This document shows positions 1 to 53,721 of a stretch of DNA of 53,721 nt, one piece after another; within the stretch, counting starts at the first letter, position 1; every line of letters starts with the position of its first letter. Source of the DNA: Desulfobulbaceae bacterium (GTDB lineage Bacteria > Desulfobacterota > Desulfobulbia > Desulfobulbales > SURF-16); NCBI GenBank assembly GCA_002868945.1, contig PKTX01000034.1, positions 1 through 53,721 on the forward strand, written 5' to 3'. The position numbers and the translations under genes were made by a program. Under the pieces are notes generated by a model. The model was given only the letters and a program-made list of their open reading frames with translations, was not told where the DNA came from and searched no databases.

Positions 1-7
1 TGGGGGC

Positions 8-1055
8 AGGGTCAAATCTTTACCCTTGACAGTTCATCTTCTACTTTTGTGTGCAAGACCTTCAGTTCATTATCTTGCTCAAGCCGTTCACGGAACCTCT
101 TTCGTCCCTGACTGACAGTGCTGTAGTCGATCCCCATCAACTTTCCTATCTCAGGGTTTGTCATGCCGCCTCGTCGATAGAGCTGCTCCATGGCCATCTG
201 GCGCAACGCTCCGGCCTCCTGCAAAATCTCAGCACCGGACTTTCCTGCAATACTGCTCACAACCTCAAGGATAACGTCTTTGGCCAGATATTTCCGCACC
301 CCGGATAGACCGGGTTGTTCCCGTCCCGTACCGGCTTCAAGATACGTATTTTTAATCAGTTGGATAAAATCATCGCTGCCCAACAGACTTTGGCCAACAA
401 GGCGATCTTTCACCGGCAGCCCATCCACCAAATCGACGCCGATCTGCTTTTTGTATCGTGCTCGCCCGCGTGGCGTGTCACCTCCGAAATCCTGAAGAAC
501 CAGGGCGTAATCAACAAACTCCCAACGCTTTTTTACAGAACAAAAGCCTGGTAGGCTACTCCAGCGGAAACTCCACAATATATCAAGCTGCTCGGTAACA
601 GGTTTATTCTTGATAACACCAACCTTAACCGGATTCAGATGAATGTAACGGGAAACCATGGAAAGATACTCGTCACATTCCACCAAGAAGCTCTTATATC
701 TCCCCTGATACAGATGACCAGACCGTCGGTGGCGATGGTTGAAAGCAGAAGTGTAACTGATATTGAAATGCCGCATGAACTCGCTGAGGTTACCCAGGGG
801 TGTCTCAACCAGCAGGTGAAAATGGTTGCTCATCAACACAAAACTATAAAGTTTGACCGAATAGATAGCCAACGAACGGGTGAGGATTTCAAGGAATTTA
901 TAGCGGTCTTTATCGTCTTTAAAGATCGGCTTTCGTTCATTCCCACGGTTGGTTACATGATATAAAGCGCCAGGATATTGAATACGAAGAGGACGGACCA
1001 TACCTTGAGCCTATGAAGAATAGGCCATTACTGTCAAGGATAAAGATTTGACCCT
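8..1055. mobile_element. Y1-transposase (RAYT-type) insertion element with 25-bp inverted ends
   Basis: The two ends, 8-32 and 1031-1055, are inverted copies of each other over 25 bp with one mismatch (each reads AGGGTCAAATCTTTA inward, then a Y-CCTTGACAG tail). Between them lies one transposase gene on the minus strand. The left repeat encodes the last residues and stop of the transposase. The right repeat supplies the last eight codons of the truncated ERCC4 gene, so the element sits inside that gene. Y1 transposases of this type normally act on palindromic ends, so the repeats are likely the substrate. The boundaries are taken from the repeats; the exact insertion junction and any target duplication cannot be fixed from one side. 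Confidence 0.75.
12..1001 (-). CDS. REP-associated tyrosine transposase (Y1_Tnp / IS200-like HUH transposase)
   Basis: The protein has 329 residues. The N-terminal Y1 domain (about residues 5-150) has the HUH metal motif H60-F-H62 in SNHFHLLVE and a candidate catalytic tyrosine, Y119, in RYIHLNPVK. The last 100 residues form a DnaA-like helix-turn-helix (NPEIGKLMGIDYSTVSQGRKR), typical of the long RAYT group in Deltaproteobacteria. The family cuts and joins single-stranded DNA at palindromic repeats through a 5'-phosphotyrosine. The gene is bounded by 25-bp inverted repeats and its stop codon lies inside the left one. It looks intact. It may be domesticated, because RAYTs often do not move like ordinary IS transposases. 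Confidence 0.9.
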   Translation of the reverse strand: MVRPLRIQYPGALYHVTNRGNERKPIFKDDKDRYKFLEILTRSLAIYSVKLYSFVLMSNHFHLLVETPLGNLSEFMRHFNISYTSAFNHRHRRSGHLYQGRYKSFLVECDEYLSMVSRYIHLNPVKVGVIKNKPVTEQLDILWSFRWSSLPGFCSVKKRWEFVDYALVLQDFGGDTPRGRARYKKQIGVDLVDGLPVKDRLVGQSLLGSDDFIQLIKNTYLEAGTGREQPGLSGVRKYLAKDVILEVVSSIAGKSGAEILQEAGALRQMAMEQLYRRGGMTNPEIGKLMGIDYSTVSQGRKRFRERLEQDNELKVLHTKVEDELSRVKI

Positions 1056-1336
1056 ACACACTCGACCAGATCGCGAAAGTTGCATTCGACAACCACGCAG
1101 GCGGATTCGTAGGCTGAGAGCTTTTCCAACTCGCGGTGAAACCGCTTTCGCCCCCGGATGACGGTGGAGACGAAATCCGTCAGGGATTTGCGCTCCACCG
1201 CCACCCGTTCCTCGAGGCCGACCAGCGAGTAATCACCGGCGGGCAGCGCCTTGCGAACCGCCGAAACCTTGTCGCTATCGAAGCTGTAGGGCTCCTGTTC
1301 GCGGGTGTCGACGACAACGGTGATCCGGTCCATCAT
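1034..1336 (-). pseudogene. ERCC4-type nuclease, truncated by the transposase element
   Basis: The reading frame starts with the ERCC4 nuclease signature: VVVDTREQEPYSF, GDYS and VERKSLTDFVST, then GRKRFHRELEKL. These supply the GDX(n)ERKX3D active-site pattern of XPF/Mus81-type nucleases. After CNFRDLVE (near 1056) homology stops and the last eight residues (CVGSNLYP) come from the inverted repeat of the inserted element, so only about 92 native residues remain. The start overlaps the DUF669 stop (TGATG), so it was the last visible gene of the phage recombination operon. The downstream half should lie left of position 8, outside the window. The catalytic core is present but the C-terminal part of the fold is missing. 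Confidence 0.8.
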
Positions 1337-1809
1337 CAGAACGGGATCATGTCGTCCATCGCCGCGCCGGGAGCCCCGGCATCGTCGGCCATGACAATGC
1401 GACGGTTGAAGTAGATGTTCTCGTTTTCACCGCGAGTGCGCTTGGTCACCTCCAGCTTGATGTTCAGAAGCTGTTCGAGGTGGCCCGGCAGGTCGGAGAG
1501 CTTCTGAAGCTGCAGCCCGCAGGTGTAGAGGTCCTGCTTGAGCCACTTGATGTTCTCGTTGCTGGCCATGACGTTGTTGCGCCAGAGCAGACGGCCCTTG
1601 TGGGTCGGCGCGAGAATGCGCAGAGTCCACTTGAGCATGGGATTGCCCGAGGTCTGGGCGCGGGTCAGTTCGACCCGGTCGACGTTGACCTGGTACTTGC
1701 CGTCGGGGACGGCCTCGAACTCACGTTCCTCGACTTCGGCGGTTTCAAAGGCGTCGTCGAACTGCGCCAGGTCGAGGTTGCTGCTGGATTGGTTTTCGTA
1801 GTGTTCCAT
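1336..1809 (-). CDS. DUF669 phage protein, probable single-strand DNA-binding
   Basis: The 157-residue protein matches the phage DUF669 family, whose genes lie beside recombination genes and which is thought to act like SSB. The core (about residues 25-140) includes VPDGKYQVNVDRVE, NPMLKWTLRIL and GRLLWRNNVM, as expected for an OB-like beta fold. The C-terminus ends DDMIPF, very close to the acidic DDDIPF tip that bacterial SSB uses to recruit partners. A clear Shine-Dalgarno (AAGGAGA) precedes the ATG. It sits between the AAA ATPase and the ERCC4 nuclease in one leftward operon. The SSB role is inferred from family, tail and context. Confidence 0.75.
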   Translation of the reverse strand: MEHYENQSSSNLDLAQFDDAFETAEVEEREFEAVPDGKYQVNVDRVELTRAQTSGNPMLKWTLRILAPTHKGRLLWRNNVMASNENIKWLKQDLYTCGLQLQKLSDLPGHLEQLLNIKLEVTKRTRGENENIYFNRRIVMADDAGAPGAAMDDMIPF

Positions 1810-1821
1810 GGTCGGATCTCC

Positions 1822-2592
1822 TTACTGTTGAGGTTTCGCCGCCGCACTCGCGGTCGGCTCCGGCTTCGGCCGGGCGGCACTCGCCGCAGCTCCGGCTGCC
1901 GTGTTGTTGAACGCTTTCATGAAGCTCGAAAAATCGAGGGGGATGACTTCGGGGAGTCGGCCGGTGCGGTCACCGGCGTCGTAGTTGGGACTGGGCTTGG
2001 TGCGCATCACGCGCTGCCAGACCGGCTTGCCGTCCTCGCCGGTTTTCATGTCCAGGTCGCAAAACAGGATCAGATCCACCAGGCCGGTGACCAGCTTCCG
2101 CGCCTTTTCCGGCAGCGTCGGCACGATGCGGGTGTGTTTGCCGGTCCGGGTCTCGATGTCCCGCTCCTGGGAGTGGGAGATCAGGATCAGCCCGTAGGGC
2201 AGGAAGGCGAGCTTGTTGATGACGCGCTGGAACTCGTTGTTGATCAGCGCGTAGCTCTTGCCGTAGCCCAGGTCGGATTCGTGCTCGATCTTGAATTTCT
2301 TGCAGACGTAGTCCGAGCACATCTTGTAGGCGTTATCCACCGTGTCGACGACGATGGTCTTGAACTCGTGCTTGCCCTCGGCGATTTCCGCGCAGGCTTG
2401 CAGAAGGTCGTCCCAGCAGGTGATCGGGGTCTGGAACACCTCCAGGGCGTTCAGGCCCGGCTCGGTCGCCAGGAACAGTGCGTCATCGGCCTTGGAGCAC
2501 CAGGTGCTCTTGCCGATCTTGCTCGGGCCGTACACCAGGGCGGTGAGGTCCGAGAGTGTGTGTTTGGGTTTGCTTTTGGTCTTGGGAAGCAT
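1822..2592 (-). CDS. Phage AAA/RecA-like nucleotide-binding protein (AAA_24 type)
   Basis: The protein has 256 residues. Walker A is GPSKIGKST (about residues 22-30) and Walker B is KTIVVDTVD (about 79-87). A later LILISHSQ strand resembles the sensor strand of RecA-like ATPases. This pattern is that of the phage nucleotide-binding family PF13479, found in recombination or replication clusters next to SSB-like and Cas4-like proteins. The last 40 residues are low-complexity Ala/Pro/Lys and probably unstructured. The SD is AAGGAGA. It probably loads or remodels recombination proteins on single-stranded DNA; the exact role is unknown. Confidence 0.75.
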   Translation of the reverse strand: MLPKTKSKPKHTLSDLTALVYGPSKIGKSTWCSKADDALFLATEPGLNALEVFQTPITCWDDLLQACAEIAEGKHEFKTIVVDTVDNAYKMCSDYVCKKFKIEHESDLGYGKSYALINNEFQRVINKLAFLPYGLILISHSQERDIETRTGKHTRIVPTLPEKARKLVTGLVDLILFCDLDMKTGEDGKPVWQRVMRTKPSPNYDAGDRTGRLPEVIPLDFSSFMKAFNNTAAGAAASAARPKPEPTASAAAKPQQ

Positions 2593-2618
2593 GGCTTCGT
2601 CTCCTTATGGTTGGGATT

Positions 2619-3635
2619 TCAAAACACCGGAGCGGCGTCTTCACCGGCTCCGTCCCGCAGCTCTTCGTGCGGGGCGATCCGTTGGAAATGGTTTTCGATG
2701 ACGTTGGGGTTGCCGCCCGAGCGGCAGAGCTGGAAGTAGGCGCAGGGCCTTCCGTACTGGAAGCAGTAGCTGGTGTTGCGGTAGAAGGTGTCGCGCCGAC
2801 GGGCGTCGAGCATGGCCTTGGAGAGTTCCCACAGCTCCGCCCGCAGTTCCTCGAACTGGTCGCGGGAGATGTAGAGCACCTCGCGGTGGAACATGCCCGG
2901 CTCGAGGTACTTTTCCTGGAGCCGCTGCTGGAAGGTGTCGTCGTCCTCCGGCAGCTTGCGCTTGGCGCTGCTCTTGCCGGTTTTCGACTTGGCAATCAGC
3001 TCAGCCCGGCGGGCCTCGAATTCGGCTTCGGTCTCACCCTTGCCCTGGCGCAGCTTGGCCTTGACCAGAACGTTGTAGATGATGCCGCTGACCGTGATGC
3101 CGAGGGTCTGCTCCAGGTACCAGGCGTAGAGGATGATCTGGAAATCGGTCCAGAGCCGCTCCAGGTAGCTGGCGTCGATCTGCGAGGCGGTTTTGTGTTC
3201 CAGCAGGAAGTACTGGCCATCCTGACGGACGATGCCATCCACTTTTCCGGCGAGAATGAAACTGCGCGAGGTCGCCCCGGTCGCCGGGTTGACGATGGGA
3301 CCTTCGAAGGTTTTCTCGAGCGCGACGACCTCGAACTCTTCGGCCGGATAGTGTTCCGCATAGACGCTCATCATGGCCCTGGCGAGATGCCAGTCGGCCT
3401 GTTGATGATCGTCCTGCGCACGGTTCGGATAGGTCCGGTCGATGTGGTCGAGGACTTTGGCCAGATACCGCTCGCCGTGCCAGCACTCCAGGCAGTCGTG
3501 GATGACCGAGCCGAAGGCCAGATTGGGGTCGCGCTCGAGCGGCACCAGCTCGTCGATGTAGCGCCACTTGCAGGCCATGCGGCAGTTGCGGAACAGCCGC
3601 CACATGGAATAGGTGGTGGTCATCAGCTCGCTCAT
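2619..3635 (-). CDS. PD-(D/E)XK nuclease, Cas4/RecB-like with probable Fe-S cluster
   Basis: The protein has 338 residues. Visible nuclease motifs are H46 in FGSVIHDCLE, D133 in LAGKVDGIV and E146-x-K148 in LLEHKTAS, the PD-(D/E)XK core of the RecB/Cas4 superfamily. An N-terminal cysteine pair (C18, C22) and a C-terminal C-x6-C-x5-C group (around residues 293-307) match the layout that ties the ends of Cas4/AddB nucleases together with a 4Fe-4S cluster. Its ATG overlaps the stop of the upstream gene (ATGA), so the two are translationally coupled. It is likely the exonuclease that makes single-stranded DNA for the DUF669 and AAA proteins. Confidence 0.8.
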   Translation of the reverse strand: MSELMTTTYSMWRLFRNCRMACKWRYIDELVPLERDPNLAFGSVIHDCLECWHGERYLAKVLDHIDRTYPNRAQDDHQQADWHLARAMMSVYAEHYPAEEFEVVALEKTFEGPIVNPATGATSRSFILAGKVDGIVRQDGQYFLLEHKTASQIDASYLERLWTDFQIILYAWYLEQTLGITVSGIIYNVLVKAKLRQGKGETEAEFEARRAELIAKSKTGKSSAKRKLPEDDDTFQQRLQEKYLEPGMFHREVLYISRDQFEELRAELWELSKAMLDARRRDTFYRNTSYCFQYGRPCAYFQLCRSGGNPNVIENHFQRIAPHEELRDGAGEDAAPVF

Positions 3636-3967
3636 ACCGCCACCCCCGCTTCGGCGGCGGGCGCTGCGCGATGCTTGGAGGCACAGGCGCAGCCCGACGG
3701 CTGGGTACGTTCGATCAGGACCGAGCGTTCGCCGTATTCCTTGGTGGCGAAGCCGGTGAAGATGCGGGCGAGGTCGCTGCCGACATCGGTGGATGCGTCG
3801 ATCACGCAGGTGCGGCGGGCCTTGTCCAGATTGAACCGGCTCTCCATCCGCACACGGGAACGGCCATGCAGGCTTTCGACAGCCAGCATCGCCAGCATGA
3901 AAGTGTCTTCCAGTTCCTGGGCCTGGACCGACTCGTCAAAACGGTACTTGTAGGTGTCGTGAGTCAT
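3632..3967 (-). CDS. Conserved small phage protein, function unknown
   Basis: This 111-residue protein starts at the ATG at 3965-3967, which has a GAGGAG Shine-Dalgarno nearby. A longer upstream reading without an SD was rejected. The residues AQELEDTFMLAMLAVESLHGRSRVRMESRF look like a compact helix followed by strands, and a RTCVIDASTDVGSDLARIFTGF segment resembles a conserved core. I do not recognise a family. It overlaps the Cas4-like nuclease gene by four bases and belongs to the same early operon. It could be a small accessory or DNA-binding protein. Confidence 0.65.
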   Translation of the reverse strand: MTHDTYKYRFDESVQAQELEDTFMLAMLAVESLHGRSRVRMESRFNLDKARRTCVIDASTDVGSDLARIFTGFATKEYGERSVLIERTQPSGCACASKHRAAPAAEAGVAV

Positions 3968-4071
3968 GGTTGAACTCCTCTTTTGTTCAGGTTCTGATTT
4001 CCGAGGCCCCGGATAGCCGCACCATGCGGCACGGTGCTTACTTACCGGAGCCGGAGTCGATGCGTCGGAGA

Positions 4072-4656
4072 TCACAGGTAGTCCTCGAGTCCGGCCTCGC
4101 GGAACGCGTCCCGGAGCTTGTTCAGCCGGTCGTAGAGGGTGGTTCTGGGAATGCACATCTCCCGGGCGACTTCGGCCATGGTGCTGTCGTGCAGGCGCAA
4201 GCACAGATCCCGGAGCTCTTCCGGCAGCGAGGCGATGGCCTGGCCGAGATCCATGCGGATCTCATGGGCGAGGCGCTCTCTTGTTTCGCGTGTGCCGCCC
4301 CCAAGAGAGCCTTCGCTATCCAGGAAGTCGATCCGCTCGGTGCTGTCGCCCTCACCGTTGTCGAGGGGTTCGTTGAGTGATGTTTGGCAGAGCCGCCAGT
4401 CCCGGCATTGGGCGAACCGGGCCTCCAGAATGGTGGAGATGTGACGTTCGACGATCCGGGCCATGAAGGTGGTCTTCTTGGCCTTGGCGGGATTGAAATG
4501 CCGCATCCGCTGCAGCAGATCGATCATCAGTTCCTGTTCGAGGTCGGGTCTGTCGTCCTCGGTGAATCCGGCCTTGCCTACGAGTTGACGTGCTTTGTGC
4601 CGAATGAGGTCGGCGGCATACTTGTCGATGCCGTCGTAAGAATTCTGAGAAACCAT
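4072..4656 (-). CDS. Sigma-70-like factor of the mobile element
   Basis: The protein has 194 residues. The N-terminal half resembles sigma region 2 (DLEQELMIDLLQRMRHFNPAKAKKTTFMARIVERHI, about 38-75). The C-terminal half is a region-4 helix-turn-helix (LPEELRDLCLRLHDSTMAEVAREMCIPRTTLYDRLNKL). Such proteins in phages and integrative elements direct transcription of element genes or act as sigma-like regulators. The gene leads the leftward run of recombination genes. Its Shine-Dalgarno GAGGAGG is buried in a perfect 8-bp stem (see 4662-4680), which suggests control at translation. Whether it binds core RNA polymerase cannot be judged from sequence. Confidence 0.75.
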   Translation of the reverse strand: MVSQNSYDGIDKYAADLIRHKARQLVGKAGFTEDDRPDLEQELMIDLLQRMRHFNPAKAKKTTFMARIVERHISTILEARFAQCRDWRLCQTSLNEPLDNGEGDSTERIDFLDSEGSLGGGTRETRERLAHEIRMDLGQAIASLPEELRDLCLRLHDSTMAEVAREMCIPRTTLYDRLNKLRDAFREAGLEDYL

Positions 4657-4661
4657 CGGGG

Positions 4662-4680
4662 CCTCCTCGGAGCGAGGAGG
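4662..4680 (-). promoter_or_regulatory. Hairpin occluding the RBS of the sigma-like gene
   Basis: On the minus strand the leader reads CCTCCTCG, loop CTC, CGAGGAGG, then CCCCG and the ATG. The two 8-base arms pair perfectly, and the 3' arm is the Shine-Dalgarno sequence itself, 5 nt from the start codon. Ribosome binding would require the stem to open. Confidence 0.6.
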
Positions 4681-4688
4681 AGGTCCGC

Positions 4689-4789
4689 GTGGGTGTCGGC
4701 ACGGGCCAGATCACAGGACAAAGCTGTCGCGTGGGCGAAGGGGTCGCAGGTACGCCGCCAATTGCCGTATTCGGCTCGGCGACACCCAC
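4689..4789. repeat. Separated 10-bp inverted repeat upstream of the sigma-like gene
   Basis: GTGGGTGTCG at 4689-4698 is matched by CGACACCCAC at 4780-4789. The arms are perfect and 81 bp apart. The repeat lies between the sigma-like gene and the next gene upstream. It could be paired operators or a looped regulatory site; no protein is known to bind it. Confidence 0.4.
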
Positions 4790-4851
4790 AACAGCCTCCG
4801 CCATGCGTCCAGCTTGTTGTCCAGTGTCTAAGGGTTCAGGTCGTTACGTGT

Positions 4852-5178
4852 TCAGGCTGCCCGTTCCTCGATGCGCATCAGGAACGGCAGACCGTGCTTG
4901 ATCTCGAGCAGGCAGACTTTTCCGCTGCCCATCTGCGCGAGGTGCTCCAGCAGCGCCACGACCTCTTGCTTGAGAATGAAGTCATCCTGGTCGCGCTCGG
5001 GCCGGGGACCGCTCTGTCCAGCCAGCTTGATCTCGCGCTCGATGACCGTGTCAGGGGTGAGTTCCGGCTCGCCGTCGCGGACCGGAATGTTGGTGATGCG
5101 GCCGAAGTTGATGTCCTGCATCAACTCGATGAGTCGCCGCTTCGGTGGGGTGAGGTGTGCTTTGTTGACTTGTGCCAC
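4852..5178 (-). CDS. Hypothetical phage-type protein
   Basis: The 108-residue protein begins MAQVNKAHLTPPKRRLIELMQDINFG and contains INFGRITNIPVRDGEPEL, a phrase seen in small conserved proteins of integrative elements. A central helix (EVVALLEHLAQMG) precedes a short strand ending LPFLMRIEERAA. An SD-like GGAG lies upstream (minus-strand side of 5179-5190). No function is recognised. It lies between the terminator of the QueC cargo and the sigma-like gene and is the first gene of the leftward recombination block. Confidence 0.6.
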   Translation of the reverse strand: MAQVNKAHLTPPKRRLIELMQDINFGRITNIPVRDGEPELTPDTVIEREIKLAGQSGPRPERDQDDFILKQEVVALLEHLAQMGSGKVCLLEIKHGLPFLMRIEERAA

Positions 5179-5240
5179 TGCCAGTCTCCTTGTTCGGAAG
5201 TTCTGGCACGCCCGGTGGCCAACCCTGTGCTGACCAATAA

Positions 5241-5286
5241 AAAACGCCGGATCGCGCCTTCATTGGGGAAGGCGCTACATCCGGCG
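5241..5286 (-). terminator. Rho-independent terminator of the QueC module
   Basis: On the minus strand CGCCGGAT and GCGCCTTC pair with GAAGGCGC and ATCCGGCG around a 6-nt loop, followed by a T-rich run (TTTTTTATT). It lies 66 bp after the stop of the QueC-like gene and separates the cargo from the phage genes downstream. Confidence 0.85.
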
Positions 5287-5351
5287 TCGCAATGGCTACA
5301 TTTGGCGTAGCGGAAATATTTTTTAGTTTTTTCTTCCTGGGTGGCCCCGGG

Positions 5352-7454
5352 TCACTCGTTGACTATCGGGCGGACCTCCCAAACGATCTCCTCTTCGGTC
5401 CGGTAGACCGGTTCGTTGCCGCACTTGATGGACTCCTTCAGGTGGGCGGCCAGCGGCTTGTCATACTTTTCCAGATACGTGATGGCCCGGTTCACGGCAC
5501 TCCGGAAGGCGTCGCGGATGTTCTTCCGCTTGTCGTTGGATTTCCGGAGTTTGCCACCCAGACCAACCGCCTCGTTGATTGCGGCGGTGATCTGGGTCAT
5601 TTCGTTCTCGAGCCGCTGGATTTCGGCATCGTTGTTTTCTGCCCGGGCTTCTTCAATTTCCCGAAGAAGCTCGTGAGCCGTCTCCCGGTATTGCTCGACG
5701 GCCTTGCGGTCGGCAACGAAGCCGGTATCACCCAACGGAACCCCCTGGGTGACCTGAAAACCTTCATCGGTCTCATTGGAGTTCAGGACCGCGTTGCAGC
5801 TATCGATGGCGAACCCGCAGACGATCTCGTAGACCGAGGTTTCCTTGTTCGGCCTTGCCAGGAGGAAATTGATGTACTCGGCCCCTTTATCAACACCCGT
5901 CACAAGCACTTCGGCGTTGCCGTTAAAGCGTGCCGCCCAGACACCCCCGCGCTTCCTGAAGTAGTTGTCCGGCTGCTTCTGCTCAACCGGAATGGCGGGG
6001 ACGGAGATTACCGATCCCGATTCATAGACCGTCCTGAGTAGGCAGTCTCCCGGCAAGGTGCGTTGGCGGATGGCGGTGATGTTGCGGCCAACCATTGTGT
6101 CCATTGCATCGCAGACCTCCTTGGCGTGGCGCTTGTAAAGGTCATAGACCTTCTGGGCCACTTTTCCGGAGTTCCCATTAAGGTAGCGGAAGACCCGACT
6201 GACCTCGCTGAATCGGGCGATAAACTGGGTGATGTCGTCCTGCTCGCGTACCTGATTGGCACGCTCCAGGTACGCGGCTGTCATGATCTTGTCCTCGTCC
6301 TTGCTTCGGCTTTGGGTGAAGATGTCGGCTTTATAGGCTTCCACTGGGTCATATTGATCGGCTTTTGCCGCAATCATGGCAAAACGCCTGTCGATACACT
6401 GGGAACACGTTCCGCAATGCGTATGGTGATTGGTCATCTCCCAGGTATGGGTGCAGGTGGTCGATGCCGCGATCATGTCCTGGCATCCGGCCTTGGTGAT
6501 CACCTCGATGACACCGGCCTTGGTTTTCCAGATGTAGGGATTCTCAATCGTGAACGGTTCGCCAGCCACCAGGCTGATGATTTCCTGAAAACCTCGGATC
6601 ACCCTGGGGTGGGTGGTGCGTGTTGCCCGGCCGCCGACTACCTGAGCGCAGACCGGCAGATTCAAACTGATGACCCCGTTTTCGTAAAAACGGACGCTTT
6701 TCAGATTGAGCATTTTTGCGATGGTCGCCCCGATAGACACATAGAGGAAGGATCGGCTGCGCTGGGTGTACTCGTAGTTCAGCCCCTTGTTCTTGTTGAC
6801 CCGGACGCCGATGTGTAGCGGGGCGTTTTCCCCAGCCTTGTCGGCAATCATCTTTTCCAGTCGCCGGTGGCGCGTGTTGAGCTTCGGTGTCGATTTGTGG
6901 GTAACAAGGACGACCTTGTGTTTTTCATTCAGAACTTCATCGATGGCTCCCGCCAGCGAGTCCAGCCCACCTGAAAACATCACTACCTGTTCCGGATAGC
7001 CGAAGAGCCGTCCGTCATCATCAAATTTCAGATATCCCTGGAATGCCTGAGCCTCTTTCAGTTTGACGAACTCGAAGTGATAGTTGTCGTCAGACAAGAA
7101 ACCAAGCGTGGAGCGCAGCGCCTGGTGGATATCGTCTCCGTTCCAAAAATCTGGCTTCCGCACCGGGATGATGAAGTGCAGATCCCTGCGCCAGCCATGG
7201 CCAAAAGAATCGACGTCGTCGGCCCCTCGTGGGATGGCCTGATCGGCACTGTAAACGTAGGTGGCGATTTCGAGCAGGTCCTGGAAAGAATCAGGCACGT
7301 CCTTGCTCATCTTTTTGTGGATGTCTTCAATGCGTAGGGTGATCTTGTCCGGCCCATCCTTGCCCCAAAGGCGCAGGCGCAGATCACGGTCAGGATTTTC
7401 TTCAATCCCATCGGTCGGTGCGTTCCCACAGATGATATATCGTTTATCTTGCAT
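5352..7454 (-). CDS. QueC-like PP-loop protein with C-terminal wHTH-like and helical regions
   Basis: The protein has 700 residues, about three times the length of ordinary QueC. Residues 161-166 (SGGLDS) are the PP-loop that binds ATP. C334, C347, C350 and C353 (STTC, HCGTCSQC) form the QueC zinc quartet, and FYENGVISLNLP resembles defence-linked QueC relatives such as QatC. After about residue 495 there is a second part. YFRKRGGVWAARFNG and KGAEYINFLLARPN resemble a winged-helix-like module found in large bacterial regulators. A long helical tail (about 590-690) follows, with GLGGKLRKSNDKRKNIRDAFRSAVNRAI. Its start overlaps the upstream gene by 11 bp and has an AGGAG SD. Family knowledge: QueC makes preQ0 from CDG, and relatives occur in Qat and type IV CBASS defence. 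Substrate here is unknown. Confidence 0.8.
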   Translation of the reverse strand: MQDKRYIICGNAPTDGIEENPDRDLRLRLWGKDGPDKITLRIEDIHKKMSKDVPDSFQDLLEIATYVYSADQAIPRGADDVDSFGHGWRRDLHFIIPVRKPDFWNGDDIHQALRSTLGFLSDDNYHFEFVKLKEAQAFQGYLKFDDDGRLFGYPEQVVMFSGGLDSLAGAIDEVLNEKHKVVLVTHKSTPKLNTRHRRLEKMIADKAGENAPLHIGVRVNKNKGLNYEYTQRSRSFLYVSIGATIAKMLNLKSVRFYENGVISLNLPVCAQVVGGRATRTTHPRVIRGFQEIISLVAGEPFTIENPYIWKTKAGVIEVITKAGCQDMIAASTTCTHTWEMTNHHTHCGTCSQCIDRRFAMIAAKADQYDPVEAYKADIFTQSRSKDEDKIMTAAYLERANQVREQDDITQFIARFSEVSRVFRYLNGNSGKVAQKVYDLYKRHAKEVCDAMDTMVGRNITAIRQRTLPGDCLLRTVYESGSVISVPAIPVEQKQPDNYFRKRGGVWAARFNGNAEVLVTGVDKGAEYINFLLARPNKETSVYEIVCGFAIDSCNAVLNSNETDEGFQVTQGVPLGDTGFVADRKAVEQYRETAHELLREIEEARAENNDAEIQRLENEMTQITAAINEAVGLGGKLRKSNDKRKNIRDAFRSAVNRAITYLEKYDKPLAAHLKESIKCGNEPVYRTEEEIVWEVRPIVNE

Positions 7455-8232
7455 CGGCTCGCGCTCCTTCTTTTAGCTCGTCCTTCATCTTTTTCAGCGC
7501 GTAAGAGGCGAAGCCATTGGAAGACTCCCTGGAGATGTCACCACCTTCTTCGTACCTGTGCTTCGAAAACCAATCTGCTGAAAACTGCTCGACGATCAGG
7601 GACGCCTCTTTACAGTGCGTGTTCAGAGCCTTCTCGAATTGTCCCATTTCATTCATGGTGGCAAAGCGCTGGCCCTCGCCCAGATGGGTAGCCAGCGTTT
7701 TTGAGAGGAAGTAGTTCATGCTCTCGTTGGTCAGCTTGGCGAAGAAAGTCCGCGACAGCTCTCCGAACTCCCGCTTTTTCCCGAGCGCTGCCAGTGCGGC
7801 CCGAACATCATCTGGCCCGGGGGCGAAGAGAGACGGCAGTTTTGGTGAGATGTGCTCTACCAGGGCTCCGACCAATGCACGCTGAGACATTTCACCGAGG
7901 TCGGATCGGCCACCGTTGGACTCCAATTTGTTATCCAGGGCCTCGGAGACTGCGGCTGCAAGATCGGGAAGAGATGTATCCTGCGGCAGGTTGACGCCGA
8001 GGGATTGGAGATGCTCGCCGAGGTTCTCCTTTTTTGCGGCAATGGCGAGTTGCGTCATCAACCAGACCGCCTCGGTGAACCCCTTATCGTTGAGCACGAA
8101 GGTGAATGCTTTATCGGCTGCCCGGATTGTTGCGTTTGCGATTTGGGACACGTCGGCACCGGCCGTGATCAGGCCGACCACCTCTTTCCATGCCCTCGAC
8201 CTCGGAAGGCTTCCAAGTCTGACGTGCCCCAT
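7444..8232 (-). CDS. Unrecognised 262-aa partner of the QueC-like protein
   Basis: The protein starts MGHVRLGSLPRSRAWKEVVGLI, with AAGGAGAT as SD, and is predominantly helical (TIRAADKAFTFVL, TEAVWLMTQLAIAAKK, DLAAAVSEALDNKL). No catalytic motif, signal peptide or membrane segment is visible. It contains a KKREFGELSRTFFAKLTNESMNYFLSKTLATHLGEG stretch that looks like the conserved core. The stop overlaps the QueC-like start, implying coupled translation and a shared complex or pathway. It does not resemble QatB as far as I can tell. It may be a substrate, adaptor or effector of the QueC-like enzyme. Confidence 0.7.
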   Translation of the reverse strand: MGHVRLGSLPRSRAWKEVVGLITAGADVSQIANATIRAADKAFTFVLNDKGFTEAVWLMTQLAIAAKKENLGEHLQSLGVNLPQDTSLPDLAAAVSEALDNKLESNGGRSDLGEMSQRALVGALVEHISPKLPSLFAPGPDDVRAALAALGKKREFGELSRTFFAKLTNESMNYFLSKTLATHLGEGQRFATMNEMGQFEKALNTHCKEASLIVEQFSADWFSKHRYEEGGDISRESSNGFASYALKKMKDELKEGARADAR

Positions 8233-8265
8233 GTCGATCTCCTTATTTTTCGCGACCCAGCATCG

Positions 8266-8499
8266 TTATTCGGGCCTCCTGATGACGACGATGCTTCGGG
8301 CCTTACGAGCTTCTTTCTTCAGATAGCCTTTCCGTACCAGTTGAGCGATCTGCTCGTGGGCGCTCGCGTGGCTGATACCAAGGACTTCCGACAATTCTTT
8401 CACCGTTGGCGGCAACCCCTTTTCATCGATGATTTGGCAAATGACCCTCAGCGTGTTTGCTTGTGGGTCGGTTATTTCCGATACCTTTTTCTTTCCCAT
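8266..8499 (-). CDS. Stand-alone LexA-type winged-helix DNA-binding protein
   Basis: The 77-residue protein matches only the N-terminal DNA-binding domain of LexA (PF01726): ITDPQANTLRVICQIIDEKGLPPTVKELSEVLGISHASAHEQIAQLVRKGYLKKE. The S24 peptidase half of LexA is absent, so it cannot self-cleave in the SOS response. It is the first gene of the three-gene cargo. A palindrome overlapping the only good promoter in front of it suggests autorepression of the whole operon. The SD is GGAG, 8 nt from the ATG. What relieves repression is unknown; the 262-aa or QueC-like protein could be co-regulators. Confidence 0.8.
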   Translation of the reverse strand: MGKKKVSEITDPQANTLRVICQIIDEKGLPPTVKELSEVLGISHASAHEQIAQLVRKGYLKKEARKARSIVVIRRPE

Positions 8500-8555
8500 G
8501 GCGATTGCTCCGTGTCGTAGCCACTGAGCGGATTAAGCCCAATTTATGACCACAA

Positions 8556-8584
8556 AATATACGACCTGATGAACATCAGGTCAA
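8556..8584 (-). promoter_or_regulatory. Sigma-70 promoter with overlapping operator palindrome for the QueC module
   Basis: The minus strand carries TTGACC (8579-8584), a 17-bp spacer and TATATT (8556-8561). A perfect palindrome, GACCTGATG-AA-CATCAGGTC (8563-8582, read on the plus strand), covers the -35 box and most of the spacer. The leader to the ATG at 8499 is about 50 nt. This is the classic layout of a repressor site, and the first gene encodes a LexA-type DNA-binding domain. Confidence 0.75.
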
Positions 8585-8795
8585 TCAAAAAAACAGGACT
8601 TCTCGTCTGATTCCGTCATCTTGCACGTCCCTCCGGTAGGTAACGAACGCAAGTCCGGTTCAAGCCGGATGTAACCAGATAACCGACCAGAGGCGGAGCT
8701 GAGGCGGTTGTGGGTGCCATAGAACGCGCATCCCGACCGCCGCCGTTTTCTGGTATCCACGCCATCCAGCCCCCCGGTCCAACCGGAGGTGTTCG
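8585..8795. other. Divergent intergenic region between cargo and integration module
   Basis: No convincing gene is seen. A 158-codon minus-strand frame (8581-9057) overlaps this stretch but opposes the better supported small gene and has no matching ribosome site. No clear promoter for the rightward genes could be picked out by eye. Confidence 0.5.
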
Positions 8796-9038
8796 ATGTT
8801 GGATGTACAGGAAATGAATGATGGGCCAGGGACGGATGACCTTGACAAAAACGGCAAACCCGGCCGCCTGTCGGGTGAGGCGAGGCTCCAGTCAGCCGCC
8901 TCCATTCTGGCCACGGCGATCCTGCGCCGAATGGCAAAAAACGCATGTGTGGGCAATGAGTTAGAGGTTTTCGAAGATTCTTCCCCTGTGCTCGGAGAAG
9001 GACTTGATTCATTGCCGGAACAGAGCATTCATTCATGA
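8796..9038 (+). CDS. Small protein of the integration module
   Basis: The 80-residue frame begins at an ATG with a strong Shine-Dalgarno (GGAGGT, 5 nt upstream) and ends 34 bp before the DUF2924 gene. The middle, RLQSAASILATAILRRMAKN, forms an amphipathic helix of the kind seen in small proteins encoded ahead of DUF2924-recombinase pairs in other elements. That comparison is from memory, not a search. A role in integration or excision control is possible. Confidence 0.5.
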   Translation: MLDVQEMNDGPGTDDLDKNGKPGRLSGEARLQSAASILATAILRRMAKNACVGNELEVFEDSSPVLGEGLDSLPEQSIHS

Positions 9039-9072
9039 CAACTCGTCCGGAAACCAAAACAAGGAGTTGAAA

Positions 9073-9597
9073 ATGAATGAGTTACAGAACGCCGCCACCG
9101 GCGGCAAGAATCAGGACCGAACCCGAAACTCGGTCCTTCGGCAGATGGCCCTGCTGCAATCCATGTCCCTGGAGCAGCTCCGGGAAAAATGGCTCGACCT
9201 CTACGGCGAAGAGCCGCCCCAGTACAAAAAGCAATTCCTCATCAAGCGGCTGGCTTATCGCATCCAGGAGCTTTTCTACGGCGGGCTGTCCGAGCAGGCC
9301 AAGGTCCATCTTCAGCAGGCCGCCAAGGAGGACCCGGTCGCCACTGTCAATCGACGCATCCCAGAAGAGCGGAAATCGAACGAGGCGCTCTTGACCGGGA
9401 CCAGACTGGTGCGGGTCTGGAACGACCGGCGCTATGAGGTGATCGTCCTTGCCGATGGCTACGAGTTCGAAGGCCGCACCTTCCGGTCGCTCAGCGCGGT
9501 GGCCAGGGAGATCACCGGGACGCGCTGGAACGGCAAGGTCTTTTTCGGACTGAAGAAGGTTTACGGCAGAAAAGCCGAGGGAGGGTCGGATGCTTGA
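9073..9597 (+). CDS. DUF2924 protein, partner of the serine recombinase
   Basis: The protein has 174 residues from the ATG at 9073, which has AAGGAG 6 nt upstream; an in-frame upstream start at 9004 has no SD. The N-terminal part (MSLEQLREKWLDLYGEEPPQYKKQFLIKRLAYRIQELFYGGLS) and the C-terminal part (LVRVWNDRRYEVIVLADGYEFEGRTFRSLSAVAREITGTRWNG) are both DUF2924 hallmarks. The second half looks like a small DNA-binding or RAMA-like fold. The gene overlaps the recombinase by 8 bp, as in many prophages and integrative elements where the two occur as a pair. It may assist or direct the recombinase; this has not been shown. Confidence 0.85.
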   Translation: MNELQNAATGGKNQDRTRNSVLRQMALLQSMSLEQLREKWLDLYGEEPPQYKKQFLIKRLAYRIQELFYGGLSEQAKVHLQQAAKEDPVATVNRRIPEERKSNEALLTGTRLVRVWNDRRYEVIVLADGYEFEGRTFRSLSAVAREITGTRWNGKVFFGLKKVYGRKAEGGSDA

Positions 9598-11176
9598 TAA
9601 CAGCAATGTCGCGCCGGGCAAAAACAAGACCCTGCGCTGTGCCATCTACACCCGCAAGAGCCACGAGGAAGGTCTCGAACAGGAGTTCAACTCGTTGGAT
9701 GCGCAACGGGAATCGGCGGAACACTATATCGAAGCCCAGAGGATGCGTGGCTGGACGGCTCTGCCGGATCGCTACGACGATGGTGGATTCTCGGGTGGAA
9801 ACATGGAGCGCCCGGGGCTGCGTCGCCTGCTGGCGGACATCAATGCCGGGAAGATTGACGTGATCGTGGTCTACAAGGTCGACCGGCTGTCCCGCTCGCT
9901 GCTGGACTTCATGAAGATGATCGACCTCTTCAACGAGAAGGGTGTCAGCTTCGTCTCGGTCACCCAGCACTTCAGCACCACCGACCCCACCGGCCGGATG
10001 TTTCTCGGCATCCTGATCACCTTCGCCCAGTACGAGCGGGAGGTCATCGCCGAGCGCATCCGGGACAAGGTGGCGGCAGCCAAGCGCCGGGGGAAATACT
10101 GCGGCGGCGTACCCATCCTCGGATACGACGTCGACAGGGACAACAAGAAGCTGCTGGTCAACCCAGATGAAGCCAGGACGGTGCAGTACATCTTCCGCCG
10201 CTTCATCCAGATCGGCTCGGCCAAGAAGCTGGGCCAGGAATTGAACGAACAGGGATACCGCACCAAGGCCTGGACCACCAAGAAAGGCAGAGTGCGCGAG
10301 GGCTCCGAATGGAACACCGCCCACATCTACCGGCTGCTCAATAACCGGATCTATATCGGCGAGATCGCCCACAAGGACCGCAGCTACCCCGGTGAGCACG
10401 AAGGGATCATCGACCGAGCGACCTGGGACAAGGTGCAGGCCATCCTGGAGGACAACAAACCGGTCAAGGTTTCCATGGCCAGAACCAAAATGGTCGCCCC
10501 GCTGAAAGGCGTCATCCGCTGCGGCCACTGCGGATGCGCGATGGGACCGACCTACGCCCGCAAGAACGGCCGCCACTACACCTATTACATCTGCCAGAAA
10601 GACAGCAAGCGGACCGTGAGCCGGTGCCCGCTCAAACGGATTCCCGCCGGGGACATCGAGCAGGCGGTGATCGAGCAGTTGAGCGCGGTGTTCCGCACAC
10701 CGACGCTGGTGGCCAAGACTTACTTCGCAGCCCGGGACATCGAGCAGGCAGAGCGGGAGCGGTTGTTCAAGCAGAAAGCCCAGCTCGAGATGGAGTTGTC
10801 GCAGGCGCGGGAGCAGGCACTCGAACTGATGAAACCCGGCAGCGATCAGCCGGGCAAGACCGAGATGCTGACGACGGTCAATCGCCAGGCGGTCGAGCTC
10901 ACGAAACAACTGACCCATGTGAGCGAGCGATGCAGAGCCTACCAGGGGAACAGCATCACGGAGCAGGATGTGTCGGAGGCCTTCCAGAATGTCGAGGGCT
11001 TCTGGGAAGATCTTTTCCCGGTGGAGCGAAACCGGCTCATCCGCCTCCTGGTGGATAAGGTCGAGATCCGCGAGACCGGAATTGACATGGAGCTGCGCAC
11101 CAACGGGCTGACAACGCTCATCGCCGAGCTGGCTGGTCTGGCATGCGAAGTCACCGAACGGAGGGCAAGCCGATGA
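9590..11176 (+). CDS. Large serine recombinase (integrase)
   Basis: The protein has 528 residues. The catalytic domain (about 14-160) has S24 in CAIYTRKSHEEG and VDRLSRSLLDF with the active arginines. A recombinase domain (about 170-290) contains LNNRIYIGEIAHK. A zinc ribbon (RCGHCGCAMG with a later C, about 310-345) and a coiled coil (about 375-420) follow. This is the phiC31/TP901-type integrase layout, which joins attP and attB through a serine intermediate and needs a directionality factor to excise. It overlaps DUF2924 by 8 bp and the next gene by 4 bp. It lies near the right end of the element, about 0.8 kb from the tmRNA gene. Confidence 0.95.
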   Translation: MLDNSNVAPGKNKTLRCAIYTRKSHEEGLEQEFNSLDAQRESAEHYIEAQRMRGWTALPDRYDDGGFSGGNMERPGLRRLLADINAGKIDVIVVYKVDRLSRSLLDFMKMIDLFNEKGVSFVSVTQHFSTTDPTGRMFLGILITFAQYEREVIAERIRDKVAAAKRRGKYCGGVPILGYDVDRDNKKLLVNPDEARTVQYIFRRFIQIGSAKKLGQELNEQGYRTKAWTTKKGRVREGSEWNTAHIYRLLNNRIYIGEIAHKDRSYPGEHEGIIDRATWDKVQAILEDNKPVKVSMARTKMVAPLKGVIRCGHCGCAMGPTYARKNGRHYTYYICQKDSKRTVSRCPLKRIPAGDIEQAVIEQLSAVFRTPTLVAKTYFAARDIEQAERERLFKQKAQLEMELSQAREQALELMKPGSDQPGKTEMLTTVNRQAVELTKQLTHVSERCRAYQGNSITEQDVSEAFQNVEGFWEDLFPVERNRLIRLLVDKVEIRETGIDMELRTNGLTTLIAELAGLACEVTERRASR

Positions 11177-11595
11177 AAATGAAGCCGACCATTACCGTTG
11201 CCGACAACGGCAACCTGCAGATCCACATCCCGATGCTGATCCGGCGCATGCGTGGCCGCAAGACGGTCATCGCTCCCCAGGCCCTGGATGGAGAAATCAC
11301 CGGAGCGCAGGAACCGGTGCAGTCCGCCATTCTCCAGGCGCTGGGAAGGGCCTTTTCCTGGGCCGACATCCTCGAATCCGGCCAGATCAAGTCCATCAGC
11401 GAGCTTGCCCGTACCCTTGACGTCGATGGCTCGTATGTGGCCCGCATCCTCAAGCTGACGACCCTGGCCCCCGACATCATCGAAGCCCTGATCAACGGCG
11501 AGGAACCCAACGGGCTCTCACTGGCCAAACTGACCCAGACCTTTCCCGAGGACTGGACCGAGCAGCGCCGCCAGTTCGGTTTTGCCACCGACTGA
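11173..11595 (+). CDS. HTH-containing protein downstream of the recombinase
   Basis: The protein has 140 residues from the ATG that overlaps the recombinase stop (ATGA). The segment ALGRAFSWADILESGQIKSISELARTLDVDGSYVARILKLTTLAPDIIEALINGEEP is a ParB/KorB-like helix-turn-helix with the usual trailing helix. This phage-related family often follows DUF2924 and serine recombinase genes. It lacks the ParB CTPase domain. It probably binds DNA near the attachment site, and a directionality role is conceivable. Confidence 0.75.
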   Translation: MKMKPTITVADNGNLQIHIPMLIRRMRGRKTVIAPQALDGEITGAQEPVQSAILQALGRAFSWADILESGQIKSISELARTLDVDGSYVARILKLTTLAPDIIEALINGEEPNGLSLAKLTQTFPEDWTEQRRQFGFATD

Positions 11596-11621
11596 CGACC
11601 GGACCGGAGACCACCCCAGAG

Positions 11622-11648
11622 AGCCGACCATCAGCGTCGGCTTTTCTA
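11622..11648 (+). terminator. Terminator of the integration module
   Basis: AGCCGAC (11622-11628) pairs with GTCGGCT (11636-11642) around a 7-nt loop and is followed by TTTCTATTTT. It lies 26 bp after the last gene of the integration module. Confidence 0.75.
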
Positions 11649-11961
11649 TTTTGGGTGGTAGGAAACCGGAGTTGACCACGCTTCTTTTTATGGCCGAAGC
11701 GGGTGATTTCGAAAAAAACGTCCGGTTGCGGCATCGAACGATGACCTAAGACAACCGCCAAAAACGGCCACCAACCGCAAACCCATATCAATCAAGGATG
11801 TAGCTTTCCGGACGCGCTTCGGACTTCGTCCGGAGAAAACAGAGAATCAGGGGCCAAACAGAGAAAGAAAGGCTGGAAGATGGGGAGAATCGATGGTGCG
11901 GAGAGGGGATTTGGAAAGATGTGAGACGGGCGCAAACCCTTTAGAAATAAGGGGAAAAAGA

Positions 11962-12002
11962 AAACCCGTCACCCCGGAGAATGACCCCAGAGAGACGGGT
12001 TT
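11962..12002 (-). terminator. tmRNA terminator
   Basis: Downstream of the tmRNA 3' end on the minus strand, AAACCCGTC pairs with GACGGGTTT across a GC-rich inner region and is followed by TTCTTTTT. The element integration has therefore left the tmRNA terminator intact. Confidence 0.8.
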
Positions 12003-12014
12003 GTCTTTTCTAAA

Positions 12015-12375
12015 TGGTGGAGGTGGGGGGAGTTGAACCCCCGTCCGGAAATACTCCCCTGCAGGCGTCTACATGCTTATTCCCGCTTCAAGGCTTATCG
12101 TGCCTCATCTCCACCGGGACGAGGAGGTTTCGGCACTATCAGGTGTTTTGTTTCGCCCGTTGATCCACCCGAGAAATCAGGGGCTATCCCGCTAGTCGAT
12201 GCCCCAGACCGGTCCGCAGGAATAACCGGAAGGAGCAGTGGCTTATTTATGCTGCCACAGCATATGCATAGTCATCTGCGACTATATTTAGCGTTCTATC
12301 AATGTTTACGAGAAAGATAGAATTCTCGGCATGCAACCTGAGCTTTTATATCCCCGTCGAACCCGTTTCACCCCC
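12015..12375 (-). ncRNA. ssrA: Transfer-messenger RNA (tmRNA, SsrA)
   Basis: The RNA is about 361 nt on the minus strand. The 5' end GGGGGUG pairs with CACCUCC before the encoded 3' ACCA, giving a 7-bp acceptor stem with one G-U. The 5' part contains GGGUUCGACGGGG and the 3' part contains the T-arm GGGGGUUCAACUCCCCC, both tmRNA signatures. The mRNA-like part reads GCA GAU GAC UAU GCA UAU GCU GUG GCA GCA UAA (12247-12279), encoding the proteolysis tag ADDYAYAVAA. Together with SmpB (encoded at 18.2-18.6 kb) it rescues stalled ribosomes. The gene is intact although an integrated element lies just downstream. Confidence 0.97.
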
Positions 12376-12853
12376 ATGTTTGTTTTTTACTGTAGGCTAT
12401 CTTGAATAATTGCTTTTTCGTCCAATCTCCCGGAGTCTCGCGAGCTCGCTTACCTCGTTATGCTCAAAAAATAATGCTCGGAGGTAAGCGAAACGAAGTG
12501 GAGACTCCGATATCAAATATATGCCTGCGCTTATTTTTTTCGCATGCCTTGATCTTGAACGAAAAATCTAATAATTCAAGACACCCTGTAAAATTGTGCC
12601 TATCATACTGAGCGTGTTGCTCTATTATAGAGACACACTCTAGCATCTTTTGTTCCGACAGATGCTCAGGATAAAACCTTTGTTACTATTAAGCAAACCT
12701 TTTCATCCTGGTGGCAGATGCCGGGCCCATTGATTTAACCCCTTGTTTTGTTTGACATTTACAAACAACATCAAGTAGTCTGAAAAACAGCAAGCCGCTG
12801 ACAGCAACCCTTTCCGCAATTATTCAAGGTGACTTTTTTTTGAGGCATCCTCT
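12376..12853. repeat. Intergenic region with a palindromic repeat element
   Basis: No gene is seen. Positions 12430-12510 form an element with perfect 9-bp inverted ends (CGGAGTCTC/GAGACTCCG). It is nearly identical, in the opposite direction, to 29761-29835: both share CTCGCTTACCTCGT, ATGCTCAAAAAATA and GCGAAACGAAGTGGAGACTC. Positions 12393-12410 match the arm of another small element at 45539-45619. A possible TTGACA -35 box for the next gene lies at 12752-12757, but its -10 partner is weak. Confidence 0.7.
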
Positions 12854-14938
12854 TTGTCACGATTTTTTCGCCTAACCCACAACGCTGCCAAAAACCTGTT
12901 CTGCCTTGGCCTGACAACGCTGCTGGTCATCGGCGGGGGGAGCGGCAGCCTGGCTGCGGCCGCCCCGGAGCCCCAGACCGGGCCAAGCCTGGGCCCGGCC
13001 CTGATGACAGTGGCCCTGATCGGCCTGCTGCTTGTGGTCCTGCTCGTCCTCTACCTGGGGCAACGCCGACAACTGCTGCGAGAAAAACAGCGCTGCCGAC
13101 AGCTGCGCCAGGCCTTTCATCTGGCCCGTCTCACCCTTGACAAGGTGCCCTGCGCCGTCTTCTGCTATGACTCTGATTTGCGCATGGTGGAGGTCAACGC
13201 CACGGCCTGCCGGGCCACCGGCATGACGCGCCGGGAACTGCTCAACAAAAGTATCAACTCCTTTGATCCGACATTTGCCGTTGACCCGAAAGAGACATGG
13301 CGCCACCTGCAAAAAGAGGGGCAGATCAAGCGCGACGGCCAACTCTGCCACGTCAGCGGTGCCTGCCACCCCACCAAGGAGCAGATCACCATTCTCTCCA
13401 TGGCCGACACTGATTATCTGCTCGTCATCAGCCAGGACATCAGCGACAGCCTGCGCCAGGAAAAAAAGCTCCACAATTACGCCGACGAACTCTTGCGCGC
13501 CAAGGAGGCGGCGGAAACCGCCAACCGCCTGAAGAGCGAGTTCCTCTCCAATATGTCCCATGAGATCCGCACGCCCATGAACGCCATTATCGGCTACAGC
13601 GAGATGCTGGCCCAGTCACCCCTGGCCGAGCGGGAAAAGGAGTACGTGGAGACCATCTTGAAGAGCGGCAAGGCCCTTATCCTGATCATCAATGATATCC
13701 TCGACCTCTCAAAGATTGAGGCAGGCCGCTTAAAACTCCATAAGCAGGCGGTAAACACCACCTTTTTCTTTACCAATATCGGCAAGATGTTCAAGGAACG
13801 GGCGGTCCAAAAGGGTCTGGAGCTGATCATTGATCTGGGTGCCGAGTTACCGTCACCGCTGCTCTTTGACGAAGTACGGCTGCGCCAGGTGCTTTTTAAC
13901 CTGCTAGGCAATGGGGTGACCTTCACCAACCAGGGCCATGTTGCCTTGCGCGTCCGCCACCAGATGACGACGCCGCACACCTGCCGCTTGACCATCACGG
14001 TTGAAGACAGCGGCATCGGTATCGCGCCCGAAGAACAGCAAAACCTCTTTGAGCCCTTTCACGGCCCAAGCGGCCAGGCTGCGCAAAGCCCGAGCAGCAG
14101 CGGCCTGGGACTTGCCGTCAGCCACCGCCTGGTCAGCCTGATGGGCGGCACCATCTCGCTGACCAGTACACCGGGGCAGGGCAGCACCTTTGAGATTATC
14201 CTGCCCGCAATCGAAATGGCGACGGACAGCTCCAGGCCCCCTGCCCAGCGACGCCATAAACGCATCACCTTCAAGAGCGGCCATGTCCTGGTTGTTGACG
14301 ATGCCCGCATGAACTGCCGACTCATTGAGGATTTTCTGAGAAACACGGCCGTGCAGGTCAGTTCCGCGGCCAACGGCGAGGAGGCCCTGGAACTGCTCCG
14401 CCACATGCGGCCCGATCTTATCCTCATGGACCTGAAAATGCCTGTCATGGACGGGTACCAGGCGGCAACCATTATCCGCGACAACCCGCAACTGGCGGAT
14501 ATCCCCATTGTCGCTGTTTCCGGCTCCGCCCTCGGCCTGGAAGATCAGGCCCCCCTCTTTGACGGGGCCCTCACCAAGCCTTACAACATACGCGACCTGG
14601 AGCAGGAGATGGGCCGCTTTCTCGATCATGAGTCTGCCGAGCCGGCCGACACGGCCCCGGAGCCGGTGGAACCGGACATCAGCGGCCTCCTCAATGCCGA
14701 GCTGGCCCAAAAAATCAGCACCATTGTCGGGCGCCATGATCAGCAGGGCGGCAACCTCAGTGCAGCCGCCCAACTGGGCCGGGAAATCATAGCCCTCGGT
14801 GAGCGTGAAAAGATCGCCGAGCTCAGCGGGCTGGGCGAAAAGCTGCGGACCAGTGCGGAAAAATTTGATATCCTCACGGTTGAGAAACTACAGAAAAAAC
14901 TGAAGGAATATAGCCGGGAAAGAGAAAATGGAGAGTAA
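12854..14938 (+). CDS. Hybrid sensor histidine kinase (PAS-HisKA-HATPase-REC)
   Basis: The protein has 694 residues from a TTG start with GAGG 8 nt upstream. Two hydrophobic segments (about 12-35 and 48-66) anchor it in the membrane. A PAS domain (about 88-195) begins LDKVPCAVFCYDSDLRMVEVN. The HisKA box has H236 in SNMSHEIRTPMN. The ATPase domain has DSGIGIAPEE and GLGLAVSHRLVSLMGG. A receiver domain (about 475-590) has the phosphate-accepting D526 in LILMDLKMP. About 90 more residues form a helical tail with no phosphotransfer histidine I can identify. The stop overlaps the next gene, an HD-GYP regulator, which is its probable output. The signal is unknown. Confidence 0.9.
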   Translation: MSRFFRLTHNAAKNLFCLGLTTLLVIGGGSGSLAAAAPEPQTGPSLGPALMTVALIGLLLVVLLVLYLGQRRQLLREKQRCRQLRQAFHLARLTLDKVPCAVFCYDSDLRMVEVNATACRATGMTRRELLNKSINSFDPTFAVDPKETWRHLQKEGQIKRDGQLCHVSGACHPTKEQITILSMADTDYLLVISQDISDSLRQEKKLHNYADELLRAKEAAETANRLKSEFLSNMSHEIRTPMNAIIGYSEMLAQSPLAEREKEYVETILKSGKALILIINDILDLSKIEAGRLKLHKQAVNTTFFFTNIGKMFKERAVQKGLELIIDLGAELPSPLLFDEVRLRQVLFNLLGNGVTFTNQGHVALRVRHQMTTPHTCRLTITVEDSGIGIAPEEQQNLFEPFHGPSGQAAQSPSSSGLGLAVSHRLVSLMGGTISLTSTPGQGSTFEIILPAIEMATDSSRPPAQRRHKRITFKSGHVLVVDDARMNCRLIEDFLRNTAVQVSSAANGEEALELLRHMRPDLILMDLKMPVMDGYQAATIIRDNPQLADIPIVAVSGSALGLEDQAPLFDGALTKPYNIRDLEQEMGRFLDHESAEPADTAPEPVEPDISGLLNAELAQKISTIVGRHDQQGGNLSAAAQLGREIIALGEREKIAELSGLGEKLRTSAEKFDILTVEKLQKKLKEYSRERENGE

Positions 14939-15989
14939 CAGACCCCTGGTCTTCATCGTTGACGATGTGGCCGAAAATATCCAGATCGCCCTGAGTCATC
15001 TCAGCCAGCTCAACTGCGACTTTGCCTACGCCACCAGCGGTGAACAGGCCCTGGAACGCATCTGGACGGCCCGGCCCCAGCTCATCCTCATGGATGTGGT
15101 GATGCCCGGCATGGATGGCTATGAGACGGTCAAGGCCCTGAAGCAGGAAAAGATAACAGCCTCGATCCCGGTGATCTTCCTCACGGCCCGTAACGAGCCG
15201 GAGGATATTGCCATGGGCTTTGACAGCGGCGGCGTGGACTATATCACCAAGCCCTTTTCCGGCCAGGAGCTGCGCGCCAGGGTCACCACCCGCCTGGAGA
15301 TCGCCGCCTACCGCGACAACCTTGAGGAACAGGTCACGGCCCGCACCGGCGAGATCGAACTGCTCAAGGACGTGGTGATCGAGGCCATGGGTGAGCTGGC
15401 CGAGTACCGCGACCCGGAAACCGGCAGCCACATCAAGCGCACCCAGCACTATGTCCAGGCCCTGGCCCGCCGGCTGTCAAGCTATGAGCAGTTTCAGGAC
15501 CGCCTCCACCCGGAGCACATCGCCCTGCTCTTCAAATCGGCCCCCCTCCACGATATCGGCAAGGTGGCGATCCGCGACAGCATCCTGTTGAAGCCGGGCA
15601 AGTTGACCAGTGACGAGTTCGAAACCATGAAACTGCACACCACCTATGGGGAAAATGTCATCAAGAAGCTGGAGAAGAAGGTGGGCGAAAGCTCCTTTCT
15701 CCACTACTCCAAAGAGATCGCCGGCAGCCACCACGAGCGCTTTGACGGCACCGGCTACCCCCGCGGCCTGATGGGCAACGAGATTCCGCTCTCCGGCCGG
15801 ATCATGGCCATTGCCGATGTCTATGACGCCCTGATCAATGTCCGGGTCTACAAGGAGGCCTACTCCCACGACAAGGCCCTGGCCATCATGGCCGAGGCAC
15901 GCGGCTCCCACTTTGATCCGGTTATCTTTGACGCCTTTATCGAGCTGAGTCCGGATTTTCAGGCCATTGCCCGACGTTTCCAGGATTAA
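14928..15989 (+). CDS. Response regulator with HD-GYP phosphodiesterase domain
   Basis: The protein has 353 residues. The receiver domain (about 5-125) has D43-like LILMDVVMPGMDGYE and the conserved K in YITKPF. After a coiled linker, the HD-GYP domain (about 155-345) contains H208-D209 in LHDIGKVAI and HHERFDGTGYPRG, the metal and GYP motifs of enzymes that degrade cyclic di-GMP. The gene overlaps the hybrid kinase gene by 11 bp, so phosphorylation by that kinase is expected. Its activity should lower cyclic di-GMP and so affect motility or attachment. Confidence 0.92.
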   Translation: MESNRPLVFIVDDVAENIQIALSHLSQLNCDFAYATSGEQALERIWTARPQLILMDVVMPGMDGYETVKALKQEKITASIPVIFLTARNEPEDIAMGFDSGGVDYITKPFSGQELRARVTTRLEIAAYRDNLEEQVTARTGEIELLKDVVIEAMGELAEYRDPETGSHIKRTQHYVQALARRLSSYEQFQDRLHPEHIALLFKSAPLHDIGKVAIRDSILLKPGKLTSDEFETMKLHTTYGENVIKKLEKKVGESSFLHYSKEIAGSHHERFDGTGYPRGLMGNEIPLSGRIMAIADVYDALINVRVYKEAYSHDKALAIMAEARGSHFDPVIFDAFIELSPDFQAIARRFQD

Positions 15990-16019
15990 CAAGAAGACCT
16001 CGAGGCAGAGCGGCCCTCC

Positions 16020-18143
16020 TCAGTCCTGCAGGGCCTTGTGGATGGTGTTGAGCAGGTCCACCATGGTGTAGGGCTTGGCCACATAGGCAAGGGCTCCTTC
16101 CTCCAGGATTTCCTGCAGGGAATCATCCACGGCATAGCCGCTGGCAATGATGACCTTGACCTGCGGTTTCAAGGCCAACAACTCCTTGAGGCAGCGCCGG
16201 CCGCCCATGCCCGGCATGCTGACATCAAGCAGGACCAGATCAATCTCGTCCCCCTGTTGCCTGAAGATCTCCACGGCCTCCTCACCGCTGCCGGCCAGCA
16301 GCACCTGATAGCCGTTGTCCTCCAACAACCTCTTGCCGATATCAAGCAGACTCTTTTCATCGTCCACCAGCAGCACGGTTTCGTTCTGCCCGGAGGGGAT
16401 CGACAAGGGCGCGGCGCGGCGGCGCGGTACGCTGCCCTGCTCCCGGCCGGTGGGCAGATAAATCTCAAAGGTGGTGCCCCGGCCGGGCGTGCTGTGACAG
16501 CCGATATAGCCGTGATGCCCCTTGATGATGCCATAGACCACGGAAAGACCCAGGCCGGTACCGGCGCCCACCTCCTTGGTGGTGAAAAAGGGGTTGAAGA
16601 TCTGGGCCACGGTGTCAGGCCCCATACCCTGGCCGCTGTCGCGCACAATCAGGCGGAGGTAGCAGCCCGGCTTGATGTCCGGCACCAGGGGCGGCGCCTG
16701 CTCGCTGATCTCCAGCCGCTCCGTCTTAATGGTGAGGCGGCCGCCGTCCGGCATGGCATCCTTGGCATTGGTGGCCAGATTAACCAGGACCTGCTCCAGT
16801 TGACCGGCATCAGCGCGGATGGTGCCGGCCTTTGCGGCAAAATCGGTGTCAATGCGAATTTCACGGGGCAGGGTCTTCTCAAGAATGGTAACGGCATGGG
16901 CCACTATTTCATTGATATCAACATCCGTGAAGTCAATAAGCTCGGCCTTGCGACTAAAGGCCAGAATACGTTTAATGAGCTCCGAGGCCCGTTTGCCCGA
17001 GGTGATGATCTCCTGCAGGTGTTCCGGTCGGGTGACGCCGTCGCGGCTGTACAGGGCCAGGGTCAGTTCGGCGTAGCCGATCATGGCGGCCAGGATATTG
17101 TTGAACTCATGGGCAATACCGCCGGCCAGGGTGCCCACCGCCTCCATCTTCTGGGCGTGGAGAAGCTGTTCCTCCAGACGCCGACGCTCCTCGTCCGCCT
17201 GGATGCGCGCCGAGATATCACGCGCCAGGCCCAGGACAAGGGGAGGCTGCTGCCGGCCGATAAAACCGGCCCGTATTTCCACCGGAAAGGTGGTGCCGTC
17301 CTTACGGCGATGCACACTTTCAAAGGTGGCGGCCCGGCCGGTGTCAAAATGGCTGCGCCAGAACTCCTGCAAGGCCGGACGAGTCGGAGCCTGGGGATCG
17401 ACATCCTGAACGCGCATGTGCAGCAGCTCCTCCCTGCTGTAGCCCAGGGTGGTCTGCGCCGCCTGGTTGACATCAATGAGGTTGCCGTCAAAATCGCTGA
17501 CAAAGATGGCGTCACCGGCCTGCTCAAAGAGGCTGCGGAAACGCTCCTCGCTTACAAGCAGTTGCCGCTCCATATCGAGCCGTTTCTGCTGATCGGCCAA
17601 GAGCAGGGCCAGGAGCAGGGTGGCCAGCGGATAAATCAGCATAACCGGCCAGGCGATTCGGGAGACGATCTGCCAGGCCAGCTCCCGGGGCAGGATAAAC
17701 ATGCAGAGCAGCATGACGGCATGCACCAGCAGGCCGCAGAGGTAAAAATAAAAGAGAGTGCCCGGCCGACCCCACGTCTTGCGGCCGTAGTAGAAGAGAA
17801 CACCGATAAGGGCGGCGCTCAGGGTGGTGGCAATACCAGGGGCCAGGCCCATCCCGCCCAGCCAGATTCGATACAAAATGGTTACCAAGGCGGCGATGGC
17901 GGCGGTGACGGGGCCGCAGAACAGCCCGGCAACAGAGATAACCACGGTACGGGTGTCGAAAATGAGGCCCGGCCCCATCTCCATGGGACTGAGCATGACC
18001 CCCACGGCCATCAGCCCGAAGAGCAGGCCGCAGCTGATACAGCCAACCAGATCGTCGCGCTGCCAGCGCCGCGTCACCAGGGTATAGAGGTAGCTTAAGG
18101 CCACCAGGAGGGCGGCATTATTGACAAAGGACTGAAAGACCAT
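16020..18143 (-). CDS. Hybrid histidine kinase with LytS-like 5TM sensor
   Basis: The protein has 707 residues. Five or six hydrophobic helices (about 5-185) with GLLFGLMAVGVML, MGPGLIFDTRTVVISVAGLFCGP and IWLGGMGLAPGI match the 5TMR-LYT sensor. Then come a PAS domain (about 200-320, FRSLFEQAGDAIFVSDFDGNLIDVN), a HisKA box with GTLAGGIAHEFNNILAAMIGYAE, and an ATPase domain with DSGQGMGPDTVAQIFNPFFTTKEVGAGTGLGLSVV. A C-terminal receiver follows with LVLLDVSMPGMGG and the conserved KPY. No partner regulator lies beside it; it is convergent with the HD-GYP gene 30 bp away. LytS-type sensors respond to small metabolites or envelope state, but the ligand here is unknown. Confidence 0.9.
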   Translation of the reverse strand: MVFQSFVNNAALLVALSYLYTLVTRRWQRDDLVGCISCGLLFGLMAVGVMLSPMEMGPGLIFDTRTVVISVAGLFCGPVTAAIAALVTILYRIWLGGMGLAPGIATTLSAALIGVLFYYGRKTWGRPGTLFYFYLCGLLVHAVMLLCMFILPRELAWQIVSRIAWPVMLIYPLATLLLALLLADQQKRLDMERQLLVSEERFRSLFEQAGDAIFVSDFDGNLIDVNQAAQTTLGYSREELLHMRVQDVDPQAPTRPALQEFWRSHFDTGRAATFESVHRRKDGTTFPVEIRAGFIGRQQPPLVLGLARDISARIQADEERRRLEEQLLHAQKMEAVGTLAGGIAHEFNNILAAMIGYAELTLALYSRDGVTRPEHLQEIITSGKRASELIKRILAFSRKAELIDFTDVDINEIVAHAVTILEKTLPREIRIDTDFAAKAGTIRADAGQLEQVLVNLATNAKDAMPDGGRLTIKTERLEISEQAPPLVPDIKPGCYLRLIVRDSGQGMGPDTVAQIFNPFFTTKEVGAGTGLGLSVVYGIIKGHHGYIGCHSTPGRGTTFEIYLPTGREQGSVPRRRAAPLSIPSGQNETVLLVDDEKSLLDIGKRLLEDNGYQVLLAGSGEEAVEIFRQQGDEIDLVLLDVSMPGMGGRRCLKELLALKPQVKVIIASGYAVDDSLQEILEEGALAYVAKPYTMVDLLNTIHKALQD

Positions 18144-18165
18144 AGACTCACCCGGCCGGTGGAAC

Positions 18166-18621
18166 TCAGCGATAATCCTTACGGATACGGTCCATTTCGC
18201 GGGCCGCCTCTTTTTTCTTCAGGGTCTGACGTTTATCGTACTGGGTCTTGCCTTTGGCAAGGCCCAGGCCCACCTTGACCTTGCCACTGGGCGAGAAGTA
18301 GATCTTCAGAGGGATGAGGGAAAACCCCTTTTCCTGAACCTTGCCGATCAGTTTATCAATCTCCCGCTTGTGGAGCAGCAACTTTCTGACCCGCATGGGA
18401 TCGGGCGCGGCGTGGGTGGCAAACTTGTAGGGCGAGATATGCATGTTGTGCACCCAAATCTCGCCGTTTTTGACGCGGGCATAACTGTCGCGCAGGTTGA
18501 CCCGCCCGGCCCGCAGGGATTTGACCTCGGGGCCGAGCAGGACAATGCCCGCCTCATACTCCTTATCGATATGAAAATCGTGGTACGCCTTTTTGTTCTT
18601 GGCAACGATCTTGATGCTCAT
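18166..18621 (-). CDS. smpB: SsrA-binding protein SmpB
   Basis: The protein has 151 residues, the usual SmpB length. Family signatures are [68 protein letters not shown] and the basic tail [24 protein letters not shown]. SmpB binds tmRNA, fills the empty decoding site with its tail and allows trans-translation of stalled ribosomes. The tmRNA gene lies about 6 kb away in the same window, on the same strand. The gene ends 22 bp from the LytS-like kinase gene start. Confidence 0.97.
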
Positions 18622-18724
18622 ACGCCTCTTCCTTCCATCAGTATAATCCTTCTCCCCACACTCCGCCTCCCCCTATACACCAGAACGAACAAATAAAAAA
18701 GACGGGACACACGACGATTAAACA

Positions 18725-18768
18725 CAAAGGCACAGAGAATAAGGTGCACCATGACCTCTGTGTCTTTG
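18725..18768. repeat. Imperfect 13-bp inverted repeat
   Basis: CAAAGGCACAGAG (18725-18737) pairs with CTCTGTGTCTTTG (18756-18768) with one mismatch. It lies in the 200-bp gap downstream of the GspE/PilB-like gene and could form a hairpin in that transcript. There is no T-run, so it is not a standard terminator. Confidence 0.5.
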
Positions 18769-18822
18769 CACCCCTCAAGGGGTATTAGACAGAATGCCTT
18801 GTGTGAAAATAATCGAGGCCGC

Positions 18823-20616
18823 TTACACGCTGCCGGTAACGCGCACCGCCTCGGCAAATGTGGTGATGCCGCGGCGCACCTTGTCCCAGGCATCCTCCTT
18901 GAGGGTGGTCATGCCCTCGGCCGTGGCCACCTTCTGCAGCTCCGAGGCCGGTGCCGATCCGGCAACCTTGGCCTTGATGGCATCGGACATGGGGAAGATC
19001 TCAAAGACGCCACAGCGCCCGTAATAGCCGGTACCGCGGCACTTGCGGCAGCCCTTGCCCTGGTAGAGGACCATCTCCGGCCTGTCGGGCAGCGGGAAAC
19101 CAAAGCCCTGCAGGGCGCTGATCGGCATGGTTACCTCCTCCTTGCAGTCGCTACAGATGGTGCGCACCAGGCGCTGGGCCATGGCGCCGAGCATGGTGGA
19201 GCTGACCAGAAAGGGCTGTACGCCGAGCTCGATGAGGCGGGTAATGGAGGTGACGGCGTCGTTGGTGTGCAGGGTGGAAAAGACCAGATGGCCGGTGAGG
19301 GCGGCCTGCACGGCATGGGCGGCGGTCTCATAATCGCGGATCTCGCCGATCATGATGATATCGGGATCCTGCCGCAGAATATTACGCAGGATGGTGGAAA
19401 AGGTCACGTCGATCTGGCTCTGCACCGAGATCTGATTAAAGGCCTCGTAGACCATCTCCACCGGGTCCTCCACCGTGGTGATGTTGATTTCCGGACTGGC
19501 CACATGGTGCAGGGTGGAGTAAAGGGTGGTGGATTTCCCGGAACCGGTGGGGCCGGTGACCAGGACAATGCCGTGCGGCGCCTCGACAAAGGACTTATAG
19601 ACCGCCAAGTCGCGCTCGTTGAAACCGATATCCTCGATATTCTGGAAGAGCACCTCGGAGTTGAGAATACGCAGCACCGCCTTTTCGCCAAAGGAAACCG
19701 GCACGGTGGAGACGCGAATCTCCGCCTCCTGGTCATGGTGCTGCACCTTGATACGCCCATCCTGGGGCCGGCGTTTTTCGGCAATATCAAGACGGGCCAG
19801 AAACTTGATGCGGCTGACCATGGCGGCATGCACCACCTTGGGCAGCTCATAGATGGTGTGCAGGACACCATCTATGCGGAAACGGACCAGGCTCTTGGCG
19901 CGCTTGGGCTCAATGTGGATGTCCGAGGCGCGCTCATCAAAGGCGTAGTTGAACATGTGGTTGACCGCTGCCTTGATATTCTTGTCCGACGAGCTGATCT
20001 CCCGGGCCGTGCCGATCTTGACCAGCTGTTCGAGGTTGCTGATATCGACACTGGGACCGGCCAGGTGGTCCTCGGCAGCCGAAATGGAGCTCTGAAAGCC
20101 GAAAAACTCGGCCAGGATACGGCTGATTTCGCTCTTGGTGGCCAGATGGGCCCGGATGCGCATCTGCTTGGCCTGCATGACATCTTCCAGGATGGCCAGC
20201 TCGCCCGGCTCATAAACCGCCATCTCCAGGATGCCGTTTCGCACCTCAAAGGGCACCAGCAGATGGCGCATGGCAAAGTTCTGGGGGATGGTCTTGGTCA
20301 CCACCTCCATGTCCAGCTCCAGGGGATCAAGCTTCTTAAAGGGCAGCCCCCGATCCTGGGCCACGGTGCGGATGATCTCCTCTTCGCTGAGGAACTCGCC
20401 CCGGCGTCCGGGGATCTCCAGGTTAAAGGAAAGAATGACGTCCACCAGATCAAGGCGCTGTTCGTTCTTGTCAATGCCGCGGTCGCGCAGCTTGTGCATC
20501 AGATTCTGGCGCTGCAGCTCCTTCTTCAGGGAGATCATCTTGCGCTGTTCACTGCTGATGAGCTGATGACGGAAGAGAAGGTCGAGCAGGTATTGTTCGT
20601 CGTTCAAAAGCTGCAT
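18823..20616 (-). CDS. GspE/PilB family secretion or pilus ATPase
   Basis: The protein has 597 residues from the ATG at 20616; a longer TTG start at 20670 is less likely. An N-terminal MshEN-like region (about 60-150) is followed by the AAA motor. Visible motifs are Walker A GPTGSGKSTTLYS, an Asp box TTVEDPVE, Walker B DPDIIMIGEIRD and a His box GHLVFSTLHTNDA. A C-SDC...C-RKC zinc site lies near the C-terminus. The family powers assembly of type II secretion pseudopili or type IV pili from the inner membrane. No other gsp or pil gene lies nearby, so the machine it serves cannot be named. A -10-like TATATA (20688-20693) with TTTACT 18 bp upstream may be its promoter. Confidence 0.9.
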   Translation of the reverse strand: MQLLNDEQYLLDLLFRHQLISSEQRKMISLKKELQRQNLMHKLRDRGIDKNEQRLDLVDVILSFNLEIPGRRGEFLSEEEIIRTVAQDRGLPFKKLDPLELDMEVVTKTIPQNFAMRHLLVPFEVRNGILEMAVYEPGELAILEDVMQAKQMRIRAHLATKSEISRILAEFFGFQSSISAAEDHLAGPSVDISNLEQLVKIGTAREISSSDKNIKAAVNHMFNYAFDERASDIHIEPKRAKSLVRFRIDGVLHTIYELPKVVHAAMVSRIKFLARLDIAEKRRPQDGRIKVQHHDQEAEIRVSTVPVSFGEKAVLRILNSEVLFQNIEDIGFNERDLAVYKSFVEAPHGIVLVTGPTGSGKSTTLYSTLHHVASPEINITTVEDPVEMVYEAFNQISVQSQIDVTFSTILRNILRQDPDIIMIGEIRDYETAAHAVQAALTGHLVFSTLHTNDAVTSITRLIELGVQPFLVSSTMLGAMAQRLVRTICSDCKEEVTMPISALQGFGFPLPDRPEMVLYQGKGCRKCRGTGYYGRCGVFEIFPMSDAIKAKVAGSAPASELQKVATAEGMTTLKEDAWDKVRRGITTFAEAVRVTGSV

Positions 20617-20670
20617 ATAATCTCTTTTTTTACCTTGCCGGAGGCATAAAAAACGGAAACGCCGTTTCAA

Positions 20671-21012
20671 AAAAGGGGCTGATTGAGTATATAGATGTTG
20701 TAACGCAAAACAGTAAAAGTCACAAAGAAGTAATTGCTTATTTTCCTTGGCCTTTATGGTATCCGGGCCGCCCGCAACTCGTTATTTTGGGCCTGTTTCT
20801 TCGGCCCGACTCAGAAACAAGGTATTTCGGAGTTTCGCAGGCTCGCTTCCCTGTTCGAGATGACCAAACAGCCGGCCTGCAAAAGCAGCTCCAGGATATT
20901 CGGAGTGTCGCAGGCCCGCCGCTATAGAGAGATATGGGCGCATTTTACATGAAGGCTGTAACGCAGAGCTCGCGCAACAGGACCATTGCATACATACAAA
21001 AAGGAGTTCCCC
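20671..21012. repeat. Intergenic region with a copy of a dispersed repeat
   Basis: No gene is seen. Positions 20812-20861 (CAGAAACAAGGTATTTCGGA onward, through GGCTCGCTTCCCTGTTCGAG) are nearly identical to 29645-29694. A shorter echo, TTCGGAGTGTCGCAGGC, follows near 20900. The probable GspE/PilB promoter occupies 20688-20717 on the minus strand. Confidence 0.65.
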
Positions 21013-24003
21013 ATGCTCGCACGCATCCAGGTCGGTCTTAAGCCTGCCTTTCGTGATTCTTTCGGCGAAACCACCGCCAGTCGCATCAAAAACGATCTGG
21101 GTCTGCCGGTGGATTCGGTGCGCACCATCAAGGTCTTCACCGTGGAGGCCGACATCACTGACGACCAGCTGCTGGCCGCCGCCCAGGGACCTTACTGCGA
21201 CCCGGTCACCCAGGACTATTCCCTCGGCCCCCTGGCCCTGGACTGGCACTATGATTTTGACTGGCTCATCGAGGTGGGCTTCCGGCCCGGTGTCACCGAC
21301 AACGAGGGCCGTACCGCGGCCCAGGCCCTGGAGCTCATGCTGGGCAGAAAGCTTGCGAGCCACGAGGCGGTCTACACCTCCACCCAGTTTCTCATGTGCG
21401 GCAGCCTCAGCCAAGAGGAGGCCGAGACCATTGCCAAGAAGGCCCTGGCCAACGAACTGATCCAGCGCTTTACCATCATCAGCCATGCCGACTTTGTCAA
21501 GGAGGGCGGCCTCAAGCCCTATGCCGCCAAGGTGGTTTCCGAGACCAAGGCGGTGGTGGACGAGGTCGACCTTGATGTCTCCGACGAGGAACTGCTACGC
21601 ATCAGCCGCGACGGCGTCCTGGCCCTGACCCTGGATGAGATGACCTTTATCCGCAGCTATCTCGCCCAACCGGAGGTGGTGGAACAGCGCCGCGCCCATA
21701 ACCTTTCCACCAAGGTGACCGATGTGGAGCTGGAGGCCCTGGCCCAGACCTGGTCCGAGCACTGCAAGCACAAGATCTTCTCCGGCAATATCGAATACCA
21801 CGATCTCGACGCCGGCACCGTGGAAAAGGTGGAGAGCCTCTTTGACTCCTACATCCGCACCCCCACGGCCGAGATCCGTAAGCGCATGGGGGACAAGGAT
21901 TGGTGCCTGTCGGTCTTCAAGGATAACGCCGGTGTCATTAGCTTTGACAACGAGTGGAACGTGGTCTTCAAGGTGGAGACCCATAACAGCCCCTCGGCCC
22001 TGGACCCGTACGGCGGCGCCCTCACCGGCATTGTCGGCGTCAACCGCGACCCCTTTGGCACCGGCATGGGTGCCAAACTGCTCTGCAACACCAACATGTT
22101 CTGCTTTGCGACGCCCTTCTACGATAAGGAGATCCCGGCGCGGCTGCTGCACCCCAAACGCATCCAGGAAGGGGTGCGTGAGGGGGTTGAGCATGGCGGT
22201 AACAAGAGCGGTATTCCCACGGTGAACGGCTCCCTCTATTTTGATGACCGCTTTGCCGGCAAACCCCTGGTCTTCTGCGGCACGGTGGGCATCATGCCCA
22301 AGGAGATTAACGGCAAGCCCTCCCATGAAAAGATGGCCCTGCCCGGTGACCTCATCGTCATGACCGGCGGCCGCATCGGCAAGGACGGCATCCACGGCGC
22401 CACCTTCTCCTCCGAGGAGCTCAACGAAAACTCACCGGCCACCGCCGTGCAGATCGGCGACCCCATCACCCAGAAAAAGATGTTCGACTGCCTGATCAAG
22501 GCACGCGACATGGGACTCTACCGCTGTATCACCGATAACGGCGCCGGTGGCCTCTCCTCGTCGGTGGGCGAGATGGCCGAATTCACCGGCGGCTTTGAGC
22601 TGCACCTGGATCGGGCGCCGCTCAAGTATGCCGGTCTGCAGCCCTGGGAGATCTTCCTCTCCGAGGCCCAGGAGCGTATGACCCTGGCCGTGCCGCCGGA
22701 AAAGATCGACGGCTTCATGGCCCTGTGCCGGAAGATGGATGTGGAGGCCACCCTCCTCGGCACCTTCACCGACTCCGGCAAGTTCCACTGCCTCTATGAC
22801 GGCAAGACCGTGGCCTTTATGGACATGGATTTTGTCTACAAGGCCCTGCCGCCCATGGAGATGGTGGCCAAGTGGCAACAGAAGAGCTTTGCCGAACCGC
22901 AGCTGCCGGCCGTGCCCGACCTGGCCGACGAGTTGAAAAAGCTGCTCGCCAGCCTCAACATCTGCTCCAAGGAGTATGTCGTCCGCCAGTATGACCATGA
23001 GGTGCAGGGCATCTCTGTGGTCAAGCCCCTCACCGGTGTAGCCAACGACGGCCCCTCGGACGCCGCCGTGGTGCGACCGCTCTTTGACTCCTTTGCCGGC
23101 CTGGTCATCTCGCACGGTGTCTGTCCGCGCTACTCGGACATCGACACCTACCACATGACGGCCTGCGCCATTGACGAGGCGGTGCGCAACGCCATCTCGG
23201 TCGGCGGTTCCCTGGAGAGGATGGCAGGCCTGGACAACTTCTGCTGGTGCGACCCCATCCAGTCGGACAAGACGCCGGACGGCCACTACAAGCTGGCCCA
23301 GCTGGTGCGCGCCAACCGTGCCCTGGCCCATTACGCCAAGGCCTACGGCGTGCCGCCCATCTCCGGCAAGGACTCCATGAAGAACGATTATATGATGGAG
23401 GGCACCAAGATCTCCATTCCGCCCACCCTGCTCTTTTCGGTGATGGCCAAGATCGACGACGTCCGCAAGGCCGTTACCATGGACGCCAAGCGGGCCGGTG
23501 ACGTGGTCTATGTGCTGGGCACCACCTATGCCGAACTGGGCGCCTCCGAGTATGCCGTGCTGCACGGCGGTCTCGGCAACGCCGTTCCCAAGGTGCGCGA
23601 GGCCGACTCCCTGCCGCGCTACCGGGCCCTGGAACAGGCCATCAAGGCGGGCCTGGTGGCCTCCTGCCATGACTGCTCGGACGGCGGCCTGGGCGTGGCC
23701 CTGGCCGAGACCGCCTTCAGCGGCAATCTGGGCATGGATCTTGACCTGCGCCAGGCACCCCGACACGATATCCACCGTGATGACGTGCTGCTCTTCTCCG
23801 AATCGCAGAGCCGTTTTGTGGTGACGGTGCCGGCCGACAAGGCCGCCGCCTTTGAGGCTGTCATGGCCGACACCGGCCTGGGTCGCCTGGGCACGGTAAC
23901 CGCCGAAACAATCCTGCAGGCCACCGGCCTCGGCGGCGCCCCGGTGCTCCGTGCCGATCTGGCGGAGCTGAAGCAGGCCTGGCAGGCCACCCTGGCCTTT
24001 TAG
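21013..24003 (+). CDS. purL: Phosphoribosylformylglycinamidine synthase, PurS-PurL fusion
   Basis: The protein has 996 residues from the ATG at 21013, which has AAGGAG 7 nt upstream; an ATG at 20986 lacks an SD. Residues 1-80 resemble a PurS-like domain. The remainder is the PurL synthetase: TWSEHCKHKIFSGNI, FKVETHNSPSALDPYGGALTGIVGVNRD, GNKSGIPTVNG and DNGAGGLSSSVGEMAEFTGG, with a second AIR-synthase-like repeat from about 670 containing ISGKDSMKN and SCHDCSDGGLGVALAE. There is no C-terminal glutaminase, so a separate PurQ must supply ammonia. It catalyses the ATP-dependent conversion of FGAR to FGAM in purine synthesis, in the cytoplasm. Confidence 0.95.
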   Translation: MLARIQVGLKPAFRDSFGETTASRIKNDLGLPVDSVRTIKVFTVEADITDDQLLAAAQGPYCDPVTQDYSLGPLALDWHYDFDWLIEVGFRPGVTDNEGRTAAQALELMLGRKLASHEAVYTSTQFLMCGSLSQEEAETIAKKALANELIQRFTIISHADFVKEGGLKPYAAKVVSETKAVVDEVDLDVSDEELLRISRDGVLALTLDEMTFIRSYLAQPEVVEQRRAHNLSTKVTDVELEALAQTWSEHCKHKIFSGNIEYHDLDAGTVEKVESLFDSYIRTPTAEIRKRMGDKDWCLSVFKDNAGVISFDNEWNVVFKVETHNSPSALDPYGGALTGIVGVNRDPFGTGMGAKLLCNTNMFCFATPFYDKEIPARLLHPKRIQEGVREGVEHGGNKSGIPTVNGSLYFDDRFAGKPLVFCGTVGIMPKEINGKPSHEKMALPGDLIVMTGGRIGKDGIHGATFSSEELNENSPATAVQIGDPITQKKMFDCLIKARDMGLYRCITDNGAGGLSSSVGEMAEFTGGFELHLDRAPLKYAGLQPWEIFLSEAQERMTLAVPPEKIDGFMALCRKMDVEATLLGTFTDSGKFHCLYDGKTVAFMDMDFVYKALPPMEMVAKWQQKSFAEPQLPAVPDLADELKKLLASLNICSKEYVVRQYDHEVQGISVVKPLTGVANDGPSDAAVVRPLFDSFAGLVISHGVCPRYSDIDTYHMTACAIDEAVRNAISVGGSLERMAGLDNFCWCDPIQSDKTPDGHYKLAQLVRANRALAHYAKAYGVPPISGKDSMKNDYMMEGTKISIPPTLLFSVMAKIDDVRKAVTMDAKRAGDVVYVLGTTYAELGASEYAVLHGGLGNAVPKVREADSLPRYRALEQAIKAGLVASCHDCSDGGLGVALAETAFSGNLGMDLDLRQAPRHDIHRDDVLLFSESQSRFVVTVPADKAAAFEAVMADTGLGRLGTVTAETILQATGLGGAPVLRADLAELKQAWQATLAF

Positions 24004-24138
24004 AGCGCCTGAAGATTCGAGGCCGACTTGAGGGTACCGCTGTCCGGCTGGTCTCCTCAGCCGGCCCCGATCCGCCCGGACCAGCAGCGGCCTAGCCGCT
24101 GCCATCCTCTTTCACCCCTTCATCGCCACCGTGACTTT

Positions 24139-25191
24139 ATGACCCTCATCTCCGACATCACCGACGGCCAGCAGGTCAGCGGCCAATACCTGGTCCAGGA
24201 GGCCGCCAAGGCCGAGACCAAAACGGGCAAGCCCTATCTCTCCCTGAAACTCATGGACAAATCGGGTGACATCATGGCCAAGGTCTGGGACCAGGCCGAG
24301 GAATGGGAGCCCCACTGCCCGGCCGGGGCGGTAATCGCCATCAAGGGCCGCTGCTCCTCCTTCCGCAATGCCCTGCAGCTCACCATTAACGACATGCAAC
24401 GCCTGCCGGACCAGCAGGTGGACTTCAGCGCCTTTCTACCCAGCAGCCCCTATGACGTGGATGAGATGGCTGCCGAGTTTCTCGCACTGGTGGAGGGCGT
24501 CGGCGATTCCCATATTAAAAATCTGCTCCGATCATTCTTTACAGATGCTGATTTTGCCGATCTTTTCAAGAAGGCGCCGGCCGCCAAGGCCATGCACCAC
24601 GCCTATCTGGGCGGCCTGCTGGAGCATACCCTGGGCGTGGCCCGCCTGGCCGATGCCGTAAGCAAGCTCTATCCATCCCTTGACAGATCACTGCTCATGG
24701 CCGGCGCCATGCTGCACGACATCGGCAAGACCAGGGAGTTTGCCCTGGAATCAAACCGCTTTGATTACTCGGATGCCGGTCGCCTGGTGGGCCACATGGT
24801 CATGGGGGTGGAAATGATCCAGGCCCGCATCAGCCGCCTGCAAGACTTTCCAGAGGAGCTTGGCGTCCGCATCAAACATATGATTCTCAGTCACCACGGC
24901 CGTCACGATTTTGGCTCGCCCACCCTGCCCATGCTGCAGGAGGCCTTTGTCCTCAACTTCATCGACGACCTTGACGCCAAGATCAACACCATCGACCGGG
25001 TAAGCCGCCAGGCCAAGGGCGAGGGCTACCAGTGGAGCGACTATCAACGCAGCCTGGAGCGCTTCCTCTTTATCCGGGGCCACAGCGCCGACGATGACCG
25101 GCAGGAGCCGGCCCCTGAACAGCATAACCGGGAAGCCGCGGAACCGCCGGCCCCTGACATGCCGCAAAAGAAACAGCCCTCCCTTTTTTAA
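24139..25191 (+). CDS. YhaM-like 3'-5' exoribonuclease, OB fold plus HD domain
   Basis: The protein has 350 residues from the ATG at 24139; the upstream in-frame extension is Pro/Arg-rich and unlikely. An OB-fold (about 5-95: ITDGQQVSGQYLVQEA, GDIMAKVWDQA, IAIKGRCSSF) precedes an HD domain with HHAYLGGLLEHTLGVARLA, MLHDIGKTREF and HMILSHHGRHDFGSP. This is the layout of Firmicute YhaM, a 3'-5' exonuclease acting on RNA and single-stranded DNA. The last five residues, QPSLF, resemble the QxxLF motif that binds the replication sliding clamp. No close SD is visible; the gap to purSL is 135 bp. Confidence 0.85.
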   Translation: MTLISDITDGQQVSGQYLVQEAAKAETKTGKPYLSLKLMDKSGDIMAKVWDQAEEWEPHCPAGAVIAIKGRCSSFRNALQLTINDMQRLPDQQVDFSAFLPSSPYDVDEMAAEFLALVEGVGDSHIKNLLRSFFTDADFADLFKKAPAAKAMHHAYLGGLLEHTLGVARLADAVSKLYPSLDRSLLMAGAMLHDIGKTREFALESNRFDYSDAGRLVGHMVMGVEMIQARISRLQDFPEELGVRIKHMILSHHGRHDFGSPTLPMLQEAFVLNFIDDLDAKINTIDRVSRQAKGEGYQWSDYQRSLERFLFIRGHSADDDRQEPAPEQHNREAAEPPAPDMPQKKQPSLF

Positions 25192-25266
25192 GGCGCCCTT
25201 CTCAGAAGGATCGTGGCAAAAAGAGGTAATGGCCTGTAACCTGCCGAGAAGGGGGGGCGCCTTTTT
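25191..25266 (+). terminator. Long hairpin with T-run after the YhaM-like gene
   Basis: AGGCGCCCTTCTC (25191-25203) can pair with GAGAAGGGGGGGCGCCT (25246-25262), with extra G bases bulged, across a 42-nt loop, and is followed by TTTT. It could stop transcription from the purSL side before the NDH-2 gene. Confidence 0.5.
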
Positions 25267-25320
25267 GGCCGCGCCAAGCGGCCGTTGCCCTTTGCAGAAA
25301 AATTCTAGCAAGAGTGTGCC

Positions 25321-26616
25321 ATGACACCATCCACCAGGCATGTCGTCATTGTCGGAGGCGGTTTTGCCGGCCTCAATGCCGCCAAGGTTCTCGGCAACAA
25401 GGCCGGAATCCGGGTAACCCTGGTGGACCGTCACAACCATCATCTCTTTCAACCGCTGCTCTACCAGGTGGCCATGGCCGCCTTGAGTCCGGCCGATATT
25501 GCCGCGCCCATCCGCCACATCCTGGCCAAATACGACAATATCACCGTGCTGCAGGATGAGGTGACCTCCATTGATTATGGCGAGCGGCAGATCGTCGCCC
25601 GACAATGCGCCCTCTCCTATGATTACCTGCTCCTGGCCTGCGGCGCCCGCCACGCCTATTTCGGCCATAACGAGTGGGAGGAGTGCGCTCCCGGCCTCAA
25701 GACCATTGAGCAGGCCACCGAGATCAGACGCCGGGTCCTCACCGCCTTTGAGGCGGCGGAGCGCACAACCAACGCGGCGGAACAGCGGCGCCAGCTCACC
25801 TTTGTCATTGTCGGCGGCGGCCCCACCGGCGTGGAACTGGCCGGCGCCATCGGCGAGATGAGCCGCTACACCCTGGTCCGCGACTTCCGGCGTATCAGTC
25901 CGAAACTGGCCCGCATCATTCTTGTCGAGGCAGGGCCCCGTATCCTGCCCGCCTTCAGCACAAAAATGGCCGGTGAGGCCACCCGCAATCTCGAACATCT
26001 GGGCGTTCAGGTCTGGACCGGCAGTCCGGTCACCGGCCTGGATCGCCAGGGCGTCACCATCGGCCGGGAACGACTGCAGGCCGCCACCATTCTCTGGGCC
26101 GCCGGGGTGCAAGCCGAAAGCCTCGGTGGCCAGGAAGGGGTGGCCACCGACAGACTGGGACGCATCGTGGTGAAGCCTGACCTCAGTCTGGCCGGCCATC
26201 AGGAGGTCTTTGTGGCCGGTGATCAGGCCTGTTTCAGCCACGGCGGCAAACCGCCGCTGCCCGGCCTGGCGCCGGTGGCCATCCAGCAGGGTCGCGCCAT
26301 TGCCGCAAACATCCTGCGCGAAGCAGCCGGCGCGAGTCGTCGGCCCTTTCATTACAATGACAAGGGCCAACTGGCGGCCATCGGCCGCAGCAAGGCAATC
26401 GTTGAAAGGGGACGGCTGCGCTTCGGCGGCTTTTTTGCCTGGCTCACCTGGCTCATGGTCCACATCTACTATCTGGTGGGATTCGAAAATCGCATGGCCG
26501 TGATCATGCGCTGGGCCTGGTCCTTCTTCAACTGCAAGCGCGGCGCCCGCCTTATTGTCAGCAAGGAGTGGCGCTTCTACCCATCCCGCAACACCAAAGA
26601 GAGAGAGGAGCCCTGA
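25321..26616 (+). CDS. Type II NADH dehydrogenase (NDH-2) family flavoprotein
   Basis: The protein has 431 residues. The first dinucleotide fold (VVIVGGGFAGLNAAKVLG, about 8-25) binds FAD and the second (FVIVGGGPTGVELAGAIGEM, about 161-180) binds NAD(P)H. NDH-2 features include HHLFQPLLYQVAMAALSPADIAAPIR and FVAGDQACF with PGLAPVAIQQGRAIAANI. The C-terminus (about 370-410) has FFAWLTWLMVHIYYLVGFENRMAVI, the membrane-contacting helix region. The enzyme oxidises NADH and reduces quinone without pumping protons. It is probably transcribed alone. In an anaerobe it may act in redox balancing. Confidence 0.9.
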   Translation: MTPSTRHVVIVGGGFAGLNAAKVLGNKAGIRVTLVDRHNHHLFQPLLYQVAMAALSPADIAAPIRHILAKYDNITVLQDEVTSIDYGERQIVARQCALSYDYLLLACGARHAYFGHNEWEECAPGLKTIEQATEIRRRVLTAFEAAERTTNAAEQRRQLTFVIVGGGPTGVELAGAIGEMSRYTLVRDFRRISPKLARIILVEAGPRILPAFSTKMAGEATRNLEHLGVQVWTGSPVTGLDRQGVTIGRERLQAATILWAAGVQAESLGGQEGVATDRLGRIVVKPDLSLAGHQEVFVAGDQACFSHGGKPPLPGLAPVAIQQGRAIAANILREAAGASRRPFHYNDKGQLAAIGRSKAIVERGRLRFGGFFAWLTWLMVHIYYLVGFENRMAVIMRWAWSFFNCKRGARLIVSKEWRFYPSRNTKEREEP

Positions 26617-26691
26617 GCGGAGCGCCCTGGCCGAACAGGCACCCCTGCTCCGCCAGCTGTACGGAAATGTGCAAACCGGACCATTTTATCC

Positions 26692-26720
26692 TTGACACTA
26701 TTTAAGAATAAACTTATATA
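26692..26720 (+). promoter_or_regulatory. Consensus sigma-70 promoter of the NapH-like gene
   Basis: TTGACA (26692-26697), a 17-bp spacer and TATATA (26715-26720) stand in a strikingly AT-rich stretch in an otherwise GC-rich region. It is near consensus and suggests strong transcription starting near 26727. Confidence 0.85.
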
Positions 26721-26751
26721 GTATTTTATTGTTTTCTTACTTCCCCTCCTT

Positions 26752-26788
26752 GAACGGCCCTGCATGACCCCCTCATGCGGGGCCGTTC
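26752..26788 (+). promoter_or_regulatory. Strong leader hairpin ahead of the NapH-like gene
   Basis: GAACGGCCC-T-GCATGA pairs with TCATGC-G-GGGCCGTTC across a CCCCC loop: 16 pairs with one G-U. It starts about 25 nt after the predicted transcription start and ends 15 nt before the ATG. No T-run follows, so it is not a plain terminator. It may stabilise the mRNA or control translation. Confidence 0.7.
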
Positions 26789-26803
26789 ACCTTCCGCACC
26801 GAC

Positions 26804-27505
26804 ATGACAGACACGCAACGCCGCAAAACAATACAGCTCTTCATGGCGCCGCTGGTGCCCCTGGTCATCATCGGCGGCTTCTTCTGGCCCTACCTGGGGT
26901 ATATTGCCATTGCCCTGATGCTGATCATGTTTGTCACAGCGCCGTTCCGCGGCCGCTACTACTGCGGCTGGATCTGTGCCATGGGTGCCTTCCATGAACA
27001 GATCCTGGCCCGGGTCAGCCTGCACAAGAAAATGTTGCCCGTTTTTCGGAGACCCTGGTTCCGCTGGACCATTTTTGTGCTGATGATGTCGCTGCTGGCC
27101 GCCAGATTGGCACTGACCGGTGGTGACAGTGCCGCCATCGGCGCCACCTTTGTCATGATGTGGACCATCTCCACCGGCCTGGCCGTGGCAGTGGGCCTCA
27201 TCTGGAAACCCCGCTCCTGGTGCGCCTTCTGCCCCATGGCCCTCTTTCAGGGCCTGCTCTCACCAAAAACCTACCGGGTGCAGGTGGGCGAGGGCTGCCG
27301 ACAATGCGGCATGTGCAGCAAGGCCTGCCCCATTGAAACAGATCCGGGCGCCTTCAAGACAGCCGGCCATGTCAAGAGTTCCGACTGCATGCGCTGCGGC
27401 AAATGCATTGCCACCTGTCCCCGCCGGCAACTGTCGCTGCCGGCAGGCAGCCGCCCGCACCTGCCGGTCATCGATCCCAGCGACAACCACCCGCAAACTA
27501 GCTGA
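26804..27505 (+). CDS. NapH/CcoG-like membrane polyferredoxin
   Basis: The protein has 233 residues. Four hydrophobic segments (about 12-50, 85-105 and 110-140) are combined with the NapH-type motifs YYCGWICAMGAFHEQ and SWCAFCPMALFQG at the membrane edge. The C-terminal cytoplasmic part has two 4Fe-4S sites, CRQCGMCSKACP and CMRCGKCIATCP (about 165-205). Relatives (NapH, NosR, CcoG) carry electrons between quinol and Fe-S or heme partners. It stands alone behind a near-consensus promoter, with no nap genes nearby, so the partner is unknown. No good SD precedes the ATG, and a strong hairpin occupies the leader. Its stop overlaps the convergent amphi-Trp gene by 8 bp. Confidence 0.8.
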   Translation: MTDTQRRKTIQLFMAPLVPLVIIGGFFWPYLGYIAIALMLIMFVTAPFRGRYYCGWICAMGAFHEQILARVSLHKKMLPVFRRPWFRWTIFVLMMSLLAARLALTGGDSAAIGATFVMMWTISTGLAVAVGLIWKPRSWCAFCPMALFQGLLSPKTYRVQVGEGCRQCGMCSKACPIETDPGAFKTAGHVKSSDCMRCGKCIATCPRRQLSLPAGSRPHLPVIDPSDNHPQTS

Positions 27506-27770
27506 TCGACAGGTTGCCGCCGCCCTGCTCCTCGCCCTCCAGCCATTCAATCTCAAACTCCAGGGAACGCTTGACCTGCCGCTTGCTCTCCTCCTCCACC
27601 TTCATCTCAAAGATGGCGGTTTCGGGGATGAGCAGAGATATCTCGCTCTCCCCCTGCTGCAGAGTCAAGCGGCCCTCTTCGATCTTGTCGGCCGCCTGGC
27701 GCAACAAGGCGGCAATGTCGCTGCGGCTCTTTTTTCCCTCACTCTTGAACAACACGGTTTCCCTGCCCAT
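27498..27770 (-). CDS. Amphi-Trp domain protein
   Basis: The protein has 90 residues starting MGRETVLFKSEGKKSRSDIAALLRQAADKIEEGRLTLQQGESEISLLIPE, with AGGAGG just upstream. An ATG further upstream at 27869 was rejected for lack of an SD. The domain (helix of SRSDIAALLRQAADKI, then VEEESKRQVKRSLEFEIEW strands) is the amphi-Trp family seen in many anaerobes and archaea; its function is unknown. The protein is cytoplasmic. The 3' end overlaps that of the ferredoxin gene on the other strand. Confidence 0.8.
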   Translation of the reverse strand: MGRETVLFKSEGKKSRSDIAALLRQAADKIEEGRLTLQQGESEISLLIPETAIFEMKVEEESKRQVKRSLEFEIEWLEGEEQGGGNLSIS

Positions 27771-27865
27771 ATCAACCTCCTGTTTTCTGAATTGTGATGC
27801 TGCGAGACTTCTGGCTTCTGCATTCTGCCCCCTGAACTCCGGCATGTTAAGGATGGGGCGCGCCT

Positions 27866-28279
27866 TCACTCATTGCCTGAGGCCACGGCCAGGCCGCTCT
27901 GCTGCCAGGCCTTGAAGCTGCCGGCCAGCAGCGACACCCTGCTGAAGCCCTGGCGCCGCAGGACAAAGGCGGCCCACCAGGCCCGGGGCCCGTGGGCGCA
28001 ATAGAGCACCACCGGCACATCCTTGTCCTCCCCCAGCTCCTTGCTGCGCCGGCCCATTTGCCAAAAGGGGATATGGATGGCGCCGGGAATATGGCCGCGG
28101 CCGAATTCGGCCCTGCTCCGCACATCAACAATACGCAGCTGGGTGCCGGCATCAAGGGCATCATGCAGGGCCCTCCCGGTCATAGTGGCCCGCCCGGCCG
28201 TGCAACCGACCAGAAGAGGGCAAACCACAAAAGAGACCAGCAGAGAGCCGACAAAGAGACGAAAAAAGGGCATGCTCAT
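27866..28279 (-). CDS. Rhodanese-domain lipoprotein
   Basis: The protein has 137 residues. The N-terminal MSMPFFRLFVGSLLVSFVVCPLLVGC carries a lipobox (LLVGC), so it is predicted to be lipid-anchored outside the inner membrane. The single rhodanese domain has IVDVRSRAEFGRGHIPGAIHIP and an active-site loop LYCAHGPRAW with the catalytic cysteine, then LLAGSFKAWQQSG. Such domains move sulfane sulfur between carriers, which fits a sulfur-cycling host. The start could also be the next ATG, two codons later. No operon partner is evident; the amphi-Trp gene lies 95 bp downstream. Confidence 0.8.
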   Translation of the reverse strand: MSMPFFRLFVGSLLVSFVVCPLLVGCTAGRATMTGRALHDALDAGTQLRIVDVRSRAEFGRGHIPGAIHIPFWQMGRRSKELGEDKDVPVVLYCAHGPRAWWAAFVLRRQGFSRVSLLAGSFKAWQQSGLAVASGNE

Positions 28280-28466
28280 CACAGGTATTTCCCGGCAAAA
28301 GGGGTTAGCGCTTGAACTGGCGGCATGGGCCTGATATTCTCCCACCATAATATAAGAGACGATCCTGCATCATGCAATTTTTCGGGCACGGCTGAGGCCG
28401 AACGCCGCAAGCCCCGCACCAGGCAAGACAAAAAGCATTCAGGCCCCAGCCAAACGCGACCACACC

Positions 28467-29465
28467 ATGCTTATCTCCCTCTCCGCTGTCATCGGCCAGA
28501 CCAAGGCCAAACATTTTCTACTCTCCTGCCATGCCAAGGACAAAATGAGCCACGCCTATCTCTTCAAGGGACCGGGCGGTGTCGGCAAGAAGATGACGGC
28601 CCGGGCCTTTGCCGCCCTGATCAACTGCAGCGCCCCAAGGGACAGCGAGGTCTGCGGCCACTGCCCCTCCTGCAAAAAATTTGCATCAGGCAATCACCCG
28701 GACCTGCAGGTCCTCGAGCCCCAGGGCGCCGGTATCAAGATCGATCAGGTCCGCGCCCTGCAAAAGGACCTGACCTATGCCCCCTTTGAGGCCCGCACCA
28801 GGGTGGTGATCCTGCCGGATATCCACGACACCATGCGGCGGCCCGAGGTGGCCAATTCATTGCTCAAGACCCTGGAGGAGCCGCCGCCGCACACCCTGCT
28901 TATTCTCACCGGGGATGAGGCGGGCGGTATTCTGCCCACCATCCTCTCCCGGTGCCAGCTGGTACCCTTCGCCCCCCTGACAAGCCGCGAGGTGGCGGGC
29001 CTCCTGCCTGCCGAGGTGGCGGCCGAGGAGGGCCTGACCCTGGCCGCCGTGGCCGAGGGCAGCCCGGGCCGCGCCCTGCGCCTCCATGAGAGCGGCCTGC
29101 TGGAACAGAGACGACAGATGATTGCAGACCTCACCGCACTGCGGCCGGACAATCCGGAGGCCGTGGAACAGGTCTACAACCTCGCCGCCCAGGCCGCCGA
29201 CCTCAAGGAAAATCTGCCGGAACTCCTTGACCTGCTCACCACCTGGCTACGCGATCTTCTCCTGCTCAACCTGCAGAGCGCCGCCAACCTCATAAACCAT
29301 GACCTGACCGCCCTCCTCGACCAGGACAGCCAGGCCTGGCGCCACCCCGGCCTGTTGGCCGCCATCGACCATGTCAGGCAGGCCCGCCGCCAGCTGCAAC
29401 GCAACTGTAACCGGACCCTGGTCTGCGAGGTTCTTTTCTTTGCCTTGCTCAGGGAAAAATGGTAA
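28467..29465 (+). CDS. holB: DNA polymerase III subunit delta prime
   Basis: The protein has 332 residues. AAA+ features are IGQTKAKHFLLSCHAKDKMSHAYLFKGPGGVGKKM (a Walker A whose last residue is K rather than T/S, as expected for the non-hydrolysing delta' subunit), a zinc site C-x9-CxxCxxC (INCSAPRDSEVCGHCPSCKK), and the SRC motif in ILSRCQLVPF. Delta' is part of the clamp loader that places the beta clamp on DNA. The position ahead of ricT and metG is a recurring order, although a repeat-bearing gap of 452 bp now separates them. Confidence 0.92.
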   Translation: MLISLSAVIGQTKAKHFLLSCHAKDKMSHAYLFKGPGGVGKKMTARAFAALINCSAPRDSEVCGHCPSCKKFASGNHPDLQVLEPQGAGIKIDQVRALQKDLTYAPFEARTRVVILPDIHDTMRRPEVANSLLKTLEEPPPHTLLILTGDEAGGILPTILSRCQLVPFAPLTSREVAGLLPAEVAAEEGLTLAAVAEGSPGRALRLHESGLLEQRRQMIADLTALRPDNPEAVEQVYNLAAQAADLKENLPELLDLLTTWLRDLLLLNLQSAANLINHDLTALLDQDSQAWRHPGLLAAIDHVRQARRQLQRNCNRTLVCEVLFFALLREKW

Positions 29466-29917
29466 GTATGAAAGCTTATCTTCCAGCCCGTGACCGCCGG
29501 TAACGCCTTTTCCGGCCGACGGACGCAGCAAAAACTGCAAACCCTTGCCGATCCCCCGTGGCAGCGTGCCCGGGGACCATGCAAGTTCTTTATGTTTATG
29601 AAAGACTCTCGTGAACCGGCGGGATTGCCTACTTAGTGTCTGTCCAGAAACAGGTAATTTCGGAGTCTCGCAGGCTCGCTTACCTGTTCGAGATCAAGGA
29701 CTGCGAAAAAATAAGCACGCCCTGAAAGAAGTGGACTTGGGGGCAGGCATCCATGTGATATCGGAGTCTCCACTTCGTTTCGCTTAGCTCCTATTTTTTG
29801 AGCATGACGAGGTAAGCGAGCCTGCGCGACTCCGGCAGATCTGGCCGGTAAGCGAGTTTACAAGACTCCGAGAGGGCCATTTCTGGACAGGCACTACCTT
29901 ATATATAGCGTATACCC
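29466..29917. other. Gap between holB and ricT
   Basis: Apart from the 263-bp element at 29634-29896 the first 168 bp show no gene or clear signal. A TATATATA stretch at 29900-29907, just past the element, could be part of a -10 region for ricT. Confidence 0.5.
29634..29896. mobile_element. 263-bp MITE-like element with terminal inverted repeats
   Basis: The ends TAGTGTCTGTCCAGAAA (29634-29650) and its inverted counterpart TTTCTGGACAGGCACTA (29880-29896) match over 17 bp with one mismatch, and both outermost dinucleotides are TA. No transposase frame lies inside. The interior carries the dispersed CGGAGTC repeats: 29645-29694 matches 20812-20861, and 29761-29835 matches 12430-12510 in inverse. 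A further single end, TTTCTGAACAGACACTA, occurs at 45371-45387. TA at both edges is reminiscent of IS630/mariner-type target duplication. Confidence 0.7.
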
Positions 29918-30892
29918 ATGAGCCAAGAGACAGAAAACCAGGCCGCCTCAGAGACCGGGCCGAGTGCCGCGTCACCCGATAAATGGTACAAAATCCGTTT
30001 CCGCCACAAGGATCAGATCTTTACCGCCACCAGTAAGCTCCAGGACCTGCAGGCCGACGAAACCGTCATGGTGGGCACGGATCACGGCTCGGAGCCCGCC
30101 TTTGTTGTCGGCCTGGGGCCCCAGCTCCCCCTTGAAGGCAGGCTTGCCGATCTCAAACCCCTCTTTGCCGTCCAACGCCGCTGCAATGTCGATGAGCAGG
30201 AAAAGTTTCTCCGCCTGGTTGACAAGGAGCAGGAGGCCTTTGCCTTCTGCCTCAAGCTCATCAAAAAACACCAGCTGGCCATGAAGCTTATCAAGGTGGA
30301 ACGCTTCTTTAACGGCAGCAAGATTATTTTCTACTTCACCGCTGAAAACCGGGTGGATTTCCGCAGTCTGGTCAAGGACCTGGTTCAGGAGTTCCGCACC
30401 CGTGTCGAGATGCGTCAGGTGGGGGTCCGCCATGAGACCAAGATGATCGGCGGCCTGGGCAGTTGCGGTCGGGAGCTGTGCTGCTCCTCCTATATCAACA
30501 ACTTTGCCGCGGTCTCCATCAAGATGGCCAAGGAGCAGAACCTGCCCCTCAATCCCACCAAGATTTCCGGCATCTGCAACCGCCTGCTCTGTTGTCTGAC
30601 CTACGAGTTCCCCATGTACAAGGAGCTCAAACGCCAGATGCCGCGCTGCGGCAAGACCATCACCGTGGACGGCAAGCCGCTCAAGGTCATCAAACATAAT
30701 GTCCTGGAAGAGTCGGTCACCGTCATAGATCCGGAAGACCGGGCCGTGAGCCACGACCTGCCCCGGGCCGCCTGGGAGCCTGCAGCCCGCAAGCAGCGTC
30801 AGCAAAACCAGGCCAAGAAGGGCGGCCGCCGCGACAAGAATCCGAAAAATTCCTCCGAAAAACCAGCCAAGCCGCGAGGAAGGCAGAAATGA
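29918..30892 (+). CDS. ricT: PSP1-domain protein (RicT/YaaT-like)
   Basis: The protein has 324 residues. The PSP1 domain (about 80-170) includes LFAVQRRCNVDEQEKFLRLVDKEQEAFAFCLKLI and FYFTAENRVDFRSLVKDLVQEFRTRVEMRQVGVR. The following cysteine-rich part has GSCGRELCCSS and ICNRLLCCLTYEF, which in Bacillus RicT helps hold Fe-S clusters in the RicAFT complex that tunes RNA maturation. The C-terminal 40 residues are basic and low-complexity. The stop overlaps metG (ATGA). Whether RicA and RicF partners exist in this host is not visible. Confidence 0.85.
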   Translation: MSQETENQAASETGPSAASPDKWYKIRFRHKDQIFTATSKLQDLQADETVMVGTDHGSEPAFVVGLGPQLPLEGRLADLKPLFAVQRRCNVDEQEKFLRLVDKEQEAFAFCLKLIKKHQLAMKLIKVERFFNGSKIIFYFTAENRVDFRSLVKDLVQEFRTRVEMRQVGVRHETKMIGGLGSCGRELCCSSYINNFAAVSIKMAKEQNLPLNPTKISGICNRLLCCLTYEFPMYKELKRQMPRCGKTITVDGKPLKVIKHNVLEESVTVIDPEDRAVSHDLPRAAWEPAARKQRQQNQAKKGGRRDKNPKNSSEKPAKPRGRQK

Positions 30893-32805
30893 GTACCTAT
30901 ATCACCACCCCCATATTCTACGTCAATGCCCAGCCCCACCTGGGCCACGCCTACACCACCATTATTGCCGACACCTATGCCCGCTTCATGCGGCTGTGCG
31001 GTGACGATGTCCGTTTCCAGACCGGCACGGACGAGCATGGCGACAAAATCGTCCAGGCCGCCGAGGCCGCCGCTGAGTCGCCCCGCCAGTACGTGGACCG
31101 GATCAGCGCCATGTTTCGCGATTCCTGGCCGCAACTGGCCATCGAACCGGACAACTTTATCCGCACCACGGACAGCCACCATATCAAGACGGTGCAGGCT
31201 ATCCTCCAGCAGGTCTATGACCAGGGCGACATCTATTTCAGTGAGTATGAGGGCCTCTACTGCCGGGGCTGCGAACGTTTTCTCACCGAAAAGGAGCTGG
31301 TGGAGGGCAACTGCCCGGATCACCTCAAGCCGCCGGAGAAGATCCGTGAGCAGAACTATTTTTTCCGAATGAGCAAGTACCAGGAGTGGCTCATCGACCA
31401 CATCAACAACAACCCGGAATTCATCACGCCGGAGCGTTACAGAAACGAGATGCTCTCCTTCCTGAGCGAGCCCCTGGAGGATCTCTGCATCTCGCGGCCC
31501 ACCAGCCGCCTGACCTGGGGTATCCCGCTGCCCTTTGACGACACATTCGTCACCTATGTCTGGTTTGACGCCCTGATCAACTACATCAGCGGCCTCGGCT
31601 ATCCGGACAAGGCCGACTTTGCCACCTACTGGCCGGCGGCCGAACACATCATTGCCAAGGACATCCTTAAACCGCATGCCATCTTCTGGCCCACCATGCT
31701 CAAGGCCATGGGGGCGGAGCCCTACAAGAAGCTGCACGTCCATGGCTACTGGAACATGAATGACACCAAGATGAGCAAGTCCCTGGGCAATGTAGTGCGA
31801 CCCCGCGAGATGGCCGAGGAGTTCGGCGTTGATGTGGTGCGCTACTTTCTGCTGCGCGAAATGTCCTTCGGCCTTGATTCCTCCTTTTCCGCCGAGGCCG
31901 TGGTGGCCCGCCAGAACTCCGACCTGGCCAATGACCTGGGCAACCTCTTTTCCCGGTCCCTGACCATGGTGGGCAAATTCATGGAGGGCAGGGTGCCGGA
32001 ACCGGGTACGGCCCGCACCATGGACAGGGAGCTGGCCGCAGCCTGCGCCGCCATGGTAGAGACCTACTGCCGGGAAATGACCGCCTTCCGCTTTCACGTG
32101 GCCCTGCAGGCTGTCTGGGAGGTGGTGGGCAAGGCCAACAAATACATTGTCGAGAATGCTCCCTGGGAGATGGCCAAGGATGCAGAGCAGAAAGAGTACC
32201 TGGGCACGGTATTCTACACCCTGCTGGAAACCCTGCGCATCATCGCCCTGGCCGTGGAACCCGTTATGCCGAACACGGCAGCCACCATGCTGGCCGGGCT
32301 CGGTGTCGACAATAAAGGCAGCCTGAAGGAGCTTGCCCTTTGGGGCGGCCTGAAGCCGGGCTCCGCCATTGCCAAACCGGAACCCCTCTTCCCACGCATG
32401 GACAAGAAAAAGAAAGAGAGACCGGAAAGCGCCCCCACCAGGCAAGACAAAGACGCTAAAAAAAGCGGCCGGGAAAAAACCGAAGGGGTTATCACCTTTG
32501 AGGAGTTCGGCAAGGTCAAGCTGCGGGTGGCCGAGATTATTGCCGCGGAAAAGATTAAAAAGTCGGACCGATTACTAAAATTGACGGTCAGGGCGCCGGA
32601 GGAACGCACCATTGTCGCCGGTATTGCCGAGCACTACCGGCCCGAGGAGCTCCCCGGCCGCCGGGTAATTATCGTGGCCAACCTGAAACCGGCCAAGCTC
32701 ATGGGCGTTGTCTCCCAGGGCATGGTGCTGGCAGCCAAGGACGGCGACCGTCTGGTTCTGGCCGGCGTGGCCGGCGAAGCGGCGGTCGGCTCATCCGTGG
32801 CCTGA
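30889..32805 (+). CDS. metG: Methionyl-tRNA synthetase
   Basis: The protein has 638 residues. The class I signature HLGH is in YVNAQPHLGHAYTT (about residue 19) and KMSKS is in MNDTKMSKSLGN (about 295-300). One zinc knuckle is visible (YCRGCERF...GNCPDH). A basic linker (about 505-535) leads to a C-terminal EMAP/Trbp tRNA-binding domain (FGKVKLRVAEIIAAEKIKKSDRLLKLTV to GMVLAA) that also mediates dimerisation. It charges tRNA-Met with methionine. It is coupled to ricT by a 4-bp overlap. Confidence 0.96.
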   Translation: MSTYITTPIFYVNAQPHLGHAYTTIIADTYARFMRLCGDDVRFQTGTDEHGDKIVQAAEAAAESPRQYVDRISAMFRDSWPQLAIEPDNFIRTTDSHHIKTVQAILQQVYDQGDIYFSEYEGLYCRGCERFLTEKELVEGNCPDHLKPPEKIREQNYFFRMSKYQEWLIDHINNNPEFITPERYRNEMLSFLSEPLEDLCISRPTSRLTWGIPLPFDDTFVTYVWFDALINYISGLGYPDKADFATYWPAAEHIIAKDILKPHAIFWPTMLKAMGAEPYKKLHVHGYWNMNDTKMSKSLGNVVRPREMAEEFGVDVVRYFLLREMSFGLDSSFSAEAVVARQNSDLANDLGNLFSRSLTMVGKFMEGRVPEPGTARTMDRELAAACAAMVETYCREMTAFRFHVALQAVWEVVGKANKYIVENAPWEMAKDAEQKEYLGTVFYTLLETLRIIALAVEPVMPNTAATMLAGLGVDNKGSLKELALWGGLKPGSAIAKPEPLFPRMDKKKKERPESAPTRQDKDAKKSGREKTEGVITFEEFGKVKLRVAEIIAAEKIKKSDRLLKLTVRAPEERTIVAGIAEHYRPEELPGRRVIIVANLKPAKLMGVVSQGMVLAAKDGDRLVLAGVAGEAAVGSSVA

Positions 32806-32857
32806 ATCGACCACCAGGCCCCCTCCGCCCCCTACCACATCGGCAGACGAGCACACA

Positions 32858-33154
32858 ATGGCGACACTTCCCCCCACCTTTCTCCAATCCATCATGCAGC
32901 GCGCCCAGGAACATGGCGTTGCCGTTCAGCCCCTGGCCGGCGATAGAGGCCTTGTCCTCTTTGCCGCCGGCCTCAGCGCCACCCGCCAGGCCGCTCTCTT
33001 AAAAGATATGGCCGCCGGTCTCCATGACGACGACACGGCAGCGCCGGCCGACGCCATGGAGGGCCCTGCCCTGCCGCCAACAGGACAGGTGGACATCGAC
33101 TGCCAGGTCACCGTGGAAGAACGAACCCAGCTCTTTAAATTCCTGAACGGATAA
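32858..33154 (+). CDS. Small protein between metG and the MinD-like gene
   Basis: The 98-residue frame starts at the ATG at 32858 and ends 4 bp before the MinD-like gene. The N-terminal half is LPPTFLQSIMQRAQEHGVAVQPLAGDRGLVLFAAGLSATRQAALLKDMA; the second half has an acidic stretch and ends VTVEERTQLFKFLNG. No family is recognised and there is no signal peptide. Tight packing suggests it is expressed with the MinD-like ATPase and may work with it. Confidence 0.6.
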   Translation: MATLPPTFLQSIMQRAQEHGVAVQPLAGDRGLVLFAAGLSATRQAALLKDMAAGLHDDDTAAPADAMEGPALPPTGQVDIDCQVTVEERTQLFKFLNG

Positions 33155-33158
33155 GATT

Positions 33159-33923
33159 ATGAGCAGCCAGAAAGATAGACCCGCCATCCTTGCGGTCAGC
33201 AGCGGCAAGGGCGGTGTCGGCAAAACAACCTTTTCCGTCAACCTGGCCGCCGCCCTGGCCCAGAAGGGCGCCAAGGTCCTGCTTATTGACGGCGACCTGG
33301 GTCTGGGCAATGTTGACGTGCTCCTCGGCCTGCAGGTGGACCACACCATCCGTGAGGCCGTGGAGGAGGGCCGCGATCCGGCCTCCATCATCATTGAGGT
33401 GGCCGACAATCTCCATATCCTGCCGGCCAGTTCCGGCGTTCCGGAGATGGCCCGATTGCGCCACGAGGCCCATGACCTGCTCACCTCGGTACTGAACACC
33501 ATTATCCAGGACTTTGACCTGGTGCTGGTGGATACCGCCGCCGGTATCGGCGAATCCGTCCTCTGGTTCAATGAGTGGGCCGACGCCAACATCATTATTC
33601 TGACGCCCGACCCCACATCGCTTACCGACGGCTATGCCCTCATGAAGGTACTGGCCTCGCGCCACGGCAAAAAGGGGTTTCAACTCATTGTCAACAATGT
33701 TAAAAGTAAGGCAGAAGGAACAACCACCTTCACCAACATGGCGGCGGTTCTCAAACAGTTCCTGCAGCAGAGCCCCGTCTACCTGGGGCCGTTGCCCAAA
33801 GACAGCAAGGTGATCCAGGCCATCCGCAGCCGCAAGCCTTTTCTGCTGGCCACACCGGACTGTCCGGCTGCTCGGGCCATCCGCACCATTGCCGGTCAGG
33901 TTCTCAAACAGACGGGCATCTAA
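33159..33923 (+). CDS. MinD/FleN-like P-loop ATPase
   Basis: The protein has 254 residues. The deviant Walker A is SSGKGGVGKTTFSVNLA (about 15-31), switch I is DGDLGLGNVDVLLG and Walker B is FDLVLVDTAAGI. It lacks a clear C-terminal amphipathic membrane helix of MinD and is closest in pattern to FleN/YlxH (FlhG), which control flagellar number, or to general ParA-like proteins. No flagellar genes are in the window. Its neighbours YggT and DivIVA suggest a cell-envelope or division-site role. Confidence 0.85.
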   Translation: MSSQKDRPAILAVSSGKGGVGKTTFSVNLAAALAQKGAKVLLIDGDLGLGNVDVLLGLQVDHTIREAVEEGRDPASIIIEVADNLHILPASSGVPEMARLRHEAHDLLTSVLNTIIQDFDLVLVDTAAGIGESVLWFNEWADANIIILTPDPTSLTDGYALMKVLASRHGKKGFQLIVNNVKSKAEGTTTFTNMAAVLKQFLQQSPVYLGPLPKDSKVIQAIRSRKPFLLATPDCPAARAIRTIAGQVLKQTGI

Positions 33924-33991
33924 CAGCCCCGGCACGAGGCGCGGCTCTGCCTTCAACCCCCTGACAAGACGAACATCCCCTCAAAGCAACC

Positions 33992-34294
33992 ATGGCGATT
34001 ATCAAAATTTTTTTACAGGCTGTAGCCGGGCTGGTCAACTTTGTACTCAATGCCTATATGATCATCTTGCTGGCCCGGGCCATTATCTCCTGGGTCAACC
34101 CCGATCCCTACAACCCCATTGTCCGCTTTCTCCATAATGTCACGGAACCGGTCCTTTTCCGCGTTCGCAAGGCCCTGCCCTTTACCTACACCTCGGGCAT
34201 CGATTTTTCACCGCTGCTGGTTATGCTGGTGATAATTTTCCTGCAGGACTTTCTCGTACAAACGCTCTATTATATAGCTGCCATGTTTGGTTGA
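33992..34294 (+). CDS. YggT family membrane protein
   Basis: The protein has 100 residues with two YggT repeats: a first hydrophobic stretch (FVLNAYMIILLARAIISWVNPDPYNPIVRFLHNVTEPVLFRVRKALP) with the family motif SWVNPDPYNPIVRFL, and a second hydrophobic helix (FSPLLVMLVIIFLQDFLVQTLYYI). YggT proteins are small integral membrane proteins linked to osmotic resistance and, in Gram-positives, to division next to divIVA. Here too it directly precedes divIVA. Confidence 0.9.
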   Translation: MAIIKIFLQAVAGLVNFVLNAYMIILLARAIISWVNPDPYNPIVRFLHNVTEPVLFRVRKALPFTYTSGIDFSPLLVMLVIIFLQDFLVQTLYYIAAMFG

Positions 34295-34331
34295 GCATCT
34301 GCGGTGATCAACGCAAAGGGAGATGAAAGAG

Positions 34332-35255
34332 ATGACGACACAGCTGCTTACCCCTGAAAACATCCAGAACCAACAGTTCCACGTTCGCTTTCGCGGCTTT
34401 GACGTTGAAGAGGTCGATGCCTTCCTGGAAAAGGTGGCTGAAAACTATCTTGTCCTGGTCAAGGAGAATGAAAAGCTCAAGGAGGAGCTGGATGCCATTC
34501 AGGTGGAGCGTGACCAGATCCAGACCCAGGAACGCACCTTTAAAAATGCCATAATCTCGGCCCAGACCATCGCCGATGAAATGCAGGCCAAGGCCAAGCA
34601 GGAGGCCCATGTTTTAAAGGAAAACGCCCGTCTCGAGGCCCAGACCATGCTGGACGAGGCCACCCGGCAGGAAAGCCAGCTCAAGGAACAGATCAGCTCC
34701 CTGCTCCTGGAGAAGGCAAAGCTCAAGGAGGAGCTGTGCGGCTTTCTTGAGGCGCACATGGAGCGGATCAACAGCCAGTATGGCGAGGACATGCCTGCGC
34801 CGGAAGCGGCTGAACCGCAGCCGTCCCGGTCAGCTGCGGCAAGCAGCACTGCTCCGGACCCCGGCCCGACTGATGAAACCACAGCAGAGGCCGCCGCAGA
34901 AGAGGAACCGCCCGCTGCCCCGGATGAAGAGCATCCCCTCTTTGAGGAGGCACCGACCCATGAGGATGAGGACGATGCCGCCCTGGCCGACCTCTATGAA
35001 AAAATCGATCTCTCCGAACTGGACGAGGAGGGCCGGCTGACCGACCAGGAAGAGGCCTCGACAGAGAGCGAACCTGAACCACCAAAAAAGGCGGCTGATT
35101 TCTCCGTGGAGGAAAACGAATTAGACGACCTTGAACTGAGCATGCCTGATCTTGACGGCGACATGCTCTTCAGCCTCGAAGACCCCCTGGACAAGGAGCC
35201 TGAACCCAAGGTGACCATCGACCCCTGGCAGGACAAGAAAGACGACCGGACCTAG
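34332..35255 (+). CDS. DivIVA-domain protein
   Basis: The protein has 307 residues from the ATG at 34332; an ATG three codons earlier abuts the GGGAG SD and is less likely. The DivIVA lipid-binding part is LLTPENIQNQQFHVRFRGFDVEEVDAFLEKVAENY, with F for the usual Y in the RGYD motif. A long coiled coil follows (to about residue 140), then an acidic, Ala/Glu/Pro-rich disordered tail of about 165 residues with a last conserved-looking stretch DLDGDMLFSLEDPL. DivIVA proteins sense membrane curvature at poles or division sites. The long tail is unusual and could be a partner-recruiting region. Confidence 0.85.
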   Translation: MTTQLLTPENIQNQQFHVRFRGFDVEEVDAFLEKVAENYLVLVKENEKLKEELDAIQVERDQIQTQERTFKNAIISAQTIADEMQAKAKQEAHVLKENARLEAQTMLDEATRQESQLKEQISSLLLEKAKLKEELCGFLEAHMERINSQYGEDMPAPEAAEPQPSRSAAASSTAPDPGPTDETTAEAAAEEEPPAAPDEEHPLFEEAPTHEDEDDAALADLYEKIDLSELDEEGRLTDQEEASTESEPEPPKKAADFSVEENELDDLELSMPDLDGDMLFSLEDPLDKEPEPKVTIDPWQDKKDDRT

Positions 35256-36112
35256 CACAGTGTATCACTTAAAGTTTTGTATATTTATGCAACTATGCCT
35301 TTGTGGTTCGTATGCAATATCGAAATTCTACACGTAAATTTACGTTTTACGGAGTACTAGCATCCCGTGTGCCGCAAGCGCCGCGCAGCAGCGCTCCCCC
35401 TTCACGGGTGATCTCACCCGAACCATCCACAACATCTAATAGTCACTGCCTAAAGCAACATGCCGAAACACCTGGAAATTTTCTCCATGCGGCAAGGTTG
35501 CGGCGCTGATTTTCCTTGCCACCAATCCGAAAAATCTGGACACAAACCCGTCTCTCAGGTAGTTTCACCTAGCTCACTGGTTGACGCCTGGCATCTTTGC
35601 CTGCCACTGTCCGTACCCGCATGGCCGGGTCCGGGTCAACATGGAGTTCTTTGGCAATCATTCCACCATTTCTTCTGATTGGGCTTCGTTTTTCGTGCGC
35701 ATACATTGCATGCCGGAGCTTTTTGTACAGCAACGATTGCTGCGGTGAATTACCGCTTCCTGCGCAGCCGGGCTGCTCCTGACATTCTTGTCATATACCT
35801 CAAGCCGCGAAAGGAATCGATCCGGCCATTCTCACACCCCATTACCCTCGCCGGTCCTCCAGCAAGGGGCCTTCCGGAATTCCATCCCCCACGAAACCAG
35901 GCGCCGGCCAGGCTGGCGAAAATTCAGGATTCAGAAAAGAGCAGAAATGCTTGAAAAGCAGTCGTTCCGGCTCCTGAATTCCGGCATGTTGAAAAAACGT
36001 CGCCATCCCACTATTAATTCACCTGATAACAACAAGATAAACAAATCGAAAGGTTGAGCTCAAAAAAGCCCTTCAGCCTTTCCCACACTTAACACTTACC
36101 AGGATTATCGTA
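35256..36112. other. Gene-poor 857-bp region
   Basis: No gene with a start signal and a recognisable product is seen on either strand. It contains a 14-bp perfect palindrome ACGTAAATTTACGT (35332-35345). One minus-strand frame around 35580-35720 reads EKRSPIRRNGGMIAKELHVD and then DPDPAMRVRTVAGKDARRQP, which could be a relic of a decayed gene, but it is short and broken. The region is lower in GC than its neighbours in places and looks like a graveyard of degraded sequence. Confidence 0.5.
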
Positions 36113-37918
36113 ATGACCCCGGAAATTATACTTGTCATGGCAGTACTGTGCGTGGCCATTCTTTTGTTTATTTTCGAATGGGTGCGCGTCGATGTCGTCG
36201 GCATTATTATGATGGTCAGTTTGCCGTTACTTGGTTTGGTTTCCCCCCAGGAGGCCATCAGCGGCCTCTCCAGTAATGCCGTGGTTTCCATTATTGCCGT
36301 TATTATTATCGGCGCCGGATTGGACAAGACCGGTGCCATGAACTCCCTGGCCAGGTTGATCCTGAAGTTCGCCGGCAAAAGCGAAGCCAGAATTGTCACC
36401 CTGATCTCATCCACGGTTGCCGTTATTTCAAGCTTTATGCAAAATATCGGCGCCGCCGCCCTCTTCATGCCGGCGGCCAGAAGAATCGGTAAGCAGACCG
36501 GTATTCCTGTTTCCAGGATTCTGCTGCCCATGGGCTATTGCGCCATTATCGGCGGCTGCCTCACCCTGATCGGCTCAAGCCCCTTGATCCTCGTCAACGA
36601 CGTCATGAAGATTACCAATCCCGACGTTGAGCCCTTCGGGCTTTTCTCGGTGACGCCCATTGGTATTGCCCTGACCATTGCCGCCCTCATCTACTTTGTT
36701 ACCCTGGGCCGCTTTGTTCTGCCCAGCGGCAAGGGCGAGGAATCTTCCGGCCCCATGTCGGCCATCCTCGCAGACACCTATCGCGACCTGGGCAACCTTT
36801 ACGAACTCCATATTCCGGCCGATTGGTCGGGTGAGACCTTACTGGAAAACCTTTCCATCCGGCCCCTCTACTACGTCACCGTGGTGGCCATCTCGCAAAA
36901 CCGGACAAAACACAAGATTTTTGCCCCAAAGCGGGATTCGGAAATTGGCCCTGGTGATGATATCGCCGTGTTCGGCAGCGAGGAGATGGTTCGCAAGATG
37001 GCGGCTCAGTTGGGCTGGCGCCTCAAGCACGATATGGTTGCTTTTGCCGAAGACCTTTCGCCCAATAATGCCGGGATCATAGAGGCCATAATCACACCGA
37101 GATCGGAGTTGGTGCACCACACCATGCGCTCCTTTGCGTTCCGCAAAAACTACCAGGTCAACCCCATGGCCATCTACCGCAACAACGAGGTTCTGGTGGC
37201 CGGCATATCGGAGATTCCCCTCCAGCCCGGCGACGCCCTTTTACTGCAGGGGCGGTGGGAGAAATTCCACGTCCTCAAGAAGAAGCCGGACCTGGTCTTC
37301 ACCGAAGAGGTGCAGGGTGAAATCATCAAAACGGACAAACTCAAGTATGCCGTGGCCTGTCTCGCTGTTGCTCTCACCCTGATCCTGGGCTTTCAGGTCC
37401 AGCTATCAGTAGCCTTACTCTCCGGTGCCCTGGGCATGGTTCTTACCGGCGTCTTATCCATTGACGAGGCCTACGGCGCCGTGGATTGGATGACGGTCTT
37501 TCTGCTGGCCGGCCTCATCCCCCTGGGCATCGCCTTTCAAAATACCGGGGCAGCCGGCTACATTGCCACATCGATCATGGGGGCCATCGGCAATGTCTCC
37601 CCTCTTCTTCTGCTGAGCGTTATCGCCATGCTCACCTCTTTTTTCACCCTGGTGGCCTCCAATGTCGGGGCCACGGTGCTGATGGTGCCGCTGGCCATGA
37701 ACATGGCGGCAAGTGCCGGCGCAGACCCGCGCATGGCGGCCCTGGTGGTGGTGGTGGCCTGCTCCAACACCTTTGTGCTTCCCACCCATCAGGTAAATGC
37801 CCTGATCATGCGACCGGGCGGCTATAAAACCATTGATTATTTCCGGGCCGGCACAGGCATGACCCTGCTCTACCTCATCGTCATGATGGCCACGATCCAC
37901 TTCTTTTACGGTATTTGA
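36113..37918 (+). CDS. SLC13-family permease with TrkA-C domains
   Basis: The protein has 601 residues. Membrane helices fill both halves (residues 1-195 and 405-601), with AISGLSSNAVVSIIAVIIIGAGLDKTGAMN and the mirrored VGATVLMVPLAMNMAASAGADPRMAALVVVVACSNTFVLPTHQVNALI carrying the SNT signature of the DASS transporters. Between them lie two TrkA-C (RCK-C) domains (about 225-300 and 310-395: LENLSIRPLYYVTVVAISQNR, ISEIPLQPGDALLLQG). Such proteins move dicarboxylates, sulfate or related anions with Na+; a sulfur anion would suit this host, but the substrate is not determined by sequence. It is 346 bp upstream of the octaheme cytochrome. Confidence 0.88.
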   Translation: MTPEIILVMAVLCVAILLFIFEWVRVDVVGIIMMVSLPLLGLVSPQEAISGLSSNAVVSIIAVIIIGAGLDKTGAMNSLARLILKFAGKSEARIVTLISSTVAVISSFMQNIGAAALFMPAARRIGKQTGIPVSRILLPMGYCAIIGGCLTLIGSSPLILVNDVMKITNPDVEPFGLFSVTPIGIALTIAALIYFVTLGRFVLPSGKGEESSGPMSAILADTYRDLGNLYELHIPADWSGETLLENLSIRPLYYVTVVAISQNRTKHKIFAPKRDSEIGPGDDIAVFGSEEMVRKMAAQLGWRLKHDMVAFAEDLSPNNAGIIEAIITPRSELVHHTMRSFAFRKNYQVNPMAIYRNNEVLVAGISEIPLQPGDALLLQGRWEKFHVLKKKPDLVFTEEVQGEIIKTDKLKYAVACLAVALTLILGFQVQLSVALLSGALGMVLTGVLSIDEAYGAVDWMTVFLLAGLIPLGIAFQNTGAAGYIATSIMGAIGNVSPLLLLSVIAMLTSFFTLVASNVGATVLMVPLAMNMAASAGADPRMAALVVVVACSNTFVLPTHQVNALIMRPGGYKTIDYFRAGTGMTLLYLIVMMATIHFFYGI

Positions 37919-38060
37919 AAACTCGGCGCCATTCCTTCATCACTCTTCTCCGCGCCTCCGGCCCAGCCGGGCAGATACGGCCCGGCACGGAGAACACCTG
38001 ACTGCCGCCTTGCCTCTTCTCGGCCGGCCATCTCCTTCTGGCACACCAGTCCCCCTCTCC

Positions 38061-38112
38061 TGTTACGCCCTGGTAACATCCGCAGCGCGGCATCTGTTAC
38101 CAAGCTGTAACA
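38061..38112 (+). promoter_or_regulatory. Two tandem palindromic activator sites upstream of the octaheme cytochrome
   Basis: TGTTAC-N6-GTAACA occurs twice, at 38061-38078 and 38095-38112, with perfect 6-bp arms and centres 34 bp apart. They lie about 80-130 bp before the expected start of a sigma-54 promoter, where enhancer-binding proteins usually bind. Confidence 0.8.
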
Positions 38113-38164
38113 AACACCCCCTCTTCTCCCCCCCAAACCTCCAAAAACAAGGCAAAAAACATCT

Positions 38165-38178
38165 GGCACGCTCCCTGC
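38165..38178 (+). promoter_or_regulatory. Sigma-54 (-24/-12) promoter of the octaheme cytochrome gene
   Basis: TGGCACG-N4-CTGCA at 38164-38179 gives GG (38165-38166), 10 bp, then GC (38177-38178), the invariant spacing of RpoN promoters, with one mismatch to the full consensus. Expected start is near 38190, leaving a leader of about 75 nt. Confidence 0.82.
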
Positions 38179-38264
38179 AAATAGAGAAAGCCACGGAGCT
38201 TGAGGACCCTGTTTCGGGGCACATTCAGTCTGAAGGCCCTGCAAAAAAAATGGAGAAAGAAAGT

Positions 38265-39611
38265 ATGAAAAAGCAAGGACGTTTAAAAATGTTGACGGCA
38301 TGCGGCAGCTTGGTTGCGGCAGCCCTGTTTGCTTCAGGATCAGCCATGGCAGCTCCCGGCGACACCTGTGTTTCCTGCCATCAGGAGAGCAATCCGGGCA
38401 TGTATCTGCAGTGGAAAAATTCCAAACACGGCAACAACGGTATCGGCTGTATCGACTGTCATGAGGCGAACGCCACGGATATTGATGCCTTCCAGCATCA
38501 CGGCGCCACCATCGCCACCCTGGTTACCCCCAAGGACTGTGCCAAGTGCCATGAAGAAGAGGCACAGCAGACCATGAACTCCTATCACGCCCACGCCGGC
38601 GAGATCCTGGAGTCCGCTGATGCCTACCTGGCCCACGTGGCCGGCGGCAACCCGGTGGCCATCACCGGCTGCGCCACCTGTCACGGCGCCAAGATCAAGA
38701 TCGACCCGGCGGCCCCCAACAAGCTCTCCGCCGAGACCTGGCCCAACTCCGGTATCGGCCGCCTGAACCCGGACGGCTCCAAGGGCTCCTGCAACGCCTG
38801 TCACTCCCGCCACTCCTTTTCCGTGGAACAGGCCCGCCAGCCTGAAAACTGCGGCAAGTGCCATTTGGGCCCGGATCATCCCCAGAAGGAGATTTACGAG
38901 GAATCGAAGCACGGTATCGCCTACTATGCCCACAAGGACAAGCTGAACATGGACCGGGACGAGTGGGTCGTGGGCAAGGATTACTATGAGGCGCCCTCTT
39001 GCGCCACCTGCCATATGTCCGCCACCTCCAGTCAGGCTATCACCCATGATGTGGGCGATCGCATCTCCTGGACCCTGCGGCCGCCGGTCTCCAAGCACAA
39101 GGACAACTGGACGGTAAAACGGGGCAACATGAAGGATGTCTGCCTCAACTGTCACCAGGAGCGCTTCGTGGACGGCCATTATTACCAGTATGACGCCCTG
39201 GTGGAGCTCTACAACGAGAAGTTCGCCAAGCCGGCCACCGAGATCATGAACATGCTCAAGAAGAAGGGCCTCGAACGACCCGCCGCCTTCTCCAATCAGG
39301 TGGAGTGGGAGTACTGGGAGCTCTGGCACCACGAGGGCCGCCGGGCCAGGATGGGCGCCGCCATGATGGGCCCGGACTACACCTGGTGGCACGGCATCTA
39401 TGACGTGGCCCACAACTTCTACTTCAAGTTCATCCCTGAGGCACGCCACTATAACGATGCCGAGGTCAACGCCTACATCGACAGACTGCTGCGTGATGAT
39501 CCCATGCACACCTGGATCAATACGCCGACCGCCGAACTGAAGGCCGCCATCAAGAGCGGAGAGCTCCAGCAGGTGTATCAGTCTCTCTTTGAGAAAAACA
39601 TCCAGAAGTAA
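38265..39611 (+). CDS. Octaheme c-type cytochrome, hydroxylamine oxidoreductase family
   Basis: The protein has 448 residues from the ATG at 38265 (SD GGAG); a longer frame upstream has no SD and crosses the sigma-54 promoter. A Sec signal peptide (KMLTACGSLVAAALFASGSAMAA) sends it to the periplasm. Eight CXXCH sites are visible: CVSCH, CIDCH, CAKCH, CATCH, CNACH, CGKCH, CATCH, CLNCH. The C-terminal region has MMGPDYTWWHGIYDVAHNFY, the segment in which oxidative HAO carries its cross-linking tyrosine. Non-ammonia-oxidisers use HAO-like enzymes to reduce nitrite or hydroxylamine to ammonium, the likely role here. There is no adjacent quinol-oxidising cytochrome, so the electron donor must be encoded elsewhere. 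Confidence 0.92.
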   Translation: MKKQGRLKMLTACGSLVAAALFASGSAMAAPGDTCVSCHQESNPGMYLQWKNSKHGNNGIGCIDCHEANATDIDAFQHHGATIATLVTPKDCAKCHEEEAQQTMNSYHAHAGEILESADAYLAHVAGGNPVAITGCATCHGAKIKIDPAAPNKLSAETWPNSGIGRLNPDGSKGSCNACHSRHSFSVEQARQPENCGKCHLGPDHPQKEIYEESKHGIAYYAHKDKLNMDRDEWVVGKDYYEAPSCATCHMSATSSQAITHDVGDRISWTLRPPVSKHKDNWTVKRGNMKDVCLNCHQERFVDGHYYQYDALVELYNEKFAKPATEIMNMLKKKGLERPAAFSNQVEWEYWELWHHEGRRARMGAAMMGPDYTWWHGIYDVAHNFYFKFIPEARHYNDAEVNAYIDRLLRDDPMHTWINTPTAELKAAIKSGELQQVYQSLFEKNIQK

Positions 39612-39662
39612 CCTCCCCATGTGGCGGCGTCTTCTCTTCCGCGCCGCTGCATTGTACCACTG

Positions 39663-39694
39663 AAAAGGGTGCCTCCGGGCACCCTTTTCTTTTT
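39663..39694 (+). terminator. Terminator after the octaheme cytochrome gene
   Basis: AAAAGGGTGCC pairs with GGCACCCTTTT around a TCCG loop and is followed by CTTTTTCTT. The A-run on the other side could also serve the convergent HDAC operon. Confidence 0.9.
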
Positions 39695-39770
39695 CTTATT
39701 CTCACAGAATCTCAGCCATCCCTAAATGGTGTACAAGCCCCTGGTGGCTTGAGCGGACCACAGGCACATG

Positions 39771-41513
<1,743 letters not shown>

Positions 41514-41514
41514 C

Positions 41515-41982
41515 TCAAAGCTCCTTGCAGTAAACAATTTTGTCGTCGCCGGGACCGTAGAACTCCGGCAACACGCAGGCCACTTCATAGCCGTGCCGCT
41601 CATAGAATGAGCGAGCCTGCCCATAGGCCGGGGTGGCGGAGGTGTCCACATAGACCCGCACGCCTCTGCCCACTTTTTCCTCCATGGCCCGCAGCAGCAG
41701 GCTGCCCACCCCCTGGCGCGCCACCCGGGGGGCCACGGCGATCCAGTAGAGATCCCAGCGCTTGACCGTGATGGGAATGGGGCCATAGCAGATAAAGCCG
41801 CAAAGCCTGCCATGGTCATCCAGGCTCACCAGGATGTCATAGCCGTTTTCCGGCGAGGCCAGGCCGTCCCGGATGACCTGGCAGGCCAACTCCTTTTCGC
41901 TGTCGTTAAAGGTGTCGATGGTGGCAATCAGGGCAAAGAGCTGGTCACCATCGGCAGCGGCGGCGCTTCGCAGGGTCATCAT
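41515..41982 (-). CDS. GNAT-family N-acetyltransferase
   Basis: The protein has 155 residues starting MMTLRSAAAADGDQLFALIATIDTF. The acetyl-CoA binding region is IAVAPRVARQGVGSLLLRAMEEK (motif R-x-x-G-x-G/S variant, about 90-112), followed by YVDTSATPAYGQARSFYERHGYEV. It starts 4 bp after the ATP-grasp gene and ends 1 bp before the GNAT-HDAC gene, so the two acyltransferases are made together. By analogy with AblB, which acetylates beta-lysine, it could acetylate the product of KamA or of the ligases; this is inferred. Confidence 0.85.
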   Translation of the reverse strand: MMTLRSAAAADGDQLFALIATIDTFNDSEKELACQVIRDGLASPENGYDILVSLDDHGRLCGFICYGPIPITVKRWDLYWIAVAPRVARQGVGSLLLRAMEEKVGRGVRVYVDTSATPAYGQARSFYERHGYEVACVLPEFYGPGDDKIVYCKEL

Positions 41983-41986
41983 TTCT

Positions 41987-42973
41987 TCAGACCCGGGCCC
42001 GCAGGAAGCTGACAAACCTGCCGACCATATCGCCATAGCTCATGCCGGCCTGGCCGGCGGCGGCCACGAAACCGGCATCAGGACTCAGGCAGGGATTGGC
42101 GTTTGCCTCCAGGACATGGACGCGGCCGGCGCCATCCAGGCGCAGGTCGATGCGGCCATAATCGCGGAGCTGGAACAACCGGTAGGTGGCAAGCGCCACC
42201 CGGCCCAGCTCGGTCGAGAGACCTGCGGCCATCTCCGCGGGAAAGAGGCGATTGGTGTTGTGATACTCAAAGGCGTCCTCGTCCCACTTGGCCCGATAGC
42301 CGACAATCTTCTGCAGATCATCGGGAAAGGCGGAAAAATCAATCTCGGCCAGGGGCAGCACCCGGGCCTCCGGATAGCCGAACAGGGAGACATTGAACTC
42401 CCGGCCGTCTATGAACTGCTCCAGGAGCAGGGGGCCATATTGCCGGTAAAAATCGGGAATCTTGACGGCCAGCTCCTCCCGGCTGCAGACAATGGACTCC
42501 TGATCAATGCCGATGCTGGCGTCCTCCAGGCGGGGCTTAATAATGGCCGGCAGGGCCATGTCCAGGAGAGGGGCGAGATCGCCGCCGTCATAGTCGCGGT
42601 AGACAGGGGTGAGAATACCGGCGGCCGCCAACTGCCGTTTGGCCAGGAGCTTGTCCGTGGTGAGCATCAGGGCCAGGGAGCCCGAGCCGGTAAAGGGCAG
42701 ATCCAGCAGCTCAAAGAGGGCGGCGGGGTGGCCCACCATCTGGGCGTCGTCATCAACACTTTCGCAGAGGTTGAAGATCGCCTCGATGCGGTGGTGCTCC
42801 AGGGCGGCCAGGAAGGCGCCCACATCACGATCAAAGGGCAGGGCCAGACAGGAGATGCCCAATGCCACCAGGGAACGCTCCACCGCCTCCACCTGCCGCA
42901 GGACATCCTGGGACGACTGCCAGTTGGCGCCGCCGGCCGCCACGGGGCGATTATGGACAATGGCAATTTTCAT
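41987..42973 (-). CDS. ATP-grasp ligase A (D-Ala-D-Ala ligase-like)
   Basis: The protein has 328 residues. ATP-grasp signs are K in TTDKLLAKRQLAAAGI, PAIIKPRLEDASIGI (nucleotide loop), LLLEQFIDGREFNVSLFG, and the metal-binding GRIDLRLDGAGRVHVLEANANPCLSPDAGF. The family joins an amine to a carboxyl-phosphate, making dipeptides such as D-Ala-D-Ala, but substrate-specifying residues differ from Ddl. No mur or fts genes are near. Its context beside KamA and GNATs points to ligation of beta-lysine or another amino acid. It is 7 bp downstream of the second ATP-grasp gene. Confidence 0.88.
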   Translation of the reverse strand: MKIAIVHNRPVAAGGANWQSSQDVLRQVEAVERSLVALGISCLALPFDRDVGAFLAALEHHRIEAIFNLCESVDDDAQMVGHPAALFELLDLPFTGSGSLALMLTTDKLLAKRQLAAAGILTPVYRDYDGGDLAPLLDMALPAIIKPRLEDASIGIDQESIVCSREELAVKIPDFYRQYGPLLLEQFIDGREFNVSLFGYPEARVLPLAEIDFSAFPDDLQKIVGYRAKWDEDAFEYHNTNRLFPAEMAAGLSTELGRVALATYRLFQLRDYGRIDLRLDGAGRVHVLEANANPCLSPDAGFVAAAGQAGMSYGDMVGRFVSFLRARV

Positions 42974-42980
42974 CGACCCG

Positions 42981-43958
42981 TCACATCCCCAGGCGGGCCA
43001 GACAGCTGGCGACGATCTCGCTGATCAGCTGTTGGTAGCCCATGCCATGCTTGTCGGCAATGATGCAGAGGTCGGAATGTTCCGGATGCAGGCCGGCAAT
43101 AGGGTTGATCTCAATGAAGTTGGGTCGGCCATGGCCATCGGAACGCAGATCCACCCGGCCGGCATCGCGGCAATCAAGACCGTGCCACACCTCCAGGGCC
43201 ACCCGTACCGCCTCGTGGGCCTCCGGGTCGTCCGCCACCCGGTACTCCACCACCTCCTCGCAGATCTCCTTGTTATGATAGGAGTAGACATCCGCTTCGG
43301 AGTTTTCCAGCAGGATCACCTCGATGATGCCGATGGAACGGGCCTGGTCGCCGTTGCCGACAATGCCCACCGTGAATTCCCGGCCCGGCAGAAAGGTCTC
43401 CACCAGCACCGGCTGGCGATAGGAGGCCAGCAGGTCGGCACAGACCGTCTGTAACTGCGCGGGCGCCGCGATCTTGGAGACCGGGGTGACGCCCTTGCCC
43501 GTGCCCTCGGCCACGGGTTTAGCAAAGAGGGGATAGGGCAGATTGACGGCAGCCGCCTCGGCCGGGGAACGCACCAGGGCAAAATCCGGGGTGGCGATGC
43601 CCAGGTCGCGTACCAGCCGCTTGGCCGTGGCCTTGTGCAGGGTGACCGCCATCATCAAGGGGTCGGAAAAGGTATAGGGGATGCGGTAGGCGTCCAGCAG
43701 GGCCGGCACCACCGCCTCCCTGCCGAAGCCATACAACCCTTCGGCAATGTTGAACACCAGGTCCCAACGGTGGCCGGCGGCCAGCCTCTTGACCAGGCTG
43801 TCGACATTACCGATGCGGTCGGTCTGATGGCCAAGGGCCTGCAGGGCCCCTTCAATGGCGGCAATGGTGTCGGGCCGGTCGAACTCGGCGGTTTCTTCCT
43901 CGCCGTATCCTGCCGCCAGATAGTCGGCGCGCAGGTCATAGGTCATGCCAATATTCAT
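42981..43958 (-). CDS. ATP-grasp ligase B (D-Ala-D-Ala ligase-like)
   Basis: The protein has 325 residues from the ATG at 43958 with GAGG upstream. It contains KATAKRLVRDLGIATPDFALV, PLFAKPVAEGTGKGV (nucleotide loop), PVLVETFLPGREFTVGIVGNG and the metal ligands in GRVDLRSDGHGRPNFIEINPIAGLHPEHSDL. It is clearly paralogous to its neighbour but not a recent duplicate. Two ligases suggest two successive amide bonds or two different acceptors. It follows kamA by 31 bp in the same operon. Confidence 0.88.
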   Translation of the reverse strand: MNIGMTYDLRADYLAAGYGEEETAEFDRPDTIAAIEGALQALGHQTDRIGNVDSLVKRLAAGHRWDLVFNIAEGLYGFGREAVVPALLDAYRIPYTFSDPLMMAVTLHKATAKRLVRDLGIATPDFALVRSPAEAAAVNLPYPLFAKPVAEGTGKGVTPVSKIAAPAQLQTVCADLLASYRQPVLVETFLPGREFTVGIVGNGDQARSIGIIEVILLENSEADVYSYHNKEICEEVVEYRVADDPEAHEAVRVALEVWHGLDCRDAGRVDLRSDGHGRPNFIEINPIAGLHPEHSDLCIIADKHGMGYQQLISEIVASCLARLGM

Positions 43959-43989
43959 GGTATCCTCAAAAAAAGTGGGCGATTTGCCC

Positions 43990-45222
43990 TTACAGCGGGT
44001 CAGGGTAGCGATAGATGTTGCCCTCGTAATTGCGGAGGAGCACATCGTTGCCGTCCCGGCCAAGGCAGGTCTGCGGTAGCAGCGGAATCTTGCCGCCGCC
44101 CCCCGGGGCGTCAATCACATAGGTGGGCACGGCGTATCCCGTGGTATGACCCCGCAGACCCTGGTAGATCTCCAGGCCCTTGTCCACCGTGGTCCGGAAG
44201 TGGGCCGAACCGATAATGGGATCGCACTGATAGAGGTAGTAGGGTTTGACGCGCAGGCGCACCAGGCCCTGCATCAAAGTTTTCATGGTGGCCACGTCAT
44301 CGTTGATACCGGCCAGCAGCACGGTCTGACTGCCCAGGGGAATGCCGGCGTCCGCCAGCCGTGCGCAGGCCTTTTTCATCTCAGGGGTCTGCTCATCCGG
44401 ATGCATGGCATGGATGCTGATCCACAGCGGATGATAGCGTTTGAGCAGGCGGGTGAGCTGAGGGGTGATGCGCTGGGGCAGGACCGCCGGGGTCTTGGTG
44501 CCGATGCGAATGAGCTCCACATGCTCAATGGCGCGCAGCCGTTTAAGGAGATACTCCAGGGTTTCGTCCGGCAGGGTCAGGGGATCACCGCCGGACAGAA
44601 GCACGTCGCGGATCTCCGGATGCGCCTCGATATAGGCAAAGGCCTTGTGCCAGCGCTCCTTGGTGGATGTCGTGTTCCGGGCCCTGCCCACCATGCGGGA
44701 GCGCGTGCAGTAGCGGCAATAGGTGGAGCAGTAATCCGTGACCAGAAACAGGGCCCGATCAGGATAGCGGTGCACCAGGCCGGCCACCGGGGTATGGCTG
44801 TCCTCACCCAGGGGGTCATGGGCCTCGCCGGCGGAAACCACCAGCTCGTTTACCACCGGCACCACGGCCCGACGGATGGCCTGGGCGGGGTTGTCCGGAG
44901 AAATGAGACTGGCGTAATAGGGTGTTATGGCAAAGGGTAGAGTGGCATCGCGACGCTGCAGGGCCTGCTGCTCGCTGTCAGTGAGGTTGATTATTTTTTC
45001 AAGCTCTTTGCTGCTGGTTATGCGGTTCCGCAATTGCCAGCACCAGTCGTTCCACTGGGCCGCGCTGGCGGTGGGGAAGAATCTGTTGCGAAAGGCCTTG
45101 GCGCCGGAGGGGGCGGCAAAGCACACCGAAATGACGGAAGACGGGGAAGGGGGGCAGATCGTCAGGTGAGACGAACTGGGAGGTTCCTCCGGCTCTTCTA
45201 TCTGTAGACTATGAGGGGCCAT
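43990..45222 (-). CDS. kamA: Lysine 2,3-aminomutase (radical SAM, PLP)
   Basis: The protein has 410 residues. The radical SAM cysteines are C165, C169 and C172 in DYCSTYCRYCTR. The C-terminal half has YQCDPIIGSAHFRTTVDKGLEIYQGLRGHTTGYAVPTYVIDAPGGGGKIPL. The aspartates in QCD and in IDAPGGGGK are the two residues that bind the lysine side-chain amine in clostridial LAM; glutamate mutases lack this pair. It converts L-lysine to L-beta-lysine. The SD is AAGGAG. It heads a five-gene operon that has ligases and acetyltransferases instead of the lysine fermentation genes, so a biosynthetic use is likely. Confidence 0.93.
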   Translation of the reverse strand: MAPHSLQIEEPEEPPSSSHLTICPPSPSSVISVCFAAPSGAKAFRNRFFPTASAAQWNDWCWQLRNRITSSKELEKIINLTDSEQQALQRRDATLPFAITPYYASLISPDNPAQAIRRAVVPVVNELVVSAGEAHDPLGEDSHTPVAGLVHRYPDRALFLVTDYCSTYCRYCTRSRMVGRARNTTSTKERWHKAFAYIEAHPEIRDVLLSGGDPLTLPDETLEYLLKRLRAIEHVELIRIGTKTPAVLPQRITPQLTRLLKRYHPLWISIHAMHPDEQTPEMKKACARLADAGIPLGSQTVLLAGINDDVATMKTLMQGLVRLRVKPYYLYQCDPIIGSAHFRTTVDKGLEIYQGLRGHTTGYAVPTYVIDAPGGGGKIPLLPQTCLGRDGNDVLLRNYEGNIYRYPDPL

Positions 45223-45313
45223 GTTTTTTCTCCTTATGGAAAATTGTGACTTTTTTCACCGCCAAAAGGGCCTGTAATGAGGTCCTGAAAAGGCATCCAA
45301 AAAAAAATGCATG

Positions 45314-45345
45314 GACCTATTATAGGTCGCCCGGATAAAAGTCAA
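45314..45345 (-). promoter_or_regulatory. Promoter and operator-like palindrome of the kamA operon
   Basis: The minus strand has TTGACT (45340-45345) and TATAAT (45319-45324), 15 bp apart. A perfect palindrome GACCTAT-T-ATAGGTC (45314-45328) covers the -10 box, so a repressor could sit there. The short spacer suggests the promoter may need an activator or be weak. Confidence 0.6.
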
Positions 45346-45538
45346 CACAATTAAAACAGCCCCCCTATGACCTATTTCTGAACAGACACTAACTCATCGT
45401 ATTTGTGTTCTTTGTTGTTTCAGGCATCATCCGGCCACTGCCTGGCCACGCACTTTTTTTACTCTGCCGCCCCGCACCCTGCCGGGAATAATCAGCCGCG
45501 ACCCGCAAAAGGTGGCCATAGTGGTTGTTTTGCTTCCA

Positions 45539-45619
45539 TAGGCTCTCTTGAATAATGAGATATTTTATTTCGGAGCACCGAAAAAATCGGCCCCAAGAGC
45601 AATTATACAAGATGGCCTA
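45539..45619. repeat. 81-bp inverted-repeat element
   Basis: TAGGCTCTCTTGAATAAT (45539-45556) is matched in inverse by TAGGCCATCTTGTATAAT (from 45619 back to 45602), 15 of 18 positions. Both ends start with TA. The same arm occurs at 12393-12410, beside tmRNA. Confidence 0.6.
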
Positions 45620-45845
45620 TAGTATAGCGTGGTAGTTTATCCAGAGGACCTGGCCGTATTGCCGGGCGGCGGCGAGATTACCCGCGGTTGCCAAGCAGCA
45701 CCTGCCCCCACTTTCTCAGCACGATCGTGCGCCACGCCTGGAGCTGCCTGGCCACGGAGCACCGGCCAAGGAAGACCTTGAGGCGGCACACACATAGACC
45801 CTGTGCCTGCCGGAAAGAGACCGACCCCACGAGGAGGTATGCAAA

Positions 45846-46550
45846 ATGTATCAGATGCACCACTGTTTCAAAAGAATGGTTGCCCTCTTGACGCTGCCGC
45901 TCCTGCTGACCGCCTGGCCGGCCGCCGCCCAGACGGCTGCGGCCCGGGCCCAAGGCGTCATGACGGTTGAGGTGGGTGAGCTGGCCGTACTGCCCCTCTT
46001 CCAGGGCAGTGATGAGGCCAGGCAGCGCGAGAAGCGCCTGGAAAAGAACCTGGACTGCCAACTGCAAGGCCTCTGCGCCACGGAACAGGAGCATCTCTTT
46101 GTCGAGGCCGATGCCACGATCAGTGATCTGGTGCAGGCGGAGCTGCGCCGCCGCTTTGCCGACCAGGTGGTCCCGCGGGCCCGCGTGCGCCAAGCCTTTG
46201 ACGAGGTGGACAAAGAGCCCTCCGAAACGCCGCGCCATATTGCCATACGGGTCGGCCGTCACCTGGGCATCGACCATGTCATGGTGGGCGTGGTCTGGCG
46301 TTACCGGGAACGACAGGGGAGTGCCATGGGTGCCAGTGAGCCGGCCTCGGTGGCCTTTTCACTCTTTCTGGTGGAGGTGGCTGACGGCAGGCTTGTCTGG
46401 CAAAATAGCTTTGACAAGACCCAGACCGCCCTGAGCGAAAACCTCTTTGATGCACCCATGTTCTTTAAAAAGGGCATGAAATGGCTGAGTGCCGAGGAGC
46501 TTGCCGGTTACGGCGTGGAAAAAAGTCTGAAGAATCTCATTCTGCAATAA
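45846..46550 (+). CDS. Exported protein of unknown function
   Basis: The protein has 234 residues. A signal peptide (FKRMVALLTLPLLLTAWPAAAQTAAA) predicts export. GAGGAGG precedes the ATG at 45846. The mature part has VGELAVLPLFQG, SDLVQAELRRRFADQVVPRARVRQAFDEV, VGRHLGIDHVMVGVVWRYRER and FSLFLVEVADGRLVWQNSFDKTQTALSENLF. This alternation resembles periplasmic or outer-membrane accessory proteins with a CsgG/TolB-N-like fold, but I cannot name a family with confidence. It lies 103 bp before the DUF502 gene. Confidence 0.7.
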   Translation: MYQMHHCFKRMVALLTLPLLLTAWPAAAQTAAARAQGVMTVEVGELAVLPLFQGSDEARQREKRLEKNLDCQLQGLCATEQEHLFVEADATISDLVQAELRRRFADQVVPRARVRQAFDEVDKEPSETPRHIAIRVGRHLGIDHVMVGVVWRYRERQGSAMGASEPASVAFSLFLVEVADGRLVWQNSFDKTQTALSENLFDAPMFFKKGMKWLSAEELAGYGVEKSLKNLILQ

Positions 46551-46653
46551 ACAATAAGAGCTTCCAGGCCGCTTTGTCGGATAGCAAACGGAGAGAGCTC
46601 TTCGCGCGCCCCGGCTTTTCAGGCGGGCTGTTAACCAACCATGTGAACTGATC

Positions 46654-47247
46654 ATGTCTTCTCTGCGCACGTTCAACAAAACATTTTTCACCGGCCTGGT
46701 GGCCCTGCTGCCCATCACCGCCACCATCTATCTCGTTGTCTGGGTAGTAGGCGCGGCCGAGACCTTTTTTGGGACCATGCTGCAGCTGCTGGTGCCCGAG
46801 CAGTGGTATCGACCCGGTATGGGGGTGGTGGCCAGCCTGGCCATCATCTTTGCGGTGGGCCTGCTCTTACAGTCATTACTCATCAAGCGCCTGGCCGCCG
46901 TCTTTGAGTCGATCATCTACCGGGTACCCCTGATCAAGAGCATTTACGGCTCCACTCGCGAGTTTGTCACCTTTCTCCTCCAGGGCCAGAGCCAGGGACC
47001 GCGCCAGGTGGTGGCTGTTACCCTGACCAACCAGATGACCCTGGTGGGCTTTGTCACCAAACGCGACCTCTCCTTTATCAACAGCTCTGCCGTCAGCGGC
47101 AAGGTGGCGGTCTACTTCCCCATGAGCTATCAGATCGGCGGCTACACGGCCATGGTGCCCAGCGACCAGCTCATTCCCCTGGACATGCCCATGGACCAGG
47201 CCATGCGCTTTGTGATGACTGCCGGTATTATCGAGAAAAATTCGTAG
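46654..47247 (+). CDS. DUF502 family membrane protein
   Basis: The protein has 197 residues. Two helices near the N-terminus (FFTGLVALLPITATIYLVVWVVGAAETFFG and PGMGVVASLAIIFAVGLLL) are followed by the family stretch ESIIYRVPLIKSIYGSTREFVTFLLQG and FPMSYQIGGYTAMVPSDQLIPLDMPMDQAMRFVMTAGI. DUF502 proteins are widespread in bacteria and plants (COV/LCV) and have no settled function. It converges with the M48 peptidase gene, 20 bp apart. Confidence 0.9.
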   Translation: MSSLRTFNKTFFTGLVALLPITATIYLVVWVVGAAETFFGTMLQLLVPEQWYRPGMGVVASLAIIFAVGLLLQSLLIKRLAAVFESIIYRVPLIKSIYGSTREFVTFLLQGQSQGPRQVVAVTLTNQMTLVGFVTKRDLSFINSSAVSGKVAVYFPMSYQIGGYTAMVPSDQLIPLDMPMDQAMRFVMTAGIIEKNS

Positions 47248-47267
47248 AGCAAACAAATAGCCTGATC

Positions 47268-48314
47268 CTACTGTCCGTAGCTTTGTTCCAGCTCGGCAAG
47301 GGCCTGCAGTCGTTGCTGCGGGTTGGGGTGGCTGGCCAGAAAGGAGGCTGCGGCCGGGAGCTTGTCATCCTTGGTAAGGCGACGAAGCAACTCGGCATAG
47401 GGGGCCAGGCTCTGGCCGCGCTCCAGGAAGTAACGGCCGGCCAGGAGATCGGCCTCCTGCTCGAATTTGCGCGAATAGCCGGACTCGATCAGCACCATGG
47501 GCAGGGTGGAACCCAGAGAGGTGAGCGAGGTCATGTCACCGAGCAGGGTGGAGATCAACATGAAGACACCGGTCTGCTGGATGACATGGCGCAGGCCATG
47601 GCGTTCACGGACGTGGATCAATTCATGGGCGAGAACGCCCTGCAGCTCCATGTTGCTGCGGGCCAGCTCCACCAGTTCATCGGTGACGACAATGGTACCT
47701 GATGGCAGGGCAAAGGCATTGGCGCCGATGGTGCCGCCCTTGCGAAAAAGAAGACGAGAGGAGTGGACCGGCAGGTCGCGACTCAGATCGGCAAAGATGG
47801 TCGCTATTTCCTGCTGTCTGGCCGGATCAAGCTCCGACTCCGCAAAGAAGCGTTGATCAAGAAGCTCCAGGGAATCGGCACTGATCTGCTCCATCAGAGC
47901 CATGGGGGTGGCCATGGCCAGGTGCTTGGCCAGGGCCGGGATACCGTAGGCCATGAAGGCCCACACAAAGACAAGCAGGCCCACCAGGCTGACTGCCACC
48001 AAACGGCGCTTGCTCTCCAGCCGATGAACGAGACGCAGGCCGCCATGGCTCCGGATACGGCCATCAAGAAAGGCGGCCACCTGCGGCGCATCCACCTGCA
48101 GCCGCTGGCCGCCCGGAAACTTCAGAAAACGCCTGCTGTTGGCCAGGGGCGCTGTAAAAACGCAGTCAACCAGATCCGCCCTGACCAGAACCCGGTGTTC
48201 CTCATCGTAGACCACCACCTCGCTGCGTCCCACGGCGCAGAGCACGGGAGTGGGCCGGCTGCTCCTGCCGTCCAGAAAAATGCCCTGAAAACGATGCCTC
48301 TCCGCAGGAGCCAT
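47268..48314 (-). CDS. M48-family membrane metallopeptidase
   Basis: The protein has 348 residues. A cytoplasmic or PH-like N-terminal region (about 1-100) is followed by one membrane helix (RRLVAVSLVGLLVFVWAFMAYGI) and the peptidase domain: HELIHVRERHG (HEXXH), the downstream glutamate in FEQEADLLAGRYF, and ASHPNPQQRLQAL near the C-terminus. Relatives (BepA, YcaL, YfgC types) act in the periplasm on outer-membrane protein assembly or envelope quality control. It directly follows the DUF898 gene, 2 bp apart, in one operon, a pairing I know from other bacteria. Confidence 0.9.
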   Translation of the reverse strand: MAPAERHRFQGIFLDGRSSRPTPVLCAVGRSEVVVYDEEHRVLVRADLVDCVFTAPLANSRRFLKFPGGQRLQVDAPQVAAFLDGRIRSHGGLRLVHRLESKRRLVAVSLVGLLVFVWAFMAYGIPALAKHLAMATPMALMEQISADSLELLDQRFFAESELDPARQQEIATIFADLSRDLPVHSSRLLFRKGGTIGANAFALPSGTIVVTDELVELARSNMELQGVLAHELIHVRERHGLRHVIQQTGVFMLISTLLGDMTSLTSLGSTLPMVLIESGYSRKFEQEADLLAGRYFLERGQSLAPYAELLRRLTKDDKLPAAASFLASHPNPQQRLQALAELEQSYGQ

Positions 48315-48316
48315 GC

Positions 48317-49636
48317 CTAGAGCCCCACCTCAAAATCGAAGAAATCCAGGGCCGCCTCGCCCAGGGCGCCCTCGCTGTCCTCCTGCCCGGCCGTAAAATC
48401 ATCCAGCCCCTGGCTCGTGATGACGCTGAGGTTCTCGACAACGTACCTGGTGTAACGCACCTTGGTCCAGGGGAAGAGCAGACCGGCAGAGACGATCAGG
48501 GCCAGGATATTGGTGAGCCTGATCCACATGAGGCGGCCTGCCGCCAGGCTGGAGCGGAAGCGCACCGGCCCGAGGCTGGAGACGTGCCAGCAGTAGTTGG
48601 TGATCGTGGCATAGAGGTACTGCTGGGCAAAGATGCCGGCCACAAAAAAGCCGAGATAGGCCACGAGCAGAAGGATGACAAAACCGGACATGAAGCCGTT
48701 GCCGGACGCCCCGCCCCTGCCCAGGGCCATGCCGCCCATCATCGTGCCCAAAAAGAGCAGCAGCATGACAGGAAGGACAACGATGAGCAGAGCCTTGAGA
48801 TAGACCAGGTAAAAAGAACCGGCCTGGCCGGCAAAACTGTTCTGCCTGCTGCCAAAGGCCATATTGTCAAAGAAATAGCGCTTGCGCCGAAAAGCCCAGT
48901 AGGGATAGAGCAGCCCCAGGCTGAGGGGCAGCAGCACGGGCAGCAGCAGATAGCTGATATAGGCCTCCTGCAGGGAGCCGAGAAAATGGAAACGAATATT
49001 GCGGTAGGCCGAGTTTCTGGCGTAAAAGCGCAGGGACTTAAAGACCAGCAGAGGAAAGAGCCCGGCAAAGGCCAGGGCCACCAGGGAGCTGACCAGGGGG
49101 GTAAAGACATTACTCAGCATGTAGAAGAGAAAGCCGCCCGCCACTATGAGGTTGCCGCGCAGAATGATGAGGGGATCGGCCAGATAGTCAAAAGGCTCCT
49201 CGGCGCAGAGGGTATGGCTGTAAAAGTATTGCCTGGTGCGCACCTTGGCCCAGGCCGCATAGATGCCCAGGGTGACAATGGTCAGGAAGAGGTTGACAAT
49301 CCAGATGCGAAAATAGTCGGCGCCGCTGCCGGTGAACTGCAGCCGATACTCGTCAGGCGGCCGAGGCGCGGCCGGCCGCCCCTGATCCCCTGCCGCCGCA
49401 CCAGTATCGGCCGTCACCTCCCCGGCTCCCTCCTCCAGCTCCTGCTCCGCACCGGCCTCGCCGCCACAGGCACAGGGCCATCCTTCCTGGCTCCTCCTTT
49501 GACAGCGCCGGCAGAAAACCACCTCGACAAGGAAGCGGGCCGCACACCTGCGACAGGTGGCGTTAAATTTGCGGCCCGGCAGCTTTGCCTCAGCCACCGC
49601 ATGCGCCTCACCGCACTGCGGACAAACAATCTGCAT
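48317..49636 (-). CDS. DUF898 (YjgN-like) membrane protein with N-terminal zinc ribbons
   Basis: The protein has 439 residues. The N-terminus contains CPQCGEAHAV, CRRCAARF, FCRRCQRR and CACGGE cysteine pairs, a zinc-finger-like lead of the MJ0042 kind. From about residue 95 the DUF898 region begins with QFTGSGADYFRIWIVNLFLTIVTLGIYAAWAKVRTRQYFYSHT. It has several membrane helices and a second repeat ending NILALIVSAGLLFPWTKVRYTRYV. It is coupled with the M48 peptidase. Function is unknown in this family. Confidence 0.85.
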   Translation of the reverse strand: MQIVCPQCGEAHAVAEAKLPGRKFNATCRRCAARFLVEVVFCRRCQRRSQEGWPCACGGEAGAEQELEEGAGEVTADTGAAAGDQGRPAAPRPPDEYRLQFTGSGADYFRIWIVNLFLTIVTLGIYAAWAKVRTRQYFYSHTLCAEEPFDYLADPLIILRGNLIVAGGFLFYMLSNVFTPLVSSLVALAFAGLFPLLVFKSLRFYARNSAYRNIRFHFLGSLQEAYISYLLLPVLLPLSLGLLYPYWAFRRKRYFFDNMAFGSRQNSFAGQAGSFYLVYLKALLIVVLPVMLLLFLGTMMGGMALGRGGASGNGFMSGFVILLLVAYLGFFVAGIFAQQYLYATITNYCWHVSSLGPVRFRSSLAAGRLMWIRLTNILALIVSAGLLFPWTKVRYTRYVVENLSVITSQGLDDFTAGQEDSEGALGEAALDFFDFEVGL

Positions 49637-49719
49637 CTCTTCTCCTGGAAAGTTCTCCCCTGCTCAACCTGTCATGCCACTGTAAAGCAAGATGCTTTTT
49701 TGTGCCACAACAAGGATGT

Positions 49720-51255
49720 TCAGGTAACGCTGCGGATCTCATCGAGATTGGCAAAGAAGAGGTCCACCAGGGCCGGGTCGAAATGACGGCCGCGCTCCTC
49801 CCTGATATAGCGGAGGATATCCTCGGGCTGATACGCCTTGCGATAGACCCGGTCATTGTTCAGGGCATCATAGACATCGGCCAGGGCAACACTCCGGGCA
49901 AAGATGTGGATTTCCTCGCCGCCCAGACCCCGGGGATAACCGCTGCCGTCATACCTCTCATGATGCTGGTGGGCAATGATGGCCGCCGCCTTCATGATGG
50001 CCCGCGGCGAGGAGCTGAGCATCTCGCAGCCGATCTCGGTATGGCGCTGCATGACCGTAAAGTCGGCACTACATAACTTTCCGGGATGGTTGAGAATATT
50101 ATCTGGAATGGCCACCTTGCCGATGTCATGCATGGGCGCGGCCAGGCGCAGGGTCTCCAACTCCACGGCCGAAAGGCCGCTGTCCCTGCCGAGAATATGG
50201 CAGATGGTCGACACGCGCTTGACATGACTGCCGGTCTCCCGGCTGCGGGCCTCGGCGATCTCACCCAGGGTATAGATGATATCCTTCTGGGTGTCTTCGA
50301 TCTCCTGGTTGAGCAGAACATTTTCAAAGGCGACATGGACGTTGGTGCAGTAGACCTCCACCAGGGATTTACTCAGCTCATCAAGATGATTCCAGCCCTC
50401 GCAGTAGAGCAGCACCCCCACCTCGGAAGCGGCGTGAAAGAAGCCGACATAGCGATCACCGAGACAGAGACAGCTTTTGGTGTCCCAGGCCTCCTGCAGG
50501 TCGGTGAGAAGGTGATCGGGAAAGACATCGGCTGGCGCGCCATGCAGCAGCCTTTCATAAGAGCCGCTACCGGCCAGCACCTCGACATTATCCAGGCTGA
50601 CATCCACATCACGGCAGGCGATCTGGCAGACCATGGCATTTGGGCTCATGCCGAGGATGGCCACCAGCTGGGTGAGCACACCTGAGGCGAGCAGCTTGAT
50701 GGAGCGCTGTTCAAAGAGGGAGGCCGAGGCCTGGATAATGTTTTTGAGCCCCTCGCGATTGGCATCAATGGTGAGTAGGTGCCGATAGGTGCGCAGGGAG
50801 GAGAGCATCACCGTGAAGAGCTTCTGGGAGGAGAGTTCGGTCTTTTCCTTGTAGTCATTGATGTCATAATCAACAATGATCTGCTCGGGCGGCGCCTGGC
50901 CGGGCTGGCCGGTGCGCAGGATGATGCGGACAAAGCCGTTTTTCAGGGTCTTGCGGACATACTCCACCACTTCAAGGCCGGCATCCTCGCGTTCCATGAC
51001 CACATCCAGCAGGATCACGGCAATATCACCATTATCGGCAATAAGCTGCTTGGCCTCCTGAGCGCTGTAGGCATGCAGAAAGTGCAGGGGAATATCGTCG
51101 TAGCGGAAGTGACGCAACACCAGGGTGGTGATGGCGTGTACCTCCTCCTCATCATCGACAATGAGGACCTTCCACGGCTGATGATAGGCGGCGGGTCTCT
51201 GCTGGACGACCTCGGCCGGTTTTTCATCGGCAAAGGTTAGGGTGTTATCATTCAT
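49720..51255 (-). CDS. Response regulator with DUF3369 and HD-GYP domains
   Basis: The protein has 511 residues from the ATG at 51255 (SD AGGAAAC), overlapping the kinase stop. The receiver domain (about 20-150) has KVLIVDDEEEVHAITTLVLRHF and VILLDVVMERED. DUF3369 (about 155-310) is a GAF-like sensor found in this regulator type. The HD-GYP domain (about 320-505) contains MHDIGKVAIPD and HHERYDGSGYPRG, so it is predicted to hydrolyse cyclic di-GMP. The partner kinase is encoded immediately upstream. Confidence 0.93.
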   Translation of the reverse strand: MNDNTLTFADEKPAEVVQQRPAAYHQPWKVLIVDDEEEVHAITTLVLRHFRYDDIPLHFLHAYSAQEAKQLIADNGDIAVILLDVVMEREDAGLEVVEYVRKTLKNGFVRIILRTGQPGQAPPEQIIVDYDINDYKEKTELSSQKLFTVMLSSLRTYRHLLTIDANREGLKNIIQASASLFEQRSIKLLASGVLTQLVAILGMSPNAMVCQIACRDVDVSLDNVEVLAGSGSYERLLHGAPADVFPDHLLTDLQEAWDTKSCLCLGDRYVGFFHAASEVGVLLYCEGWNHLDELSKSLVEVYCTNVHVAFENVLLNQEIEDTQKDIIYTLGEIAEARSRETGSHVKRVSTICHILGRDSGLSAVELETLRLAAPMHDIGKVAIPDNILNHPGKLCSADFTVMQRHTEIGCEMLSSSPRAIMKAAAIIAHQHHERYDGSGYPRGLGGEEIHIFARSVALADVYDALNNDRVYRKAYQPEDILRYIREERGRHFDPALVDLFFANLDEIRSVT

Positions 51256-52552
51256 CACTGGTTTCCTGCGTTTCAATGAGCGGTAGCTTCATGGTAAAGG
51301 TGGTACCCTTGCCAACCTCGCTTTGGCATGTGATGGTTCCGTGCAACCGCTGACTGACAATATTGTGGACAATGTGGAGCCCCAAACCACTGCCCCCCCT
51401 TTCCCGATTGGTGGTGAAAAAGGGATGAAAAATCTGCTCGATATTTTCTGCGGCAATGCCCTTGCCGTTATCCCGGAAGAGCAGGTAGAGATCACTCTCC
51501 TCACGACGGAAGGAGATCTCCAGGCGACCGGCCTGCCCCTCGTCATAGGCATGCAGCAGGGAGTTGGTGATCAGATTGGTGAGAATCTGTGAGAAGGCGC
51601 CCGGGTAGCTGTGCAGAACCAAGTCCTTGTCACCGGCCACCGCCACCTCGTGACAGGTTTTCTTGAGCATCGGCCGCAGACTGAGGAGGATCTCGGCGAT
51701 ATACTCACGCAGATAAAAGCGGCGCATGCCCTCGCCCGACTGGTCGATGGCCACCTGCTTGAAGCTGCGGATCAACTCGCTGGCCCGATCGAGATTGGAG
51801 ATGAGCAGGCGGCTCGACTCCAGGCAGACCTCCAGGAAATCCTCCAGATCACTGCGCTTCATCTCCCCCTTGTCATAGCGTCCGGCAATGTCACGGGCGC
51901 TTTGGCGCAGATGGGTGGAGGCTGTATAGGCGATCCCCACCGGTGTATTGATTTCATGGGCCACCCCGGCAATGAGCTCCCCTAGGGAGGCCAGCTTCTC
52001 TGCCTGGACAAGCTGGTCCTGCATGTTCTGCAGACGCTGCAGGGTCTCCTTGAGCTCCCGGTTGGAGGCGTCCAGCTCACTGGTACGCTCCAGCACCCTT
52101 TTTTCCAGGGTATCGGTGAGCTCCAGCAAGCCGTGCTCGGCCAATTTTCTTTCGGTAATATCGCGCTTGATAAAGGCCACCGAGGTGACCCGCTCCGCCT
52201 CATCAGCAATGGGCAGCACGAAAACCTGCTCCGGGAACTGGCTGCCATCCTTCTTGATGCTGGCCAGCTCACCCTCCCAGACATCGCCGGCCAGAATATT
52301 CTGCCAGCGATACGGCTTGGTGATGGAGCTTAAATCGTCAAGGCCGAGCTCATCAAGGGAACGGCCCACCACCTCATCGGCCCGAAAACCGGTGTGCGAG
52401 GTGAAGACGGCGTTGACATACTCGATTGTCGCGCTGCGGTCCGCAATAATGATGGTATTGGGATTATACTCAATCAGATAGGCCAGTCGCCTGATGTCCT
52501 CGTTCAGCCACTCCGCCAAACCTGCCCCCCTTAACACATGTTTCCCTGACAT
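51248..52552 (-). CDS. PAS-domain sensor histidine kinase
   Basis: The protein has 434 residues with no membrane helix. A PAS domain (about 20-140, LIEYNPNTIIIADRSATIEYVNAVFTSHTGF, with a PAC part VTSVAFIKRDITERK) is followed by a coiled coil and the phosphorylated histidine in ELIAGVAHEINTPVGI. The ATPase domain carries QILTNLITNSLLHAY, RDNGKGIAAENIEQIFHPFFTTNRERGGSGLGLHIV. It overlaps the HD-GYP/DUF3369 regulator by 8 bp and is expected to phosphorylate it, linking an intracellular cue to cyclic di-GMP level. Confidence 0.93.
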   Translation of the reverse strand: MSGKHVLRGAGLAEWLNEDIRRLAYLIEYNPNTIIIADRSATIEYVNAVFTSHTGFRADEVVGRSLDELGLDDLSSITKPYRWQNILAGDVWEGELASIKKDGSQFPEQVFVLPIADEAERVTSVAFIKRDITERKLAEHGLLELTDTLEKRVLERTSELDASNRELKETLQRLQNMQDQLVQAEKLASLGELIAGVAHEINTPVGIAYTASTHLRQSARDIAGRYDKGEMKRSDLEDFLEVCLESSRLLISNLDRASELIRSFKQVAIDQSGEGMRRFYLREYIAEILLSLRPMLKKTCHEVAVAGDKDLVLHSYPGAFSQILTNLITNSLLHAYDEGQAGRLEISFRREESDLYLLFRDNGKGIAAENIEQIFHPFFTTNRERGGSGLGLHIVHNIVSQRLHGTITCQSEVGKGTTFTMKLPLIETQETSDE

Positions 52553-52961
52553 ACCGTCGGCGCACTAACGTAAAATCAATGCCTTAGCTTCCAGCAAACC
52601 TGCCCCACTTTATTGCCAACTGCTAACAAGGTCAACAAAACAATTCGTTTTTTCGACATGTTAAGACACGGGGCCGGACGGCCACGGACGCGACGCAACA
52701 CGGAAAGGGGGATGGGCGAAAAATAATCCCGGCCGCGCCTGCATTTCTCACCCCGATCGTGGCGAAAAATGGGTGCAAGGGGTGGAGAGGGAGAGCACGC
52801 CAGATGTGACGCAAGGGGCCCCTGCAACCTGCCGGCGGCACGGCAGGTTGCAGGTGAAGGATACGGGCCGGCAAGAGCAAGGGGGGCAGGCCGGCCCGAG
52901 GTTCATGGAAGAGATGGGCAGCCCCGGCCCGGCAGAACAGTGGCCAAGCGAGGCGCTCTGC
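52553..52961. other. Intergenic region upstream of the kinase gene
   Basis: No gene is seen. A perfect 14-bp inverted repeat, CCTGCAACCTGCCG and CGGCAGGTTGCAGG with a 6-base loop (52821-52854), lies downstream of the small exported protein gene. No T-run follows, so it may be a 3' stabiliser or a REP-like element rather than a terminator. Confidence 0.6.
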
Positions 52962-53426
52962 TCACATGCCCACCTTGAAGCCGGGCAGATCCGGCAGGCT
53001 GAAATCATCGGCCGGGGCAGCAGGTGCGGCCTCCTCGGCCTTGCCCAGCTCCTGCAGGGCGCTCTGGGCATCATCGGCCAGCAGACTCTCCGGAAAGCGG
53101 CCCAGAAATTCACGGAAGCCTGCCGTGGCCCCGGCGCTATCGCCCTCCTCGGCCAGCTGCAAGGCGGCGGAGAAGAGTTCGATCTCTTCGGCACTAAAGA
53201 GAGAGGCCTCCTCCTCGCCCTTCCAGTAGAGCTCCTGGGCATCATCCTGGCTGCCGCGCACCCCGCCCACCGCCGTGGTCACGGTGGGCTTCTGTTTGGG
53301 GGTGATTTTCTCGATCTTGTTTCTGATCTTCTCCCAGAGGGAGAGCTCCTCCGCGTCCGGCTCTGCCGCTTGCGCGGTCAGGCTGCACAGGAGAAGCACA
53401 ACAAGCAGCGCGATACTTTTTTTCAT
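52962..53426 (-). CDS. Small exported protein, possible TPR-like helical repeat
   Basis: The protein has 154 residues with a clear signal peptide (MKKSIALLVVLLLCSLTAQA). The mature part is charged: SLWEKIRNKIEKITPKQKPTVTTAVGGVRG, then ALQLAEEGDSAGATAGFREFLGRFPESLLADDAQSALQELG, which resembles a tetratricopeptide pair, and an Ala/Pro-rich end with LPDLPGFKVGM. The SD is AGAGGAAA. Family and function are not recognised. A group II intron ends about 200 bp upstream on the same strand. Confidence 0.75.
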   Translation of the reverse strand: MKKSIALLVVLLLCSLTAQAAEPDAEELSLWEKIRNKIEKITPKQKPTVTTAVGGVRGSQDDAQELYWKGEEEASLFSAEEIELFSAALQLAEEGDSAGATAGFREFLGRFPESLLADDAQSALQELGKAEEAAPAAPADDFSLPDLPGFKVGM

Positions 53427-53623
53427 AACATTTCCTCTCGCAAGATGGATTTCAACTTTCCGAGTTGAGGTACCTATTCGACATTAAACGAGTTAAAAAC
53501 CTTTTCGGACGGCTGAATCAAGCAGAATTCAGGAGTCAGAAGTCCGGAAACATAGGTAGACTCGTAAAAAGTATTGGCTCCGGCGAGCATTTCGCCATGC
53601 CGTCGCAAGGCATGCAGAATTTT

Positions 53624-53721
53624 GTCGAGTAGCCCAAAGGAACCGCCCCCTCAGGCTCTCACAGAACCGTACGTGAAACTCTCGCTTCATACGGCTCCTA
53701 TCGTCCAGCCGATGCATACAG
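53624..53721 (-). mobile_element. Group II intron, 3' end (domains V and VI), continuing beyond the window
   Basis: The minus-strand stretch from 53697 to 53664 is a 34-nt hairpin starting GAGCCGTATG and ending ACGTACGGTTC, which is the group II intron domain V pattern with its conserved AGC triad and paired CGTA. A domain VI-like helix and CTACTCGAC follow, so the intron probably ends at 53624. The intron body and any reverse transcriptase gene lie to the right, outside the window. A short reading frame here (53529-53717) is intron RNA, not a protein. Confidence 0.75.

What the first reader, a model, noticed from the sequence alone, without database searches (positions are those of the whole stretch)
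38061..38190. Sigma-54 promoter with two TGTTAC-N6-GTAACA enhancer sites driving the octaheme cytochrome
A GG-N10-GC promoter and two perfect palindromes at the right distance form a textbook enhancer-binding-protein layout. The site does not match the NorR (GT-N7-AC) pattern, so a different nitrogen- or redox-sensing activator may control this respiration gene. No activator gene is in the window.
Basis: partly seen in the sequence, partly recalled or inferred. Interest (0 to 1): 0.65.

Follow-up and report, generated by a model that had tools for sequence, protein, structure and literature searches.

The report
Nitrate-respiration switch upstream of octaheme cytochrome
The DNA in front of this eight-heme cytochrome gene carries the landing sites of one dedicated on-switch that, by sequence evidence, also controls the genes for nitrate and nitrite respiration elsewhere in the same bacterium; the switch pairs a heme-bearing sensor with a sigma-54 activator and is widespread in one order of sulfur bacteria.

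Summary
Two perfect palindromes (38061-38078, 38095-38112; 34 bp apart) lie 69 bp before a near-consensus sigma-54 promoter (38164-38179) of a monocistronic HAO-type octaheme cytochrome (38265-39611). The same tandem-site plus sigma-54 layout occurs at three other promoters of this genome: napD-napA-napGH, nrfH-octaheme 2, and (weaker sites) nrfHA. The first two flank a heme-c (Tll0287/sCache) sensor kinase and an NtrC-family GAFTGA response regulator on another contig. Across the order (named relatives: Desulfurivibrionaceae, Desulfofustis, Desulfopila), 21 of 63 perfect sites lie within 500 bp upstream of orthologues of that kinase. Forty-eight promoters share the layout; every partner site found lies 32-34 bp away, and most front nap, nrfHA, nrfH-hao or octaheme operons. 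Twelve shuffled control palindromes gave no paired sites. The refined site is TGTTACC-N4-GGTAACA. The octaheme gene is a lineage-specific regulon member: the layout occurs in 8 of 14 orthologues whose genome has the kinase and 0 of 16 without. This is a NrfSR-like ammonification regulon with a different operator from Desulfovibrio NrfR. The sensed signal (nitrite or NO) is inferred; nothing was tested at the bench.

The parts
38061..38078 (.). distal operator (UAS1), perfect TGTTAC-N6-GTAACA
   Evidence: sequence; tandem-site profile hit with E 6e-5 and E 0.007 with the own-genome sites held out of the model
38095..38112 (.). proximal operator (UAS2), perfect; 34 bp from UAS1
   Evidence: spacing of 32-34 bp is the only one seen in all paired promoters of the order
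38164..38179 (+). sigma-54 -24/-12 element TGGCACGCTCCCTGCA, 69 bp after the start of UAS2
   Evidence: 30 of 48 promoters have the element at 66-70 bp; rpoN is in the genome
38265..39611 (+). octaheme HAO-type cytochrome (448 aa, 8 CXXCH, signal peptide-like N-terminus)
   Evidence: PF13447 89 bits, cut-off 21.9; nearest solved chain 4qo5
39662..39689 (+). intrinsic-terminator-like hairpin (12 pairs, T tract) closing a one-gene transcript

Best explanation
This is the promoter of one member of a sigma-54 regulon for nitrate/nitrite ammonification. Two dimers of an NtrC-family response regulator (encoded on contig C25 beside nap and a second octaheme operon) bind the tandem operators about three helical turns apart, oligomerise when phosphorylated, and remodel RpoN-holoenzyme at 38164-38179 by DNA looping, switching on the monocistronic octaheme cytochrome together with nap, nrfH-hao2 and nrfHA. 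Phosphate comes from the adjacent membrane kinase, whose periplasmic Tll0287 (sCache_heme) domain carries covalent heme c and most likely senses NO or nitrite. Shown by sequence: operators, promoter, their conservation and rigid spacing, co-localisation with the kinase/regulator genes, regulon content. Inferred: binding by this regulator, phosphorylation, signal identity, and the cytochrome's reaction (nitrite, NO or hydroxylamine reduction).
For: Own genome: a tandem-site profile finds exactly four places at E<=10, namely nap, this window, nrfHA and nrfH-hao2; with own sites left out of the model, nap (1e-6), nrfH-hao2 (0.004) and this window (0.007) remain. All four have sigma-54 elements 54-69 bp downstream. 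The regulator has REC, sigma54_activat, HTH_8 and GAFTGA; the kinase has PF11845, HisKA and HATPase_c. Order-wide: the pair pattern is in 17 of 258 genomes with 0 in the reversed control; 21 of 63 perfect sites lie within 500 bp upstream of kinase orthologues. In 40 loci chosen by kinase homology alone, 27 have paired sites, against 0 in 62 octaheme loci L057-L118, nearly all from other phyla. Twelve shuffled palindromes gave 0 pairs against 106. 48 promoters have spacing 32-34 and sigma-54 distance mostly 66-70. The regulator recognition helix LGISRKNLWEKMK is near-invariant in 49 orthologues; only one of the other activators of this genome examined, L015, is similar. Octaheme orthologues: layout in 8 of 14 genomes with the kinase, 0 of 16 without, p=0.0005.
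Against: No binding or expression data. In the close octaheme clade most promoters lack the sites (3 of 8 with kinase, 0 of 13 without), so membership is recent or patchy. L043 has a site pair but no kinase was found in that genome. The nrfHA sites carry two mismatches each and drop out of the held-out search. A second activator (L015, contig C57) has a similar recognition helix.
Confidence: 0.83

Rival explanations
1. The sites are bound by a different activator of the same genome with a similar recognition helix, the response regulator on contig C57 (L015), and the C25 pair controls something else.
For: L015 carries LGISRKMLWKKLK against LGISRKNLWEKMK; it is also an NtrC-type response regulator beside a kinase.
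Against: Across the order the operators lie directly upstream of the C25-type kinase; the fetched L015 locus has no site with even one mismatch.
Confidence: 0.08
2. The palindromes are operators of a repressor or a non-sigma-54 regulator (FNR/CRP or GntR type), and the sigma-54-like element is incidental.
For: Long perfect palindromes of this size are also used by dimeric repressors (general knowledge).
Against: A sigma-54 element recurs at a fixed distance in 48 promoters while shuffled palindromes give 0-3; no sigma-70-like promoter was found at 37900-39800.
Confidence: 0.04
3. The finding is a literal instance of Desulfovibrio NrfSR, i.e. an orthologous system with nothing new.
For: NrfR is a sigma-54 response regulator that activates nrfHA in response to nitrite and has predicted sites at nap (PMC5701242, PMC6456213); same kind of targets here.
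Against: Published LurR/NrfR-bound sites are of the type GTCCGCTTTTCAAGAC (PMC6456213), not GTTACC-N4-GGTAAC; close relatives of the kinase (E<=1e-90) were found only in this order among 297 genomes of the phylum. Orthology to DVU0621 and its kinase could not be tested.
Confidence: 0.2
4. The layout at this octaheme gene is a relic: the gene was acquired with or near the regulon but is no longer controlled by it.
For: Three genomes of the same genus lack this cytochrome and most close orthologues lack the sites.
Against: Both sites are perfect, the best-preserved pair by mismatch count in this genome, and the sigma-54 element has only one mismatch.
Confidence: 0.07

Closest known systems
NrfSR two-component system of Desulfovibrio vulgaris / D. 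desulfuricans
   Same: sigma-54 response regulator plus kinase; targets nrfHA and, by prediction, nap; nitrite-linked (PMC5701242, PMC6456213)
   Different: operator sequence differs (GTC-N10-GAC type against TGTTACC-N4-GGTAACA); here HAO-type octaheme operons are included; presence of a heme-Cache sensor in NrfS not checked
sCache_heme (DUF3365/Tll0287, PF11845) sensor histidine kinases
   Same: same sensor domain with invariant CXXCH; signalling-fused members behave like NO sensors (PMC12889525, preprint)
   Different: that work names no regulon or operator for them in the text read here; this finding supplies a candidate one
DVU3142-ohcBAC of D. vulgaris
   Same: a sigma-54 activator controls an octaheme cytochrome gene (PMC4641369)
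   Different: different octaheme complex (Ohc) and different regulator; no link to nitrate
NorR
   Same: sigma-54 enhancer-binding protein answering nitrogen-oxide stress
   Different: NorR is a one-component sensor with GT-N7-AC sites (established knowledge); here a receiver-domain response regulator and another operator
Desulfurivibrio ammonification genes
   Same: Nap plus octaheme cytochromes strongly induced on nitrate (PMC12142623)
   Different: genes and regulators of that species were not tied to this operator here

Membership tests
sigma-54-dependent promoter | GG-N10-GC with TGGCACG/TTGCA-like flanks | tested here: met
   TGGCACGCTCCCTGCA 38164-38179
sigma-54-dependent promoter | RpoN encoded in the genome | tested here: met
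   PF04552 218 bits, C55:66515-66994
sigma-54-dependent promoter | enhancer-binding sites at an upstream distance | tested here: met
   two sites, 69 and 103 bp before the element
sigma-54-dependent promoter | transcription depends on RpoN | not testable with these tools
   needs a mutant or in vitro transcription
NrfSR (Desulfovibrio) | NtrC-type response regulator (REC, AAA+, Fis-type HTH, GAFTGA) with adjacent kinase | tested here: met
NrfSR (Desulfovibrio) | operators and sigma-54 element upstream of nrfHA | tested here: met
   L266:6946 and 6980 plus TGGCACATCTTTTGCT, two mismatches per site; stronger in relatives
NrfSR (Desulfovibrio) | operator of the published NrfR/LurR type | tested here: not met
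   GTCCGCTTTTCAAGAC-type sites in PMC6456213 against TGTTACC-N4-GGTAACA here
NrfSR (Desulfovibrio) | orthology to DVU0621 and its kinase | not tested
   no named Desulfovibrio genome could be reached; no kinase relative at E<=1e-90 outside the order in a 297-genome phylum sample
NorR | GT-N7-AC operator | tested here: not met
   sites are TGTTAC-N6-GTAACA
sCache_heme (Tll0287) sensor kinase | PF11845 over cut-off with CXXCH | tested here: met
   90.3 bits, cut-off 24.1; CXXCH invariant in 52 orthologues
sCache_heme (Tll0287) sensor kinase | stable NO binding | not testable with these tools
   inferred from PMC12889525
HAO-type octaheme cytochrome | eight CXXCH and PF13447 | tested here: met
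HAO-type octaheme cytochrome | tyrosine cross-link of oxidative HAOs (presence or absence) | not tested
   no full alignment to a solved HAO was made

The most novel reading that the evidence does not exclude
An order-wide nitrate/nitrite-ammonification regulon in Desulfobulbales, run by a periplasmic heme-c (sCache_heme) NO/nitrite-sensing kinase and a sigma-54 regulator with its own operator TGTTACC-N4-GGTAACA, in which HAO-type octaheme cytochromes are deployed beside Nap and NrfHA as a second nitrite/NO/hydroxylamine reductase.
Probability: 0.55. Interest if true: 0.65.

Novelty: new variant of a known kind. Interest (0 to 1): 0.55.

Why it matters
If true, it gives a readable DNA tag for nitrate/nitrite ammonification genes in an order of sediment sulfur bacteria whose ammonification enzymes are debated. 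It ties poorly understood octaheme cytochromes to that pathway by shared regulation, and it gives the recently described heme-Cache NO-sensor domain a candidate regulon, so that signal, operator and enzyme roles all become directly testable.

Tried and rejected
A literature search with the letters TGTTAC/GTAACA returned only unrelated papers. The primary NrfR paper (10.1128/JB.00319-15) is not held, so its motif was taken from PMC6456213. Octaheme orthologues L057-L118, nearly all from other phyla, have no site with <=1 mismatch and no pair, so the promoter is not an old feature of the gene family. The site at C10:19052 (1 mismatch) lies among transposase and glycosylation genes and was set aside as chance. 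NrfA absence, which would have made the octaheme the only nitrite reductase, was tested and rejected: the genome has NrfHA. Structure prediction was not used because family assignments were already clear.

Full report
What is there. The window holds two perfect TGTTAC-N6-GTAACA palindromes at 38061-38078 and 38095-38112, a sigma-54 element TGGCACGCTCCCTGCA at 38164-38179, and an octaheme cytochrome gene starting at 38265 with a terminator-like hairpin at 39662-39689. No sigma-70-like promoter was found at 37900-39800. The protein has eight CXXCH motifs and matches PF13447; its nearest solved relatives are HAO-family chains, best 4qo5. In the window alone, two loose palindromes are not rare (8 of 100 shuffles), but the combined layout never arose in 60 shuffles.

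Same genome. Perfect sites occur only at this promoter and on contig C25. C25 carries, side by side, a kinase with a Tll0287 heme-c sensor domain, an NtrC-type response regulator with GAFTGA, a divergent NrfH-like plus octaheme operon, a napF-like ferredoxin gene, and napD-napA-napG-napH-NapC-type genes. NapA passes NCBI's equivalog cut-off. The operator pairs lie before napD and before the NrfH-octaheme operon, each with a sigma-54 element. The nrfHA operon on C30 has a pair with two mismatches per site, exactly 34 bp apart, and TGGCACATCTTTTGCT 68 bp further on. A tandem-site profile finds these four places and nothing else at E<=10. With the genome's own sites left out of the profile, three of the four remain at E<0.01, the nrfHA pair drops out, and the next hit elsewhere in the genome has E 1.26.

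Across the order. The tandem pair occurs in 17 of 258 genomes with none for the reversed pattern. Of 63 perfect sites, 21 lie within 500 bp upstream of an orthologue of the C25 kinase; by my own estimate fewer than 0.01 would be expected from uniform placement. Neighbours of the kinase and of the sites are nap, nrfHA (four CXXCH plus one CXXCK), NrfH-octaheme and tetraheme-octaheme operons. Among 40 loci picked only by kinase homology, 27 have a paired site and 25 a site plus sigma-54 element; 62 octaheme loci, nearly all from other phyla, have no pair. Twelve shuffled palindromes give no pairs over the same regulon loci (note that about a third of those loci were picked by the motif, most of the rest by the kinase).

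Geometry. In 48 promoters every partner site found (search range 28-40 bp) is at 32, 33 or 34 bp, and the sigma-54 element is 66-70 bp (30 promoters) or 54-59 bp (7) after the proximal site; values of 100-105 fit a degenerate proximal site. Positions 7 and 12, which were not used to select sites, are C and G in 28 and 31 of 34 distal sites and 26 and 28 of 34 proximal sites, giving TGTTACC-N4-GGTAACA. This belongs to the TGT-N12-ACA class already noted for sigma-54 activators of D. vulgaris, and the promoter elements match that paper's tGGcacg/tTGCt (PMC4641369).

Who binds. The regulator's recognition helix LGISRKNLWEKMK is nearly invariant in 49 orthologues. Among the other activators of this genome that were examined, only L015 resembles it. 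Orthologues of the window cytochrome carry the layout in 8 of 14 genomes with the kinase and 0 of 16 without (p=0.0005; within the close clade 3 of 8 against 0 of 13, p=0.04). One exception to strict coupling is L043, which has a pair but no kinase found in its genome.

How it most likely works. Nitrate or nitrite respiration yields nitrite and some NO in the periplasm. The kinase's heme-Cache domain, of a family whose signalling members hold NO like known NO sensors (PMC12889525), signals to the response regulator, which binds the paired operators on nearly one face of the helix and activates RpoN-polymerase. CXXCH, H59, M98 and Y106 are invariant in 52 kinases and no other Cys is, compatible with an open or exchangeable heme site. 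The signal and the enzyme reaction are inferred. Nitrate-induced Nap and octaheme proteins in a relative (PMC12142623) agree in outline but were not matched gene by gene.

Known or new. The closest known system is NrfSR of Desulfovibrio, which serves the same process with another operator. It works like NrfSR; membership is not claimed because the operator test failed and orthology was not tested. Close kinase relatives were seen only within this order in a phylum-wide sample. I rate it a new variant of a known kind.

Noticed in passing
window 39771-45222 (- strand): A run of genes for a lysine-2,3-aminomutase-like radical SAM enzyme, two D-Ala-D-Ala-ligase-type ATP-grasp enzymes, a GNAT acetyltransferase and a histone-deacetylase-fold protein, looking like an unexplored beta-amino-acid or peptide pathway.
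   Followed up: no
L015 (contig C57, 1072-3359, - strand): A second two-component sigma-54 regulator of this genome has a recognition helix close to that of the nap/hao regulator; its targets are unknown and it lies next to a transposase-like gene.
   Followed up: partly
L043 4988-5035: A tandem operator pair upstream of an octaheme orthologue in a Desulfofustis bin in which no kinase orthologue was found; incomplete bin or another binder.
   Followed up: partly
L171, L172, L177, L178, L236, L240, L242, L247, L250: Several genomes have operons of a small tetraheme protein followed by a longer octaheme (40-45% to the window protein) under or near the same operators; a different octaheme subfamily apparently in the same regulon.
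   Followed up: partly
L249 and L254: Two promoters have the sigma-54 element 124 bp from the proximal site, about 55 bp more than usual; possibly a second sigma-54 site or a missed proximal operator.
   Followed up: no
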